Source: a virus
Length of the DNA stretch: 38,747 bases
IMG/VR virus record: IMGVR_UViG_3300009593_000047
Span: 1-38,747 of that record
Reading direction: 5' to 3' (one strand)
Shown in pieces: positions 1-38,747 of the stretch (positions are counted from its first letter, which is position 1; each line of letters opens with the position of its first letter). The position numbers and the translations under genes were made by a program. The notes under the pieces were generated by a model. It was not told where the DNA came from and made no database searches. It saw nothing but the letters and a program-made list of their open reading frames with translations.

Positions 1-135
1 GCTTTGTGATGTGGAATGTCCAATAAGTGAACTGCCACGTTTGTACTCTGGAAGTCTTTCTGTAATCTTTGAGATTTGTTTTTCATCTAAAGTTGCAAGT
101 TCAGTTACCTTGCTGAATAATTCTATATTGGTCAA
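1..135 (-). CDS. Hypothetical protein, partial (cut by the left window edge)
   Basis: A TTG start at 135-133 overlaps the TGA stop of the upstream adhesin gene (TTGA overlap). The frame stays open for 45 codons to the window edge and begins LTNIELFSKVTELATLDE, a charged, probably helical N-terminus. An AGGAG Shine-Dalgarno-like stretch lies about 10 nt upstream of the TTG. Tight coupling to the tail-fibre genes suggests another tail or late gene. The function is not recognisable from this fragment. Confidence 0.55.
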   Translation of the reverse strand, partial: MTNIELFSKVTELATLDEKQISKITERLPEYKRGSSLIGHSTSQS

Positions 136-1628
136 GATCTATCTGCTCCTGTGTCACTTGCACCTGCTAATACTTGTCTTGCAACTTGCAAATCTCCAAA
201 GTCAGCTGCGTTGCCACTTGGAGTTGGTATTGCAGAATATTCAATAGTATTTGTATAATTACTTCCACTTGCTGTTTTACCACCTGCAAATATAGCTCTT
301 GTTTTATCCGAAGCCAATCCAAGATTGCTTCTGCCTGTACTCATATTTCCAAAGTTAGTTGAATTTCCTGTTGTTTGTATTGTTATCTTTTCTACATTTG
401 CTGAATAACTATCTCCTGTTGTAAATACTCCTATTGTTCCATCTGTTGCTAACCCATGACTTCCACCATATAATGTTACTCGCAAATCTCCAAAGTCGGT
501 AGCGTTTCCTGTTGATGCTATTGTAATATAATCCATAGTTGGTGTTCTTCCTTCCCCACCCATAAACACTCCTCTAGTTCCATCACTTGTAGTAGCACCT
601 TGTTTTCCATCATCTAAAGTACCAAATGTAGTTGAATTTCCTGCTGATGCTATTGTAACATAATCTATTCTATTTGAATAACCACTTTCTCCCCCACCTA
701 TTATACCTCTTGTTTCACTAGAAAGACACATTACACCATAAGTTTTTGTTGTATCATTTGATATATCTCCAAAGTCAGTAGCATTTCCAAGTGTTGCAGG
801 TGTAATAAAATCTATTGTGGTTTGATTGCCACCACCACCTGTACTTCCACCTGCAAACAAAGTTCTTGTCTTGTTTGCCATAGCACCTAAACCATATCTT
901 GCTTGACTCAAATTTCCAAAGTCGGTAGCATTTCCTGTTGTTGCTATGGTAATGTAATCTATTGTATCTTCTGCTGATGAACTTGTATTGAGTCCACCAC
1001 CAAACACACCTCGACCACCTGCATAGGGTACAGTTCCAGCTTCAAACCACTTGTCAGTTACATAATCAGAATCAATTCTGAAATATATCTTCCTAGTATC
1101 TGTTTCTTCATAACGACTTCCTACTTGGACATTTGTAGCAAGTGCAGATAAAGTAACATCACTACCTAATACTGTTAAATTAGTGTCAATTCCATGAGCT
1201 CCACCTTCTGAATCAAATCTATTAACTTGTGTGATTCTAGCAGTTGGAGAAGGTACATATTTTCCTATCAACTGTAATCTGTTTGGTGCGTTTCCTGCTC
1301 CACTACTACCTGAAAAACCACCTAAATTAATTATCATTTTTTCCTCTCCATCAATATCACCCATAAAGGAAATCATTAAAGTATCTCCACCGTATACATT
1401 TTCAATGAATGTTCTGTTTGTACCTGAATTTTCATTTGTTCCATTTGTCCTACGTCTATTTGCATATTTTGTTCCAGAATCATTATTTAATCTTAAAGAT
1501 GAACCATAAGATCCATAAGCTATACCATGATGTAACTCTTGTATGAATGTACTTGCATCAAAACCACTAACAGTAATAGGGCTACCTGTACTTGATAACG
1601 TTGTAGTTCCTAATCTATTCCAAGGCAT
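132..1628 (-). CDS. Tail adhesin or fibre with six Kelch-like repeats
   Basis: 498 aa. Residues 1-157 form a beta-rich domain that is a third copy of the domain duplicated in the preceding gene (WNRLGTTTL near the start, NNDSGTKYANRRRTNGT in the middle, VLGSD at the end). Residues about 205-490 carry six repeats of roughly 47 residues. Each has a GxxxGG strand (FGGG, FAGG, IGGG, MGGE), a D-Y-I-T-I strand and the motif GN[AS]T[DTN]FG[DNT]. This is the layout of a Kelch-type beta-propeller, consistent with six blades. No signal peptide is present. Its place at the end of the tail operon suggests a receptor-binding or other surface tail protein. The start follows one base after the previous stop, so translation is probably coupled. 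The fold call is an inference from repeat pattern. Confidence 0.7.
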   Translation of the reverse strand: MPWNRLGTTTLSSTGSPITVSGFDASTFIQELHHGIAYGSYGSSLRLNNDSGTKYANRRRTNGTNENSGTNRTFIENVYGGDTLMISFMGDIDGEEKMIINLGGFSGSSGAGNAPNRLQLIGKYVPSPTARITQVNRFDSEGGAHGIDTNLTVLGSDVTLSALATNVQVGSRYEETDTRKIYFRIDSDYVTDKWFEAGTVPYAGGRGVFGGGLNTSSSAEDTIDYITIATTGNATDFGNLSQARYGLGAMANKTRTLFAGGSTGGGGNQTTIDFITPATLGNATDFGDISNDTTKTYGVMCLSSETRGIIGGGESGYSNRIDYVTIASAGNSTTFGTLDDGKQGATTSDGTRGVFMGGEGRTPTMDYITIASTGNATDFGDLRVTLYGGSHGLATDGTIGVFTTGDSYSANVEKITIQTTGNSTNFGNMSTGRSNLGLASDKTRAIFAGGKTASGSNYTNTIEYSAIPTPSGNAADFGDLQVARQVLAGASDTGADRS

Positions 1629-1629
1629 T

Positions 1630-2703
1630 TTAGTCGCTACCCCATATTGTCATTTTTGCACCTGCATCAAAGTTTAGATTCATACAATTAATAGAAGTAA
1701 TCTGATTAGATGTATTAGTCCATTTATCAAAAATCTCTCCTCTATTCCCAATCGATCCTGTACCTGCTGAACTTCCAAAAGCAGAAAAACCTAGGAATAA
1801 TTTTTCTTTACTTGCTTCATTAATTATAAATCCTGTAAACATAGCCATTTCTCCTGCTGTATTTCCATCTCCACCTATGTTTGCAGATGATTGATTTCCA
1901 TAAGTATAGTGAGTTCCATTGATACCATTTCTCTGTGCATAGTTAGAACCTGTATCTCCGTTAAATTGAAATCGTGGAGAACCTGTACCTGAACCACTTG
2001 CTTTCTTGCCAATTATTTGATACATTAAATATTTCTTAGCAGTAATTGTTCCACTAGAAATTGTTCCTGATGATGTTGTAGTAACACTAGATAATTCTTC
2101 CCAAAAGTTATCTGTATGTGTATCGTCAGGATCATAACCTAAGACCACTACCTCAGAACCACTTGTAAAATCTCCTGTTCTATCGTTAAAAACATTAACT
2201 GCACTTATTGCATTACTTGTATTTCCCCACTTGGCTACTGTTTGGACACTTGCAGATACATTTCCTGCACCTGAGTTATCTCCTCTTTCTACTGCGTTAT
2301 TAATCATTAGTTTTTCTTTTGAAGCAAGATTTGCAATATATCCTACTTGAAATCTATCATCGTCAGCATAATCTTGTACTATTTCTATATTTGTTTGAGA
2401 AGTTCCTGTTGAATCTGAACCACCATTTATTGATTGTCTTTTAGCATAATTACTACCTGAATCTGAATTAAATTTGTATTTTACATTAGTTTGTCCAGAA
2501 TCTAAAGTACGAGTTAAAACCATTAAATATCTTTTATCAGCAAGGCTAGTGACATTAATAGCATCTGCATTACCTGATAGTGTTGTTCTTCCTAACTCTT
2601 TCCAACCACCTACACCGCCTGTTGGTACAGTTGATGATATGCCACCTACTCTATCTTGATTTGTTCCCTGAATCCTTCTACCTGCATGATAAGTTACTGT
2701 CAA
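1630..2703 (-). CDS. Tail fibre or virion surface protein with two tandem copies of a beta-rich domain
   Basis: 357 aa from a TTG start. The start is supported by GAGGT 6 nt upstream and by the N-terminus MTVTYHAGRRIQG, a type I know from marine viral structural proteins. Residues about 34-193 and 200-357 are tandem copies of one domain: WKELGRTTL/WEELSSVTT, NSDSGSNYAKRQSINGG/NGDTGSNYAQRNGINGT, SKEKLMI/SKEKLFL, KWGNTSNAISAVN/KWTNTSNQITSIN. The same domain recurs at the N-terminus of the next protein. The pattern suggests a concanavalin-like or jelly-roll carbohydrate-binding module, but I cannot name a family. Likely role: host recognition at the tail tip. Confidence 0.65.
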   Translation of the reverse strand: MTVTYHAGRRIQGTNQDRVGGISSTVPTGGVGGWKELGRTTLSGNADAINVTSLADKRYLMVLTRTLDSGQTNVKYKFNSDSGSNYAKRQSINGGSDSTGTSQTNIEIVQDYADDDRFQVGYIANLASKEKLMINNAVERGDNSGAGNVSASVQTVAKWGNTSNAISAVNVFNDRTGDFTSGSEVVVLGYDPDDTHTDNFWEELSSVTTTSSGTISSGTITAKKYLMYQIIGKKASGSGTGSPRFQFNGDTGSNYAQRNGINGTHYTYGNQSSANIGGDGNTAGEMAMFTGFIINEASKEKLFLGFSAFGSSAGTGSIGNRGEIFDKWTNTSNQITSINCMNLNFDAGAKMTIWGSD

Positions 2704-2712
2704 CTTGTAACC

Positions 2713-3717
2713 TCAAGCGATTTGTACTTCGACAGCAGATCCGTTTTTCCAAATTTTAGTAAAGACACCTTCATTATTAGCATCAATTTTCTTAATATAT
2801 ATGTCTCTTGTTCCAGTTCCTACTGTTCCAAAAGATGATGCTGTGCCTGTATAAGTAGTAGTAGTAGTGTTTGAAAATTCGTGAACAGCAGTTGCTCCTC
2901 CAGCAGAAGCTGCTTCCCAAGTCATTCCACCTGTATTTCCTGATCTAGCAGTTAATACATATCCGTTTGTAGGTGTGTTTGAGACTTTAAGATTTGCCTC
3001 GTCAACTATATTATCTGCTATTGTTAAAGCAGTACTTCCTGTTACTTCACCTGAGTGAGTAGCATTTGTAACTTTTGCTGTATTTGCTGTTACTGCTGAA
3101 TTATTTGCTACCTCTGTATCAAAGTCAGTAATTGTACTTGCAGCTTGAGTATGACTTGAAGCTGCAACACCTGCTTCTGCTAAAGTATTGTTAATCCATG
3201 CTGAACCATTCCATTTCAATAATTCTCCACTTCCTATTGATGAGATAGTTACATCACCAATATCTGATACTGCATTGACTACACCTCCACCATATCCATA
3301 CCAATAATTTCCTTTTCTGATAAGAATTGTAGGACTTGTTGATGATAGTGTTTCATTTGCATTGCTGACTGTTTTAACATGTCCATCAGCAGATGGAGAA
3401 CTTGTATTTGTTAATGTAATTGTGTCACCTGTATCTGCAAACAAATAGATTAAATCATATTGATTTGTATTTGTAATTGCTAGTTTGTCTAAAGTATCAG
3501 AAGTTCCTGATTCTGCGGCAACTACTGTAACTGTATCTGTTACTGTTGCTACTCCGCTTGATATTGTTATTGTTGCAGTTGCTGGTGTAAAACCCAGCAT
3601 TCCTTGTGGATCTGGTGCTTCATTCCATTCATTAGAACCTACAGGACTTGAACCGTCATCTGGATATGAACTTGTATTTACCTGTGTTGCGTGTTTATAA
3701 AGTGCTTTTCGTGCCAT
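2713..3717 (-). CDS. Tail fibre-like structural protein
   Basis: 334 aa, rich in Thr, Ser, Gly and Ala. Residues about 185-245 (ASTITDFDTEVANNSAV, ATHSGEVTGSTALTIADNIV) are of a type common in fibres of marine tailed viruses: short beta-strands alternating with small-residue turns. The C-terminal ~50 residues form a compact beta-rich head (IYIKKIDANNEGVFTKIW). There is no enzyme motif. The ATG has GAGGT about 13 nt upstream and sits 5 bp after the previous small gene, so it belongs to the tail operon. Fibre versus baseplate-associated protein cannot be separated from sequence. Confidence 0.65.
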   Translation of the reverse strand: MARKALYKHATQVNTSSYPDDGSSPVGSNEWNEAPDPQGMLGFTPATATITISSGVATVTDTVTVVAAESGTSDTLDKLAITNTNQYDLIYLFADTGDTITLTNTSSPSADGHVKTVSNANETLSSTSPTILIRKGNYWYGYGGGVVNAVSDIGDVTISSIGSGELLKWNGSAWINNTLAEAGVAASSHTQAASTITDFDTEVANNSAVTANTAKVTNATHSGEVTGSTALTIADNIVDEANLKVSNTPTNGYVLTARSGNTGGMTWEAASAGGATAVHEFSNTTTTTYTGTASSFGTVGTGTRDIYIKKIDANNEGVFTKIWKNGSAVEVQIA

Positions 3718-3722
3718 CTAAC

Positions 3723-3875
3723 TCAGTTACCTCTAATAGTTTTATCTACCGAGGTGAGTTTGAAACTAACAGTTTCTCCGTATTGAACTTTATCATCAAG
3801 TCCTCCGCTTCCAGATGGAAATTTCATGTTAAGTCTCTCTAATAGTCTAAAGACACCTGCGGCTGATATAGACAT
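3723..3875 (-). CDS. Small hypothetical protein in the tail operon (50 aa)
   Basis: ATG-started 50-aa ORF (MSISAAGVFRLLERLNMKF...) placed between the 188-aa structural gene (5 bp gap) and the fibre gene (5 bp gap). GGAG lies about 13 nt upstream. Exact tiling between neighbours and typical codon use argue for a real gene. The N-terminal half is probably an amphipathic helix. No family recognised; perhaps a small tail or baseplate component. Confidence 0.6.
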   Translation of the reverse strand: MSISAAGVFRLLERLNMKFPSGSGGLDDKVQYGETVSFKLTSVDKTIRGN

Positions 3876-3880
3876 TATGT

Positions 3881-4447
3881 CTATACTCCGTTCATTGTGT
3901 GATTAACGTATAGGGTTAGTGTATCAGTGTTTGTTTTGTGGAAACTTGCAGGTGATGCAAAGTTCCAGTGTGTTAGTATTTTTACACCGTCAGCAGGGGT
4001 AGCATCTGTATCTAAAATACATCCACCTGTGATTGGGTTTCCAGATGCTGTATTGATTTGTGCTGTAGTCCATTCAAATTTATAGGTGATTACGTCTGTA
4101 CCTTTTCCAGTATTGTCTGAATCTGTATCATTGGCTTTTGGATATCCTGATGAAACAAGTTTTTCAGCACCAGATGTTGTGATTGGGGTTGAAACTTCAC
4201 CATAATCGTCTGTTTTTGCTGGTGTATCTGCACTAGAAGGGTTTTGTAATATGCAACTTGCCTTGGTTTTACCAAAGTTTTCATTGCTTGATGGGGTATC
4301 TCCTGCACCTCTTATAGCATAATATATATCTCCGTCATTAGTTACTATGTTTTTACCATAGAACCATTCTTTATTTCCATTTACATCTGTTCTGACTACA
4401 CAGATGTTGTTTTTTGGGTCTAGTTTAGTTTGATTTTTTCCGAACAT
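3881..4447 (-). CDS. Virion-associated structural protein of unknown role
   Basis: 188 aa. It contains EWFYGKNIVTNDGDIYYAIRGAG, a pattern I have seen in structural proteins of marine tailed viruses, followed by a Gly/Thr-rich beta-like region (ITYKFEWTTAQIN, GGCILD, ILTHWNFAS, LTLYVNHTMNGV). No catalytic motif is visible. It is the first gene of its transcription unit: a TATA box at 4472-4484 (minus strand AATCTTTAAATAG) lies 25 nt upstream of the ATG. It could be a baseplate, tail-tip or decoration protein. Confidence 0.55.
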   Translation of the reverse strand: MFGKNQTKLDPKNNICVVRTDVNGNKEWFYGKNIVTNDGDIYYAIRGAGDTPSSNENFGKTKASCILQNPSSADTPAKTDDYGEVSTPITTSGAEKLVSSGYPKANDTDSDNTGKGTDVITYKFEWTTAQINTASGNPITGGCILDTDATPADGVKILTHWNFASPASFHKTNTDTLTLYVNHTMNGV

Positions 4448-4471
4448 TATGTTTTATCTTAAACTATTGTG

Positions 4472-4484
4472 CTATTTAAAGATT
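4472..4484 (-). promoter_or_regulatory. Late-type TATA box
   Basis: Minus-strand AATCTTTAAATAG, 25 nt upstream of the ATG at 4447. It matches the AATCTTTAWATA form seen upstream of several structural genes and implies an almost leaderless mRNA. Confidence 0.6.
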
Positions 4485-4489
4485 ACGAA

Positions 4490-6556
4490 CTATACAGGAG
4501 TGTTTACTATATTTGCCTTCTGTGTGCTTATAGATTCACCAAATGCCTTGTCTAAATCATATGAATCAAACATATGTTCTCCCAAATTTATTACTGTTTT
4601 ACCCTCTGGATAGTAATATTTTATACTTTTCACTGATAATGATATTGGGTTTCCAGCAGTACCTACACCGTGATCTGGATCTTCTACCTCAACCTCATAA
4701 TTCTCACGAATATGGTTTACTAGTGTTGGTACGGTTATAGTAACTCTTCTGTTTGATGAACTAAATTTACTGAATATTCTAGTACCAACAGTGGCTAAAT
4801 TTGTACCTCCTGCGAATTGTGGTACATGCATTGTTTTGGAATACATGCCTTCTGTAGCAAATGTAGATGATTTGACAGAATATTGTTTATTAATATTAAA
4901 TGCATCAACATATGTGTATTTTATTATGTATGTTCCAGTAACTCTAGCTCCTAACCATATTTTTTTATTATAAAAATCAACTTTAAACTGAGTTGAGGAT
5001 GGAGCACCAGATATTTTAGACCACATAGGTAGATTATCACTAGCACCTAATCTTTCCAACTCAAGACCGTTTGGATCAGTTACCTGAATACTAATTGGTT
5101 TACCACGCATTATATTTGCATTTTGTTGATAACCTTCACCAGATGTTAATGTAGAACTCCAATCACTAACACTATTGTTAAGAACACCTTCTATCGGTGT
5201 AGTGTCTGCTAACAATATAAGATGAGTAATTAAATTTGTATCATCTACTCCAAAATCATGTATTCTTGACTTAGCACCTTGTTTAAACAATATCTTATCA
5301 TGTGATATGTCATCATCTTCTAATAATAAAGTACCTCTAGGTGTTATATGAAACGATGCATCATTATTTCCAGCCATTGTAAGAAGCAAAATATTAGATA
5401 AAATACTTCCCACTGCATGATATTGTGAGAAAGATGTGGTCAAATTATCATTAACAGTTGCTATATTAATTCCTAAGTCATAAACATCAATCAAATCCTC
5501 CAATATATCCCTTCCATCTTTGCTATAATAGTGATTTTTTTCTATATCAGAATCACCAGTAGTCCATGTTGGAAAAATATTGTAACCAGAATTACTTATT
5601 TCTACATTATGTAATTTATCAGACAATCCCTTACAATAACATACCTTATGAGTTGATTTTTCATCTATTTTCCAAACAGTTCCACCGAATTTCATAATTT
5701 CAGTAGGTCTTCTAGCAGATCTTAGCGTATCATACTGGTCATCTGTCAATGAATCACCCGAATAAATCCTAAGTTGTGCAAATTTTAAACCGTCATCTGC
5801 TATACTAGCACCAGATCTATTACCAGCAATATACAATGGCTCTGTTGTACTACAATCTCCTGTAATAGTTGCAGTTCCATGTGAAACACCGTCTACAGAA
5901 AGTGTAACCAAGTTATTAGAGTCTCTTTTAACTCTTACCCATCTGAAATTTAACATATTACCACTGTTAACATTTCCACTACTTCTATTAACATCTACAT
6001 TACCAGTTATACTTGTAGTTGAACCTCCTATTTTCATATCCAGTTTCAAATACATTGGAGTTGAATTGGATGAACCAGATGTGGTTGACAATTCAATGGA
6101 ATTTGTAGATGTACCTTTACCAAACAGATATGATGTTGTTGAATTAGGACTACCATAAAAATTTCCAACTAAAAGAATAATATCAAATTGACCAGAAAAA
6201 TCCAAATGACTGTCATGTGTCACTTTAATACATCTTCCTGAATTAGTATTTCTGTAATAATATCCGTCTGCACCTTCATTAAATGATCCCTGATGTATAC
6301 CAGATGTTGTCTCATCACCGTCTATATTATATCCTGACTCATCCCTTGTATTATGTTCCATATTCCACAATCCTACTAAATATTTAGGACTTATAACATC
6401 CTGTAAGTATTGAAACTGATCTCCCTTGTTAACTGTGTATTTTCTTGGTATTACAAATCTTCCTGCATCTACAGCCCTTGTACCATTTTTTTCTACAACT
6501 GATGATATTAGTTGTACAGGTTTGTTTTCAATGTATAGTCTTACCTTTTCATTCAT
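4490..6556 (-). CDS. Tail hub or baseplate protein with an inserted LamG-like domain
   Basis: 688 aa. The N-terminal ~55 residues (VRLYIENKPVQLIS) and residues ~290-688 resemble a tail hub or late-control protein: long beta-rich segments with DGRDILEDLIDVYDLGINIA, FHITPRGTLLLEDDDI and LITHLILLADTTPIEGV. Residues ~58-285 look like an inserted LamG or concanavalin-A-like jelly roll: LVGLWNMEHNTRDESGYNID, HLDFSGQFDIILLV, FRWVRVKRDSNNLVTLSVDG, PLYIAGNRSG, FAQLRIYSGDSLTDDQYDTL. Such inserts usually bind glycans or other surface ligands. The start overlaps the stop of the FnIII protein by one base (TAATG), giving the tape measure - distal tail - hub order typical of siphoviruses. The hub assignment rests mainly on position; the LamG call is firmer. 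Confidence 0.65.
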   Translation of the reverse strand: MNEKVRLYIENKPVQLISSVVEKNGTRAVDAGRFVIPRKYTVNKGDQFQYLQDVISPKYLVGLWNMEHNTRDESGYNIDGDETTSGIHQGSFNEGADGYYYRNTNSGRCIKVTHDSHLDFSGQFDIILLVGNFYGSPNSTTSYLFGKGTSTNSIELSTTSGSSNSTPMYLKLDMKIGGSTTSITGNVDVNRSSGNVNSGNMLNFRWVRVKRDSNNLVTLSVDGVSHGTATITGDCSTTEPLYIAGNRSGASIADDGLKFAQLRIYSGDSLTDDQYDTLRSARRPTEIMKFGGTVWKIDEKSTHKVCYCKGLSDKLHNVEISNSGYNIFPTWTTGDSDIEKNHYYSKDGRDILEDLIDVYDLGINIATVNDNLTTSFSQYHAVGSILSNILLLTMAGNNDASFHITPRGTLLLEDDDISHDKILFKQGAKSRIHDFGVDDTNLITHLILLADTTPIEGVLNNSVSDWSSTLTSGEGYQQNANIMRGKPISIQVTDPNGLELERLGASDNLPMWSKISGAPSSTQFKVDFYNKKIWLGARVTGTYIIKYTYVDAFNINKQYSVKSSTFATEGMYSKTMHVPQFAGGTNLATVGTRIFSKFSSSNRRVTITVPTLVNHIRENYEVEVEDPDHGVGTAGNPISLSVKSIKYYYPEGKTVINLGEHMFDSYDLDKAFGESISTQKANIVNTPV

Positions 6557-7563
6557 TAAGGCATCACAACGACTTTTTCGTCTGATTTTAATCCGTAACC
6601 ACCAGCTTGATTAGAAGCTGCAACTTTCATAGAATACGTTTTTCCACTAACAAGTTCTTTTCCCTTAATCTTATCCCAACTAGTAGCAGTAAATGCTGAT
6701 CCATCTTCTTTCACAAAATCTGTTGCATTATAATTAGTATCATCTTTCCATGAAACTTCATAATTACTTCCACCTGTAACGTGACCAGCCAATTCATTAT
6801 TTCTAGCTGTGGTACTAACAGAAACAGTATAATCTGGTTCACCTGAATATGCACTTGTATCATCCTTTACCCATACACCGTAATGAGTAATTGCTGATGC
6901 AGAATCGCTAGGTATACTCCAACTTAAAACCATTCTTGTTTGTGTTCCACTACTTCCACCTGAATTGTTAACAGTACTTGCAGTGACGTTTCTTGGTTCA
7001 CTTGGAGCATCAGTCTCATAAATTGAGATGACATTACCCATAATAAATGTAAGACTACAACTGTAAACTACAGGGCTTGAACCCTCTATGTTGGCATTAA
7101 CTCTTGTAATAAACCCTTCCATTACACCCATGTTTGGTATTTTGATAAGGTATCTGTCAGATAAATCTCTACCTTGAAATTCGTTTAATATCCAACTTAC
7201 AATTTCACCTGAATCAGTATAACTGTGTGAAGCCCATGTTGCACTTGGGGATGAACCAGCATAGAATTCAGTTATATCTGTATCTATTGCTGAACCTAAT
7301 AATTTGGTTGTAGATGTTAATGGTTGAGAACTGTTGTTAGTCACTTTCCAATTAATTGTAACAGACTGTGTATTACCTTCCATTTTTACCAGTACATTTT
7401 CACTTGCATCCTCTTGAGGTAATGCCATAGGTGATACTGGTTGATCTAATGATATGTTTACACTTCCTAAATTGTCAATTTCATATCTAAAAGTTTGAAC
7501 AGCGGCATTGGCAGTGTTCATTGAGGATGTTTTGTATATTAAAATTGAGCCTGATTCGGTCAT
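6556..7563 (-). CDS. Distal tail-like protein with a C-terminal fibronectin III domain
   Basis: 335 aa directly downstream of the tape measure gene, where siphoviruses encode the distal tail protein. Residues 1-185 are beta-rich (ILIYKTSS, RYEIDNLGSVNISLDQPV, SVTINWKV, GFITRVNANIEGSSPVVYSCSLTF, each quoted only in part). Residues ~190-335 match an FnIII module: APSEPRNVTAS, the VLSWSIPS strand, ITHYGVWVKDD, GKTYSMKVAASNQAGG. FnIII domains decorate many virion proteins and are thought to aid surface adhesion. It overlaps the tape measure gene by 4 bp (ATGA) and the hub gene by 1 bp, so all three are translationally coupled. Confidence 0.65.
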   Translation of the reverse strand: MTESGSILIYKTSSMNTANAAVQTFRYEIDNLGSVNISLDQPVSPMALPQEDASENVLVKMEGNTQSVTINWKVTNNSSQPLTSTTKLLGSAIDTDITEFYAGSSPSATWASHSYTDSGEIVSWILNEFQGRDLSDRYLIKIPNMGVMEGFITRVNANIEGSSPVVYSCSLTFIMGNVISIYETDAPSEPRNVTASTVNNSGGSSGTQTRMVLSWSIPSDSASAITHYGVWVKDDTSAYSGEPDYTVSVSTTARNNELAGHVTGGSNYEVSWKDDTNYNATDFVKEDGSAFTATSWDKIKGKELVSGKTYSMKVAASNQAGGYGLKSDEKVVVMP

Positions 7564-9209
7564 ATCCTACCTCTCCTTGAGTTAGCCTCTTGAACCACAT
7601 CTAATATGGTCTGTCTGAGATTATTTAAGTCTTGCTGGGAAGCAGACATATTCTGTATATTTATGGTTATTCCTCCAGATCCTCCACCAGAATTAGGTAT
7701 TACTGTTTCACTACCTCTCTCACCAAATTCATATATCTGACCACTTTTACCTACACCTAAAATATGCTCATTGATTTGCCCTCCATCAGCCATTCCTATT
7801 CTACCGTTACCATTTAGATCAAGATTAGCTGCATTTTCAATAGCACCTGTTATTAAACCACCAAGGTTCATAAATGATGTACCTATTCCTGCAAGACCGT
7901 CTTTCAACCAGTGATATACTACCCAAAACATATCACTCCAACTATTTGTTATACTGTCAAATCCATCACCGATCCATTTTTTTACTGAGTCAAACATAGC
8001 ATTCCAAGATTTTGTAACAGTGGTTAATCCACCAGCAATCCATCCCATTACAATATAAAATATATTATTCCATTGAGCAGTTATACCATCAATACCGTCT
8101 GAAACCCATTTTTTGTAATCAGTCCATAATTCATTCCATTGTGGTGTAAGTTCATCAAGACCTTCTGTAAACCATTTGTTTATCGCTTGACCAATGGCAT
8201 TGAATCCTGTATTATCTCCTTCTCCTAAAGCTCCAAATATTAAATCACCTATTGCGAGAGGTGTTATTGCAACCTTCAATACTTTCCATATTTCTGCTCC
8301 CCAATCTACTTCACCCCATAATGCGGCAAATGCTCCTCCTACATCACCGTCTGCTAAAGCACCTAAAGCACCAGCTAGTTTTGTACCAATCTCAGTTCCC
8401 CATTTCATCATCTGTGGGTACATCTTTGTGTACCAAGGTATGATAAACTTTCTAAGTAACATAATCATTATTGGTCGCATGATAAAACCAAAGAAGTCAC
8501 CTATTGGTCTTAATACCATCATAATACCAAACTTGAGTAATTTTTGTATCTGTTGCATCATAGGTGATGCATCAAATGCCATTTTCAATACCTTTAACAA
8601 TATACCAGCAGATCCTGCACCTATCATCATTCCAGTCTTATGTTTACTAAAGAATTCTTTAGCACCTTCCATTTTACTTGCAAGTCCAGATTCATCTTTA
8701 TCTTTTATTTTATCTCTTAATGTTGCACCTCTTGCTCTTTCCTGATCACTTGCCTTAGACCATCTTTCATCTCTACCCTTGCCTTGATCATCACCAATAC
8801 TACCATATTTTTTAATCAGTTCTTGTAACTCAGCATGTGCATCTTTATATTTTGCATTCTCTGCTATATAATTTTCCACACTGGATGTTAATTTTTGAAA
8901 CACCAATCCAGCAGTAGCACCTTTGGTTATCAAACCAGTAAACATTTTCATTGAATTTGTACCACCCTTCAATTCTTGTGATAATCTTTTCATAGCTTCT
9001 ACATTTTCAAAGTAAGATCTCTGTCTTTCCATATTCTGCTTATGTATCTTATCGTGGTCTACTTTTGAACTGGTTGTGCCTTTTTTGGCTGTTTTAGTAA
9101 AATCCTCTAAATTTTTGTTTAATTTCTCAAAAGATTGGGTTAATTTCTCTAAAGTCTTATCAAGAGCATCAACATCTACACCCTCCTGTTGAGACTCATC
9201 TTCTACCAT
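7560..9209 (-). CDS. Tail tape measure protein
   Basis: 549 aa. The N-terminus (1-130) is a predicted coiled coil rich in Lys/Glu. A hydrophobic block follows at ~190-260 (MMIGAGSAGILLKVLKMAF, GIMMVLRPIGDFFGFIMRP). Residues ~330-450 are tryptophan-rich repeats of about 34 residues (W..E.WTDYKKWVSDGIDGIT, SWNAMFDSVKKWIGDGFDSIT, SWSDMFWVVYHWLKDGL). The C-terminus has the usual tape-measure end: GGQINEHILGVGKSGQIYEF, GERGSETVIPNSGG and a beta segment ITINIQNM. A dockerin-like calcium loop, DLNGNGRIGMAD, lies at 464-475. By the usual 1.5 Angstrom per residue rule the tail would be about 80 nm. Its own TATA box is at 9229-9242. Confidence 0.85.
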   Translation of the reverse strand: MVEDESQQEGVDVDALDKTLEKLTQSFEKLNKNLEDFTKTAKKGTTSSKVDHDKIHKQNMERQRSYFENVEAMKRLSQELKGGTNSMKMFTGLITKGATAGLVFQKLTSSVENYIAENAKYKDAHAELQELIKKYGSIGDDQGKGRDERWSKASDQERARGATLRDKIKDKDESGLASKMEGAKEFFSKHKTGMMIGAGSAGILLKVLKMAFDASPMMQQIQKLLKFGIMMVLRPIGDFFGFIMRPIMIMLLRKFIIPWYTKMYPQMMKWGTEIGTKLAGALGALADGDVGGAFAALWGEVDWGAEIWKVLKVAITPLAIGDLIFGALGEGDNTGFNAIGQAINKWFTEGLDELTPQWNELWTDYKKWVSDGIDGITAQWNNIFYIVMGWIAGGLTTVTKSWNAMFDSVKKWIGDGFDSITNSWSDMFWVVYHWLKDGLAGIGTSFMNLGGLITGAIENAANLDLNGNGRIGMADGGQINEHILGVGKSGQIYEFGERGSETVIPNSGGGSGGITINIQNMSASQQDLNNLRQTILDVVQEANSRRGRI

Positions 9210-9228
9210 AATTCTTTATAAATGTTAT

Positions 9229-9242
9229 ACTTTAAAAAGATT
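9229..9242 (-). promoter_or_regulatory. Late-type TATA box for the tape measure gene
   Basis: Minus-strand AATCTTTTTAAAGT lies 20-33 nt upstream of the tape measure ATG, right after the chaperone stop. This suggests the tape measure - distal tail - hub block is its own transcription unit. Confidence 0.5.
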
Positions 9243-9447
9243 TCTTGGTACGTCTATTAGAGGATTCCTGCCTTTTCTGCTCCATATGTATTGCTATGAT
9301 GTTTTTTAGGTAATCTCTACCTAGAGAATTGACTTGATTTTCATCCCATCCAAATTCTACTGCACAGAAGTAGTAGACTGAGTATCTATGTCTGTGTTTA
9401 TCTGTGAGCCTGTGAAAGTCTCCACCCAATCCCCTAAATACTTCGCT
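9232..9447 (-). CDS. Tail assembly chaperone, frameshift (GT-type) extension
   Basis: This is the -1 frame relative to the 123-aa chaperone ORF. It is open through and past the slippery heptamer CCCTTTA at 9453-9447, then runs SEVFRGLGGDFHRLTDKHRH and on to a Lys/Arg-rich end (RRTKKSF). Read as a frameshift product it adds 71 residues to the first 94 of the upstream ORF (165 aa total). Independent start at TTG 9429 is possible but has no clear ribosome site. Position between tail tube and tape measure genes is where lambda-like G/GT chaperones sit. Function in tail tube and tape measure assembly is inferred from that arrangement. Confidence 0.65.
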   Translation of the reverse strand, partial: SEVFRGLGGDFHRLTDKHRHRYSVYYFCAVEFGWDENQVNSLGRDYLKNIIAIHMEQKRQESSNRRTKKSF

Positions 9448-9728
9448 AAAGGGTAGTCTTTCATGACCTCCTTCATGATTTCTGTAGCTTGACTTTGTGT
9501 TAACTGTCTTACTGCATTTGTATCTCCTACAGGGAAAGGAGCCTTTCTTAATACTTTTATCAATATATTCATTCTATATTGAGGTATGTTTACTTTTGGT
9601 TTTGAAACATCTGATAAATCTATTGAATTGGAAAGAATTGATTCCATTTCACCGTATTTAATATCGGTTTCATATTCAATGGTTTCTTTTGTTCCGTTAT
9701 AATCTATCTCAAAACTCTTTATAACCAT
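9357..9728 (-). CDS. Tail assembly chaperone (G-type)
   Basis: 123 aa, MVIKSFEIDYNGTKETIEYE..., with an N-terminal beta-rich part and a helical segment (QATEIMKEVMKDYPLAKYLG). It lies between the tail tube and tape measure genes, the position of the lambda G-type chaperone. Codons 92-94 contain the heptamer C CCT TTA in the right register for -1 slippage into the overlapping downstream frame. The zero-frame protein ends 29 codons later with TAG. A TATA-like ACTAATAAACCT (plus strand 9749-9760) lies ~25 nt upstream of the ATG. Sequence similarity to known chaperones was not tested. Confidence 0.7.
   Translation of the reverse strand: MVIKSFEIDYNGTKETIEYETDIKYGEMESILSNSIDLSDVSKPKVNIPQYRMNILIKVLRKAPFPVGDTNAVRQLTQSQATEIMKEVMKDYPLAKYLGDWVETFTGSQINTDIDTQSTTSVQ
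9447..9453 (-). other. Putative -1 programmed ribosomal frameshift site
   Basis: On the minus strand the sequence is C CCT TTA, a perfect X XXY YYZ heptamer. In the zero frame it covers the last base of codon 92 plus codons 93 (Pro) and 94 (Leu) of the chaperone ORF. Slipping back one base enters the frame of the downstream extension, which has no stop between here and 9232. The downstream pseudoknot or stem was not analysed. Confidence 0.65.
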
Positions 9729-9762
9729 AAAAGAAATATATTAGGCTTACTAATAAACCTTA

Positions 9763-10764
9763 CTAGTCTGCTTTTACTGCTTCTATTCTAACATGTTTAA
9801 CTTGCCAGTTTATCTCTTCAAATACTGGTTCTGCTGGCTCTAAACCAGATACATTATGATCACCTATTGAAAGACCTACACCTGTTATTGTTATCTCTCT
9901 TCTACCAGAACCACTTACACCATTGGTGAATTTTAATTCAAATTCAGGTGATCCTGAATATTTATCTCCCCAAGTTTCTTTGTATGCTGTACCTTTTAAT
10001 TGTGCTATTACTGCTTGTAAAGCATCATCATTCTTCCATGAAGCCTTAAATCTTCCAGTAACATCCAATATTCTTTTGACACCAGCTACTGCTTGGTTAG
10101 AACCTAATTGGTATAACAAGTCACCGTTTTGTGCAAAGTTGATATCAATATCTTGTATCTCTGCTATTACAACACTTGATGAACCGTTTGATAATTTTAA
10201 TTGACCGTTTGCGAATGTGAATGGAGCTGAACCTTCTGTTGGTGCAGAACCAAAACTAGTTGATGGTGCATCTTCTTTTCCATATTGAATATCTGCTGAA
10301 CAATTTACAACATCACCTACTGCGGCAGTTATACCTAATGAATTAATAATACATCCTTTTACGGTTCTTGTCATTGTATCTGTTTCTCCTTGGAAACCTA
10401 TTTCTGTACTAAATGTATTACCTACAAATGTTTTAGCGGCAGCTCCTTGAGCATTAGTTGCAGGGTATAGATATGGGGATGCGTGTGTTCCAGCTCCTGT
10501 TGCACTTCCATAAAATCCCTTAAAAATATCATGTGAAGTAACATCTGATAAAACAAATCCCACCGACAAAGTACCAGCCTGTGTACCATAAGCAAATGTT
10601 GCTGGTTCTACTTGACCTAATTTACCCAATTTTATTCTATTTGTTGTTAAAGTCCATCCAGATACAGATGCCTTTAAACCAAAAGATTTGTCTATTGTGG
10701 CTGATCCTGCATAAGCTGATTCATAACCATATTTAACATATGCATATGCACCAGTTCGTACCAT
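9763..10764 (-). CDS. Major tail tube protein
   Basis: 333 aa, soluble and beta-rich, beginning MVRTGAYAYVKYGYESAY. It has repeated small-residue strands (GVLT-type stretches such as FAYGTQAGTLSVGFVLSD, VKGCIINSLGITAAVG, ADIQYGKEDAPS, VSGSGRREITITGVG). Gene order (connector, terminator-like, this gene, chaperones, tape measure) marks it as the tail tube. There is no sheath gene nearby, which points to a siphovirus. The promoter is a TATA box at 10786-10799 (GTATTTAAAGATTT on the plus strand), 22-35 nt upstream of the ATG, as expected for a highly expressed leaderless mRNA. The assignment is by context more than by signature. Confidence 0.65.
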   Translation of the reverse strand: MVRTGAYAYVKYGYESAYAGSATIDKSFGLKASVSGWTLTTNRIKLGKLGQVEPATFAYGTQAGTLSVGFVLSDVTSHDIFKGFYGSATGAGTHASPYLYPATNAQGAAAKTFVGNTFSTEIGFQGETDTMTRTVKGCIINSLGITAAVGDVVNCSADIQYGKEDAPSTSFGSAPTEGSAPFTFANGQLKLSNGSSSVVIAEIQDIDINFAQNGDLLYQLGSNQAVAGVKRILDVTGRFKASWKNDDALQAVIAQLKGTAYKETWGDKYSGSPEFELKFTNGVSGSGRREITITGVGLSIGDHNVSGLEPAEPVFEEINWQVKHVRIEAVKAD

Positions 10765-10785
10765 GATTTTATATAACTGGACACC

Positions 10786-10799
10786 GTATTTAAAGATTT
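10786..10799 (-). promoter_or_regulatory. Late-type TATA box for the tail tube gene
   Basis: Minus-strand AAATCTTTAAATAC precedes the ATG at 10764 by 22-35 nt. It is a clean match to the late promoter form. Confidence 0.6.
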
Positions 10800-11225
10800 C
10801 TAACTGCTTTCTGATATTCTCATGGATATTGTAATTATATGATTGAACATATTACGCATGTATTGATTTCTTGTATATGATGCAATTACTCTTAAATCAG
10901 TATAATCTGTACCTCCTCTAATCTTACTTTTTATGATTCTTATCACTTCTGACACAATATCTGCATGTCTTTCATCATTTTGATAAGTCCTAATATCCAA
11001 ATCTATCGTAACATCGTGCCAGTGATCATTTCCATAAAGACCAAAATATTTGATATTTTCTGCTTTTGGTGTCAAAATAATCTGATCTCTTCTGTCATCT
11101 ATAAAACCCACAGATCTTCTTTCCCATGCTTTTTGTACATTTGGAACATTGTCAGAAGTCCAATTATCAACTAATATTGACTCTAATAAATCAGCAGATG
11201 TATAGCTTGTACTAGTCATCCTCAT
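10800..11225 (-). CDS. Tail terminator or tail completion-like protein
   Basis: 141 aa. Mixed alpha/beta: helix (TSADLLESILVDNW), then strands (DQIILTPKA, WHDVTIDLDIRTYQ), helix (DIVSEVIRIIKSKI), strand pair (LRVIASYT, FNHIITISMRI). This size, order and place, directly before the tail tube gene, resemble tail terminator (gpU-like) proteins. A GGAGGAGGAG stretch precedes the start; ATG 11225 and ATG 11219 are both possible and I kept the upstream one. No diagnostic motif, so the role is inferred from synteny. Confidence 0.5.
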   Translation of the reverse strand: MRMTSTSYTSADLLESILVDNWTSDNVPNVQKAWERRSVGFIDDRRDQIILTPKAENIKYFGLYGNDHWHDVTIDLDIRTYQNDERHADIVSEVIRIIKSKIRGGTDYTDLRVIASYTRNQYMRNMFNHIITISMRISESS

Positions 11226-11265
11226 CTCCTCCTCCTGTTAACCATTCCCACTCAGGTCTTTCCAT
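11212..11265 (-). CDS. Possible 17-aa coupling peptide
   Basis: An ORF MERPEWEWLTGGGDEDD starts at a TAATG overlap with the stop of the neck-type gene and ends by overlapping the start of the terminator-like gene. Its GGAGGAGGAGAT stretch doubles as the ribosome site for that gene. It fills the 39-nt gap exactly, so it may be translated as a coupling peptide. It could also be chance. Confidence 0.3.
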   Translation of the reverse strand: MERPEWEWLTGGGDEDD

Positions 11266-11900
11266 TATGAACTACTCCCATATTGCCAGTCTTTAGTATA
11301 TGGAAATCTATTCCATTGTTCATTTTCACTATAAGTTCCTTGAGATGGTCGCATATTTTTTGTCATTTCATCCCAATCTGAATTTGTCATATCTGCTGGT
11401 TTTCTTCCAACATACCAAATTTTTCTTGATATTTTAAATGCTATGGAATCAATCAAATCCTCTTTTTGCGATGCAGTAATTGCATCACTTAAATTTGTAC
11501 CTTTTAATTCATTATATTCGTTAAGCAATTCCTCATTGGTTTTTCCTTGAAATTTTATTTCTTTGACCCATTGTTTAATTCTTGATATATTTGGTTTAGC
11601 AGTTGCTGGTAAAATATATTGAGAATAGCCTTCTGGTAATTTTTCTTCTGGAAACTGACCGCTTTTTTGTAATACTGCTGTATCTGGAGGTTCATCATAG
11701 ATATTTTCCTCTGGTCTAAACATTGCCTTCAATCTGTCTATCAAGCCTTTTATACTTCCTTCCTGCTCCATATCAACAGATTTTATTGTTTTACCAACAT
11801 CAATATGTACTTTTTTACCATTTAATTTAGCGGTAAAACCTGCCTTCTTTAATTCATTAACAGTTTTTAATTGTAATGATCTAGCAAACTTTAATTTCAT
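11265..11900 (-). CDS. Head-tail connection protein, unassigned
   Basis: 211 aa, basic and mostly helical: N-terminal MKLKFARSLQLKTVNELKKA, a region with VHIDVGKTIKSVDME, a helical centre (ISRIKQWVKEIKFQGKTNEE), and a Trp/Tyr-rich tail (SDWDEMTKNMRPSQG, KDWQYGSSS). It overlaps the connector gene by one base (TAATG) and lies between connector and terminator genes. A neck or tail-completion (gp10-like) role fits the position, but I see no family signature. Confidence 0.45.
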   Translation of the reverse strand: MKLKFARSLQLKTVNELKKAGFTAKLNGKKVHIDVGKTIKSVDMEQEGSIKGLIDRLKAMFRPEENIYDEPPDTAVLQKSGQFPEEKLPEGYSQYILPATAKPNISRIKQWVKEIKFQGKTNEELLNEYNELKGTNLSDAITASQKEDLIDSIAFKISRKIWYVGRKPADMTNSDWDEMTKNMRPSQGTYSENEQWNRFPYTKDWQYGSSS

Positions 11901-12535
11901 TATGGAATCACGAATATTTCCCTGCGATTCTCAATACATTTCTCAATGTCCTCTTCCCATTTTCTTTTGGATTCGGATGTATTAGACATTCCACCAGAGG
12001 GAAGCTCGTCCATTCTGAAACTTGTGTTAAGTATTTCTATTGCTGTCATTTTTACAACAGCATCTTCAACATCGTAAGGAATAGTTGTATCTCCTGAATA
12101 CTCTTCTCCACCATATCTGTAAGTAACTCTTACTCTGCTTTTTCTTAGAATACTGAAAATAAAACCTCTTAAAGCAAGTGTACCTCTTTCATATTCCATG
12201 TCATACCAAGATTCATTACCTAGTATATTTTCCCATGTTGCTGATGCACCTTGCCAAATTTCTATTTTATCTCCTGATGCTCCGTTTAAATCGTATATTC
12301 TTCTATGTTTAAGAAAGACAGGTGTACCCCATCCAAATTTATAAAGTAATGGTAAATCATGAACTTCTCTTGTTACTGTTCTGGTTCTCCATGCGTGACC
12401 AGTCCTTCTGTCAAATTCATCCTCTTTTCTATTGATTATTTTTTCAACCTGAGCCTTGTTTGGAGTAGTAGTAGCAGTGATTGGAGCACGAAGAAAATCT
12501 GATACATCTGCAACACTACAATAAGTGGTAGCCAT
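11900..12535 (-). CDS. Head-tail connector (adaptor) protein
   Basis: 211 aa. It opens MATTYCSVADVSDFLRAPIT, which resembles the N-terminus of gp6/gp15-type adaptors (a short Y-C-S-V-x-D-V helix start), followed by the helix KAQVEKIINRKEDEFDRRTG. The middle is beta-rich (VFLKHRRIYDLNG, KIEIWQGASATWENIL, RVRVTYRYGG), and the C-terminus is helical (PYDVEDAVVKMTAIEILNTS). The usual adaptor is 90-200 aa, so this one carries an extra beta domain. Adaptors bind the portal and form the neck. The promoter is at 12556-12568. Confidence 0.6.
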   Translation of the reverse strand: MATTYCSVADVSDFLRAPITATTTPNKAQVEKIINRKEDEFDRRTGHAWRTRTVTREVHDLPLLYKFGWGTPVFLKHRRIYDLNGASGDKIEIWQGASATWENILGNESWYDMEYERGTLALRGFIFSILRKSRVRVTYRYGGEEYSGDTTIPYDVEDAVVKMTAIEILNTSFRMDELPSGGMSNTSESKRKWEEDIEKCIENRREIFVIP

Positions 12536-12555
12536 ACTTCATATATTGAGTCACT

Positions 12556-12568
12556 GTATTTAAAGATT
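12556..12568 (-). promoter_or_regulatory. Late-type TATA box for the connector operon
   Basis: Minus-strand AATCTTTAAATAC, 21-33 nt upstream of the connector ATG at 12535. It drives the overlapping connector, neck and terminator genes. Confidence 0.6.
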
Positions 12569-12838
12569 CTATTTGAAAACTACAGTGTATTCAGCATTAC
12601 CAGTAATATCTGCAAAAATACCGTCTTCAAAACGTCTGTTTATACCAACATATGAACCTTGTTGTTCTGAAAATATTGTAAATTCTTCTGTACCAGATGA
12701 AGTTGTTCCATTTTTAAATACACATTTTGAACCTGATGAACCAGTTTTTGAGACATATACACTTACAATAACTCCATGATTACCTTTAATTGTAGTATCA
12801 GCATTGAAAGATTTTACATTATGATTATATTCTACCAT
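12569..12838 (-). CDS. Small virion (decoration-like) protein
   Basis: 89 aa from the ATG at 12838 (MVEYNHNVKSFNADTTIKGN). A TATA box at 12860-12869 lies ~25 nt upstream of this ATG but only ~10 nt from the in-frame ATG at 12853, so the inner start is chosen. The sequence is an all-beta single domain: HGVIVSVYVS, KCVFKNGTTSSGTEEFTIF, DGIFADITGNAEYTVVFK. Small beta proteins of this type are common near capsid genes of marine viruses. A decoration or cement role is an inference. Confidence 0.6.
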   Translation of the reverse strand: MVEYNHNVKSFNADTTIKGNHGVIVSVYVSKTGSSGSKCVFKNGTTSSGTEEFTIFSEQQGSYVGINRRFEDGIFADITGNAEYTVVFK

Positions 12839-12901
12839 GATTTTATGTGGCATCTACGAATATATAAACATTATGATAAAAAAAAGGGCTGTTTTTGGAC
12901 T

Positions 12902-13258
12902 CTAGTAGCCTATAACTAGAAATTCAAACACTTTGTTTGCAATAGAAGTTGAGTTTGCGACTTCTGCAAATACTGCTCCTGCTGAGCCTCCTACTGAAAA
13001 GAGTTTGATTTTTTCATTTGCTTTGTCATATTCTACTTTGTATAGTGAATCCGTATATTCTGGAATTACTGCAACTAGTGTAGAAATCCGACCTTCTTTA
13101 AGATCGGCTGACACTCCGTTGGTTGCATATGCATCAGAGCCACCTGCGGTGACTGTGACTTTATACACTCGCAACTTTGAAGTTAAAGCTGCTTGCCATG
13201 AGAGGGTTTTTCTCACGTTAGCATCTGTCCAATCTGATGTACTGATTGTTACTGCCAT
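12902..13258 (-). CDS. Small virion (decoration-like) protein next to the capsid gene
   Basis: 118 aa (MAVTISTSDWTDANVRKTLS), beta-rich with VYKVTVTAGGSDAYATNGVS, RISTLVAVIPEYTDSLYKVE and KIKLFSVGGSAGAVFAEVAN. Sequences of this type occur beside major capsid genes in marine tailed viruses. It has its own TATA box (13278-13292) after a T-rich terminator that follows the capsid gene. The role in capsid decoration or stabilisation is an inference from position and size. Confidence 0.6.
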   Translation of the reverse strand: MAVTISTSDWTDANVRKTLSWQAALTSKLRVYKVTVTAGGSDAYATNGVSADLKEGRISTLVAVIPEYTDSLYKVEYDKANEKIKLFSVGGSAGAVFAEVANSTSIANKVFEFLVIGY

Positions 13259-13277
13259 TAATTAGTGTAGCAAACAC

Positions 13278-13292
13278 CTATATATAAAGATT
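13278..13292 (-). promoter_or_regulatory. Late-type TATA box
   Basis: Minus-strand AATCTTTATATATAG, 20-34 nt upstream of the ATG at 13258. It follows directly on T-runs that would terminate the capsid transcript. Confidence 0.6.
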
Positions 13293-13321
13293 AAAAAAAG
13301 TAAAAAGGGATTAAGAATTGA

Positions 13322-14536
13322 CTAAAGTTTGATATCTCTAATCTTTCCTTGGGATTTGAAATGTCTACAAACAGTTTCGCCCATAGTTCTGAATACACCT
13401 TTCTCAACAAATGCATTGTTGACAAATGGGTATGCAGGGGTTCTTCTTGTTGCCTCGTAATATTCGGTAGGAATTGCGATTTGTATACCTAATCTTGGAT
13501 ATCCATAACCTTCTGCATCAGATGTATCTAATGCAAATAGTCTACCAATTTCTGATGCATCACCAGAGTCTGATGGTGCATCTTTTGTTGGGATAAATGG
13601 AACTCCATAAATAGAGTCTACATGAATTCCGACACCTGTTCCCTTGAAAGTTTGAATACCATTTACATCGACTTGAACTAAGCTCTCACCGTAAGGATTT
13701 GGAATCCTGACAGAAGGCATGTACAAACCTTGTATTTCGGAATAAACTTCATGAGATCCGAGGAAGACGTTTGGATCTTTACCAGCGGCAATTCTAATCT
13801 TTCTTAAGAAAGTTCTTAGAGTGTCGTCAGTAAGAACACCATTCGTACCTATGGTTCCACTTGCAGATTCAACGGTTGAGTCAAAGGTAGATGAACTATC
13901 TCTGTCTACTGTTGCGTTAGCTGCCCATGGATCATAGTAACCAGAACCAGAACCACCTAATGCAGATTCCTCTGCGTTACTTGAGATGATTCTATCTAGG
14001 GATTCAAAATCATTCGTACCAGCAAATGCACCTGATGCTACACTGCCTTCAACATCTGCTAAAAGCATTCTATTTAAGAACTCTTTGTGTTGAACAGCCA
14101 TATACAAACGCAAACTGCCTAATCCACCCCAAATATCGTCTTTGGAGTGAGTTGCTAACCATTCCATAACTTCTGATGCTGAGAAAGGCAACTGAGCTGT
14201 CTTTGGTCTAACATCGAGTTCTTGGATTGTTGGTTTTACAGTTTCTGCGATAGTACCGCCCTCTGCTGTACCACCTAAAGCAGTATTGCCTGAGTTGGTA
14301 TTTAGAGTTGGTTTTGCTGTAATAACACGCCAACCAGATTTATCCCAAGGGTACTTTGGCAAAATACCAAATGCATTTGCTTCAAGGTTTAATTGAGCCC
14401 ATGCGTAAGCACCGAAGATAGCATTAAATGTACCAGCAGTTGATGTGGTTACTGGAGCATCTGCTTTTCTCAAGAGATTTCTGTTGTGTCCGTAATAGAG
14501 AGCTTCTAGTTCATCGATTGTCTTTACTTGAACCAT
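13322..14536 (-). CDS. Major capsid protein, HK97 fold
   Basis: 404 aa. It has the sections expected of an HK97-type capsid protein: a short N-arm, an early aromatic helix (GTFNAIFGAYAWAQLNLEAN), an E-loop-like strand pair (WRVITAKPTLNTNSG, GTIAETVKPTIQELDVRPK), a spine helix (WGGLGSLRLYMAVQHKEFLN), A-domain strands (DPNVFLGSHEVYSEIQ, VQVDVNGIQTFKG, VHVDSIYGVPFIPTKD-like), and a C-terminal P-domain. It is preceded by the scaffold-like and protease genes in the canonical order. The start lies one base after the scaffold stop, with TAGGAG 12 nt upstream. There is no long delta domain because a separate scaffold gene exists. Confidence 0.85.
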   Translation of the reverse strand: MVQVKTIDELEALYYGHNRNLLRKADAPVTTSTAGTFNAIFGAYAWAQLNLEANAFGILPKYPWDKSGWRVITAKPTLNTNSGNTALGGTAEGGTIAETVKPTIQELDVRPKTAQLPFSASEVMEWLATHSKDDIWGGLGSLRLYMAVQHKEFLNRMLLADVEGSVASGAFAGTNDFESLDRIISSNAEESALGGSGSGYYDPWAANATVDRDSSSTFDSTVESASGTIGTNGVLTDDTLRTFLRKIRIAAGKDPNVFLGSHEVYSEIQGLYMPSVRIPNPYGESLVQVDVNGIQTFKGTGVGIHVDSIYGVPFIPTKDAPSDSGDASEIGRLFALDTSDAEGYGYPRLGIQIAIPTEYYEATRRTPAYPFVNNAFVEKGVFRTMGETVCRHFKSQGKIRDIKL

Positions 14537-14537
14537 T

Positions 14538-15140
14538 TTAATAAACTCCTACTTCGTCTGGTGAAGGTGTATAATACTTTCCAGTTAAAATTCCTTTTGC
14601 AACATTGCTCAAACCGTCATATCCACCAGCTCTTGCATCCTCTAGGATTTGTGAAGAATCAGTGTGTGATTTTTCAACAGTTTCTAAAGCTGCATTTGGT
14701 CTTGGTGTTTCGGTTGTGAATGTGTGTTGGGATTTTTCAACTAATTCTGTATCATCTGCTTTTTGTTGCATTTTTAATCCACCTTTGTCGGAGCTTGGTT
14801 TTTTGTCACCAGATCTATCGTCATCTAATCCTGCTTGTACAGAATTAGATTGGTAGGTATCTGGTACAGTAACTTTTGCACCTACATCGTCACCAGCCAC
14901 TGTTCCTTTTGGGGATAGTGGTAGATCAGTTGGTGTTTCTAAGGCTTTTACTCTTGTTGCAAGTCCTTCGATTGCTTGTGTGGAAGCAAGTTGGGATTCT
15001 GCAATAGATTGTACAACCTCAGTTAATGTATCAATGCCTGATTTTACAGTTTGTTGGAAAGATTTTTCCGTTTCAACTAGTGTATCTGCTGATTTCTCAA
15101 CAGTGTCCACTTGTGTTTCAGAATTAATTTCTTCGACCAT
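14538..15140 (-). CDS. Scaffold-like protein
   Basis: 200 aa, acidic and low in aromatic residues. Residues 1-75 form a strong coiled-coil-like helix (VDTVEKSADTLVETEKSFQQ, LTEVVQSIAESQLASTQAIE), and the rest is disordered (Ser/Asp/Lys/Thr-rich) with a small C-terminal conserved-looking end, YYTPSPDEVGVY. A helical, soluble, uncharacterised protein between protease and capsid genes is usually the procapsid scaffold. It has its own TATA box at 15168-15180. Confidence 0.6.
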   Translation of the reverse strand: MVEEINSETQVDTVEKSADTLVETEKSFQQTVKSGIDTLTEVVQSIAESQLASTQAIEGLATRVKALETPTDLPLSPKGTVAGDDVGAKVTVPDTYQSNSVQAGLDDDRSGDKKPSSDKGGLKMQQKADDTELVEKSQHTFTTETPRPNAALETVEKSHTDSSQILEDARAGGYDGLSNVAKGILTGKYYTPSPDEVGVY

Positions 15141-15167
15141 GTTGTTATAAGATATGAAGATCTAGCC

Positions 15168-15180
15168 CTATATAAAGATT
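15168..15180 (-). promoter_or_regulatory. Late-type TATA box for the scaffold-capsid unit
   Basis: Minus-strand AATCTTTATATAG lies 28-40 nt upstream of the scaffold ATG at 15140, with the capsid gene directly downstream in the same unit. Confidence 0.55.
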
Positions 15181-16256
15181 TATACGATTTCTTCGTTTGG
15201 TTTTTTTGGTATAGATTCTTCTCCTAACTTGATATTATGCTGATTTGTCTCATATGCAGACTTGTCTGCTATCTCTGGTTCTGTGGAATCAATTACTGCA
15301 TCTTTTGCTTGTGATGCAACTTCTTTTGCCGCACCTGATGCTACACCAGATAATAATCTACCAGCTCCAGCAAGTAATGCACCTACCACTTTAGTCTTCT
15401 CTTCAACACTTGATACTTGTTGTGTCTGGTCTTCTGGAGATTTTTGATTTGCTGATTCAAAATCACCCATACCTCTAACACCTGAACCAGCACTGTTACC
15501 TATTGGATCATTCTTGATTTTTGGTGCTTTCAAGTCAGGTAAACCACCGTCTAATTTAGTAGGTTTACTCATTTTACCCATGCCTCCTGAATCAATATCA
15601 TTGCTTGTTGTACCTGATATTAGGTCTGCATTTGAGAAATCATCACCTTTTTTCTTTAAATCTGGTCTTTTAACATAACATCCAAACTTGTCACATCCTA
15701 TTTTCATCTTACCATTTGGTAGTTCTTCACCCTCTGATACGGCTTTTGCTATAGGATTGTAATCTGTAATTAGTGCCAATGGTACTGCTGGATCTTTACA
15801 AACAGCAACTTCGTAATGCTCAAGGTCTTTTAATTCGTATGCTATACTTCCATCTTTCATTACTTTTGGTGATCTATTTGTCTTTGTTGCACCTCCAAAT
15901 GAAAGTCCTTTGTATTCTCCTGATTTAATTTTATCCCAAATTGATTCGTCTAATTCATAATTTTTATGTATTTTTCCAGTTATTTTAATTGCTGGATATG
16001 TAACACCTTCTGACTCAAATGTTGTTTTCATAAAATTAATGCCCTTACCTACAACTCTGTTAGAATGTGTATCTGTTATAGGTGCTCCTCTATCCATCCA
16101 TATTGGAAGACATTTGTATAATTCATCGACTACTGTAATTTCACCCTGTCTATCTTTCATTTCAACAGTCAAGAAACCTTCAAAAAACCTTTCATCAGTG
16201 TGATCTAATACAGTCATTGACTTGGTAACAATCTTACTAATCATGCCATCGGTCAT
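15180..16256 (-). CDS. Prohead protease with a long low-complexity C-terminal extension
   Basis: 358 aa from ATG 16256. A TTG 21 nt upstream is in frame, but the TATA box (16279-16290) sits 23-34 nt before the ATG, so the ATG is chosen. Residues 1-160 match an HK97/XkdF-type serine protease: FEGFLTVEMKDRQGEI, His64 in DTHSNRVVGKG, Ser119 in YKGLSFGGATK, and Glu146/Glu149 in LEHYEVAVCKDPA. The protease would cleave scaffold and capsid proteins during head maturation. Residues ~200-358 are Gly/Lys/Ser-rich and then helical (VVGALLAGAGRLLSGVASGA). The domain may act as a second scaffold or delta-type segment. Confidence 0.7.
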   Translation of the reverse strand: MTDGMISKIVTKSMTVLDHTDERFFEGFLTVEMKDRQGEITVVDELYKCLPIWMDRGAPITDTHSNRVVGKGINFMKTTFESEGVTYPAIKITGKIHKNYELDESIWDKIKSGEYKGLSFGGATKTNRSPKVMKDGSIAYELKDLEHYEVAVCKDPAVPLALITDYNPIAKAVSEGEELPNGKMKIGCDKFGCYVKRPDLKKKGDDFSNADLISGTTSNDIDSGGMGKMSKPTKLDGGLPDLKAPKIKNDPIGNSAGSGVRGMGDFESANQKSPEDQTQQVSSVEEKTKVVGALLAGAGRLLSGVASGAAKEVASQAKDAVIDSTEPEIADKSAYETNQHNIKLGEESIPKKPNEEIV

Positions 16257-16278
16257 TATATATGATAGAAATAACAAG

Positions 16279-16290
16279 TATTTAAAGTTA
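16279..16290 (-). promoter_or_regulatory. TATA box deciding the protease start
   Basis: Minus-strand TAACTTTAAATA lies 23-34 nt upstream of ATG 16256 but only a few nt from the alternative TTG 16277, so it favours the ATG as the start of a leaderless mRNA. Confidence 0.55.
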
Positions 16291-16330
16291 GATAAAAAAA
16301 TGAGGGGTATAATATACTAAGATATTACAC

Positions 16331-16594
16331 TTACTCGGCTACTTTTTTTGCTTTTGAAACAGCATAATCAACTGAGAATCCTGCTGTCAAACCTATCAGT
16401 GCTAGACCTAGGAGGTCAATTCCTGATAAACCGATTGTTTGTGAAATAGCTATACCAGCAAAGCCTGATACAATAACAGCACCAAAGAATTTCTTTATGT
16501 CATATCCTTCGTCAGAATGTAGGAATCCTCTAATGGTGTTCAATATTGCACCACTAACTGTTGCTAACACAACTACTAATAATGGTTCTACCAT
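16331..16594 (-). CDS. Small membrane protein, holin-like
   Basis: 87 aa from ATG 16594 (MVEPLLVVVLATVSGAILNT). TATA-like AAACTATATATTATC (16627-16613 on minus) favours this ATG over a TTG 18 nt upstream. Three hydrophobic segments: residues ~3-24, ~38-58 (FFGAVIVSGFAGIAISQTIG) and ~60-78 (IDLLGLALIGLTAGFSVDYA), then a basic end (KAKKVAE). Size and topology are holin-like, and it sits next to a second membrane protein. Holin function is a guess; it could also be a virion membrane protein. Confidence 0.55.
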   Translation of the reverse strand: MVEPLLVVVLATVSGAILNTIRGFLHSDEGYDIKKFFGAVIVSGFAGIAISQTIGLSGIDLLGLALIGLTAGFSVDYAVSKAKKVAE

Positions 16595-16625
16595 AATACA
16601 CCCAAATCTCAAGATAATATATAGT

Positions 16626-16883
16626 TTACTCTTTTCTGCTTATAAGGCTACGCACTAACTCGGATAAATCAACTTCTCCGACCTGTTCACCATGTATTCT
16701 CTTTGTTTGGTTATCCAATGCGGTGCTTAACAATAATAACGCCTGTTGTAATGTTGTTACTTTTGAGCACAAATCACTCTGAGTCTTGTATAATTTTCTA
16801 AAAAATCCAAATAATATACCCCCTCCTCCTAATGCCATACATATAACAATTTCCTCAAATAACGTTTTTACTATCTCTACCAT
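16626..16883 (-). CDS. Small membrane protein with C-terminal coiled coil
   Basis: 85 aa. Transmembrane segment at residues ~10-28 (IVICMALGGGGILFGFFRKL), then a helical, heptad-like region (LCSKVTTLQQALLLLSTALD). This one-span plus coiled-coil form is seen in phage lysis accessory and holin-like proteins. TATA box at 16902-16915, ~20-32 nt upstream. It lies next to the three-span membrane protein, so the two may act together. Function not assigned. Confidence 0.5.
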   Translation of the reverse strand: MVEIVKTLFEEIVICMALGGGGILFGFFRKLYKTQSDLCSKVTTLQQALLLLSTALDNQTKRIHGEQVGEVDLSELVRSLISRKE

Positions 16884-16913
16884 AGAGTTAATATAAGATT
16901 CTAGTATTTAATG

Positions 16914-17150
16914 TTACTCATCAGCCAAATTTTCTATAGGTTTAAAATATTCACTATTTATCAATGCCATTAACATGTTAGGATCTTCTGTAAATGCCCT
17001 TATTATTGGTTCAGGCATGTCATAACTGTAAAATCTACCGCATTTGAAACATATGAACAAAAGACCCTGTTCACTATAATATCCATATTTCTTGTTTCCA
17101 CACTCACATCCTTCAAGTGTTACTTCATCATCCTCATCCTCTATGACCAT
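16914..17150 (-). CDS. Zinc-ribbon protein, unknown function
   Basis: 78 aa. Cys ligands at CECGNKKYGYY and CFKCGRFY form a C-x-C/C-x2-C ribbon. The N-terminus is acidic (MVIEDEDDEVTLEG). It has a promoter divergent from the plus-strand gene at 17198, sharing the AT-rich TTTATTAATAAA (17169-17180). Such small ribbons often bind nucleic acid or act as adaptors; no specific role can be given. Confidence 0.6.
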   Translation of the reverse strand: MVIEDEDDEVTLEGCECGNKKYGYYSEQGLLFICFKCGRFYSYDMPEPIIRAFTEDPNMLMALINSEYFKPIENLADE

Positions 17151-17168
17151 ATAAAATTGATAAAAAGG

Positions 17169-17180
17169 TTTATTAATAAA
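17169..17180. promoter_or_regulatory. Shared divergent TATA region
   Basis: The near-palindromic TTTATTAATAAA lies 19-30 nt upstream of the minus-strand ATG at 17150 and 18-29 nt upstream of the plus-strand GTG at 17198. It could serve both leaderless genes. Confidence 0.5.
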
Positions 17181-17197
17181 GATATATCAATATATGT

Positions 17198-17647
17198 GTG
17201 GGTACTAGTATACATATTTACTCAGATTTGGATGAATATTTGAAAAGAAATAAAGATGTAGTTGATGAAAAACGTGAAATAAATCCTGCATCTCTTAAAT
17301 GTTTGGATATGATAGTTAAACCTGATGACAAAATAATGGTTGTTATCGACTGTGAAAAGTTTTTTGACAGACCAGATGTATCAAGAAGCATTGCAATGTA
17401 TCAAGCAAACAATATTAAAAAATATTTGAGTGGTGAAGAAAGATTAGTTGAATATGATGACGTTGAATTTGATCCTAAAGATGATAAGATAACATTTTTT
17501 CCTAAATGGCTAGGTAAATCTGGTCAATTCTTCAAAGCAGGAAGATTTTGGGGTGAAAGACCTAAAAAGAAAACAAAAATAGACTGGACTCACAAGTTTT
17601 ACAACGTTGGTATGAACAAAATAGATTTAATTCTTAAAACAGACTAG
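17198..17647 (+). CDS. Hypothetical protein, GTG start
   Basis: 149 aa, MGTSIHIYSDLDEYLKRNKD... It is a single charged domain with KIMVVIDCEKFFDRPDVSRS, LVEYDDVEFDPKDDKITFFP and the C-terminal FYNVGMNKIDLILKTD. GTG is the only start that gives a TATA-to-start distance of ~25 nt. It is the only plus-strand gene inside the morphogenesis block and overlaps the 3' end of the following minus-strand gene by 4 bp (convergent). No family recognised; no membrane segment, zinc motif or catalytic signature. Confidence 0.55.
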   Translation: MGTSIHIYSDLDEYLKRNKDVVDEKREINPASLKCLDMIVKPDDKIMVVIDCEKFFDRPDVSRSIAMYQANNIKKYLSGEERLVEYDDVEFDPKDDKITFFPKWLGKSGQFFKAGRFWGERPKKKTKIDWTHKFYNVGMNKIDLILKTD

Positions 17648-18087
17648 ACTTTTCTTCCAGTTTCACCAGACATGATTATTTTCCAATCTTTTCCGTGAAT
17701 TTTTCTCATTCTTTTCCAAAATGGGTCTGTACCGAATGCTCCACCTTTTTTATTATACTCTTTTGTAACGTTTGCTATTTTTCTATGGCATGGATGACAG
17801 AATCTTGCGTTAATTTCTTCCAAATGAAATTTATGTTCTCCACAAAACAAACAAAGTCCGTAGTATTTGTCAGATATCTTTGCAAGTAAAGGTTCTCTGC
17901 CTCTTTTACCAGCACATTCACCGCAAATCATTGCTATGGTAGCCGCAGCTGCATCTTTTGTGAAGCAGTTTAGACAAATTGCCTCTTTGTAATTGTTTAC
18001 ATGAGTATATTCGTCATCTTGGTGCTTCTTCCATAGTTTTTTACCTATGTCTTCGCCTCCCTTGTCTACATTTAGTTTAGTTGCCAT
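17644..18087 (-). CDS. Multi-zinc-finger protein in the portal operon
   Basis: 147 aa with four Cys pairs: CLNC (~38-41), CGEC (~56-59), CLFC (~79-82) and CHPC (~98-101), plus His residues in the last cluster (HKFHLEEINARF, HRKI). The spacing CLFCGEHKFH...FCHPCHR resembles HNH-associated zinc ribbons, but no clear HNH catalytic histidine is seen. A C-terminal basic helix follows (DPFWKRMRKIHGKDWKIIM). It lies directly downstream of a Lys-rich gene and the portal. It could be a packaging or DNA-binding accessory; this is inference. Confidence 0.55.
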   Translation of the reverse strand: MATKLNVDKGGEDIGKKLWKKHQDDEYTHVNNYKEAICLNCFTKDAAAATIAMICGECAGKRGREPLLAKISDKYYGLCLFCGEHKFHLEEINARFCHPCHRKIANVTKEYNKKGGAFGTDPFWKRMRKIHGKDWKIIMSGETGRKV

Positions 18088-18088
18088 G

Positions 18089-18472
18089 TTAATTGTTAGC
18101 CAGTCTTATTTTTTTCAGTGCATCTTGAAGTATTAGATTAACATTATTTGTTGAATATTCATCATTTGATATTTTTTTAGATTCTTTTTTTATTTCTTCT
18201 ATCGTGTCATCAATTATTTTGTAATTTATGTCAAAACTGTCAGAAACATACACATTTACCTTGCCAAATTCTGTATTTACATATTTTTCTTTGAATTTTT
18301 TGGTAGTCTCTATTTTCTCCTTTTGTTTTTTAAGTGCTTTTTCAGCAGATTTTTTTGTTGACTTTACTTTTGTACCAGATGGCAATCTTTTTTTCTTTGC
18401 AGTTTCTGTTGTATGTATTCCTGTTCCTGCTGGTTCACAACCTTCATCACAAACATGGAATTTTTTGGTCAT
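18089..18472 (-). CDS. Lys-rich hypothetical protein
   Basis: 127 aa. The N-terminus has Cys/His (FHVCDEGCEPAGTGIHTTE), followed by a Lys-rich helical region (STKKSAEKALKKQKEKIETT) and a helical C-terminus. It overlaps the portal stop by 4 bp (ATGA), so it is translated with the portal. Probably a virion or packaging accessory protein. No family recognised. Confidence 0.5.
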   Translation of the reverse strand: MTKKFHVCDEGCEPAGTGIHTTETAKKKRLPSGTKVKSTKKSAEKALKKQKEKIETTKKFKEKYVNTEFGKVNVYVSDSFDINYKIIDDTIEEIKKESKKISNDEYSTNNVNLILQDALKKIRLANN

Positions 18473-20466
18473 TCTTCGTCATCCTCCCATCTCTTTACAT
18501 CTGATAATTCTGATTTTACCACATCTCTTGCTTGTCTTACTGTCATAAAAGCCTTTTGTCTCAATTCTTCAACTGTCTTTTTCTTAGTCCAGTCAAAGTC
18601 TATTGAGTCTTGTAATGTTTTTTTGACTGTTTCAAAGTTTGTACTTGTTATGCCGTCTGGATATGCCTTTGGTTCTAAGTTCATTTTTTTAGACTGACTT
18701 GTACCAGAGCCGCTTGCTGGATGACCTTGAGCAACACCTCCTTTGTCAGAAGGTCTTTGTTTCTTTGGCTGACCGTCCATTGTTTGTTGATCCTCTTTTG
18801 GTGCGGCAGTTCCTCTACCTCTACCTTTTGAACCACTGGTATTTGGTTTTTCCTCCTCTGGAAGTCCTAGAATCATTGCCTCTGGTGAAAGCAGTGGATT
18901 TTTAGAAACCTTGAATTCTCCAGTATGTGTTCTTGTTACCTCGAATCCCATTGCTTGCATAGCTGCCATGTTCTGTATCTCTACACCTTGTATCTGCAAG
19001 TCTCTGAGTTTGTCGTTTTCTTCTCCACCTTTTAATCTAAGTTCCCAATCCTCTACACCAACAAGTTTGCTGATTTTGTAAAGAAATGCCTTGTATAAAA
19101 TATCCTGACCCCATTTAACTGCTCTGTTTGTAATTGTAACTTGTAATCCTTCTTGTGACCATCCAGAAGGAAGTTCACCGTAGTACAACGGAAGTACTCC
19201 AAACACTGCACCAATAATCTGTCTTAATTCTTTTCTAATAACTGTAAATTCTAATTCTTTGAGTGAACCAGTAAAGTCTATCCATTGTGCCATATTCTTT
19301 CCACCTTTGTCTGACTCTACAAGTAACGGATGAATCATGTAAGGATCTTCTGTTGCCTTTTGTTCCAATACATCCCATGACTTTCTAAAAGTCTCATAGT
19401 TTCTTGATGCAATAACCAACATGCCTCTTGGGGGTCGCATCTTGTCAAAGTATTTTCTGATGTATTCATCCATATGGGATAAAGCCATTGCCTTTGACCA
19501 TATACTATAAATAGGTGAAAAGCCGTAAATTAAACTTGGTTTATACTTCCCTGCTTTCCATATTACCTCTCCTTCACCGTATACAACCCTTTTTGGCTGG
19601 GGGATTCCTACTGAATATACAGAGTTTACTTCGATAACTGCCTTTAGTGCTTCTGCACCGCATCTGTCACATTTGTCTGTTGTGAGTCTTTTATCCCTGT
19701 GCTCGAATCTCGGACATACAAATACCTTGTTTCTTTTGTCATCATAACCTATTCTACCGTCAGAGTCAGCAATCATTGCTACTTGAGGAGGGTCTATTCT
19801 TAAAAATTCCTTAATCTTACTTTTCTCATGATTAATCTTGCCAGTTGTATCATTAATATCATAACTCTTTAGTACCAAACAGTATGCATTGTCTGCAATT
19901 TCCAAATCTCTTTCCAACTGTCTTGACAAGTCTTCAAGTGTCTGATCGTTACCGTTGATAGGGTTTTCCAACAAGTCTTCAAGCACCTTTCTGTTTTCTG
20001 GTTTTGGTCTTAACATGTTAGTGTTTCCACAAGAATCACATTCCATCTCATGTGTCTGGTTTAACTCGTTTGGTATTGCCTTTTTTGCATCGCTTCTTGG
20101 CAACTGGTTAGACTCGTTGTCCTGATTATTCTCAAAAGGCTGTTCATCAGGATTGTCATTTTTCAACGGTTTGTATTGGAATTCCTTAGAACAGTTGGAA
20201 CATTTGAACTTGAATTTCTCTATTACCTCAAATCCGTTCTTAAACATCTCACGGTTAAGAGTCTCAATAGGAATTCTTAAGGCATCAATATTATCAGCCA
20301 GTTCATAAATCATAATAAGTGGGAATGGAAATATAGGTAACTTAGCACCTGTATCGGTACTCATATATGGCTGTGCCATACTTGGTCTTGTTGTAGAATC
20401 AGTCTGTGACTTGTTAAGGGTGGTTAGGTTCTTAACTACGGTTCTAAAGGTATCGGCTACGCCCAT
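18469..20466 (-). CDS. Portal protein with embedded zinc ribbons
   Basis: 665 aa. Portal-type features: N-terminal clip region (IFPFPLIMIYELADNIDALR), a core with FSPIYSIWSKAMALSHMDEY, RPPRGMLVIASRNYETFRKS, and VIRKELRQIIGAVFGVLPLY followed by the ligand-type GWSQEGLQVTITNRAVKW. The portal forms the dodecameric DNA entry ring. Unusually, two Cys clusters are inserted: C89-C92 with C143-C146 (split by an Asn/Asp-rich loop), and C251 with C266-C269 (His256 nearby). The C-terminal ~120 residues are Gly/Lys/Gln-rich and end in a helix. TATA at 20490-20499. It is the first gene of the minus-strand morphogenesis block; no terminase gene precedes it in this window. Confidence 0.8.
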   Translation of the reverse strand: MGVADTFRTVVKNLTTLNKSQTDSTTRPSMAQPYMSTDTGAKLPIFPFPLIMIYELADNIDALRIPIETLNREMFKNGFEVIEKFKFKCSNCSKEFQYKPLKNDNPDEQPFENNQDNESNQLPRSDAKKAIPNELNQTHEMECDSCGNTNMLRPKPENRKVLEDLLENPINGNDQTLEDLSRQLERDLEIADNAYCLVLKSYDINDTTGKINHEKSKIKEFLRIDPPQVAMIADSDGRIGYDDKRNKVFVCPRFEHRDKRLTTDKCDRCGAEALKAVIEVNSVYSVGIPQPKRVVYGEGEVIWKAGKYKPSLIYGFSPIYSIWSKAMALSHMDEYIRKYFDKMRPPRGMLVIASRNYETFRKSWDVLEQKATEDPYMIHPLLVESDKGGKNMAQWIDFTGSLKELEFTVIRKELRQIIGAVFGVLPLYYGELPSGWSQEGLQVTITNRAVKWGQDILYKAFLYKISKLVGVEDWELRLKGGEENDKLRDLQIQGVEIQNMAAMQAMGFEVTRTHTGEFKVSKNPLLSPEAMILGLPEEEKPNTSGSKGRGRGTAAPKEDQQTMDGQPKKQRPSDKGGVAQGHPASGSGTSQSKKMNLEPKAYPDGITSTNFETVKKTLQDSIDFDWTKKKTVEELRQKAFMTVRQARDVVKSELSDVKRWEDDEE

Positions 20467-20489
20467 TATATAATCATCATATAAGCGTA

Positions 20490-20499
20490 CTTATAAACT
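20490..20499 (-). promoter_or_regulatory. TATA box for the portal operon
   Basis: Minus-strand AAGTTTATAA at 24-33 nt upstream of the portal ATG (20466). A second TATA-like stretch (CGCTTATATG, minus) lies closer to the start. Confidence 0.5.
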
Positions 20500-20526
20500 T
20501 TCTGTAATTATTTTGTAACAAAAATG

Positions 20527-20655
20527 TTAACATAAATAGTCATAATCACCGTGCTTGCAACATTGTGTATCTCTACTTCCTTTACAAGTACATTCACATT
20601 TTTTTGCCTTTGGTTCTCTAACTTCTTTTGGTTCTTTAAATGCTTTATCAGCCAT
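20527..20655 (-). CDS. Cys-rich mini-protein (42 aa)
   Basis: ATG 20655 to TAA 20527. The sequence is Lys/Glu-rich for 18 residues, then CECTCKGSRDTQCCKHGDYD and a final Cys. Six Cys and one His could hold one or two zinc ions. An AT-rich TATA-like ATATATTAATATT (20676-20689) is ~25 nt upstream. Divergent from the 58-aa gene. Function unknown. Confidence 0.6.
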   Translation of the reverse strand: MADKAFKEPKEVREPKAKKCECTCKGSRDTQCCKHGDYDYLC

Positions 20656-20734
20656 ATTAATCGATATAAAGTAACATATATTAATATTCCGTTTAAATAG
20701 AATACTTTATTAATAAAGGATAGTATGAAAAAAT

Positions 20735-20911
20735 ATGGTTGATTTAGAACCAGAAGATTTTAGTAATATTTTACGCTGGTTTGAGGCAATGTACGCTAAA
20801 GTGCCCGACATAAAAGACATACCCATGAAACACAAACGTACATTTTGGAAACTCACGTTCTTGGCTGAGGATAAAATTAAAGAAATAAAGGAAACGTCTG
20901 ATACAGAGTAA
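20735..20911 (+). CDS. Small acidic hypothetical protein (58 aa)
   Basis: MVDLEPEDFSNILRWFEAMY..., helical and charged, no zinc motif. TATA-like ACTTTATTAATAAAG (20704-20718) is 17-31 nt upstream. It is followed by a hairpin plus T8 terminator, so it is monocistronic. The sequence MYAKVPDIKDIPMKHKRTFW hints at a compact helical fold. No family recognised. Confidence 0.6.
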   Translation: MVDLEPEDFSNILRWFEAMYAKVPDIKDIPMKHKRTFWKLTFLAEDKIKEIKETSDTE

Positions 20912-20915
20912 CTGA

Positions 20916-20940
20916 GAGCCGAAGGCTCGAAGTTTTTTTT
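20916..20940 (+). terminator. Hairpin plus T8 terminator
   Basis: GAGCC-GAA-GGCTC forms a perfect 5-bp stem with a 3-nt loop, followed by GAAG and eight T. It ends the 58-aa gene. Archaeal terminators rely mainly on the T-run; the hairpin is an extra. Confidence 0.7.
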
Positions 20941-20966
20941 AGGTGATATGTTTTATAAGACTAGTA

Positions 20967-20981
20967 ACGCTTAAGTAGTGG
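20967..20981 (+). repeat. 15-bp motif, diverged first copy
   Basis: ACGCTTAAGTAGTGG. Here the motif lies directly after CTAG and ~20-30 nt before the ATG at 20999, so in this copy it doubles as the TATA box of the tiny-gene operon. It keeps ACGCTT and the AT core but not the CCCC end. Confidence 0.5.
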
Positions 20982-20998
20982 TATTGCGTAGTTGTATC

Positions 20999-21124
20999 AT
21001 GGCAAAGCGAAGATTTGACGAAGAAATGTCGTTGATGGCTGAATCGATGAAATTCCTACGAAAAGACCTAAAGTCCATACAAGACAAACTACGAAACATA
21101 AAAAAGGAGAAGGATGATGAGTAA
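20999..21124 (+). CDS. Tiny coiled-coil protein (41 aa), first gene of the tiny-gene operon
   Basis: MAKRRFDEEMSLMAESMKFL..., a single charged amphipathic helix with a Lys/Glu-rich end. It starts a run of nine overlapping or near-contiguous small genes. CTAG-TAA-CGCTTAAGTA upstream (20961-20977) gives the TATA spacing of ~25 nt. It overlaps the next start by 11 bp. Function unknown. Confidence 0.55.
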   Translation: MAKRRFDEEMSLMAESMKFLRKDLKSIQDKLRNIKKEKDDE

Positions 21125-21311
21125 CGCATATCTTTATCTAGGCATATTCTGTCTATGTACAGGGTTTCTTACACCGCTGGGATTGATATTCATAGGATTA
21201 TACGTTTACAACGACTATACTAGCAAGTATAAAACTCCTGTGGAACAAGTCGATCAAACCGAATATAAGATGGACGAATATTCAAATACAATGGTCGATA
21301 GTTATAAATAA
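21114..21311 (+). CDS. Small membrane protein
   Basis: 65 aa. A long hydrophobic region (residues ~4-33, LYLGIFCLCTGFLTPLGLIF) could form two short spans or a hairpin, followed by an acidic, Tyr-rich cytoplasmic or exterior tail. ATG 21114 or the adjacent ATG 21117; AAGGAG sits just upstream inside the previous gene. Translationally coupled to both neighbours. Role unknown. Confidence 0.6.
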   Translation: MMSNAYLYLGIFCLCTGFLTPLGLIFIGLYVYNDYTSKYKTPVEQVDQTEYKMDEYSNTMVDSYK

Positions 21312-21472
21312 TGCAATATCAAACAAGAGTCATGACTACAGCAGTTCAAGATCTTTTACTATTGTTACATGAGGATTGGATGCCTGAAAAACGACAGGAT
21401 GCAATAAAACGCATGCTTATGGATATGGTTGACAGGATGGATTCTATGGAGCATGGTGACGGATGGCAATAA
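21311..21472 (+). CDS. Small Met-rich helical protein (53 aa)
   Basis: Starts at a TAATG overlap with the membrane protein gene. MQYQTRVMTTAVQDLLLLLH then RMLMDMVDRMDSMEHGDG: an amphipathic helical protein with eight Met. It overlaps the next zinc-ribbon gene by 10 bp. No family recognised; the tight overlap is the main evidence that it is real. Confidence 0.55.
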   Translation: MQYQTRVMTTAVQDLLLLLHEDWMPEKRQDAIKRMLMDMVDRMDSMEHGDGWQ

Positions 21473-21675
21473 GCGTAAACGTAATAAAAAAAGTCATATG
21501 CATGGCATGTGGAGATTTGATCAAAGATCATTCCAAAAAACAGTGTTATAAATGCATATTCAGGCTACAGGGTACTATACATCTTATGGACAAGGATAAC
21601 ACAAATCTTAAAAACAAGTCAGACGTAATTGCAAACAACGAGGTCAAGGTAATGCGGAGGGTCAAGGATGATTAG
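21463..21675 (+). CDS. Zinc-ribbon protein (70 aa)
   Basis: CMACGDLIKDHSKKQCYKC gives a C-x2-C-x12-C-x2-C ribbon near the N-terminus, followed by a Lys/Asn-rich, probably helical tail. It overlaps both neighbours (10 and 8 bp). Likely nucleic-acid or protein binding; no specific assignment. Confidence 0.6.
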   Translation: MAISVNVIKKVICMACGDLIKDHSKKQCYKCIFRLQGTIHLMDKDNTNLKNKSDVIANNEVKVMRRVKDD

Positions 21676-21853
21676 GGAAAGTATTAACAATTTCATTAAC
21701 GGTCTTAGAAAGTCATTTTCAGGCAAGGACTATGTTAGGGAAATAAGTCAGTGTAAGAACTGTGGAAAACCTTCTTTCTTTGACTATTGCTTGAAATGCG
21801 AAGTAGACGAAGCATACAGAGGATATAACAAGAAAAACAAGGACAATATATGA
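21668..21853 (+). CDS. Zinc-ribbon protein (61 aa)
   Basis: N-terminal helix (MIRESINNFINGLRKSFSG), then CKNCGKPSFFDYCLKC, a C-x2-C-x9-C-x2-C ribbon, and a basic end (NKKNKDNI). Overlaps the preceding zinc-ribbon gene by 8 bp. Function unknown. Confidence 0.6.
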   Translation: MIRESINNFINGLRKSFSGKDYVREISQCKNCGKPSFFDYCLKCEVDEAYRGYNKKNKDNI

Positions 21854-21854
21854 G

Positions 21855-21956
21855 ATGGCTTATAGAAAAGAAAAGGCTTTAGCAGTTGGTTTTTGGGCTT
21901 CTGTAGCACTTGCAGGACTAATATTTTCATTATACATATGGGGTTTAACCAAATAA
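21855..21956 (+). CDS. Single-span membrane peptide (33 aa)
   Basis: MAYRKEKALAVGFWASVALA... followed by a hydrophobic stretch to IWGLTK: one transmembrane helix with a basic N-terminal flank, so probably C-terminus outside. Stop of the previous gene is 1 bp upstream. Small size and position in the operon are the evidence; the role is unknown. Confidence 0.5.
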   Translation: MAYRKEKALAVGFWASVALAGLIFSLYIWGLTK

Positions 21957-21957
21957 T

Positions 21958-22065
21958 TTGAAATGTGTTAGGTGTGACGAGACAATGGACAAGATGACAG
22001 TATGTCACCAGATATGTCCAAAGTGCGGAAGCGTAGTAGACTGTAGTGACGGTGTTTTTGACTAA
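21958..22065 (+). CDS. Zinc-ribbon mini-protein (35 aa), TTG start
   Basis: L/MKCVRCDETMDKMTVCHQIC then PKCGSVVDCSD: C-x2-C, C-x3-C and C-x2-C patterns typical of a small zinc ribbon. TTG at 21958 lies one base past the previous stop, and its stop overlaps the next ATG (TAATG). A true gene is supported by tiling and ligand spacing. Confidence 0.55.
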   Translation: MKCVRCDETMDKMTVCHQICPKCGSVVDCSDGVFD

Positions 22066-22181
22066 TGGGATTAGGCGTTAACATGAAAGAAATTAACAAA
22101 ATTTTTAACTCCAAGGAATGCAAACGCATTCATGAAAAATATGGCAAGGCAATAAGGGATTATTTCAATGAAGTGTCCTAG
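22065..22181 (+). CDS. Small basic protein (38 aa)
   Basis: Starts on a TAATG overlap and overlaps the next ATG by 14 bp. MGLGVNMKEINKIFNSKECK and RIHEKYGKAIRDYF: basic, probably helical. No known family. Evidence is tight overlap with both neighbours only. Confidence 0.45.
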   Translation: MGLGVNMKEINKIFNSKECKRIHEKYGKAIRDYFNEVS

Positions 22182-22254
22182 ATGTAAAAAACAGTATAAC
22201 AGTCCTTGGCAAGAATGTGACAAATGCATACAAAAGTTTTATCCAGAGACTTGA
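22168..22254 (+). CDS. Zinc-ribbon mini-protein (28 aa)
   Basis: MKCPRCKKQYNSPWQECDKC: a nearly minimal C-x2-C-x10-C-x2-C ribbon, followed by IQKFYPET. Last gene of the tiny-gene operon. With 28 codons it is one of the smallest convincing zinc ribbons in the window. Confidence 0.55.
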   Translation: MKCPRCKKQYNSPWQECDKCIQKFYPET

Positions 22255-22264
22255 ATAAAATAGA

Positions 22265-22302
22265 CTACTCCGCTTTTTAAAGGTAGACCAACCACGGAGT
22301 AG
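22265..22302. other. 8-bp inverted repeat, hairpin after the tiny-gene operon
   Basis: CTACTCCG at 22265-22272 and CGGAGTAG at 22295-22302 form a perfect 8-bp stem around a 22-nt loop, which itself contains CTTTTTAAAG. It begins 11 bp after the last stop. It could be a terminator or part of a small RNA with the next hairpin; the strand is not resolved. Confidence 0.5.
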
Positions 22303-22312
22303 CCACAGAAAA

Positions 22313-22333
22313 GACTAAGAATTCCAGTTAGTC
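22313..22333. other. 6-bp hairpin next to the 8-bp inverted repeat
   Basis: GACTAA (22313-22318) and TTAGTC (22328-22333) with a 9-nt loop. Together with the preceding inverted repeat it makes a two-hairpin block in the 154-nt gap before the next gene. No promoter-terminator pair that fits an RNA gene is obvious. Confidence 0.4.
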
Positions 22334-22408
22334 CTGTAACTCATTGTATCTATGTTTTAGCACTATAAATAGTTACCTTTATTATATAGTAATATCCATA
22401 AAATAATC

Positions 22409-22585
22409 ATGTTTGGAGATGAATCTGTATGGAAGGCTCACTATGAAGACTGGAAACAGGTACTTGAAAAGATCAAAGTTCCCACCCGAAACGAGTACGG
22501 AAGAGCAACCATTGCTCAGGTACAACATAGGGTAGACACTATTAAAAAAATAATAAAGGACTATGAACTTTCACATTCACAGTGA
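22409..22585 (+). CDS. Small hypothetical protein (58 aa)
   Basis: MFGDESVWKAHYEDWKQVLE... It is helical with two Trp in the N-terminal part and Lys-rich heptads at the end (RVDTIKKIIKDYEL). A TATA-like TTTATTATATAG (22379-22390) is ~20-30 nt upstream. The 3' end overlaps the minus-strand gene at 22561 by 25 bp. No family recognised. Confidence 0.6.
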   Translation: MFGDESVWKAHYEDWKQVLEKIKVPTRNEYGRATIAQVQHRVDTIKKIIKDYELSHSQ

Positions 22586-22713
22586 TTAGGAATTCTTATC
22601 TCATACTTTTTTTCCATTAAGCACCAGATACATTTCTTACTCTGATACATACCCTGTTCGGATTTGTATCTATTTTTTTCCTGTTCTGTACCCCGATTTT
22701 TCTCAAAATCCAT
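22561..22713 (-). CDS. Small zinc-ribbon-like protein (50 aa), convergent overlap
   Basis: ATG 22713 with GGAG 9 nt upstream: MDFEKNRGTEQEKNRYKSEQ, then CIWCLMEKKYEIRIPNHCEC, a C-x2-C...C-x-C set. The first ATG 11 nt upstream is in another frame and gives a poorer product. It overlaps the end of the plus-strand 58-aa gene by 25 bp. Ligand spacing and the ribosome site support it; the promoter is not clear. Confidence 0.5.
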   Translation of the reverse strand: MDFEKNRGTEQEKNRYKSEQGMYQSKKCIWCLMEKKYEIRIPNHCECESS

Positions 22714-22805
22714 TTTTTCTCCATGAGCACCTAGAACGGATGATCTTGTTTCTCAACACTGTGGAATTGTTTTGGTAGTATTAAAGCCTTACTAGTATGT
22801 TATTG

Positions 22806-22826
22806 TACTAGCAGTGCTTATATATG
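22806..22826 (+). promoter_or_regulatory. Array-type promoter (CTAG-N6-CTTATATA)
   Basis: TACTAGCAGTGCTTATATATG. The TATA part ends ~20 nt before ATG 22847, which decides that start over the upstream in-frame TTG at 22814. Similar CTAG plus TATA pairs precede most genes of the array. Confidence 0.6.
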
Positions 22827-22846
22827 ATGTAGATATTAATTTTGTT

Positions 22847-23170
22847 ATGTCTACAGAACAACTAGAACCAGCAGTAGAGTACTACTACGAGGCTAGAGAA
22901 GTAGCAATGAAAGAGTTAGAAAAGCATCTAACTGAAATGGCTGACCTTGTTGGCTATGATGCAGTTGGACAAGCAATGATCAATGCCTTTGGGTATCACT
23001 TAGATACCAACAAAGACAGCATTGCAGATGCTAACCTATTTCTTTTATGTGCTGTCAAAGAGCTCATGATCAGTAAAGGTGATGATGCTATCTTTAGCGG
23101 TAGTGGCTATATTTGGGAGAAAGTCTCAAAAGCCATGAGTAGATTGAACATGCCTATCAAGGAGGCATAA
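22847..23170 (+). CDS. Acidic hypothetical protein (107 aa)
   Basis: MSTEQLEPAVEYYYEAREVA..., a helical, acidic protein without zinc motifs (VAMKELEKHLTEMADLVGYD, LFLLCAVKELMISKGDDAIF). The start is chosen from the TATA box position. It is the first single-gene unit of the array: promoter, gene, T-rich end (23177-23186) and motif copy 12 nt later. Function unknown. Confidence 0.6.
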   Translation: MSTEQLEPAVEYYYEAREVAMKELEKHLTEMADLVGYDAVGQAMINAFGYHLDTNKDSIADANLFLLCAVKELMISKGDDAIFSGSGYIWEKVSKAMSRLNMPIKEA

Positions 23171-23198
23171 TCCCCCTTTTCTTTTTGTTCAATACATA

Positions 23199-23242
23199 AC
23201 GCTTAAGTAGCCCTGTTTGATTCTGTTGGGGTATTAAAGCGT
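23199..23242. repeat. 15-bp motif inverted pair, 14-nt spacer
   Basis: Forward copy ACGCTTAAGTAGCCC (23199-23213) and reverse copy GGGGTATTAAAGCGT (23228-23242), separated by 14 nt. The forward copy begins 12 nt after the T-run of the preceding gene; the reverse copy precedes the promoter of the next gene. It could form an imperfect hairpin of about 11 pairs. Confidence 0.75.
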
Positions 23243-23298
23243 ATTGGTGTTGATTATCTACTAGACAGACTTATAAGCAATGTCACCAGACAATAACT

Positions 23299-23646
23299 AT
23301 GTCACAAACACAAGTTTGGAGTCGAAGAAAACTCATCTCAGAGTTAAAGAAGATCAGTGTACAAGGCAAGGATTCATTCTTTAAACCTAGTGAGGACTTT
23401 GATGGAAACGCTGGTGGTATTTGGACAGGTGGTGAAGGTGAACCATCCGTTATGGATATTTACACCGATGATGAAGGCAAAACTCATTCTATGGAATTGG
23501 GTATGTTTTCTTACCAATACGAATACAACCCACATGGCATCTACAATGACTTTGGAGTACTTCCAGTAGTTCAGAAGATACTTGACGAAGCAGGGTGGTT
23601 CGCTGAATGGCATGATGGCGGAACTATGTTCCTCTGGAAAGCCTAA
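23299..23646 (+). CDS. Hypothetical protein (115 aa)
   Basis: MSQTQVWSRRKLISELKKIS..., then a Gly/Asp-rich, beta-type segment (GGIWTGGEGEPSVMDIYTDD, MELGMFSYQYEYNPHGIYND) and an aromatic C-terminus (WFAEWHDGGTMFLWKA). It looks like a compact alpha/beta protein. Promoter TACTAGACAGACTTATAAGC at 23259-23278. T8 at 23650-23657 ends it, with the 15-bp motif 12 nt later. Convergent with the zinc-finger gene at 23706. Function unknown. Confidence 0.6.
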   Translation: MSQTQVWSRRKLISELKKISVQGKDSFFKPSEDFDGNAGGIWTGGEGEPSVMDIYTDDEGKTHSMELGMFSYQYEYNPHGIYNDFGVLPVVQKILDEAGWFAEWHDGGTMFLWKA

Positions 23647-23669
23647 GTATTTTTTTTACCCTATTAGTA

Positions 23670-23684
23670 ACGCTTAAGTACCCC
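23670..23684 (+). repeat. 15-bp motif, single copy between convergent genes
   Basis: ACGCTTAAGTACCCC, 12 nt after the T8 of the plus-strand gene. It lies between two convergent genes, each with its own T-run, so it is not an upstream promoter of either gene. Confidence 0.75.
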
Positions 23685-23705
23685 CATACTGGATGCCAAA
23701 AAAAA

Positions 23706-23897
23706 TTAGTCGAGGAACTTGCCCTCTGAATTACAAAAGGCAACCCATGTAAACTGATTACAATCACATCCATAGTGAGTGCACCGTCCATGACCTTTTG
23801 AGAAGTGTGCTTCATGTCCGTTATGGCTGTCTGGTGAGAAACCGCCAAAGTGACCGCATGAACACATTTCGTATTCTGGTTTAAAGTCTTGTGACAT
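23706..23897 (-). CDS. Zinc-finger protein (63 aa)
   Basis: CSCGHFGGFSPDSHNGHEAH then CTHYGCDCNQFTWVAFC: several Cys and His (C-x-C, H-x4-H-x2-H, C-x3-C-x-C) that could hold two zincs. Promoter on the minus strand: CTAG-ACAGC-CTTAAATAT about 27-45 nt before the ATG. T8 follows the stop (plus strand A-run 23698-23705). Role unknown. Confidence 0.6.
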   Translation of the reverse strand: MSQDFKPEYEMCSCGHFGGFSPDSHNGHEAHFSKGHGRCTHYGCDCNQFTWVAFCNSEGKFLD

Positions 23898-23953
23898 GTT
23901 TCTTTTACAGTGGCATTATATTTAAGGCTGTCTAGTAGGCTATTTTCAGAGTC

Positions 23954-23968
23954 GGGGTATAAAAGCGT
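23954..23968 (-). repeat. 15-bp motif, reverse copy in a divergent promoter gap
   Basis: GGGGTATAAAAGCGT on the plus strand, between the divergent genes 23706 (minus) and 24013 (plus). The AAGCGT end faces the plus-strand gene. Confidence 0.7.
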
Positions 23969-24012
23969 TTAATACTATACACCTTTTAATACTATGACAC
24001 CAGATAAATGAT

Positions 24013-24201
24013 ATGGTCACAAAAGAGCAGATCAATAAACTCATTGATGAGTATGCTGAAAGTTGCGGTGAACATGCATGGTATTATGCCAGCAAGTTTG
24101 AAGACTTTGCAGAAGACTTGATGAAATTAGTTGAGAAAGAACTTGAAGCCAATGATAGAGCACTTAGAGCAATGAGTGATACTATCTGTAAAGCCCTATA
24201 A
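24013..24201 (+). CDS. Small acidic helical protein (62 aa)
   Basis: MVTKEQINKLIDEYAESCGE... and VEKELEANDRALRAMSDTIC: acidic, helical. TATA-like CCTTTTAATACT (23982-23993) is ~20-30 nt upstream. T9 after the stop; convergent with the 87-aa gene. No family recognised. Confidence 0.6.
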   Translation: MVTKEQINKLIDEYAESCGEHAWYYASKFEDFAEDLMKLVEKELEANDRALRAMSDTICKAL

Positions 24202-24227
24202 CCTTTTTTTTATCATGTGTTATAATT

Positions 24228-24242
24228 GGGGTATAAAAGCGT
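24228..24242 (-). repeat. 15-bp motif serving the minus-strand gene's 3' end
   Basis: GGGGTATAAAAGCGT on plus. Read on minus it is ACGCTTTTATACCCC placed 12 nt after the T7 that follows the minus-strand gene 24262-24525. So the fixed 12-nt terminator spacing also holds on the other strand. Confidence 0.75.
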
Positions 24243-24261
24243 TTATTGATGACCAAAAAAA

Positions 24262-24525
24262 CTAGTATTGGATGTTTGTGTTGCCATAGCGGTCTGCTAG
24301 TTGTTCTGGTGTTGGTTCGGTGTAATCGAACTTAACCCAAGGATCTGCTTCAACTAGACCCATAGCTATAGCAATATCCCCTCTGACACCGTGATAGTCT
24401 GTATACCATCCGATTGTCACAGGTTCTTTGCCTTGACTTAACTGGCTCTCTTTTGCTATGAGGCTGATTGGCACTTCATAGACTGGATTTCCAGTTTCAT
24501 CAATATCATACTTTACGTCTGACAT
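24262..24525 (-). CDS. Hypothetical protein (87 aa)
   Basis: MSDVKYDIDETGNPVYEVPI..., beta-rich N-terminus, then GWYTDYHGVRGDIAIAMGLV and the C-terminal EPTPEQLADRYGN. Possibly a small alpha/beta domain. Promoter on minus: CTAG-CAACT-CTTATAAGC, ~17-35 nt upstream. The unit is bracketed by motif copies (24228, 24570) whose AAGCGT ends both face the gene. Function unknown. Confidence 0.6.
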   Translation of the reverse strand: MSDVKYDIDETGNPVYEVPISLIAKESQLSQGKEPVTIGWYTDYHGVRGDIAIAMGLVEADPWVKFDYTEPTPEQLADRYGNTNIQY

Positions 24526-24569
24526 GATAATAGTTTTGTTTTATTGCTTATAAGAGTTGCTAGTTGGAA

Positions 24570-24613
24570 ACGCTTAAGTACCCCACCTTGATCACTTAGG
24601 GGTATATAAGGGT
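24570..24613. repeat. 15-bp motif inverted pair, 14-nt spacer
   Basis: Forward copy ACGCTTAAGTACCCC (24570-24584) and partial reverse copy GGGGTATATAAGGGT (24599-24613), 14 nt apart. It lies between two divergently transcribed genes, 24525 (minus) and 24695 (plus). Confidence 0.7.
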
Positions 24614-24694
24614 GCGAATGGTATGCATTGTAAGCATACTGTTCATAATGTTGATACTATATCAGTTTAAATACTAGCATTGCGTGTTATAGTT

Positions 24695-24778
24695 ATGAGT
24701 CGTATTAACAAACGATTAGAGGATCTTAACAAGATACTAGATGCCTTTTTATACGATGAAGAGGTAGATCAGGTATGA
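24695..24778 (+). CDS. 27-aa leader-like ORF overlapping the next gene
   Basis: MSRINKRLEDLNKILDAFLY..., one amphipathic helix. TATA (GTTTAAATACTAG at 24665-24677) is ~20-30 nt upstream, so it is the first ORF of the mRNA. Its TGA overlaps the next ATG (ATGA). Both ORFs begin ATG-AGT-CG, which may reflect a duplicated start region. Likely coupled to the downstream gene. Confidence 0.55.
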   Translation: MSRINKRLEDLNKILDAFLYDEEVDQV

Positions 24779-25050
24779 GTCGCAAGATTACTCAAGAGGC
24801 TGTTAGAGCCTTTTATTCAGGTGACAAATTGACCAAATCAAATATGTTTGTAACTCAAAAACAAATGTATTTGCATGGTAATTTGATAGCCAAAATAGAA
24901 GACGGTGATTTGTTTATCACAACAGCAGGCTGGAGCACACCAACCACCAAAGAAAGATTAAATGGTCTTTCTGGTGTACATGTGAACACAAAAGCCTATA
25001 ATTTATACTTGAATGGTGAGCCGTGGAACGGTGACTGGATCAAAGTATAA
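24775..25050 (+). CDS. Conserved phage-type hypothetical protein (91 aa)
   Basis: MSRKITQEAVRAFYSGDKLT, then LHGNLIAKIEDGDLFITTAG, STPTTKERLNGLSGV and LYLNGEPWNGDWIKV. Proteins of this form (FYSG...GNLIA...ITTAGW.TPTTKERLNGL) occur in many unrelated tailed viruses as an uncharacterised family. It is translated from the ATGA overlap with the 27-aa ORF. T8 at 25054-25061 ends the unit, and the 15-bp motif follows 14 nt later. Confidence 0.65.
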   Translation: MSRKITQEAVRAFYSGDKLTKSNMFVTQKQMYLHGNLIAKIEDGDLFITTAGWSTPTTKERLNGLSGVHVNTKAYNLYLNGEPWNGDWIKV

Positions 25051-25075
25051 CCCTTTTTTTTATGATGTTGTAACA

Positions 25076-25121
25076 ACGCTTATTAACCCCTATTTTGGGT
25101 CTTAATGGGGTATTTAAGGGT
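25076..25121. repeat. 15-bp motif inverted pair, 16-nt spacer
   Basis: Forward ACGCTTATTAACCCC (25076-25090) and partial reverse GGGGTATTTAAGGGT (25107-25121). It separates two same-direction plus-strand units. Confidence 0.7.
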
Positions 25122-25166
25122 ATATTACTAACAACTCTTATAAATAATACAGCCTATAACTAATTA

Positions 25167-25418
25167 ATGACTGAATACAAAATAGTTCATTATGAGAATG
25201 ATGGATTTAACAATGTATATGATCATTATAGCTTTACTGCTAAATCATTAGATGATGCTGTTAAAGTTCTTGAGGAATACATAGACACCAGTGATCCGTT
25301 ATACATTGATGACAATGAGGACGATGCTTATCATATCACCTTTGAAATGTTCCCTAATATGGAATATGAAGAAGATGACGAGATACAGACCGAAACATGG
25401 TCAGTTATAACCCTATAA
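25167..25418 (+). CDS. Acidic hypothetical protein (83 aa)
   Basis: MTEYKIVHYENDGFNNVYDH..., then a helix (SLDDAVKVLEEYIDTSD) and a very acidic stretch (YIDDNEDDAYHITFEMFPNM). Net charge is strongly negative, as in DNA-mimic proteins, but that is only a suggestion. TATA CTCTTATAAATAA upstream. T6 at 25419-25424; motif follows 8 nt later. Confidence 0.55.
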   Translation: MTEYKIVHYENDGFNNVYDHYSFTAKSLDDAVKVLEEYIDTSDPLYIDDNEDDAYHITFEMFPNMEYEEDDEIQTETWSVITL

Positions 25419-25432
25419 TTTTTTATACCAAC

Positions 25433-25476
25433 ACGCTTATAAACCCCTTGTTGATCATTGTGGGCTATTAAAGCGT
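25433..25476. repeat. 15-bp motif inverted pair, 14-nt spacer
   Basis: Forward ACGCTTATAAACCCC (25433-25447) and reverse GGGCTATTAAAGCGT (25462-25476), 14 nt apart; the spacer contains TTGATCA. Same geometry as the pair at 23199. Confidence 0.75.
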
Positions 25477-25543
25477 TCCTTCCAAGGCGTGGGCGATTTT
25501 TGCTACTAATACTGCTTATATATGATGCCACCGTTGTTTAATT

Positions 25544-25780
25544 ATGATGGATTATTCACTTGGACAAAGAGTAAACATCCCACAATTCAAGGGCTGTAAA
25601 TGTCACGCACCATTCGAGAACGAGCAGGAGGCATTATACTGGAGAATGGAGCACATTTACGGTGATAACACCGAGGATGACAAAGAAGCAATAAGAGCAA
25701 TTCTCCCAAGAATAAAAGCACTTGAGGATGATGACTTAGTAGAATTCCTATCTAATATAGGTATAAGGATGGAGTTCTAA
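25544..25780 (+). CDS. Hypothetical protein (78 aa)
   Basis: MMDYSLGQRVNIPQFKGCKC then HAPFENEQEALYWRMEHIYG and helical C-terminus (IRAILPRIKALEDDDLVEFL). Two close Cys and His (GCKCHAPF) might bind metal, but there is only one pair. TATA CTGCTTATATATG ~25 nt upstream. T-run at 25786-25791; motif 16 nt later. Function unknown. Confidence 0.6.
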   Translation: MMDYSLGQRVNIPQFKGCKCHAPFENEQEALYWRMEHIYGDNTEDDKEAIRAILPRIKALEDDDLVEFLSNIGIRMEF

Positions 25781-25807
25781 CTCCCTTTTTTATTTGGGGA
25801 ATACATA

Positions 25808-25822
25808 ACGCTTTAATACCCC
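25808..25822 (+). repeat. 15-bp motif, single copy
   Basis: ACGCTTTAATACCCC, 16 nt after the T-run of the preceding gene. No reverse partner is visible in this gap. Confidence 0.75.
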
Positions 25823-25878
25823 ATTTTAACCATTTTGGTACTATTACTGTTTATATACTATTACACTGTAAAATAAAC

Positions 25879-25968
25879 ATGAGCATGGAAGAAAACGAAT
25901 TTGATCTTCATGATGAATATGGAGATTATGAACCAAATCCATATGACGGAACATACAGCGAGGATTAA
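25879..25968 (+). CDS. Acidic mini-protein (29 aa)
   Basis: MSMEENEFDLHDEYGDYEPN followed by PYDGTYSED. Twelve acidic residues and no basic residue. It has a full array promoter (ACTATTACTGTTTATATACT, 25850-25869) and its own T8 (25980-25987), which argues for real expression. Possibly a DNA mimic or an inhibitor peptide; this is speculation. Confidence 0.5.
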   Translation: MSMEENEFDLHDEYGDYEPNPYDGTYSED

Positions 25969-26001
25969 TCCTCATCTCATTTTTTTTAAGTGGTATACAA
26001 T

Positions 26002-26102
26002 ACGCTTATAAACCCCATTATGCCGCACAACGCTTAAATACCCCTATTAGGATTAGTAACGCTTTAATACCCCTAATAGGGCACAAAACGCTTATATACC
26101 CC
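26002..26102 (+). repeat. Four tandem copies of the 15-bp motif at 28-29 bp spacing
   Basis: Copies start at 26002, 26030, 26059 and 26088: ACGCTTATAAACCCC, ACGCTTAAATACCCC, ACGCTTTAATACCCC, ACGCTTATATACCCC. The ACGCTT and ACCCC ends are fixed while the four-base core varies. The spacers (13-14 nt) are not conserved except for TATTAGG/TAATAGGG after copies 2 and 3. The cluster is followed by an A-rich tract. Confidence 0.8.
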
Positions 26103-26113
26103 GATTTGGGCAC

Positions 26114-26153
26114 AAAAATTTAAAAAAAAATAAAAAAAAATAATTTTAAATAC
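26114..26153. repeat. A-rich tract after the tandem motif cluster
   Basis: Runs of nine A separated by single T or TT, flanked by AATTT and TTTTAAATAC. Similar A-rich tracts occur at 28707-28735, 29891-29921 and 30735-30768. In the last two, the T-rich complement directly follows minus-strand genes and may act as their terminator; here no such gene exists. Confidence 0.6.
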
Positions 26154-26218
26154 TATGTGGATCGCTGGTGTATTCGTTAAACTCTAGGAATCAAATAACA
26201 TGTTTATATAACAGTATA

Positions 26219-26233
26219 ACGCTTTTATAGCCC
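26219..26233 (+). repeat. 15-bp motif, copy not tied to a gene end
   Basis: ACGCTTTTATAGCCC, 116 bp past the tandem cluster and without a T-run just upstream. It may mark the end of a non-coding unit. Confidence 0.6.
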
Positions 26234-26292
26234 TATTAGTTCGTTCTGCTTACTATACAGGTTTTAATACTAGTGTGTACCTTAGTTAGTTA

Positions 26293-26808
26293 ATGAGTGA
26301 TAGATCTTATGGTCAAAATACTGGTTTATACCAAGAAGAGTGTGATAAAATCAATGCTCTACCAGTGGATAAGGGTGGAATCCCACATGAAGGTCACGCC
26401 ACAAATGATGCTATTGATGTGTTTAGATGTGCTCAAAATACATATTATGACATTATGAATAATGGTGGCTGTAATATGGGTATGAAGCATAGACAGGCTG
26501 AATTAGCTCAAGTCAATACAGTATTTGATACTCCTATATTGGATAAAACCATTGAAGAGTTTGAACTTTATGATGATGAAGGTGATTATTGTGGTGACCC
26601 TGATCAATATTGGGCTGAATTACAAGCAGAAGCTGAAAGAATGATAGATGAATGCATCTTAAACATTGATTCATGGCTATATGAGGATGTAGTAGTTGAA
26701 GAACCAAGTGAAGAATATAAGGCTCTTAATCCATTCCAAAAGAGATTATTAGAAATGGGTTTAACCAGTCCTGATCAATTAACTGGTGGATCAGTACCAC
26801 AGCCTTAA
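26293..26808 (+). CDS. Acidic hypothetical protein (171 aa)
   Basis: MSDRSYGQNTGLYQEECDKI... It has INALPVDKGGIPHEGHATND, a helical part (YWAELQAEAERMIDECILNI) and a C-terminal segment FQKRLLEMGLTSPDQLTGGS. Several His and Cys are scattered without a clear zinc pattern. TATA GGTTTTAATACTAG upstream. T8 at 26813-26820, then the 15-bp motif 13 nt later. Function unknown. Confidence 0.6.
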   Translation: MSDRSYGQNTGLYQEECDKINALPVDKGGIPHEGHATNDAIDVFRCAQNTYYDIMNNGGCNMGMKHRQAELAQVNTVFDTPILDKTIEEFELYDDEGDYCGDPDQYWAELQAEAERMIDECILNIDSWLYEDVVVEEPSEEYKALNPFQKRLLEMGLTSPDQLTGGSVPQP

Positions 26809-26833
26809 CCCCTTTTTTTTGTTGCGTAACAAT

Positions 26834-26848
26834 ACGCTTTTATACCCT
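26834..26848 (+). repeat. 15-bp motif, single copy
   Basis: ACGCTTTTATACCCT, 13 nt after the T8 that ends the 171-aa gene. Confidence 0.7.
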
Positions 26849-26862
26849 GTTTGATTTGATTT

Positions 26863-26886
26863 CTTACTAGATATTCTTATATATTA
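26863..26886 (+). promoter_or_regulatory. Array-type promoter
   Basis: CTTACTAG-ATATT-CTTATATATTA: CTAG plus TATA, the TATA ending ~20 nt before ATG 26906, which decides that start over the in-frame GTG at 26897. Confidence 0.6.
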
Positions 26887-26905
26887 TACTTGTATAGTGT
26901 GTATA

Positions 26906-27190
26906 ATGATTGTAAAAAGTGAAGTTTTAGGTCTGGATGCATTTATTGAAAGACTTAATACTCAAAACGGAAATAGACTGAAAAGGTTACTTAGTAATGA
27001 ATTAAAGGATTTCATGGATAAAAACCCTAACCAATATCATACATTGGCTAGAATGTCCGATGAACTTAAGGTTTTAGAACGTGAGTGGAATGTTGTACAA
27101 GTTATTTTAAATGACTTGAAACAAGTACGTGACGGTCAAAAAGATAGACTTGAAAAAGCATTTAACAAAGACATTACGAACATCCTATAA
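26906..27190 (+). CDS. Basic helical protein (94 aa)
   Basis: MIVKSEVLGLDAFIERLNTQ..., helical and coiled-coil-like throughout (MSDELKVLEREWNVVQVILN, LKQVRDGQKDRLEKAFNKDI). TATA position sets the start. T8 after the stop, then the motif 12 nt later. No zinc, membrane or catalytic motif; function unknown. Confidence 0.6.
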   Translation: MIVKSEVLGLDAFIERLNTQNGNRLKRLLSNELKDFMDKNPNQYHTLARMSDELKVLEREWNVVQVILNDLKQVRDGQKDRLEKAFNKDITNIL

Positions 27191-27210
27191 TTTTTTTTGT
27201 GTTTATCATA

Positions 27211-27225
27211 ACGCTTAATAACCCC
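27211..27225 (+). repeat. 15-bp motif, single copy
   Basis: ACGCTTAATAACCCC, 12 nt after the T8 of the preceding gene. Confidence 0.75.
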
Positions 27226-27292
27226 TATTTCGTATTGTACGAAATAATGTCGTACTAGTTGTCCTTATATACTATGTTGTTTTAGTCATACC

Positions 27293-27451
27293 ATGGTAAA
27301 ACGTGATCAATACTGCAATGCATGCGGCTATGAAACTAGAAGAGATACCGATGACCCAATTTATAAGGGTGATTGCCCATACCACCAAAAGGTATTGGCT
27401 GATGGTACTATGGCATGGGATGAGTTTAACCAAGACGGTGAAGAGTGGTAA
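27293..27451 (+). CDS. Zinc-binding small protein (52 aa)
   Basis: MVKRDQYCNACGYETRRDTD, then GDCPYHQKVLADGTMAWDEF: C-x2-C ... C-x2-H, a compact zinc site. Promoter TACTAGTTGTCCTTATATAC (27253-27272), ~20 nt before the ATG. T7 after the stop, motif 13 nt later. The longer ORF in another frame here is a shadow. Confidence 0.6.
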   Translation: MVKRDQYCNACGYETRRDTDDPIYKGDCPYHQKVLADGTMAWDEFNQDGEEW

Positions 27452-27476
27452 ACTCTTTTTTTTGAATGTCAGCGAT

Positions 27477-27491
27477 ACGCTTAATAACCCC
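27477..27491 (+). repeat. 15-bp motif, single copy
   Basis: ACGCTTAATAACCCC, identical to the copy at 27211, 13 nt after a T7. Confidence 0.75.
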
Positions 27492-27568
27492 CTTTCTCTT
27501 TGGGAGGTCTGGAGGGTCTTTCTCTTTACTAGTTACTCTTTTATATCATGTTGATTAATAGTTAGTTA

Positions 27569-28024
27569 ATGAGTGAATTAGCTTTAGATCCAAGAGACAC
27601 GGCTTATTACAGCGGTGAAATCTTTGATATAGTAAGTGCTGAATACCATGATAGGGTTAAAACCGATGAACCTAGTTATCAAGGTGAACCTTACAACGGT
27701 AGAAAATACGTTGATCACGTTGTTGGTGGAGTCCATGAAGAAGCTTTGAAGACTTTTACCACTAAAGAGATTAATGCATTAATGGAATTGCGTTCATACA
27801 TGGAGACAGCAATTTATTACATTGATGATATTATTCTTGAAGAAACCGATGATGCACAACATGATGAGACACGATCAACCAGTATTGGTTCAAGTCGTAG
27901 AATTATGCACGATATTGAACAGAACTTAGATTACATATACAGAGACTTATGTGATCCTGAATACCCAAGTATGGCTGGTGTCTTTAGAACTATCAAAGAA
28001 GCAAGAGATCGCATATGCGATTGA
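27569..28024 (+). CDS. Acidic hypothetical protein (151 aa)
   Basis: MSELALDPRDTAYYSGEIFD... Mostly helical (EINALMELRSYMETAIYYID, IMHDIEQNLDYIYRDL) with an acidic loop (ILEETDDAQHDETRST). Promoter TACTAG-TTACT-CTTTTATATC (27537-27557). T8 at 28029-28036; motif 14 nt later. Function unknown. Confidence 0.6.
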   Translation: MSELALDPRDTAYYSGEIFDIVSAEYHDRVKTDEPSYQGEPYNGRKYVDHVVGGVHEEALKTFTTKEINALMELRSYMETAIYYIDDIILEETDDAQHDETRSTSIGSSRRIMHDIEQNLDYIYRDLCDPEYPSMAGVFRTIKEARDRICD

Positions 28025-28050
28025 CCCCTTTTTTTTATTTTGTTATCAAT

Positions 28051-28065
28051 ACGCTTTTATACCCC
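28051..28065 (+). repeat. 15-bp motif, single copy
   Basis: ACGCTTTTATACCCC, 14 nt after a T8. Confidence 0.75.
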
Positions 28066-28122
28066 TCCTTAACTAAATCTTAACTAGTTAATCTTATATA
28101 TGATAATTCAATATGATACTTA

Positions 28123-28413
28123 ATGACTGATGAGAAAATACCTTATGAGGATGCAGTAAGTGATCAAGTCGAAAAACGATGCGATAACTTAACTGATGAA
28201 TCTTATGATGAATGGCTGGATGAAATTAGTGAACCTTATGAACTAGGTTATTCTACATTTTATCCTTCCGATGTTCTTAAGAATTGTGATCCAACTGCTT
28301 ATAGATGCGGATTTAGTGATTATCAGGATTCAATGCGTGAAAACATTGAGGATGAAGTTATTAATGAAGTAAGTGAGGATGAGTATGATGAAGGACTTAG
28401 ATGGGATGAGTAA
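28123..28413 (+). CDS. Strongly acidic hypothetical protein (96 aa)
   Basis: MTDEKIPYEDAVSDQVEKRC..., with ESYDEWLDEISEPYELGYST, a central aromatic part and a very acidic end (ENIEDEVINEVSEDEYDEGL). Promoter AACTAG-TTAAT-CTTATATATG (28082-28102). It overlaps the next start by 8 bp. Charge pattern resembles DNA mimics, but the fold is unknown. Confidence 0.55.
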   Translation: MTDEKIPYEDAVSDQVEKRCDNLTDESYDEWLDEISEPYELGYSTFYPSDVLKNCDPTAYRCGFSDYQDSMRENIEDEVINEVSEDEYDEGLRWDE

Positions 28414-28627
28414 GACATTAGACTATGATGGTTTAAGATATGTTGAAGTCGTAAAACGACTAAAGACAGCCTTAAAAGTGTCCATGGATAGAGCTTGTGT
28501 AACTTTTACTTACGATGAAGCCTTAAAGTATGATCCTATATCATCTAATATCATTGAGTCTATCAAAATCATTGATAAACTCATAGAGAATCACATGGAT
28601 CGCAAGATTTGTGAGAACCCTACATAA
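28406..28627 (+). CDS. Small hypothetical protein (73 aa)
   Basis: ATG 28406 overlaps the previous stop by 8 bp; an in-frame ATG at 28373 would give a much longer overlap, so the inner start is preferred. MSKTLDYDGLRYVEVVKRLK and IIESIKIIDKLIENHMDRKI: alpha/beta, basic. T7 at 28628-28634 and the motif 11 nt later. Function unknown. Confidence 0.55.
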   Translation: MSKTLDYDGLRYVEVVKRLKTALKVSMDRACVTFTYDEALKYDPISSNIIESIKIIDKLIENHMDRKICENPT

Positions 28628-28645
28628 TTTTTTTGTTGCAGCTAA

Positions 28646-28660
28646 ACGCTTTTATACCCC
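28646..28660 (+). repeat. 15-bp motif, single copy
   Basis: ACGCTTTTATACCCC, 11 nt after a T7. Confidence 0.75.
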
Positions 28661-28683
28661 TTTCATGTGAGAGTGTACTAGCA

Positions 28684-28698
28684 ATGCTTATATACCCC
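28684..28698 (+). repeat. 15-bp motif variant ATGCTTATATACCCC fused to a CTAG promoter
   Basis: It follows TACTAGCA directly, so it also fits the array promoter form, and an A-rich tract (28707-28735) follows. Variants with ATGCTT recur at 29855 and 30706, again next to CTAG and A-rich tracts. Confidence 0.6.
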
Positions 28699-28777
28699 TA
28701 ATTTTACGCAAATAAAAAAATAAAAAAAATAAAATGTAACTATATGTGCTTAAATACTAGTTTGTTTATGTTATAGT

Positions 28778-29146
28778 ATGGCAACAAGAAGTATTATCAA
28801 ATTCACTGATGGTGAAAATACAATAGCTGTATACAAACATTGGGATGGTTATCCTGATGGAACAGTACCAACTATTCAGGAATTTGTTAAATGGAATGGA
28901 ATGCGTAACGGTGATCTTGAATATACCGTGGCAAATTTCTGCTTCTGGTTTAAGTATGAAGGTGAAGAAAGAGATTATCATACTGGTATTGGTGTATTAC
29001 CAAGTGTAGATGCTAATCGTGGTCAAGAATATGAATATGTTGTTGACTTGAACAATCAGACCATTAAGGAAAATTTTGGAACTGATGGTAAAACTTGGAA
29101 CTTCACTGAATATCAACCAGAAGAAATTGAGTTAGAAGCTCAATAA
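28778..29146 (+). CDS. Conserved phage-type hypothetical protein (122 aa)
   Basis: MATRSIIKFTDGENTIAVYK followed by HWDGYPDGTVPTIQEFVKWN, a form found in many viral and bacterial uncharacterised proteins. The remainder is alpha/beta (YTVANFCFWFKYEGEERDYH, YEYVVDLNNQTIKENF). TATA GTGCTTAAATACTAG upstream. T7 after the stop; motif 13 nt later. Function unknown, but the family is widespread. Confidence 0.65.
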   Translation: MATRSIIKFTDGENTIAVYKHWDGYPDGTVPTIQEFVKWNGMRNGDLEYTVANFCFWFKYEGEERDYHTGIGVLPSVDANRGQEYEYVVDLNNQTIKENFGTDGKTWNFTEYQPEEIELEAQ

Positions 29147-29166
29147 TTTTTTTGCTTGTTATAGAT

Positions 29167-29181
29167 ACGCTTTTATACCCC
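29167..29181 (+). repeat. 15-bp motif, last terminator-coupled plus-strand copy
   Basis: ACGCTTTTATACCCC, 13 nt after the T7 of the 122-aa gene and between convergent genes. Confidence 0.75.
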
Positions 29182-29210
29182 TGTTTTGTTTGGTTATAAA
29201 AAAAAGGTGA

Positions 29211-29810
29211 CTATGGTGTGACAAATTCACCATTTATGTCAAAACACCAGTCATTAGCTATTGCCATGTCTATATGATGATCTCTGTCATACATGTTATA
29301 TTGATAATTTTCTCTAAGATTTACCAATGTATCATATATCATGCAATCAAATTTTTCAGTAGCTTTTAGCAGGATGTTGTTTTCATCTTCTGTGAGTATT
29401 GTCATTTCATACTCTTCTGTCTCTTCATTGAATACTTCTAAGCATTCCCATTCAATCGTTGTATTTTTTTCATACCTAAAACTACCATCATTTGTGAACT
29501 GATAGTTAATTTTTTCTGCTAAGTCTAAAGGAACACCTAACCACTTCATAAATGACTCATAGTTTTTCATACCTTCTGGTTTTCTTAACTCAAATTGTAT
29601 GAAATTACCACGATCCAAATCCCAATACTTAGGTCTAGGATAGTTCAATAACTCATCTAATGGATCAGGGAAATGATTATCATAATCTGCATAATAATCA
29701 TCACCACATTCAAGTTCAAACTTGGTTATTGACTCAACAGCTCTATCAACGACTTCTTCTGGAACATCTTTGTCATCCAATTTCCAGTATCTTAAAATCA
29801 TTTCATGCAT
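29211..29810 (-). CDS. Acidic hypothetical protein (199 aa)
   Basis: MHEMILRYWKLDDKDVPEEV... The N-terminal part is helical and acidic (AVESITKFELECGDDYYADY), the middle has RPKYWDLDRGNFIQFELRKP, and the C-terminus YNMYDRDHHIDMAIANDWCF. No zinc or catalytic motif. Promoter on minus: CTAG-ACATG-CTTAAGTAA ~20-35 nt upstream. A T8 on minus follows the stop. First of the minus-strand small-gene group. Function unknown. Confidence 0.55.
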   Translation of the reverse strand: MHEMILRYWKLDDKDVPEEVVDRAVESITKFELECGDDYYADYDNHFPDPLDELLNYPRPKYWDLDRGNFIQFELRKPEGMKNYESFMKWLGVPLDLAEKINYQFTNDGSFRYEKNTTIEWECLEVFNEETEEYEMTILTEDENNILLKATEKFDCMIYDTLVNLRENYQYNMYDRDHHIDMAIANDWCFDINGEFVTP

Positions 29811-29854
29811 AATAGTATATTGTCATACTATTACTTAAGCATGTCTAGTAAGCA

Positions 29855-29869
29855 ATGCTTTTATACCCC
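29855..29869 (+). repeat. 15-bp motif variant upstream of a minus-strand promoter
   Basis: ATGCTTTTATACCCC on plus. On minus it reads GGGGTATAAAAGCAT and is followed by TGCTTACTAGACATGCTTAA, the promoter of the 199-aa gene. The copy at 30706 has the same layout. Confidence 0.65.
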
Positions 29870-29921
29870 AATAATATCTACATCTGGTAAAAAATAAAAA
29901 AAATAAAAAAATAAAAAAAGA

Positions 29922-30146
29922 TTAGTCTAAGTCGTTGTAAGACTCATACCTATCTTGTTGTTGTTGAAGTATGCATTCTTCACAGAATCCTTCTTCTAAT
30001 GAATCCGCTGGGCATTCATACTCACATCCTTCACATATTTGAGGATCTCTGCATCCGCATTGACATTCTATATTATTTCTAACAGACCAGTCATGGAGTG
30101 ACTCTGTAGGTCTTCCATTGCTGTCTACTTGTAGAAATTTACTCAT
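29922..30146 (-). CDS. Zinc-finger protein (74 aa)
   Basis: CQCGCRDPQICEGCEYEC and CEEC: seven Cys in a dense cluster (C-x-C-x-C..C-x2-C-x3-C, C-x2-C), enough for two zincs. Its ATG overlaps the stop of the 50-aa gene (ATGA), and AGGAGG lies upstream inside that gene. The T-rich complement of 29891-29921 follows the stop as a terminator. The CQCGC element recurs in the 105-aa protein at 32162. Confidence 0.6.
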   Translation of the reverse strand: MSKFLQVDSNGRPTESLHDWSVRNNIECQCGCRDPQICEGCEYECPADSLEEGFCEECILQQQQDRYESYNDLD

Positions 30147-30295
30147 ACTCCAGCCTCCTTTGTAAGTCTATAGTGTACTCCTTCTTTGTCTTCATCTGGT
30201 ATGTAATCCCAAAAATCCATTAAGATATCGAATGCTTTTTCATAATCTGGTTGTTTTTGAAAGTAACGATTTAATTTGAATGGTTTTTCTGTCAT
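30143..30295 (-). CDS. Small hypothetical protein (50 aa)
   Basis: MTEKPFKLNRYFQKQPDYEK then AFDILMDFWDYIPDEDKEGV: alpha-helical, aromatic. ATGA overlaps on both sides with the genes before and after. No zinc motif. Its reality rests on exact tiling and codon use; function unknown. Confidence 0.55.
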   Translation of the reverse strand: MTEKPFKLNRYFQKQPDYEKAFDILMDFWDYIPDEDKEGVHYRLTKEAGV

Positions 30296-30534
30296 TCTAA
30301 ATCTTCCTCCTTACCATAGAACTCATCCCATAGTTTGTTATCAGCACCAGATTTTCGTACAAACTCTACCTTATCACAGCATCTTTCTAATGTGTCATGT
30401 AGTACTTCTTTTACTGCATCCATCTTCATACCATTTACATGTAGATAGTATGATGCTGTACTGCATGCATCCTCAAAAGCCTTTTGTGCTTTTTCCATGT
30501 CTTTTTGGATTTGACTTGCGTTTAATTTTGCCAT
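30292..30534 (-). CDS. Small helical protein (80 aa)
   Basis: ATG 30534 (MAKLNASQIQKDMEKAQKAF) is preferred over the ATG at 30549 because the TATA element (minus CTTAAGTACTAG) is ~20-30 nt upstream of it. Helical throughout with two close Cys (RCCDK). First gene of a three-gene overlapping unit. Function unknown. Confidence 0.55.
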   Translation of the reverse strand: MAKLNASQIQKDMEKAQKAFEDACSTASYYLHVNGMKMDAVKEVLHDTLERCCDKVEFVRKSGADNKLWDEFYGKEEDLE

Positions 30535-30579
30535 ACTTATTATTGTCATACTAGTACTTAAGCATGTCTAGTGAAAAAA

Positions 30580-30665
30580 TCTTAGAGGGCTACCGTTTGG
30601 TCATGTTCAGCTAGCAGAGCATGAGGGTAATCCCTGAAACTAGTCTACACTAGATTTACGCAATT
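30580..30665 (-). ncRNA. Candidate structured small RNA
   Basis: No ORF fits this gap. On minus, a promoter (CTAG-ACATA-CTTAAATAC, 30682-30698) lies ~20 nt upstream, and TTTTTT (30579-30574) ends the region. Three hairpins are visible: TAGT-GTAG-ACTA type (30640-30653), an outer stem AGGG-A-UUACC with GGUAG-CCCU (30635-30626 with 30594-30586, one bulge and one G-U), and an inner stem TCATG/CATGA (30601-30624 region). The G-U pair in the outer stem is lost on the plus strand, though the inner stem pairs better on plus. Strand is therefore likely but not certain. No tRNA or known RNA family recognised. Confidence 0.5.
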
Positions 30666-30705
30666 ATTTTACAGAATGCTTGTATTTAAGTATGTCTAGT
30701 AAGAT

Positions 30706-30720
30706 ATGCTTATATACCCC
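30706..30720 (+). repeat. 15-bp motif variant upstream of the RNA promoter
   Basis: ATGCTTATATACCCC on plus. On minus it is GGGGTATATAAGCAT followed by ATCTTACTAGACATACTTAA, the promoter of the candidate RNA. Parallel to the copy at 29855. Confidence 0.65.
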
Positions 30721-30762
30721 TATATTTCCACTAAAATAAAAAAAATAAAAAAATAAAAAAAA

Positions 30763-30948
30763 TTAAATTAAAATCCAGTCTACTATACCATATCTATGAT
30801 TACCCATTGGTTTAGATGCTGATTCATCACGTTCTGAATAGATTACTCTGTTCTTAGAGTGCATGCCTAACTCATGTCTTTGTTTTCTTTTTTCAATCAA
30901 TGGATCATTTTCATCAAAACATTGATCACATAATGAACATTTTATCAT
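30763..30948 (-). CDS. C2H2-like zinc-finger protein (61 aa)
   Basis: MIKCSLCDQCFDENDPLIEK then KRHELGMH: Cys4 and Cys7 with two His at the end of the helix give a C-x2-C...H-x4-H finger. A basic/Ser-rich tail follows. Overlaps the preceding gene's stop by 4 bp (ATGA). T-rich minus-strand sequence (A-rich 30735-30768 on plus) follows as terminator. Likely nucleic-acid binding, possibly regulatory. Confidence 0.6.
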   Translation of the reverse strand: MIKCSLCDQCFDENDPLIEKRKQRHELGMHSKNRVIYSERDESASKPMGNHRYGIVDWILI

Positions 30949-31166
30949 TCCATTTCCTCCTGTTTAGATAAATATTGATCACCTAACAGGGCTTTCTTAC
31001 ATAAGTTATCTAAAACCATAGCTACAACATAATTAACTACTGGTTTTGATAAGTGTTCCATTAGATGAATACTTTTGTTATCTAATACATGCATCTTTAT
31101 ATCATCATTTACTTCAACCTGAATGAGTTCAATAAATCTGTCTATGTTATCTTTTTTTATTGCCAT
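30945..31166 (-). CDS. Small helical protein (73 aa)
   Basis: ATG 31166 (MAIKKDNIDRFIELIQVEVN) is chosen because the TATA box (minus AAATCTTTAATACT, 31185-31198) is 19-32 nt upstream; the longer ORF start lies beyond that box. Helical, with KPVVNYVVAMVLDNLCKKAL. Translated before the zinc-finger gene. Divergent from the AAA+ gene. Function unknown. Confidence 0.6.
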   Translation of the reverse strand: MAIKKDNIDRFIELIQVEVNDDIKMHVLDNKSIHLMEHLSKPVVNYVVAMVLDNLCKKALLGDQYLSKQEEME

Positions 31167-31253
31167 GTCTAAAATATGTAATATTAGTATTAAAGATTTA
31201 CTAGTAGAATTCTTACTAGTGCTACTTAAATAATAGTAAAATAATATTATTGT

Positions 31254-32165
31254 ATGACAGAACAAGCATTAGATCGTGTAAATGAAATCAACTTTGATAT
31301 TTATCATCCAGATAATATTGAAGATATGGGTGATTACATAGATCTACATGGTGAACGACAAAGACTTGAAAAAGTAATTGAACGTGCAAATAAACCATAC
31401 TTGATATATGGTGCTAAAGGTATAGGTAAAACTTCCTTGATACATTCCATATGTAAAGATAAAAAAATTGGTTTAGTTGAAGTTAATTGCAGTGCTGGTA
31501 CAAATATTGCAAGACTAGAAGGTAGATTGCAGATAGACAATAATGGATCTTACTTTGAAAGAGGAATACTTCCTATTGCATTTGAAGCCAGTAATCATTT
31601 CAAGCATGTCGTCTTGTACATAGATGAGATTGGTGCATTAAATCCTGACATACAAAAATGGTTGAACAGACCATTGGATAAAAGACATAGTTGTAGTGCT
31701 GGAGGTAGAACTTATAAATTAAATCCAGATTGTAAATTAGCAATAGTTGCTACAACCAATCCAATAGAGTATGCTGGTGTGAATAATCTTACAGAGGATT
31801 TAAGATCCAGATTCATAGGTAGGATATGGAATTATCCTAACAGTGAAGAAATGACTAAGATTATTGACTGGACTGATATACCTGAAACTGCTGTAAAAGA
31901 GCCATTACTTACATTAGCTCAAGACACATATGGTTTAAGGGTAAAAGGTGATATAGAATATGTATTGTCAACAAGGGATATCATACAGTTTGTAGAAGTA
32001 TATAGAGATCTACTTGCAGACTATGATGATGATGATCCAAATATCATAAGCAATGTATTACTTGAAACAATACATGAGACTATTATGATAAAATATACAG
32101 ATCCTCATGAACTTGAACTAATCAAAGCTAGAGTACAAGAAACATTTGGAGTGACTTTCAAATGA
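31254..32165 (+). CDS. MoxR/CobS-like AAA+ ATPase
   Basis: 303 aa. Walker A GAKGIGKT (53-60), Walker B VVLYIDEIG (119-127), sensor 1 ATTNP (166-170), arginine-finger region DLRSRFIG (183-189), and sensor-2-like STRDIIQF near residue 240. The layout matches MoxR/CobS-type remodelling ATPases, which work with a VWA-domain partner. That partner is encoded 650 bp downstream (32817). TATA TACTTAAATAATAG is ~20-35 nt upstream. First gene of a nine-gene operon. Cobalt chelation is one known role of CobS/CobT; here a remodelling or activation role on a viral or host complex is more likely. Confidence 0.75.
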   Translation: MTEQALDRVNEINFDIYHPDNIEDMGDYIDLHGERQRLEKVIERANKPYLIYGAKGIGKTSLIHSICKDKKIGLVEVNCSAGTNIARLEGRLQIDNNGSYFERGILPIAFEASNHFKHVVLYIDEIGALNPDIQKWLNRPLDKRHSCSAGGRTYKLNPDCKLAIVATTNPIEYAGVNNLTEDLRSRFIGRIWNYPNSEEMTKIIDWTDIPETAVKEPLLTLAQDTYGLRVKGDIEYVLSTRDIIQFVEVYRDLLADYDDDDPNIISNVLLETIHETIMIKYTDPHELELIKARVQETFGVTFK

Positions 32166-32479
32166 CACCCCCTACTTTTTCTTGTAAAAATGTTCATAAC
32201 TTTGATGAAAAACCATCACCAGATCCTAAGTTATGCATGCATTGCTGGTTTTTAAAAATAAATAAAGAACTTGAAAAAATATATCATACTACTGATATAC
32301 CTTGCCAATGTGGGTGTAAAGATGTATGCCCTGAATGTGACGGTGAAAGATACTGTGACTATGGTAGAGGTGAAGATGAAAGTATTGAAGGATGCCAAGT
32401 ATGTAATGAAGACGGTCATATGTATGATCCTAATGAAGATGATGCATATGATGTATGGAGAGATACCCACAATGACTGA
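32162..32479 (+). CDS. DnaJ-like multi-zinc-finger protein (105 aa)
   Basis: Starts on the ATGA overlap with the AAA+ gene. Cys pairs: LCMHC (~24-28), CQCGCKDVCPEC (~48-59) and CDYGRGEDESIEGCQVC (~65-81) followed by GH. The C-x-C-G-C..C-P-x-C-x-G and C-x2-C-x-D-G-H patterns resemble the zinc domain of DnaJ. No J-domain is present. It may bind a client protein for the AAA+/VWA pair; inference only. Confidence 0.6.
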   Translation: MTPPTFSCKNVHNFDEKPSPDPKLCMHCWFLKINKELEKIYHTTDIPCQCGCKDVCPECDGERYCDYGRGEDESIEGCQVCNEDGHMYDPNEDDAYDVWRDTHND

Positions 32480-32591
32480 TGAATATTATTGTACTCACCA
32501 AGGAAGAATCAATATGGATTATGTATTTAATGGTGAAGATGAAGTTAGAGTATTTACATGTGATGCATGTGGAGAGGAATTAGACTTATGA
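32472..32591 (+). CDS. Small zinc-binding protein (39 aa)
   Basis: ATG 32472 overlaps the previous stop by 8 bp. MTDEYYCTHQGRINMDYVFN and VFTCDACGEELDL: C-x-H and C-x2-C, one probable zinc site. The longer ORF upstream in the same frame overlaps the DnaJ-like gene fully and is a shadow there. Confidence 0.55.
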   Translation: MTDEYYCTHQGRINMDYVFNGEDEVRVFTCDACGEELDL

Positions 32592-32824
32592 GATGTAAAA
32601 TATGTAAAAAATCATTTAAAAGAACTTTGAATAAAAAATGTTGGAATGAATATGGTATGTGCATAACATGTTGCGTTATTAAGCATCCAGATGCATATCC
32701 AAAAAATATTGTTATGATGGTTCTAGCAAAAGCTAATTATTATAAAAGTCCTAAAAATAAAAACTATGCTGGTAAGACTAGAAATGCTTATAACCAATTA
32801 AAGGATAGTATTAGAAATGGCTAG
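32588..32824 (+). CDS. Zinc-ribbon protein (78 aa)
   Basis: ATG 32588 overlaps the previous stop (ATGA). MRCKICKKSFKRTLNKKCWN then MCITCCVIKHPDAYP: C-x2-C ... C-x2-C-C with a following His, then a helical basic tail (YYKSPKNKNYAGKTRNAYNQ). Overlaps the VWA gene start by 8 bp. Probably binds nucleic acid or partner protein. Confidence 0.6.
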   Translation: MRCKICKKSFKRTLNKKCWNEYGMCITCCVIKHPDAYPKNIVMMVLAKANYYKSPKNKNYAGKTRNAYNQLKDSIRNG

Positions 32825-34511
32825 AGATAGAGAATTATTAAGCGATAAAGACTTTTTTAGAAAAACTTCTGATATTGCTGAACATATGAGAGATTGTAAA
32901 ATAACTGTTGTTTTTTGGGATGATGATAACAAAGTAATACAAGATAAAAAAAATCCTAAAAAATTTACTTTGAATGTAGCTACTCCAGCAAAAAAAGGTA
33001 TTGAAAAATTCACTGCTTTTAACCATGAGATAGGACATATTATAATGGAAAGTCCTATTGCAGAGGCAAATAAGCTTGTAACTGGATGGGTTGATGAGTT
33101 TATATTAGAAAATAGAATAGCATACAATGACACTATTATTCCAGAAAGAGTAAGAGATACATACTGGAATATGATGAATTTGTTAGAAGATCAACGAATT
33201 GAGTCATTAATGCGTAGACTATGGCTAGCAAATGAAAAAAGATTTGAAAAAGCTTTAAGGAAAACAGGAAAGTTACATAAAGAATGTAACGATAACCCTG
33301 TAAGTGTAATGTTAAACATTAGATTCTTTAGAACTGATTTAGTTAAAGATCATGACAATGTTGAGTTATTTACAAAATCATTACATGACGTTGAGAATAA
33401 AGGAAGACTTGGTGCATTAATAGTTTTAAAAAAATTAAAACCAGTATTAGATAAGTGGTTAAAAGAATCTTTGAATGAAGACTTTCCACCAACATTAGAA
33501 TTTGAATCTTTGGATGGTAGAGATACAGAATTAATGGAAACTGATGAATCATTTATAAAAGAAAAAAATATTGAGGAAATAATAGATAGTATTGAAACTG
33601 ATGAGGATTATGATGAAGAATTATTATTGTCTGAAAAAGAAGGTAATAAAGACTTAAATGAATTAAGATCTTCGTTAAGTAATGAAAAACATGAAAATCC
33701 ATTAAGACCTTCATACATGAAACCAGTACAAAGAAATCCAGTTACATATAATATTGATTATCATTTGTCACATAGTCTAAGAAATGTGTTTAGAAAAATA
33801 TCAGAAATGCCTAAAAGCTTCATAGGATATGATGGTGAAGAGTTAGATATGGAATCTTATATAGAAAACAAAATTAGAGGATATGATATAAACAAATGTT
33901 TTGAAGATGTAAAAATAGATCATGGTTTATCAGTAGTCATATCTATAGATGGCTCTGGATCTATGGAAAATAGAAATAAAATGGCTGATGCAAGAGATTT
34001 AGTTGCAACTTTGTTTCATTCTGTAAAAGACTTTCCAAGTATAGAATTAAAAGCAAATGTCTGGTCTAGTGATAATAAAGGAAACGTAGGTATAACTGAT
34101 ATTAACAAATTGATTGATTGTGATAATGTAACAACTAGAGTAAAAAACTATGAGAAATATCCATATACACCTACACATTTAGCTATAGATTATGCATCTA
34201 GAGTAGCCAAAAGTATGAAAGGTAGGAAAAAATTGATAATAATGATAACTGATGGTGAGCCTCAATATCAAAGTTGGGGTTATTCTATATCTTCACAGAC
34301 TTTACTGAATATGAATAAAAAATCATTTAAAAAAGCAAGAAGAAATGTTAATGAAATAGTTGTGTTTGCTATCTCTGTTAACCGAAATCAATTAAATAAT
34401 CTAACATATGTGTTCTCACCTAAAAGAGTAGTAAGTGTCAACCAAATGAATGAAGGTGTAAAATTAATTACAAATAAGTTCAAGATGGCTGTACTAGACA
34501 CACTTAAATAG
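32817..34511 (+). CDS. CobT-like VWA protein with HExxH metallopeptidase-like motif
   Basis: 564 aa. N-terminal half: FNHEIGHIIMES with HEIGH at 70-74, and the motif LLEDQRIES at 122-130, as in CobT-type and VWA-like metallopeptidase families, where H-H-E may bind zinc. A very acidic linker spans ~220-290 (ETDESFIKEKNIEEIIDSIE, EDYDEELLLSEKEG). The C-terminal VWA domain has a full MIDAS: D378-G-S-G-S-M, a conserved Thr in YTPTHLAI, and TDGEP at 478-482. It follows the MoxR-like ATPase, so the pair forms a MoxR-VWA module. Enzyme activity of the HExxH region is untested. Confidence 0.75.
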   Translation: MARDRELLSDKDFFRKTSDIAEHMRDCKITVVFWDDDNKVIQDKKNPKKFTLNVATPAKKGIEKFTAFNHEIGHIIMESPIAEANKLVTGWVDEFILENRIAYNDTIIPERVRDTYWNMMNLLEDQRIESLMRRLWLANEKRFEKALRKTGKLHKECNDNPVSVMLNIRFFRTDLVKDHDNVELFTKSLHDVENKGRLGALIVLKKLKPVLDKWLKESLNEDFPPTLEFESLDGRDTELMETDESFIKEKNIEEIIDSIETDEDYDEELLLSEKEGNKDLNELRSSLSNEKHENPLRPSYMKPVQRNPVTYNIDYHLSHSLRNVFRKISEMPKSFIGYDGEELDMESYIENKIRGYDINKCFEDVKIDHGLSVVISIDGSGSMENRNKMADARDLVATLFHSVKDFPSIELKANVWSSDNKGNVGITDINKLIDCDNVTTRVKNYEKYPYTPTHLAIDYASRVAKSMKGRKKLIIMITDGEPQYQSWGYSISSQTLLNMNKKSFKKARRNVNEIVVFAISVNRNQLNNLTYVFSPKRVVSVNQMNEGVKLITNKFKMAVLDTLK

Positions 34512-34531
34512 TTACTTTACTTAATTTCCTA

Positions 34532-34786
34532 ATGGTTAAAGAAATTGACAAAAATATATACAGTAGAATAGAGATCAAAGAACTTATAAGTAAGTTAACC
34601 GATCAAGAATTGATAACAGAAGTGGTTTTCAATCGTTCAAAAACTATTAAAAGAATCATAGAGATTCAGAAAGAAATATGGATTCCTATTCATAGAGATA
34701 AGGAAGAATATTTTAAAGCGATGGATGATGATGGTTTGAAAAGACAACTTTCTATGCATGAATATGCATTAGCAAATCCAGTATGA
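34532..34786 (+). CDS. Small basic helical protein (84 aa)
   Basis: MVKEIDKNIYSRIEIKELIS..., helical (FNRSKTIKRIIEIQKEIWIP) with an acidic-to-basic mix. 20 bp after the VWA gene and 4 bp overlap with the next gene (ATGA). Encoded in the MoxR-VWA operon; could be a cofactor. No family recognised. Confidence 0.55.
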   Translation: MVKEIDKNIYSRIEIKELISKLTDQELITEVVFNRSKTIKRIIEIQKEIWIPIHRDKEEYFKAMDDDGLKRQLSMHEYALANPV

Positions 34787-35049
34787 CTTTATCAGAAAGA
34801 GAAAGGTTTCTCTATCACCTTTCAGTTTTAATGACAATGGATGCAATAAAACAAGATGTAGATGTTAATGTAGATGAAATGTTATATGCTATATGGAAAA
34901 ATAGATGTAGAAAATTAACAGATTCAGACATTAAAAAAATATATGAAGAGGTTGAAGAAGAAGCTATGAATGGTACAAGCGTATATGAAGAGTTTACTGC
35001 AACAGGTAATTTTGAATCAAAGAAAGGGAGTGATGATGACCTCAGATAA
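34783..35049 (+). CDS. Hypothetical protein (88 aa)
   Basis: MTLSERERFLYHLSVLMTMD..., helical, with MLYAIWKNRCRKLTDSDIKK and an acidic end (ESKKGSDDDLR). ATGA overlap with the previous gene and a 17-bp overlap with the next ATG. Operon membership is the main clue to function. Confidence 0.5.
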   Translation: MTLSERERFLYHLSVLMTMDAIKQDVDVNVDEMLYAIWKNRCRKLTDSDIKKIYEEVEEEAMNGTSVYEEFTATGNFESKKGSDDDLR

Positions 35050-35155
35050 ACTATGTAACATATGTTTATTGTTGACAAAAACAATGAGTCATGACACATT
35101 AGATCTTTGTGACAAATGTTATAAACTAGTCAATGATAAATTATTGGAGAAATAA
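35033..35155 (+). CDS. Zinc-ribbon mini-protein (40 aa)
   Basis: ATG 35033 (or 35036) with GGGAG directly upstream. MMTSDKLCNICLLLTKTMSH then DLCDKCYKLVND: C-x2-C-x15-C-x2-C. Overlaps the previous gene by 17 bp. Similar in layout to the tiny-gene operon ribbons. Confidence 0.55.
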   Translation: MMTSDKLCNICLLLTKTMSHDTLDLCDKCYKLVNDKLLEK

Positions 35156-35156
35156 C

Positions 35157-35357
35157 ATGTGTAATGGTATATGTTCTAGGTTTAAAAAAGAATTAGGTGT
35201 CAATTTTTATTGTCAAGGTTGTGCAAAATTCATAAGTAAATCCAATGTTATCAAAGAATTAAAGATAAATGGTAGAATGAGATGCTCATGTTGTAATGGT
35301 TTAGTTAGAAATAAAGAAAGATATAGAACCATACATGGATTTAAATCGATTCATTAG
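35157..35357 (+). CDS. Zinc-ribbon protein (66 aa)
   Basis: ATG 35157, one base after the previous stop, with TTGGAG upstream. MCNGICSRFKKELGVNFYCQ, GC, then MRCSCCNGLVRNKERYR: three Cys groups (C-x3-C, C-x2-C, C-x-C-C). The 3' end overlaps the minus-strand metallopeptidase gene by 17 bp (convergent). Last gene of the operon. Confidence 0.55.
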   Translation: MCNGICSRFKKELGVNFYCQGCAKFISKSNVIKELKINGRMRCSCCNGLVRNKERYRTIHGFKSIH

Positions 35358-35583
35358 CCCATTGTATACAAAATATCAACCTTTCTTCTTGATCTTCATC
35401 CATTGTAACTGTTTCACCTAGGTTATCAAAGCAGAAATGTAGTAATTCATGTTGAATTGTCTGTAATACATCGTCTAAACTTTCATGTTGGTTGAGATTT
35501 ATCACACATCTTCGAGATTCTGCATAATAAGTGCCTCTATCATCTCCATATGTACGCATATCTACACTCACATTATTGTCCAT
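35341..35583 (-). CDS. Mini-metallopeptidase-like protein (80 aa)
   Basis: LQTIQHELLHFCFDNLGETV contains HELLH, a HExxH zinc motif in a helix, followed by an acidic region DEDQEERL where the third ligand could be. N-terminus is beta-type (MRTYGDDRGTYYAE, RCVINLN). This is the size of minimal phage SprT/ImmA-like domains. TATA CTTTAATAATG (minus) is ~25 nt upstream. Enzymatic role inferred from the motif only. Confidence 0.55.
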   Translation of the reverse strand: MDNNVSVDMRTYGDDRGTYYAESRRCVINLNQHESLDDVLQTIQHELLHFCFDNLGETVTMDEDQEERLIFCIQWANESI

Positions 35584-35626
35584 ATCACCAATAATGGTTT
35601 TTCATTATTAAAGTTTCATATTTATA

Positions 35627-35737
35627 TTAGGCGTGACATTCATCACATACTATATTTCCCTTTAAAACTGAGACTTTTACTCCAGATCTGTAACATTTAT
35701 GGCATAAGCCTTTTAGTCTTTCTATGCGAATACCCAT
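35627..35737 (-). CDS. Zinc-ribbon mini-protein (36 aa)
   Basis: MGIRIERLKGLCHKCYRSGV then VCDECHA: C-x2-C-x18-C-x2-C. ATG 35737 overlaps the end of the nuclease-like gene by 16 bp. Ligand spacing and overlap support it as real. Confidence 0.55.
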   Translation of the reverse strand: MGIRIERLKGLCHKCYRSGVKVSVLKGNIVCDECHA

Positions 35738-36111
35738 GATATTGCCTCAATTACCTCCCTTTTACTTTCATCATTTTCTATATTTTTGAATAAAGTAGGA
35801 CAGTCATACCACCAGAGATCTATTACTTTGCAATTAGACCACTCTAGCATTTGTTTTTGTACTGTGTCTCTACTACTCTTTAATACTCCTTTATGATCTT
35901 TACCTTGTACTCTAATACATACTGGTTCAAATCCAGTATATAATACTATGTCTACGGATTCTTTCATTTGCCTCTCTGAAAGTCCATCTTTAAATTCCCA
36001 AGACATTAAGTCTTTGAACGGTACTTGTGTACGATATTCTATAGAATCACCATACTCTTTTTTTAAGATTGATAAAGCAGTTACTTCACCATTTCCAATT
36101 ATTTCAGTCAT
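35722..36111 (-). CDS. Candidate PD-(D/E)XK nuclease
   Basis: 129 aa. The core ESVDIVLYTGFEPVCIRVQG-KDHKG has the D...(hydrophobic)-x-V-Q-G-K layout of PD-(D/E)XK enzymes, with a following helix (RDTVQKQMLEWSNC) and strand (VIDLWWYDCP). It overlaps another candidate of the same fold by 8 bp. The second acidic ligand is replaced by Arg or Gln, so activity is uncertain. Possible role: junction cutting, end processing or defence evasion. Confidence 0.45.
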   Translation of the reverse strand: MTEIIGNGEVTALSILKKEYGDSIEYRTQVPFKDLMSWEFKDGLSERQMKESVDIVLYTGFEPVCIRVQGKDHKGVLKSSRDTVQKQMLEWSNCKVIDLWWYDCPTLFKNIENDESKREVIEAISWVFA

Positions 36112-36430
36112 AGTATCTAGTTAGAACCTCCCATTTTTTAAACTTTGCTAGTTTGACATTGATTGACAATATCCTGAGATTCTTTTTATCAGATAAGAAA
36201 TCTGTAAATGGTTTTTCAGGAGCCCAAGCATTAGTTTTTATCTGGAGTAATACTATATTACCTTTTTCATCAAAACATATTCCATCAAACAAGTTCCAAA
36301 GATCTAATGCTCTATACCATTCACCTCTATTGTATACTAAATCCTGTCTTCTACCATGTGGTTTTAACCAAATTTCATCATATCCATTTTTTAATAACCA
36401 TAATACTGCTTTCCTATTGGAAGATCTCAT
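36104..36430 (-). CDS. Candidate PD-(D/E)XK nuclease (resolvase-like)
   Basis: 108 aa. N-terminal helix (RKAVLWLLKNGYDEIWLKPH), strands with DLVYNR, then DLWNLFDGICFDEKGNIVLL followed by QIKTNAW. The D-G...(x8-12)-L-L-Q-I-K pattern fits the catalytic D-ExK/QxK core of this superfamily (VRR/Hjc-like). A short C-terminal alpha/beta part follows. TATA GTATTTTAACAT (minus) is ~20-30 nt upstream. First gene of a three-gene unit. The call is from motif reading only. Confidence 0.5.
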   Translation of the reverse strand: MRSSNRKAVLWLLKNGYDEIWLKPHGRRQDLVYNRGEWYRALDLWNLFDGICFDEKGNIVLLQIKTNAWAPEKPFTDFLSDKKNLRILSINVKLAKFKKWEVLTRYYD

Positions 36431-36486
36431 TCTTTCCCTAGGGTTTATGTTAAAATACCCCCCTTATTTAATAAAACCATGTGGCA

Positions 36487-36582
36487 TCAATGCAGGCAAA
36501 CGTATGAACCTCTGTATGTTTTAGGGTAAGGACGTATACAACCCCTATAATCATATTCTAGCCACATGAGTGTAATATTCAT
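36487..36582 (-). CDS. Short ORF coupled to radA (31 aa)
   Basis: ATG 36582 overlaps the radA stop (ATGA). MNITLMWLEYDYRGCIRPYP then KTYRGSYVCLH and TGA. One Cys, then Cys-x-His at the end; not a full zinc site. It may be a real trailing peptide or a chance ORF. The 149-nt gap before the nuclease gene otherwise holds only promoter-like sequence. Confidence 0.4.
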   Translation of the reverse strand: MNITLMWLEYDYRGCIRPYPKTYRGSYVCLH

Positions 36583-37625
36583 TCTTCTATATCCTCCACA
36601 CCTTTTGCTGTCAATCTGTACTCAGCATCTGCTTGTGGATGTTCTGGTGAATCTACCATTCTTGCAATTCTTTTCTTACCTGATTTCTTAAAGTATACTC
36701 TATATGTTGCGGCATGACCTACAACATTTCCTCCTATTGGTTTGACTGGATCACCAAACATAATAGATGGATCAGTTTGAACTTGATTTGTAAATATAAC
36801 AGTACACTTAAAATAATATGATATGTTTTTAATATGTGTCATAAGTCTAGCTATTTGATTTTGTCTGTCTGCTAATGTTCCTCTACCTAGGTATTCCTCT
36901 CTAAACTGACCTATTGCACCGTCAATAATGACTAGTTTTGCCTTCTTTTCCTCCATTGTTTTAGATAAAGCGTTGATAGTTCCTAGTAATTGTTCAGTAT
37001 TTGGTGTATAAAAATAACTAATATGTTTTAAAGAGTCTTCTAATTCTTCTTTAGAATCAGCATATTCTCTTGACTTTAATATCTCAATTATTCTTCTTGG
37101 TCTGAAAGTATCTTCACAGTCAACCCATACAACATTATCACCGTTGTTAATTGTTTCAACTGTCAATGTATTACAAAACTGTGTTTTACCTGAACCAAAT
37201 TCACCATATACTTCATATACACATTCTGGTTTAATACCGCCTCCAAACAACTCGTCTATTGCTACACATTTGGTAGGAACTGACTCTAAGTTTTCTTGGT
37301 ATTCCATCAAGTCAATAATATCTAAGTCTGATTTTCTAATCATATTATTATCTTCTAATATTTTTTGAGCATTGAAAACCCATCCATCTGCTTTTGCTTT
37401 TGTTACTCCAGTAATCTCTGATATCTCACGACCACCTCTAATACAAATATCAATTAGAGATGTAACTCCAAAAGTTTCTAACTTTTTAGTTGTTACACCT
37501 CCAACTCCATCTAACTGATTTACAGATAAATCTACTTTTGGCTCGGATTCAATTTCTATAGTTTCTGACATACCATCTGATATGTCATCTTCTATATTAC
37601 CTTTATGTTCTTTTCCAAGTACCAT
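36579..37625 (-). CDS. radA: RadA/Rad51-family recombinase
   Basis: 348 aa. N-terminal helix-hairpin-helix-like DNA-binding domain (~35-95, LDGVGGVTTKKLETFGVTSL), then the RecA-type ATPase core: Walker A GEFGSGKTQ (141-149), Walker B LVIIDGAIG (231-239), L1 FREEYLGRGTLADRQNQIAR (241-260), L2 around NQVQTDPSIMFGDPVKPIGG (280-299) and the C-terminal GHAATYRVYFKKSGKKRIAR. This is the archaeal RadA layout, not bacterial RecA. It would promote strand exchange and genome repair. The annotated ATG overlaps the MCM stop by 23 bp; an in-frame ATG at 37571 (MSETIEIE) would avoid the overlap. Confidence 0.9.
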   Translation of the reverse strand: MVLGKEHKGNIEDDISDGMSETIEIESEPKVDLSVNQLDGVGGVTTKKLETFGVTSLIDICIRGGREISEITGVTKAKADGWVFNAQKILEDNNMIRKSDLDIIDLMEYQENLESVPTKCVAIDELFGGGIKPECVYEVYGEFGSGKTQFCNTLTVETINNGDNVVWVDCEDTFRPRRIIEILKSREYADSKEELEDSLKHISYFYTPNTEQLLGTINALSKTMEEKKAKLVIIDGAIGQFREEYLGRGTLADRQNQIARLMTHIKNISYYFKCTVIFTNQVQTDPSIMFGDPVKPIGGNVVGHAATYRVYFKKSGKKRIARMVDSPEHPQADAEYRLTAKGVEDIEE

Positions 37626-38747
37626 CAGGCATCACCTTAATTTGATTTGTTTTTTCCCACATTCCAAATATCTTCTGTCTTTCTAAGTCACCTATGCCTT
37701 CTGCATCAAGCTTCTTAAAGAACTCACTCATTTTTACACATCCATTTTGATCTTTACATTGATCCCATATATGTATATGTAATTGCTGTTTAGACATTTT
37801 ACCAGTACTACCAATTAATGTTGATTGATTACCAGTAGATGCTATCAAATCAATTCCAAAATTAGAGAACATATCTACTAATAAATTCTTGACCGAGTTA
37901 ATATCTTCTAATTCTACGTTTTCTTTGAATCTTAATTTAGCATGAGCCATTGATAATCTTATCAATGCTTCAAGCTGTCTTATACCTACATTTAATTCAG
38001 TGTTAGAAGACTGTCTGAGTTTCTCATATATTTTTACTATTTCATCTCTTACTTCTTTGGTAATTTTTGGTGTACATTTCTTTGCTTCATTTATGAATGC
38101 TGTCAATTCATCACTATCAAACCTACAATCACTGCTGGTTTCTGTCTCATCAAATCCATCAAGGATGTGGTTAGCTTTCATTATATCTTCTGTGACATTA
38201 ACACCATCTCTTATTAACCAAATAAGATCAAATCTTGATAATAACGGACTTGGTATGTTTATGTTATCCATTAATGATAAGTCTGGATCATAGTTACCAA
38301 ATTTTGGGTTAGCTGCCGCCATTATACTTGTTTTTGCTTCTAATGTTAATGATATACCAGCCTTGGCTATAGATACTGTTTGTTGTTCCATTGCCTCATG
38401 CATAGAAGATCTGTCATCTTTTCCCATCTTATCAAATTCATCTATGAATGCATATCCACCAGAACATAAAGGTAATACACCAGCTTGTGCTACCATTCTT
38501 CCATCTGATAGTTTTACCATACCGATAGTTAGACCAGCACTAGTAGAACCTCTACCAGATGTATAAACTGATTTTTGTGTTATACTTTTACCATATTTCA
38601 ATAGTTCAGATTTTGCCATTGAAGGATCACCAACTAATAGAATATTGATATCACCTCTCTTCTTTGTCTTGACACCCCCTACTAATTGTAGTAAACATGA
38701 CAGTTTGATGTTATCATAACCGTAAATATCAGGTGCATAACTATGAA
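37603..38747 (-). CDS. mcm: MCM replicative helicase, partial (start beyond the right edge)
   Basis: 380 residues are visible and the frame runs off the window. SYAPDIYGYDNIKLSCLLQL is the pre-ATPase MCM signature. Walker A GDPSMAKSELL (39-49), Walker B with the MCM box YAFIDEFDKM, sensor 1 SIMAAANP, arginine finger PLLSRFDLIW, a helical lid, and a C-terminal winged-helix-like domain (MSKQQLHIHIWDQCKDQNGC, EKTNQIKVMPDGTWKRT). It would unwind DNA at replication forks. Ser-Met replaces the usual Gly-Thr/Val in Walker A. Encoded just upstream of radA in the same unit. Confidence 0.9.
   Translation of the reverse strand, partial: HSYAPDIYGYDNIKLSCLLQLVGGVKTKKRGDINILLVGDPSMAKSELLKYGKSITQKSVYTSGRGSTSAGLTIGMVKLSDGRMVAQAGVLPLCSGGYAFIDEFDKMGKDDRSSMHEAMEQQTVSIAKAGISLTLEAKTSIMAAANPKFGNYDPDLSLMDNINIPSPLLSRFDLIWLIRDGVNVTEDIMKANHILDGFDETETSSDCRFDSDELTAFINEAKKCTPKITKEVRDEIVKIYEKLRQSSNTELNVGIRQLEALIRLSMAHAKLRFKENVELEDINSVKNLLVDMFSNFGIDLIASTGNQSTLIGSTGKMSKQQLHIHIWDQCKDQNGCVKMSEFFKKLDAEGIGDLERQKIFGMWEKTNQIKVMPDGTWKRT

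Follow-up and report, generated by a model that had tools for sequence, protein, structure and literature searches.

An AAA+/VWA Gene Pair of the Viral CobS/CobT Family in an Archaeal Tailed Virus: A Candidate ATP-Driven Remodeler with a Gluzincin-like Signature

The IMG/VR viral record IMGVR_UViG_3300009593_000047 (38,747 bases, GC 34%; this whole stretch is referred to as the window) encodes an AAA+ ATPase and a VWA protein that are almost certainly members of the known viral "CobS/CobT" family. On balance, the pair is best explained as an ATP-driven remodeler of the NorQD type, the VWA partner of which carries a gluzincin-like N-terminal domain. Judged from alignments, the peptidase-like zinc signature of this partner appears to be a viral hallmark that is missing from genuine CobT. 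Since the signature is conserved in the viral proteins and absent from CobT, the usual vitamin-B12 label is probably misleading for the window pair. Surveys of marine viruses often count viral cobS and cobT as B12 auxiliary metabolic genes, and cyanophages have cobS among their core genes. If a site that CobT has lost is retained in the viral partners, and if the likely hosts lack CobN, the ecological reading in terms of B12 would be wrong for at least this branch. The question to replace it would then be which protein the motor remodels or cuts during infection.

The initial annotation had described an operon of five genes, and all five are found on the + strand in the place and order that it gave (Table 1). 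Neighboring genes from AAA+ through VWA overlap by 4–8 bases at every junction. For zf2, a longer ORF from 32271 was listed mechanically, most of which overlaps zf1 in a different frame. Because the same order of all five genes recurs in five viral contigs (VWA proteins 55–84% identical), we can exclude chance ORFs and conclude that the five genes are under selection. Two further genes were observed downstream. A Cys-rich protein of 66 aa (MCNGICSRF...RMRCSCCNGLVRNK; 35157–35357, + strand) is conserved in most related viral loci. An 80-aa HExxH protein (35341–35583, − strand) matches the IrrE/M78 domain PF06114 at 3e-4, just under the cut-off, and represents a second, separate zinc-peptidase-like gene close to the operon.

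Table 1. Positions of the operon genes, sequence motifs, and neighboring genes in the window.
Feature	Position	Strand	Description
MoxR-type AAA+ ATPase (CobS/NorQ/CbbQ-like motor)	31254..32165	+	303 aa
zf1	32162..32479	+	105 aa, Cys-rich; CxCxC, CPECDGE, CQVC motifs; ORF
zf2	32472..32591	+	39 aa; CxH, CxxC motifs
zf3	32588..32824	+	78 aa, zinc-finger-like; CxxC..CW..CxxC, five invariant Cys
VWA/MIDAS adaptor with N-terminal gluzincin-like domain	32817..34511	+	564 aa; PF00092, alignments, AlphaFold models
HEIGH	33024..33038	+	residues 70–74; putative zinc ligands H70, H74; E71 putative general base
LLEDQRIE	33180..33203	+	residues 122–129; E124 putative third ligand; E129 invariant
MIDAS DGSGSM	33948..33965	+	residues 378–383; D378, S380, S382, M383 invariant
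Downstream gene	34532..34786	+	84 aa; SRSKTIKRI-like motif; conserved VWA neighbor in relatives
Second downstream gene (SERERFLYHLSVLMT)	34783..35049	+	88 aa; conserved neighbor in relatives
RadA gene	36579–37625		window right end
MCM gene	37603–38619		window right end

The AAA+ protein matches PF07728 (AAA_5, E 2e-16) and phrog_249 ("porphyrin biosynthesis", 6e-23), and its relatives in the PDB are Midasin, CbbQ, and NorQ. The protein has the AAA_5 domain of the MoxR class together with the Walker motifs (A, GAKGIGKT; B, LYIDE), the Arg finger, and the sensors of this class; the Walker motifs, the Arg finger, and sensor 2 are visible in the sequence, for which a full set of motifs had been claimed. 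Eight relatives of this protein are 68–94% identical. The VWA protein matches PF00092 (E 7e-9) and contains, as had been claimed, a full MIDAS (D378-S380-S382 / T451-T453 / D479). A profile built from 14 viral VWA proteins retrieved cobaltochelatase CobT (9uka_G) at 3e-41, followed by Midasin and NorD, with viral LEDQRIE aligned to VEQARVE of 9uka_G; when the profile was built from just the close relatives, it reached neither CobT nor NorD at 1e-3. The initial description as a MoxR/CobS-CobT-like pair of AAA+ and VWA proteins, encoded by an archaeal virus, was right. Both traits of the viral CobS/CobT-like proteins are found in the window: a MoxR AAA+ gene near a VWA gene in a tailed virus, and HExxH...E[DE]xx[IV]E together with MIDAS.

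The N-terminal region of the VWA protein does contain the HExxH and LLEDQR motifs that were pointed out initially, and they form a conserved metallopeptidase-like signature. Since LLEDQR occupies residues 122–127, its Glu is E124 and not E125; the earlier numbering was off by one. With H70, E71, and H74 and with E124 as the putative ligand, the protein has the HExxH and the conserved downstream Glu of gluzincins. The expectation for HExxH by composition is ~0.02. Scans of viral contigs yielded eleven VWA relatives (41–84% identical), and H70, E71, and H74 are invariant across the 11 close relatives. The divergent alignment comprises 14 viral VWA proteins including the window group, and its divergent members are 14–18% identical to the window protein. 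These were the VWA partners of CobS-like AAA+ proteins from HVTV-1, Actinomycetia phage DSL-LC01, SSU5, RHEph10, Chidiebere, nickie, BS162P1, and P-SSM4, and also the VWA protein of Pumpernickel, next to which no separate AAA+ gene is annotated in the stretch read. Ten columns show no variation among the 14 proteins (M1, E71, E124, E129, D378, S380, S382, M383, D479, and G480), and 13 proteins retain both H70 and H74, with nickie as the sole loss. In this Pseudomonas phage (L022 879–2963), SEISK replaces HExxH, so that both His are lost, and the equivalents of E71, E124, and E129 are kept. The first His and the Glu are spaced 25–57 residues apart. All cyanophage-type viral loci (25/25) keep HExxH and E-D-x-x-[IV]-E. 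Scanning BS162P1 gave one partial relative, a tblastn search of phages with the window VWA protein gave no match, and genome contigs scanned with the VWA alignment yielded none either.

A possible protease site had been taken as one mark of a distinct machine. HExxH plus LEDxR is instead a hallmark of viral CobT-like proteins generally and ranges over cyanophages as well as viruses of enterobacteria, actinobacteria, Bacteroides, and haloarchaea. In four CobT proteins encoded at bacterial cobS-cobT loci, HExxH is missing at the aligned place and both Glu of E..RxE are kept. CobT, nickie, and the Nitrosopumilaceae genome G117 have lost HExxH but retain E124 and E129, so these residues also have a role other than binding zinc.

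The full-length VWA protein was modeled by AlphaFold with a mean pLDDT of 76, and its best matches in the PDB come from NorQD complexes, in which they are the VWA chains of NorD (4e-8); the C-terminal VWA domain combines an intact MIDAS with a NorD-like fold. The model of the N-terminal region (pLDDT 84, pTM 0.80) runs from strands through the HEIGH helix to the LLEDQR helix. The alignment behind these models is shallow (11 sequences). Gluzincin-type HExxH peptidases (abylysin, MATCAP, PprI, selecase) are among the best PDB matches of the N-terminal model, all weakly; none of its PDB matches is significant alone, the lowest E being 0.19 (abylysin, prob 0.93), and the HExxH residues themselves may bias such Foldseek matches. 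Among viral predicted structures, CobT-like N-termini are the best named matches, with E down to 1e-4, and SprT-like and peptidase proteins rank below them. These matches also include an uncharacterized protein of HHTV-2, a virus in which cobT is reported to be split in two ORFs (PMC8651126).

The zinc-finger-like genes are a clade-specific accessory set of the AAA+/VWA pair. The AAA+ gene lies upstream of the VWA gene in viral relatives wherever the contig extends far enough, and what stands between them varies. Five loci (L003, L004, L005, L008, L010) contain zf1, zf2, and zf3; L011 contains zf1 and zf3 without zf2, L012 and L013 contain zf3 only, and L014 contains none of the three. With the window counted, ten loci have zf3 as the gene immediately before VWA. 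This variation among loci indicates that none of the three genes is obligatory and that zf3 is the preferred partner. The initial annotation had read the three inserted zinc proteins as a sign of a distinct machine and had named relatives without them as speaking against this idea. Our survey of gene neighbors found exactly such relatives, since L014 and G074 of the Nitrosopumilaceae have the pair with no zinc gene, and L011–L014 and G074 led us to reject the zinc-finger genes as defining parts. In L014 (2823–4186), genes for a calcineurin-like phosphoesterase and a winged-helix protein stand between AAA+ and VWA in their place. As for the proposed DnaJ-like character of zf1, its CxxC motifs can be seen by eye, but the protein has neither a Pfam match nor a J domain; zf1 and zf3 have no recognizable relationship. 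J-domain (DnaJ) genes adjoin bacterial cobS-cobT loci and the Nitrosopumilaceae AAA-VWA pair (L053 448–1083, L054 1–234, L055 1–362, L048 10590–11237). The window has DnaJ-zinc-finger-like zf1 between AAA+ and VWA; association with a chaperone may be a recurrent trait of these motors.

By its gene content, the window belongs to an archaeal tailed virus. The major capsid protein is homologous to that of haloarchaeal Druskaviridae (26% identical), and portal, head, and tape-measure PHROG families are matched. Nitrosopumilaceae (the Nitrosopelagicus family) are the likely host, since the nearest cellular homologues were found there and since Marthavirus, of which radA and CobS are characteristic, has been described as infecting a thaumarchaeal group (PMC7678222). 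The window RadA is only 41–45% identical to RadA of Nitrosopumilaceae, the one family compared. The capsid protein had no match in 200 Nitrosopumilaceae genomes, the downstream small zinc protein had none in 31, and amoC was not found in the virus records.

The AAA+ tree contains a window clade (100/100) with thaumarchaeal G074, G117, and G040, apart from CobS, which groups with SSU5, RHEph10, and nickie (91/88). Likewise, the VWA tree joins the window clade with G074, G117, and G040 (100/99) and CobT with SSU5, RHEph10, and nickie (96/94). As the main groupings of the two trees agree, the pair is co-inherited; several long branches make the deep joins unsure. The HExxH state requires a minimum of three changes on the VWA tree, which fall on the branches of CobT, nickie, and G117. 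The VWA N-terminus was detected at E ≤ 1e-3 in 2 of 151 Nitrosopumilaceae genomes (G074 and G040), and G117 has an AAA-VWA pair that has lost HExxH. In G074 the AAA+ and VWA genes overlap and the zinc genes are absent; downstream follows a J-domain gene (PF00226, 5e-13). A PD-(D/E)XK / Cas4-like nuclease gene stands directly upstream of this pair (L048 6892–7698).

Cryo-EM work on NorQ/NorD places a VWA finger in the AAA+ pore and shows that VWA rotates relative to the N-terminal domain (PMC13036017, PMC9976466). A motor action of this type has good probability for the window pair. The AAA+ protein would form a hexamer, and the VWA protein would bind it as in NorQ/NorD, with a finger in the pore of the ring and MIDAS facing the substrate. 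ATP turnover would then twist the VWA domain against the N-terminal domain, and the minigluzincin-like zinc domain would grip and possibly cleave the substrate. The protein zf3 (with zf1 and zf2 in some viruses) would be accessory, possibly as an adaptor for substrate or nucleic acid. In the window virus the pair would not be a working cobaltochelatase. Binding of a metal by the N-terminal domain is fairly probable; that this domain is a putative working peptidase is conceivable, with the balance slightly against it. The proposal of a distinct remodeling machine holds in that remodeling fits better than chelation, and fails in that the signature is family-wide and the zinc genes are dispensable.

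A wider reading would make the viral "CobST" pairs across tailed viruses ATP-driven AAA+/VWA metalloproteases, or zinc-dependent unfoldases, that serve infection and are no B12 auxiliary genes, with cellular CobT as a descendant or as a sister that lost the zinc site. We advance this reading only tentatively. The "peptidase" label of cyanophages, reportedly called a mistake in the literature, would then be near the truth.

The alternative that survives best, though somewhat unlikely, is a NorQD/CbbQO-type chaperone for metal insertion or maturation without any peptidase role, in which the sole task of the N-terminal domain is to bind the client, and HExxH holds a structural or transferred metal. 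NorD as the best structural match agrees with this idea, as do the at least three changes of the HExxH state with the machine kept; however, E71, the would-be general base, is conserved like the MIDAS residues, and most lineages keep HExxH. We are more doubtful of an adaptor-driven protease of the replication complex that clears or cuts DNA-bound proteins. The model for it is SPRTN, which works with p97 on DNA-bound proteins. RadA and MCM near the operon, neighbors in several phages such as clamp and clamp loader, DNA polymerase III, DNA polymerase, and DnaB, and the SprT-like folds among the weaker viral structure matches would suit such an enzyme, but replication modules fill much of these genomes, so that adjacency may be chance, and no DNA-binding domain was found.

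Less probable still is an auxiliary cobaltochelatase, in which cobalt insertion by viral CobS/CobT with host CobN increases the B12 that serves nucleotide synthesis. Homology of the VWA partner to CobT favors it, and so does precedent: viral cobST boosting B12 via host CobN is the published view for archaeal tailed viruses (PMC8651126), and cobalt insertion was also proposed for cyanophages (PMC2984593). Several observations stand against it. Neither the window VWA protein nor the AAA+ protein passes the respective model (CobT PF06213, CobS TIGR01650), the AAA+ protein falls outside CobS in the tree, and viral proteins keep the HExxH that true CobT lacks. CobN was found in 0/10 virus records, which are fragments, and in 0/151 Nitrosopumilaceae genomes, with control genomes giving a match; the thaumarchaeal B12 pathway is reported to be anaerobic and to proceed without CobNST (PMC4303638). 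Because the models fail, the AAA+ protein lies outside the CobS clade, and CobN is absent from these records and genomes, we rejected the cobaltochelatase reading and regard a B12 role for the window pair as unlikely. Finally, a defense-system reading was rejected as well, since the AAA+ protein has only weak PADLOC matches, which resemble those of P-loop proteins in general; the VWA and zinc genes had no PADLOC match.

Compared with known systems, the window pair shares with cobaltochelatase CobS/CobT plus CobN the combination of AAA+ and VWA with MIDAS and the E..RxE motif, and differs in its HExxH, in the position of its AAA+ protein in the tree, and in having no CobN partner found. The minigluzincin/IrrE-type peptidases (abylysin, selecase, PprI, CapP) offer weak fold matches with strands, HExxH helix, and Glu helix, a similarity not significant alone, whereas the window domain is fused to VWA and paired with AAA+. 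NorQ/NorD and CbbQ/CbbO have the same motor plan, and NorD is the best structural match of the VWA region, but the close relatives alone give no full-length sequence match at 1e-3 and the client is unrelated. The closest cellular relatives are the Nitrosopumilaceae pairs of G074, G040, and G117 (G074 AAA 1e-66, VWA N-terminus 5e-49), which belong to the window clade in both trees; they depart from the window in that G074 has a J-domain gene instead of zinc-finger genes and G117 lacks HExxH. In the viral CobS/CobT cluster (Druskaviridae HVTV-1 gp59/gp57, cyanophage P-SSM4 cobS and "peptidase", SSU5_050/049, Gordonia phage Chidiebere gp72/gp73), the gene order is reversed in some phages, no zinc-finger genes were recognized between the two genes, and the VWA proteins are only about 15% identical to that of the window; what these viruses have in common with it are MoxR AAA+ and VWA genes that lie side by side or nearly so, and a VWA protein with HExxH, E-D-x-x-I-E, and MIDAS.
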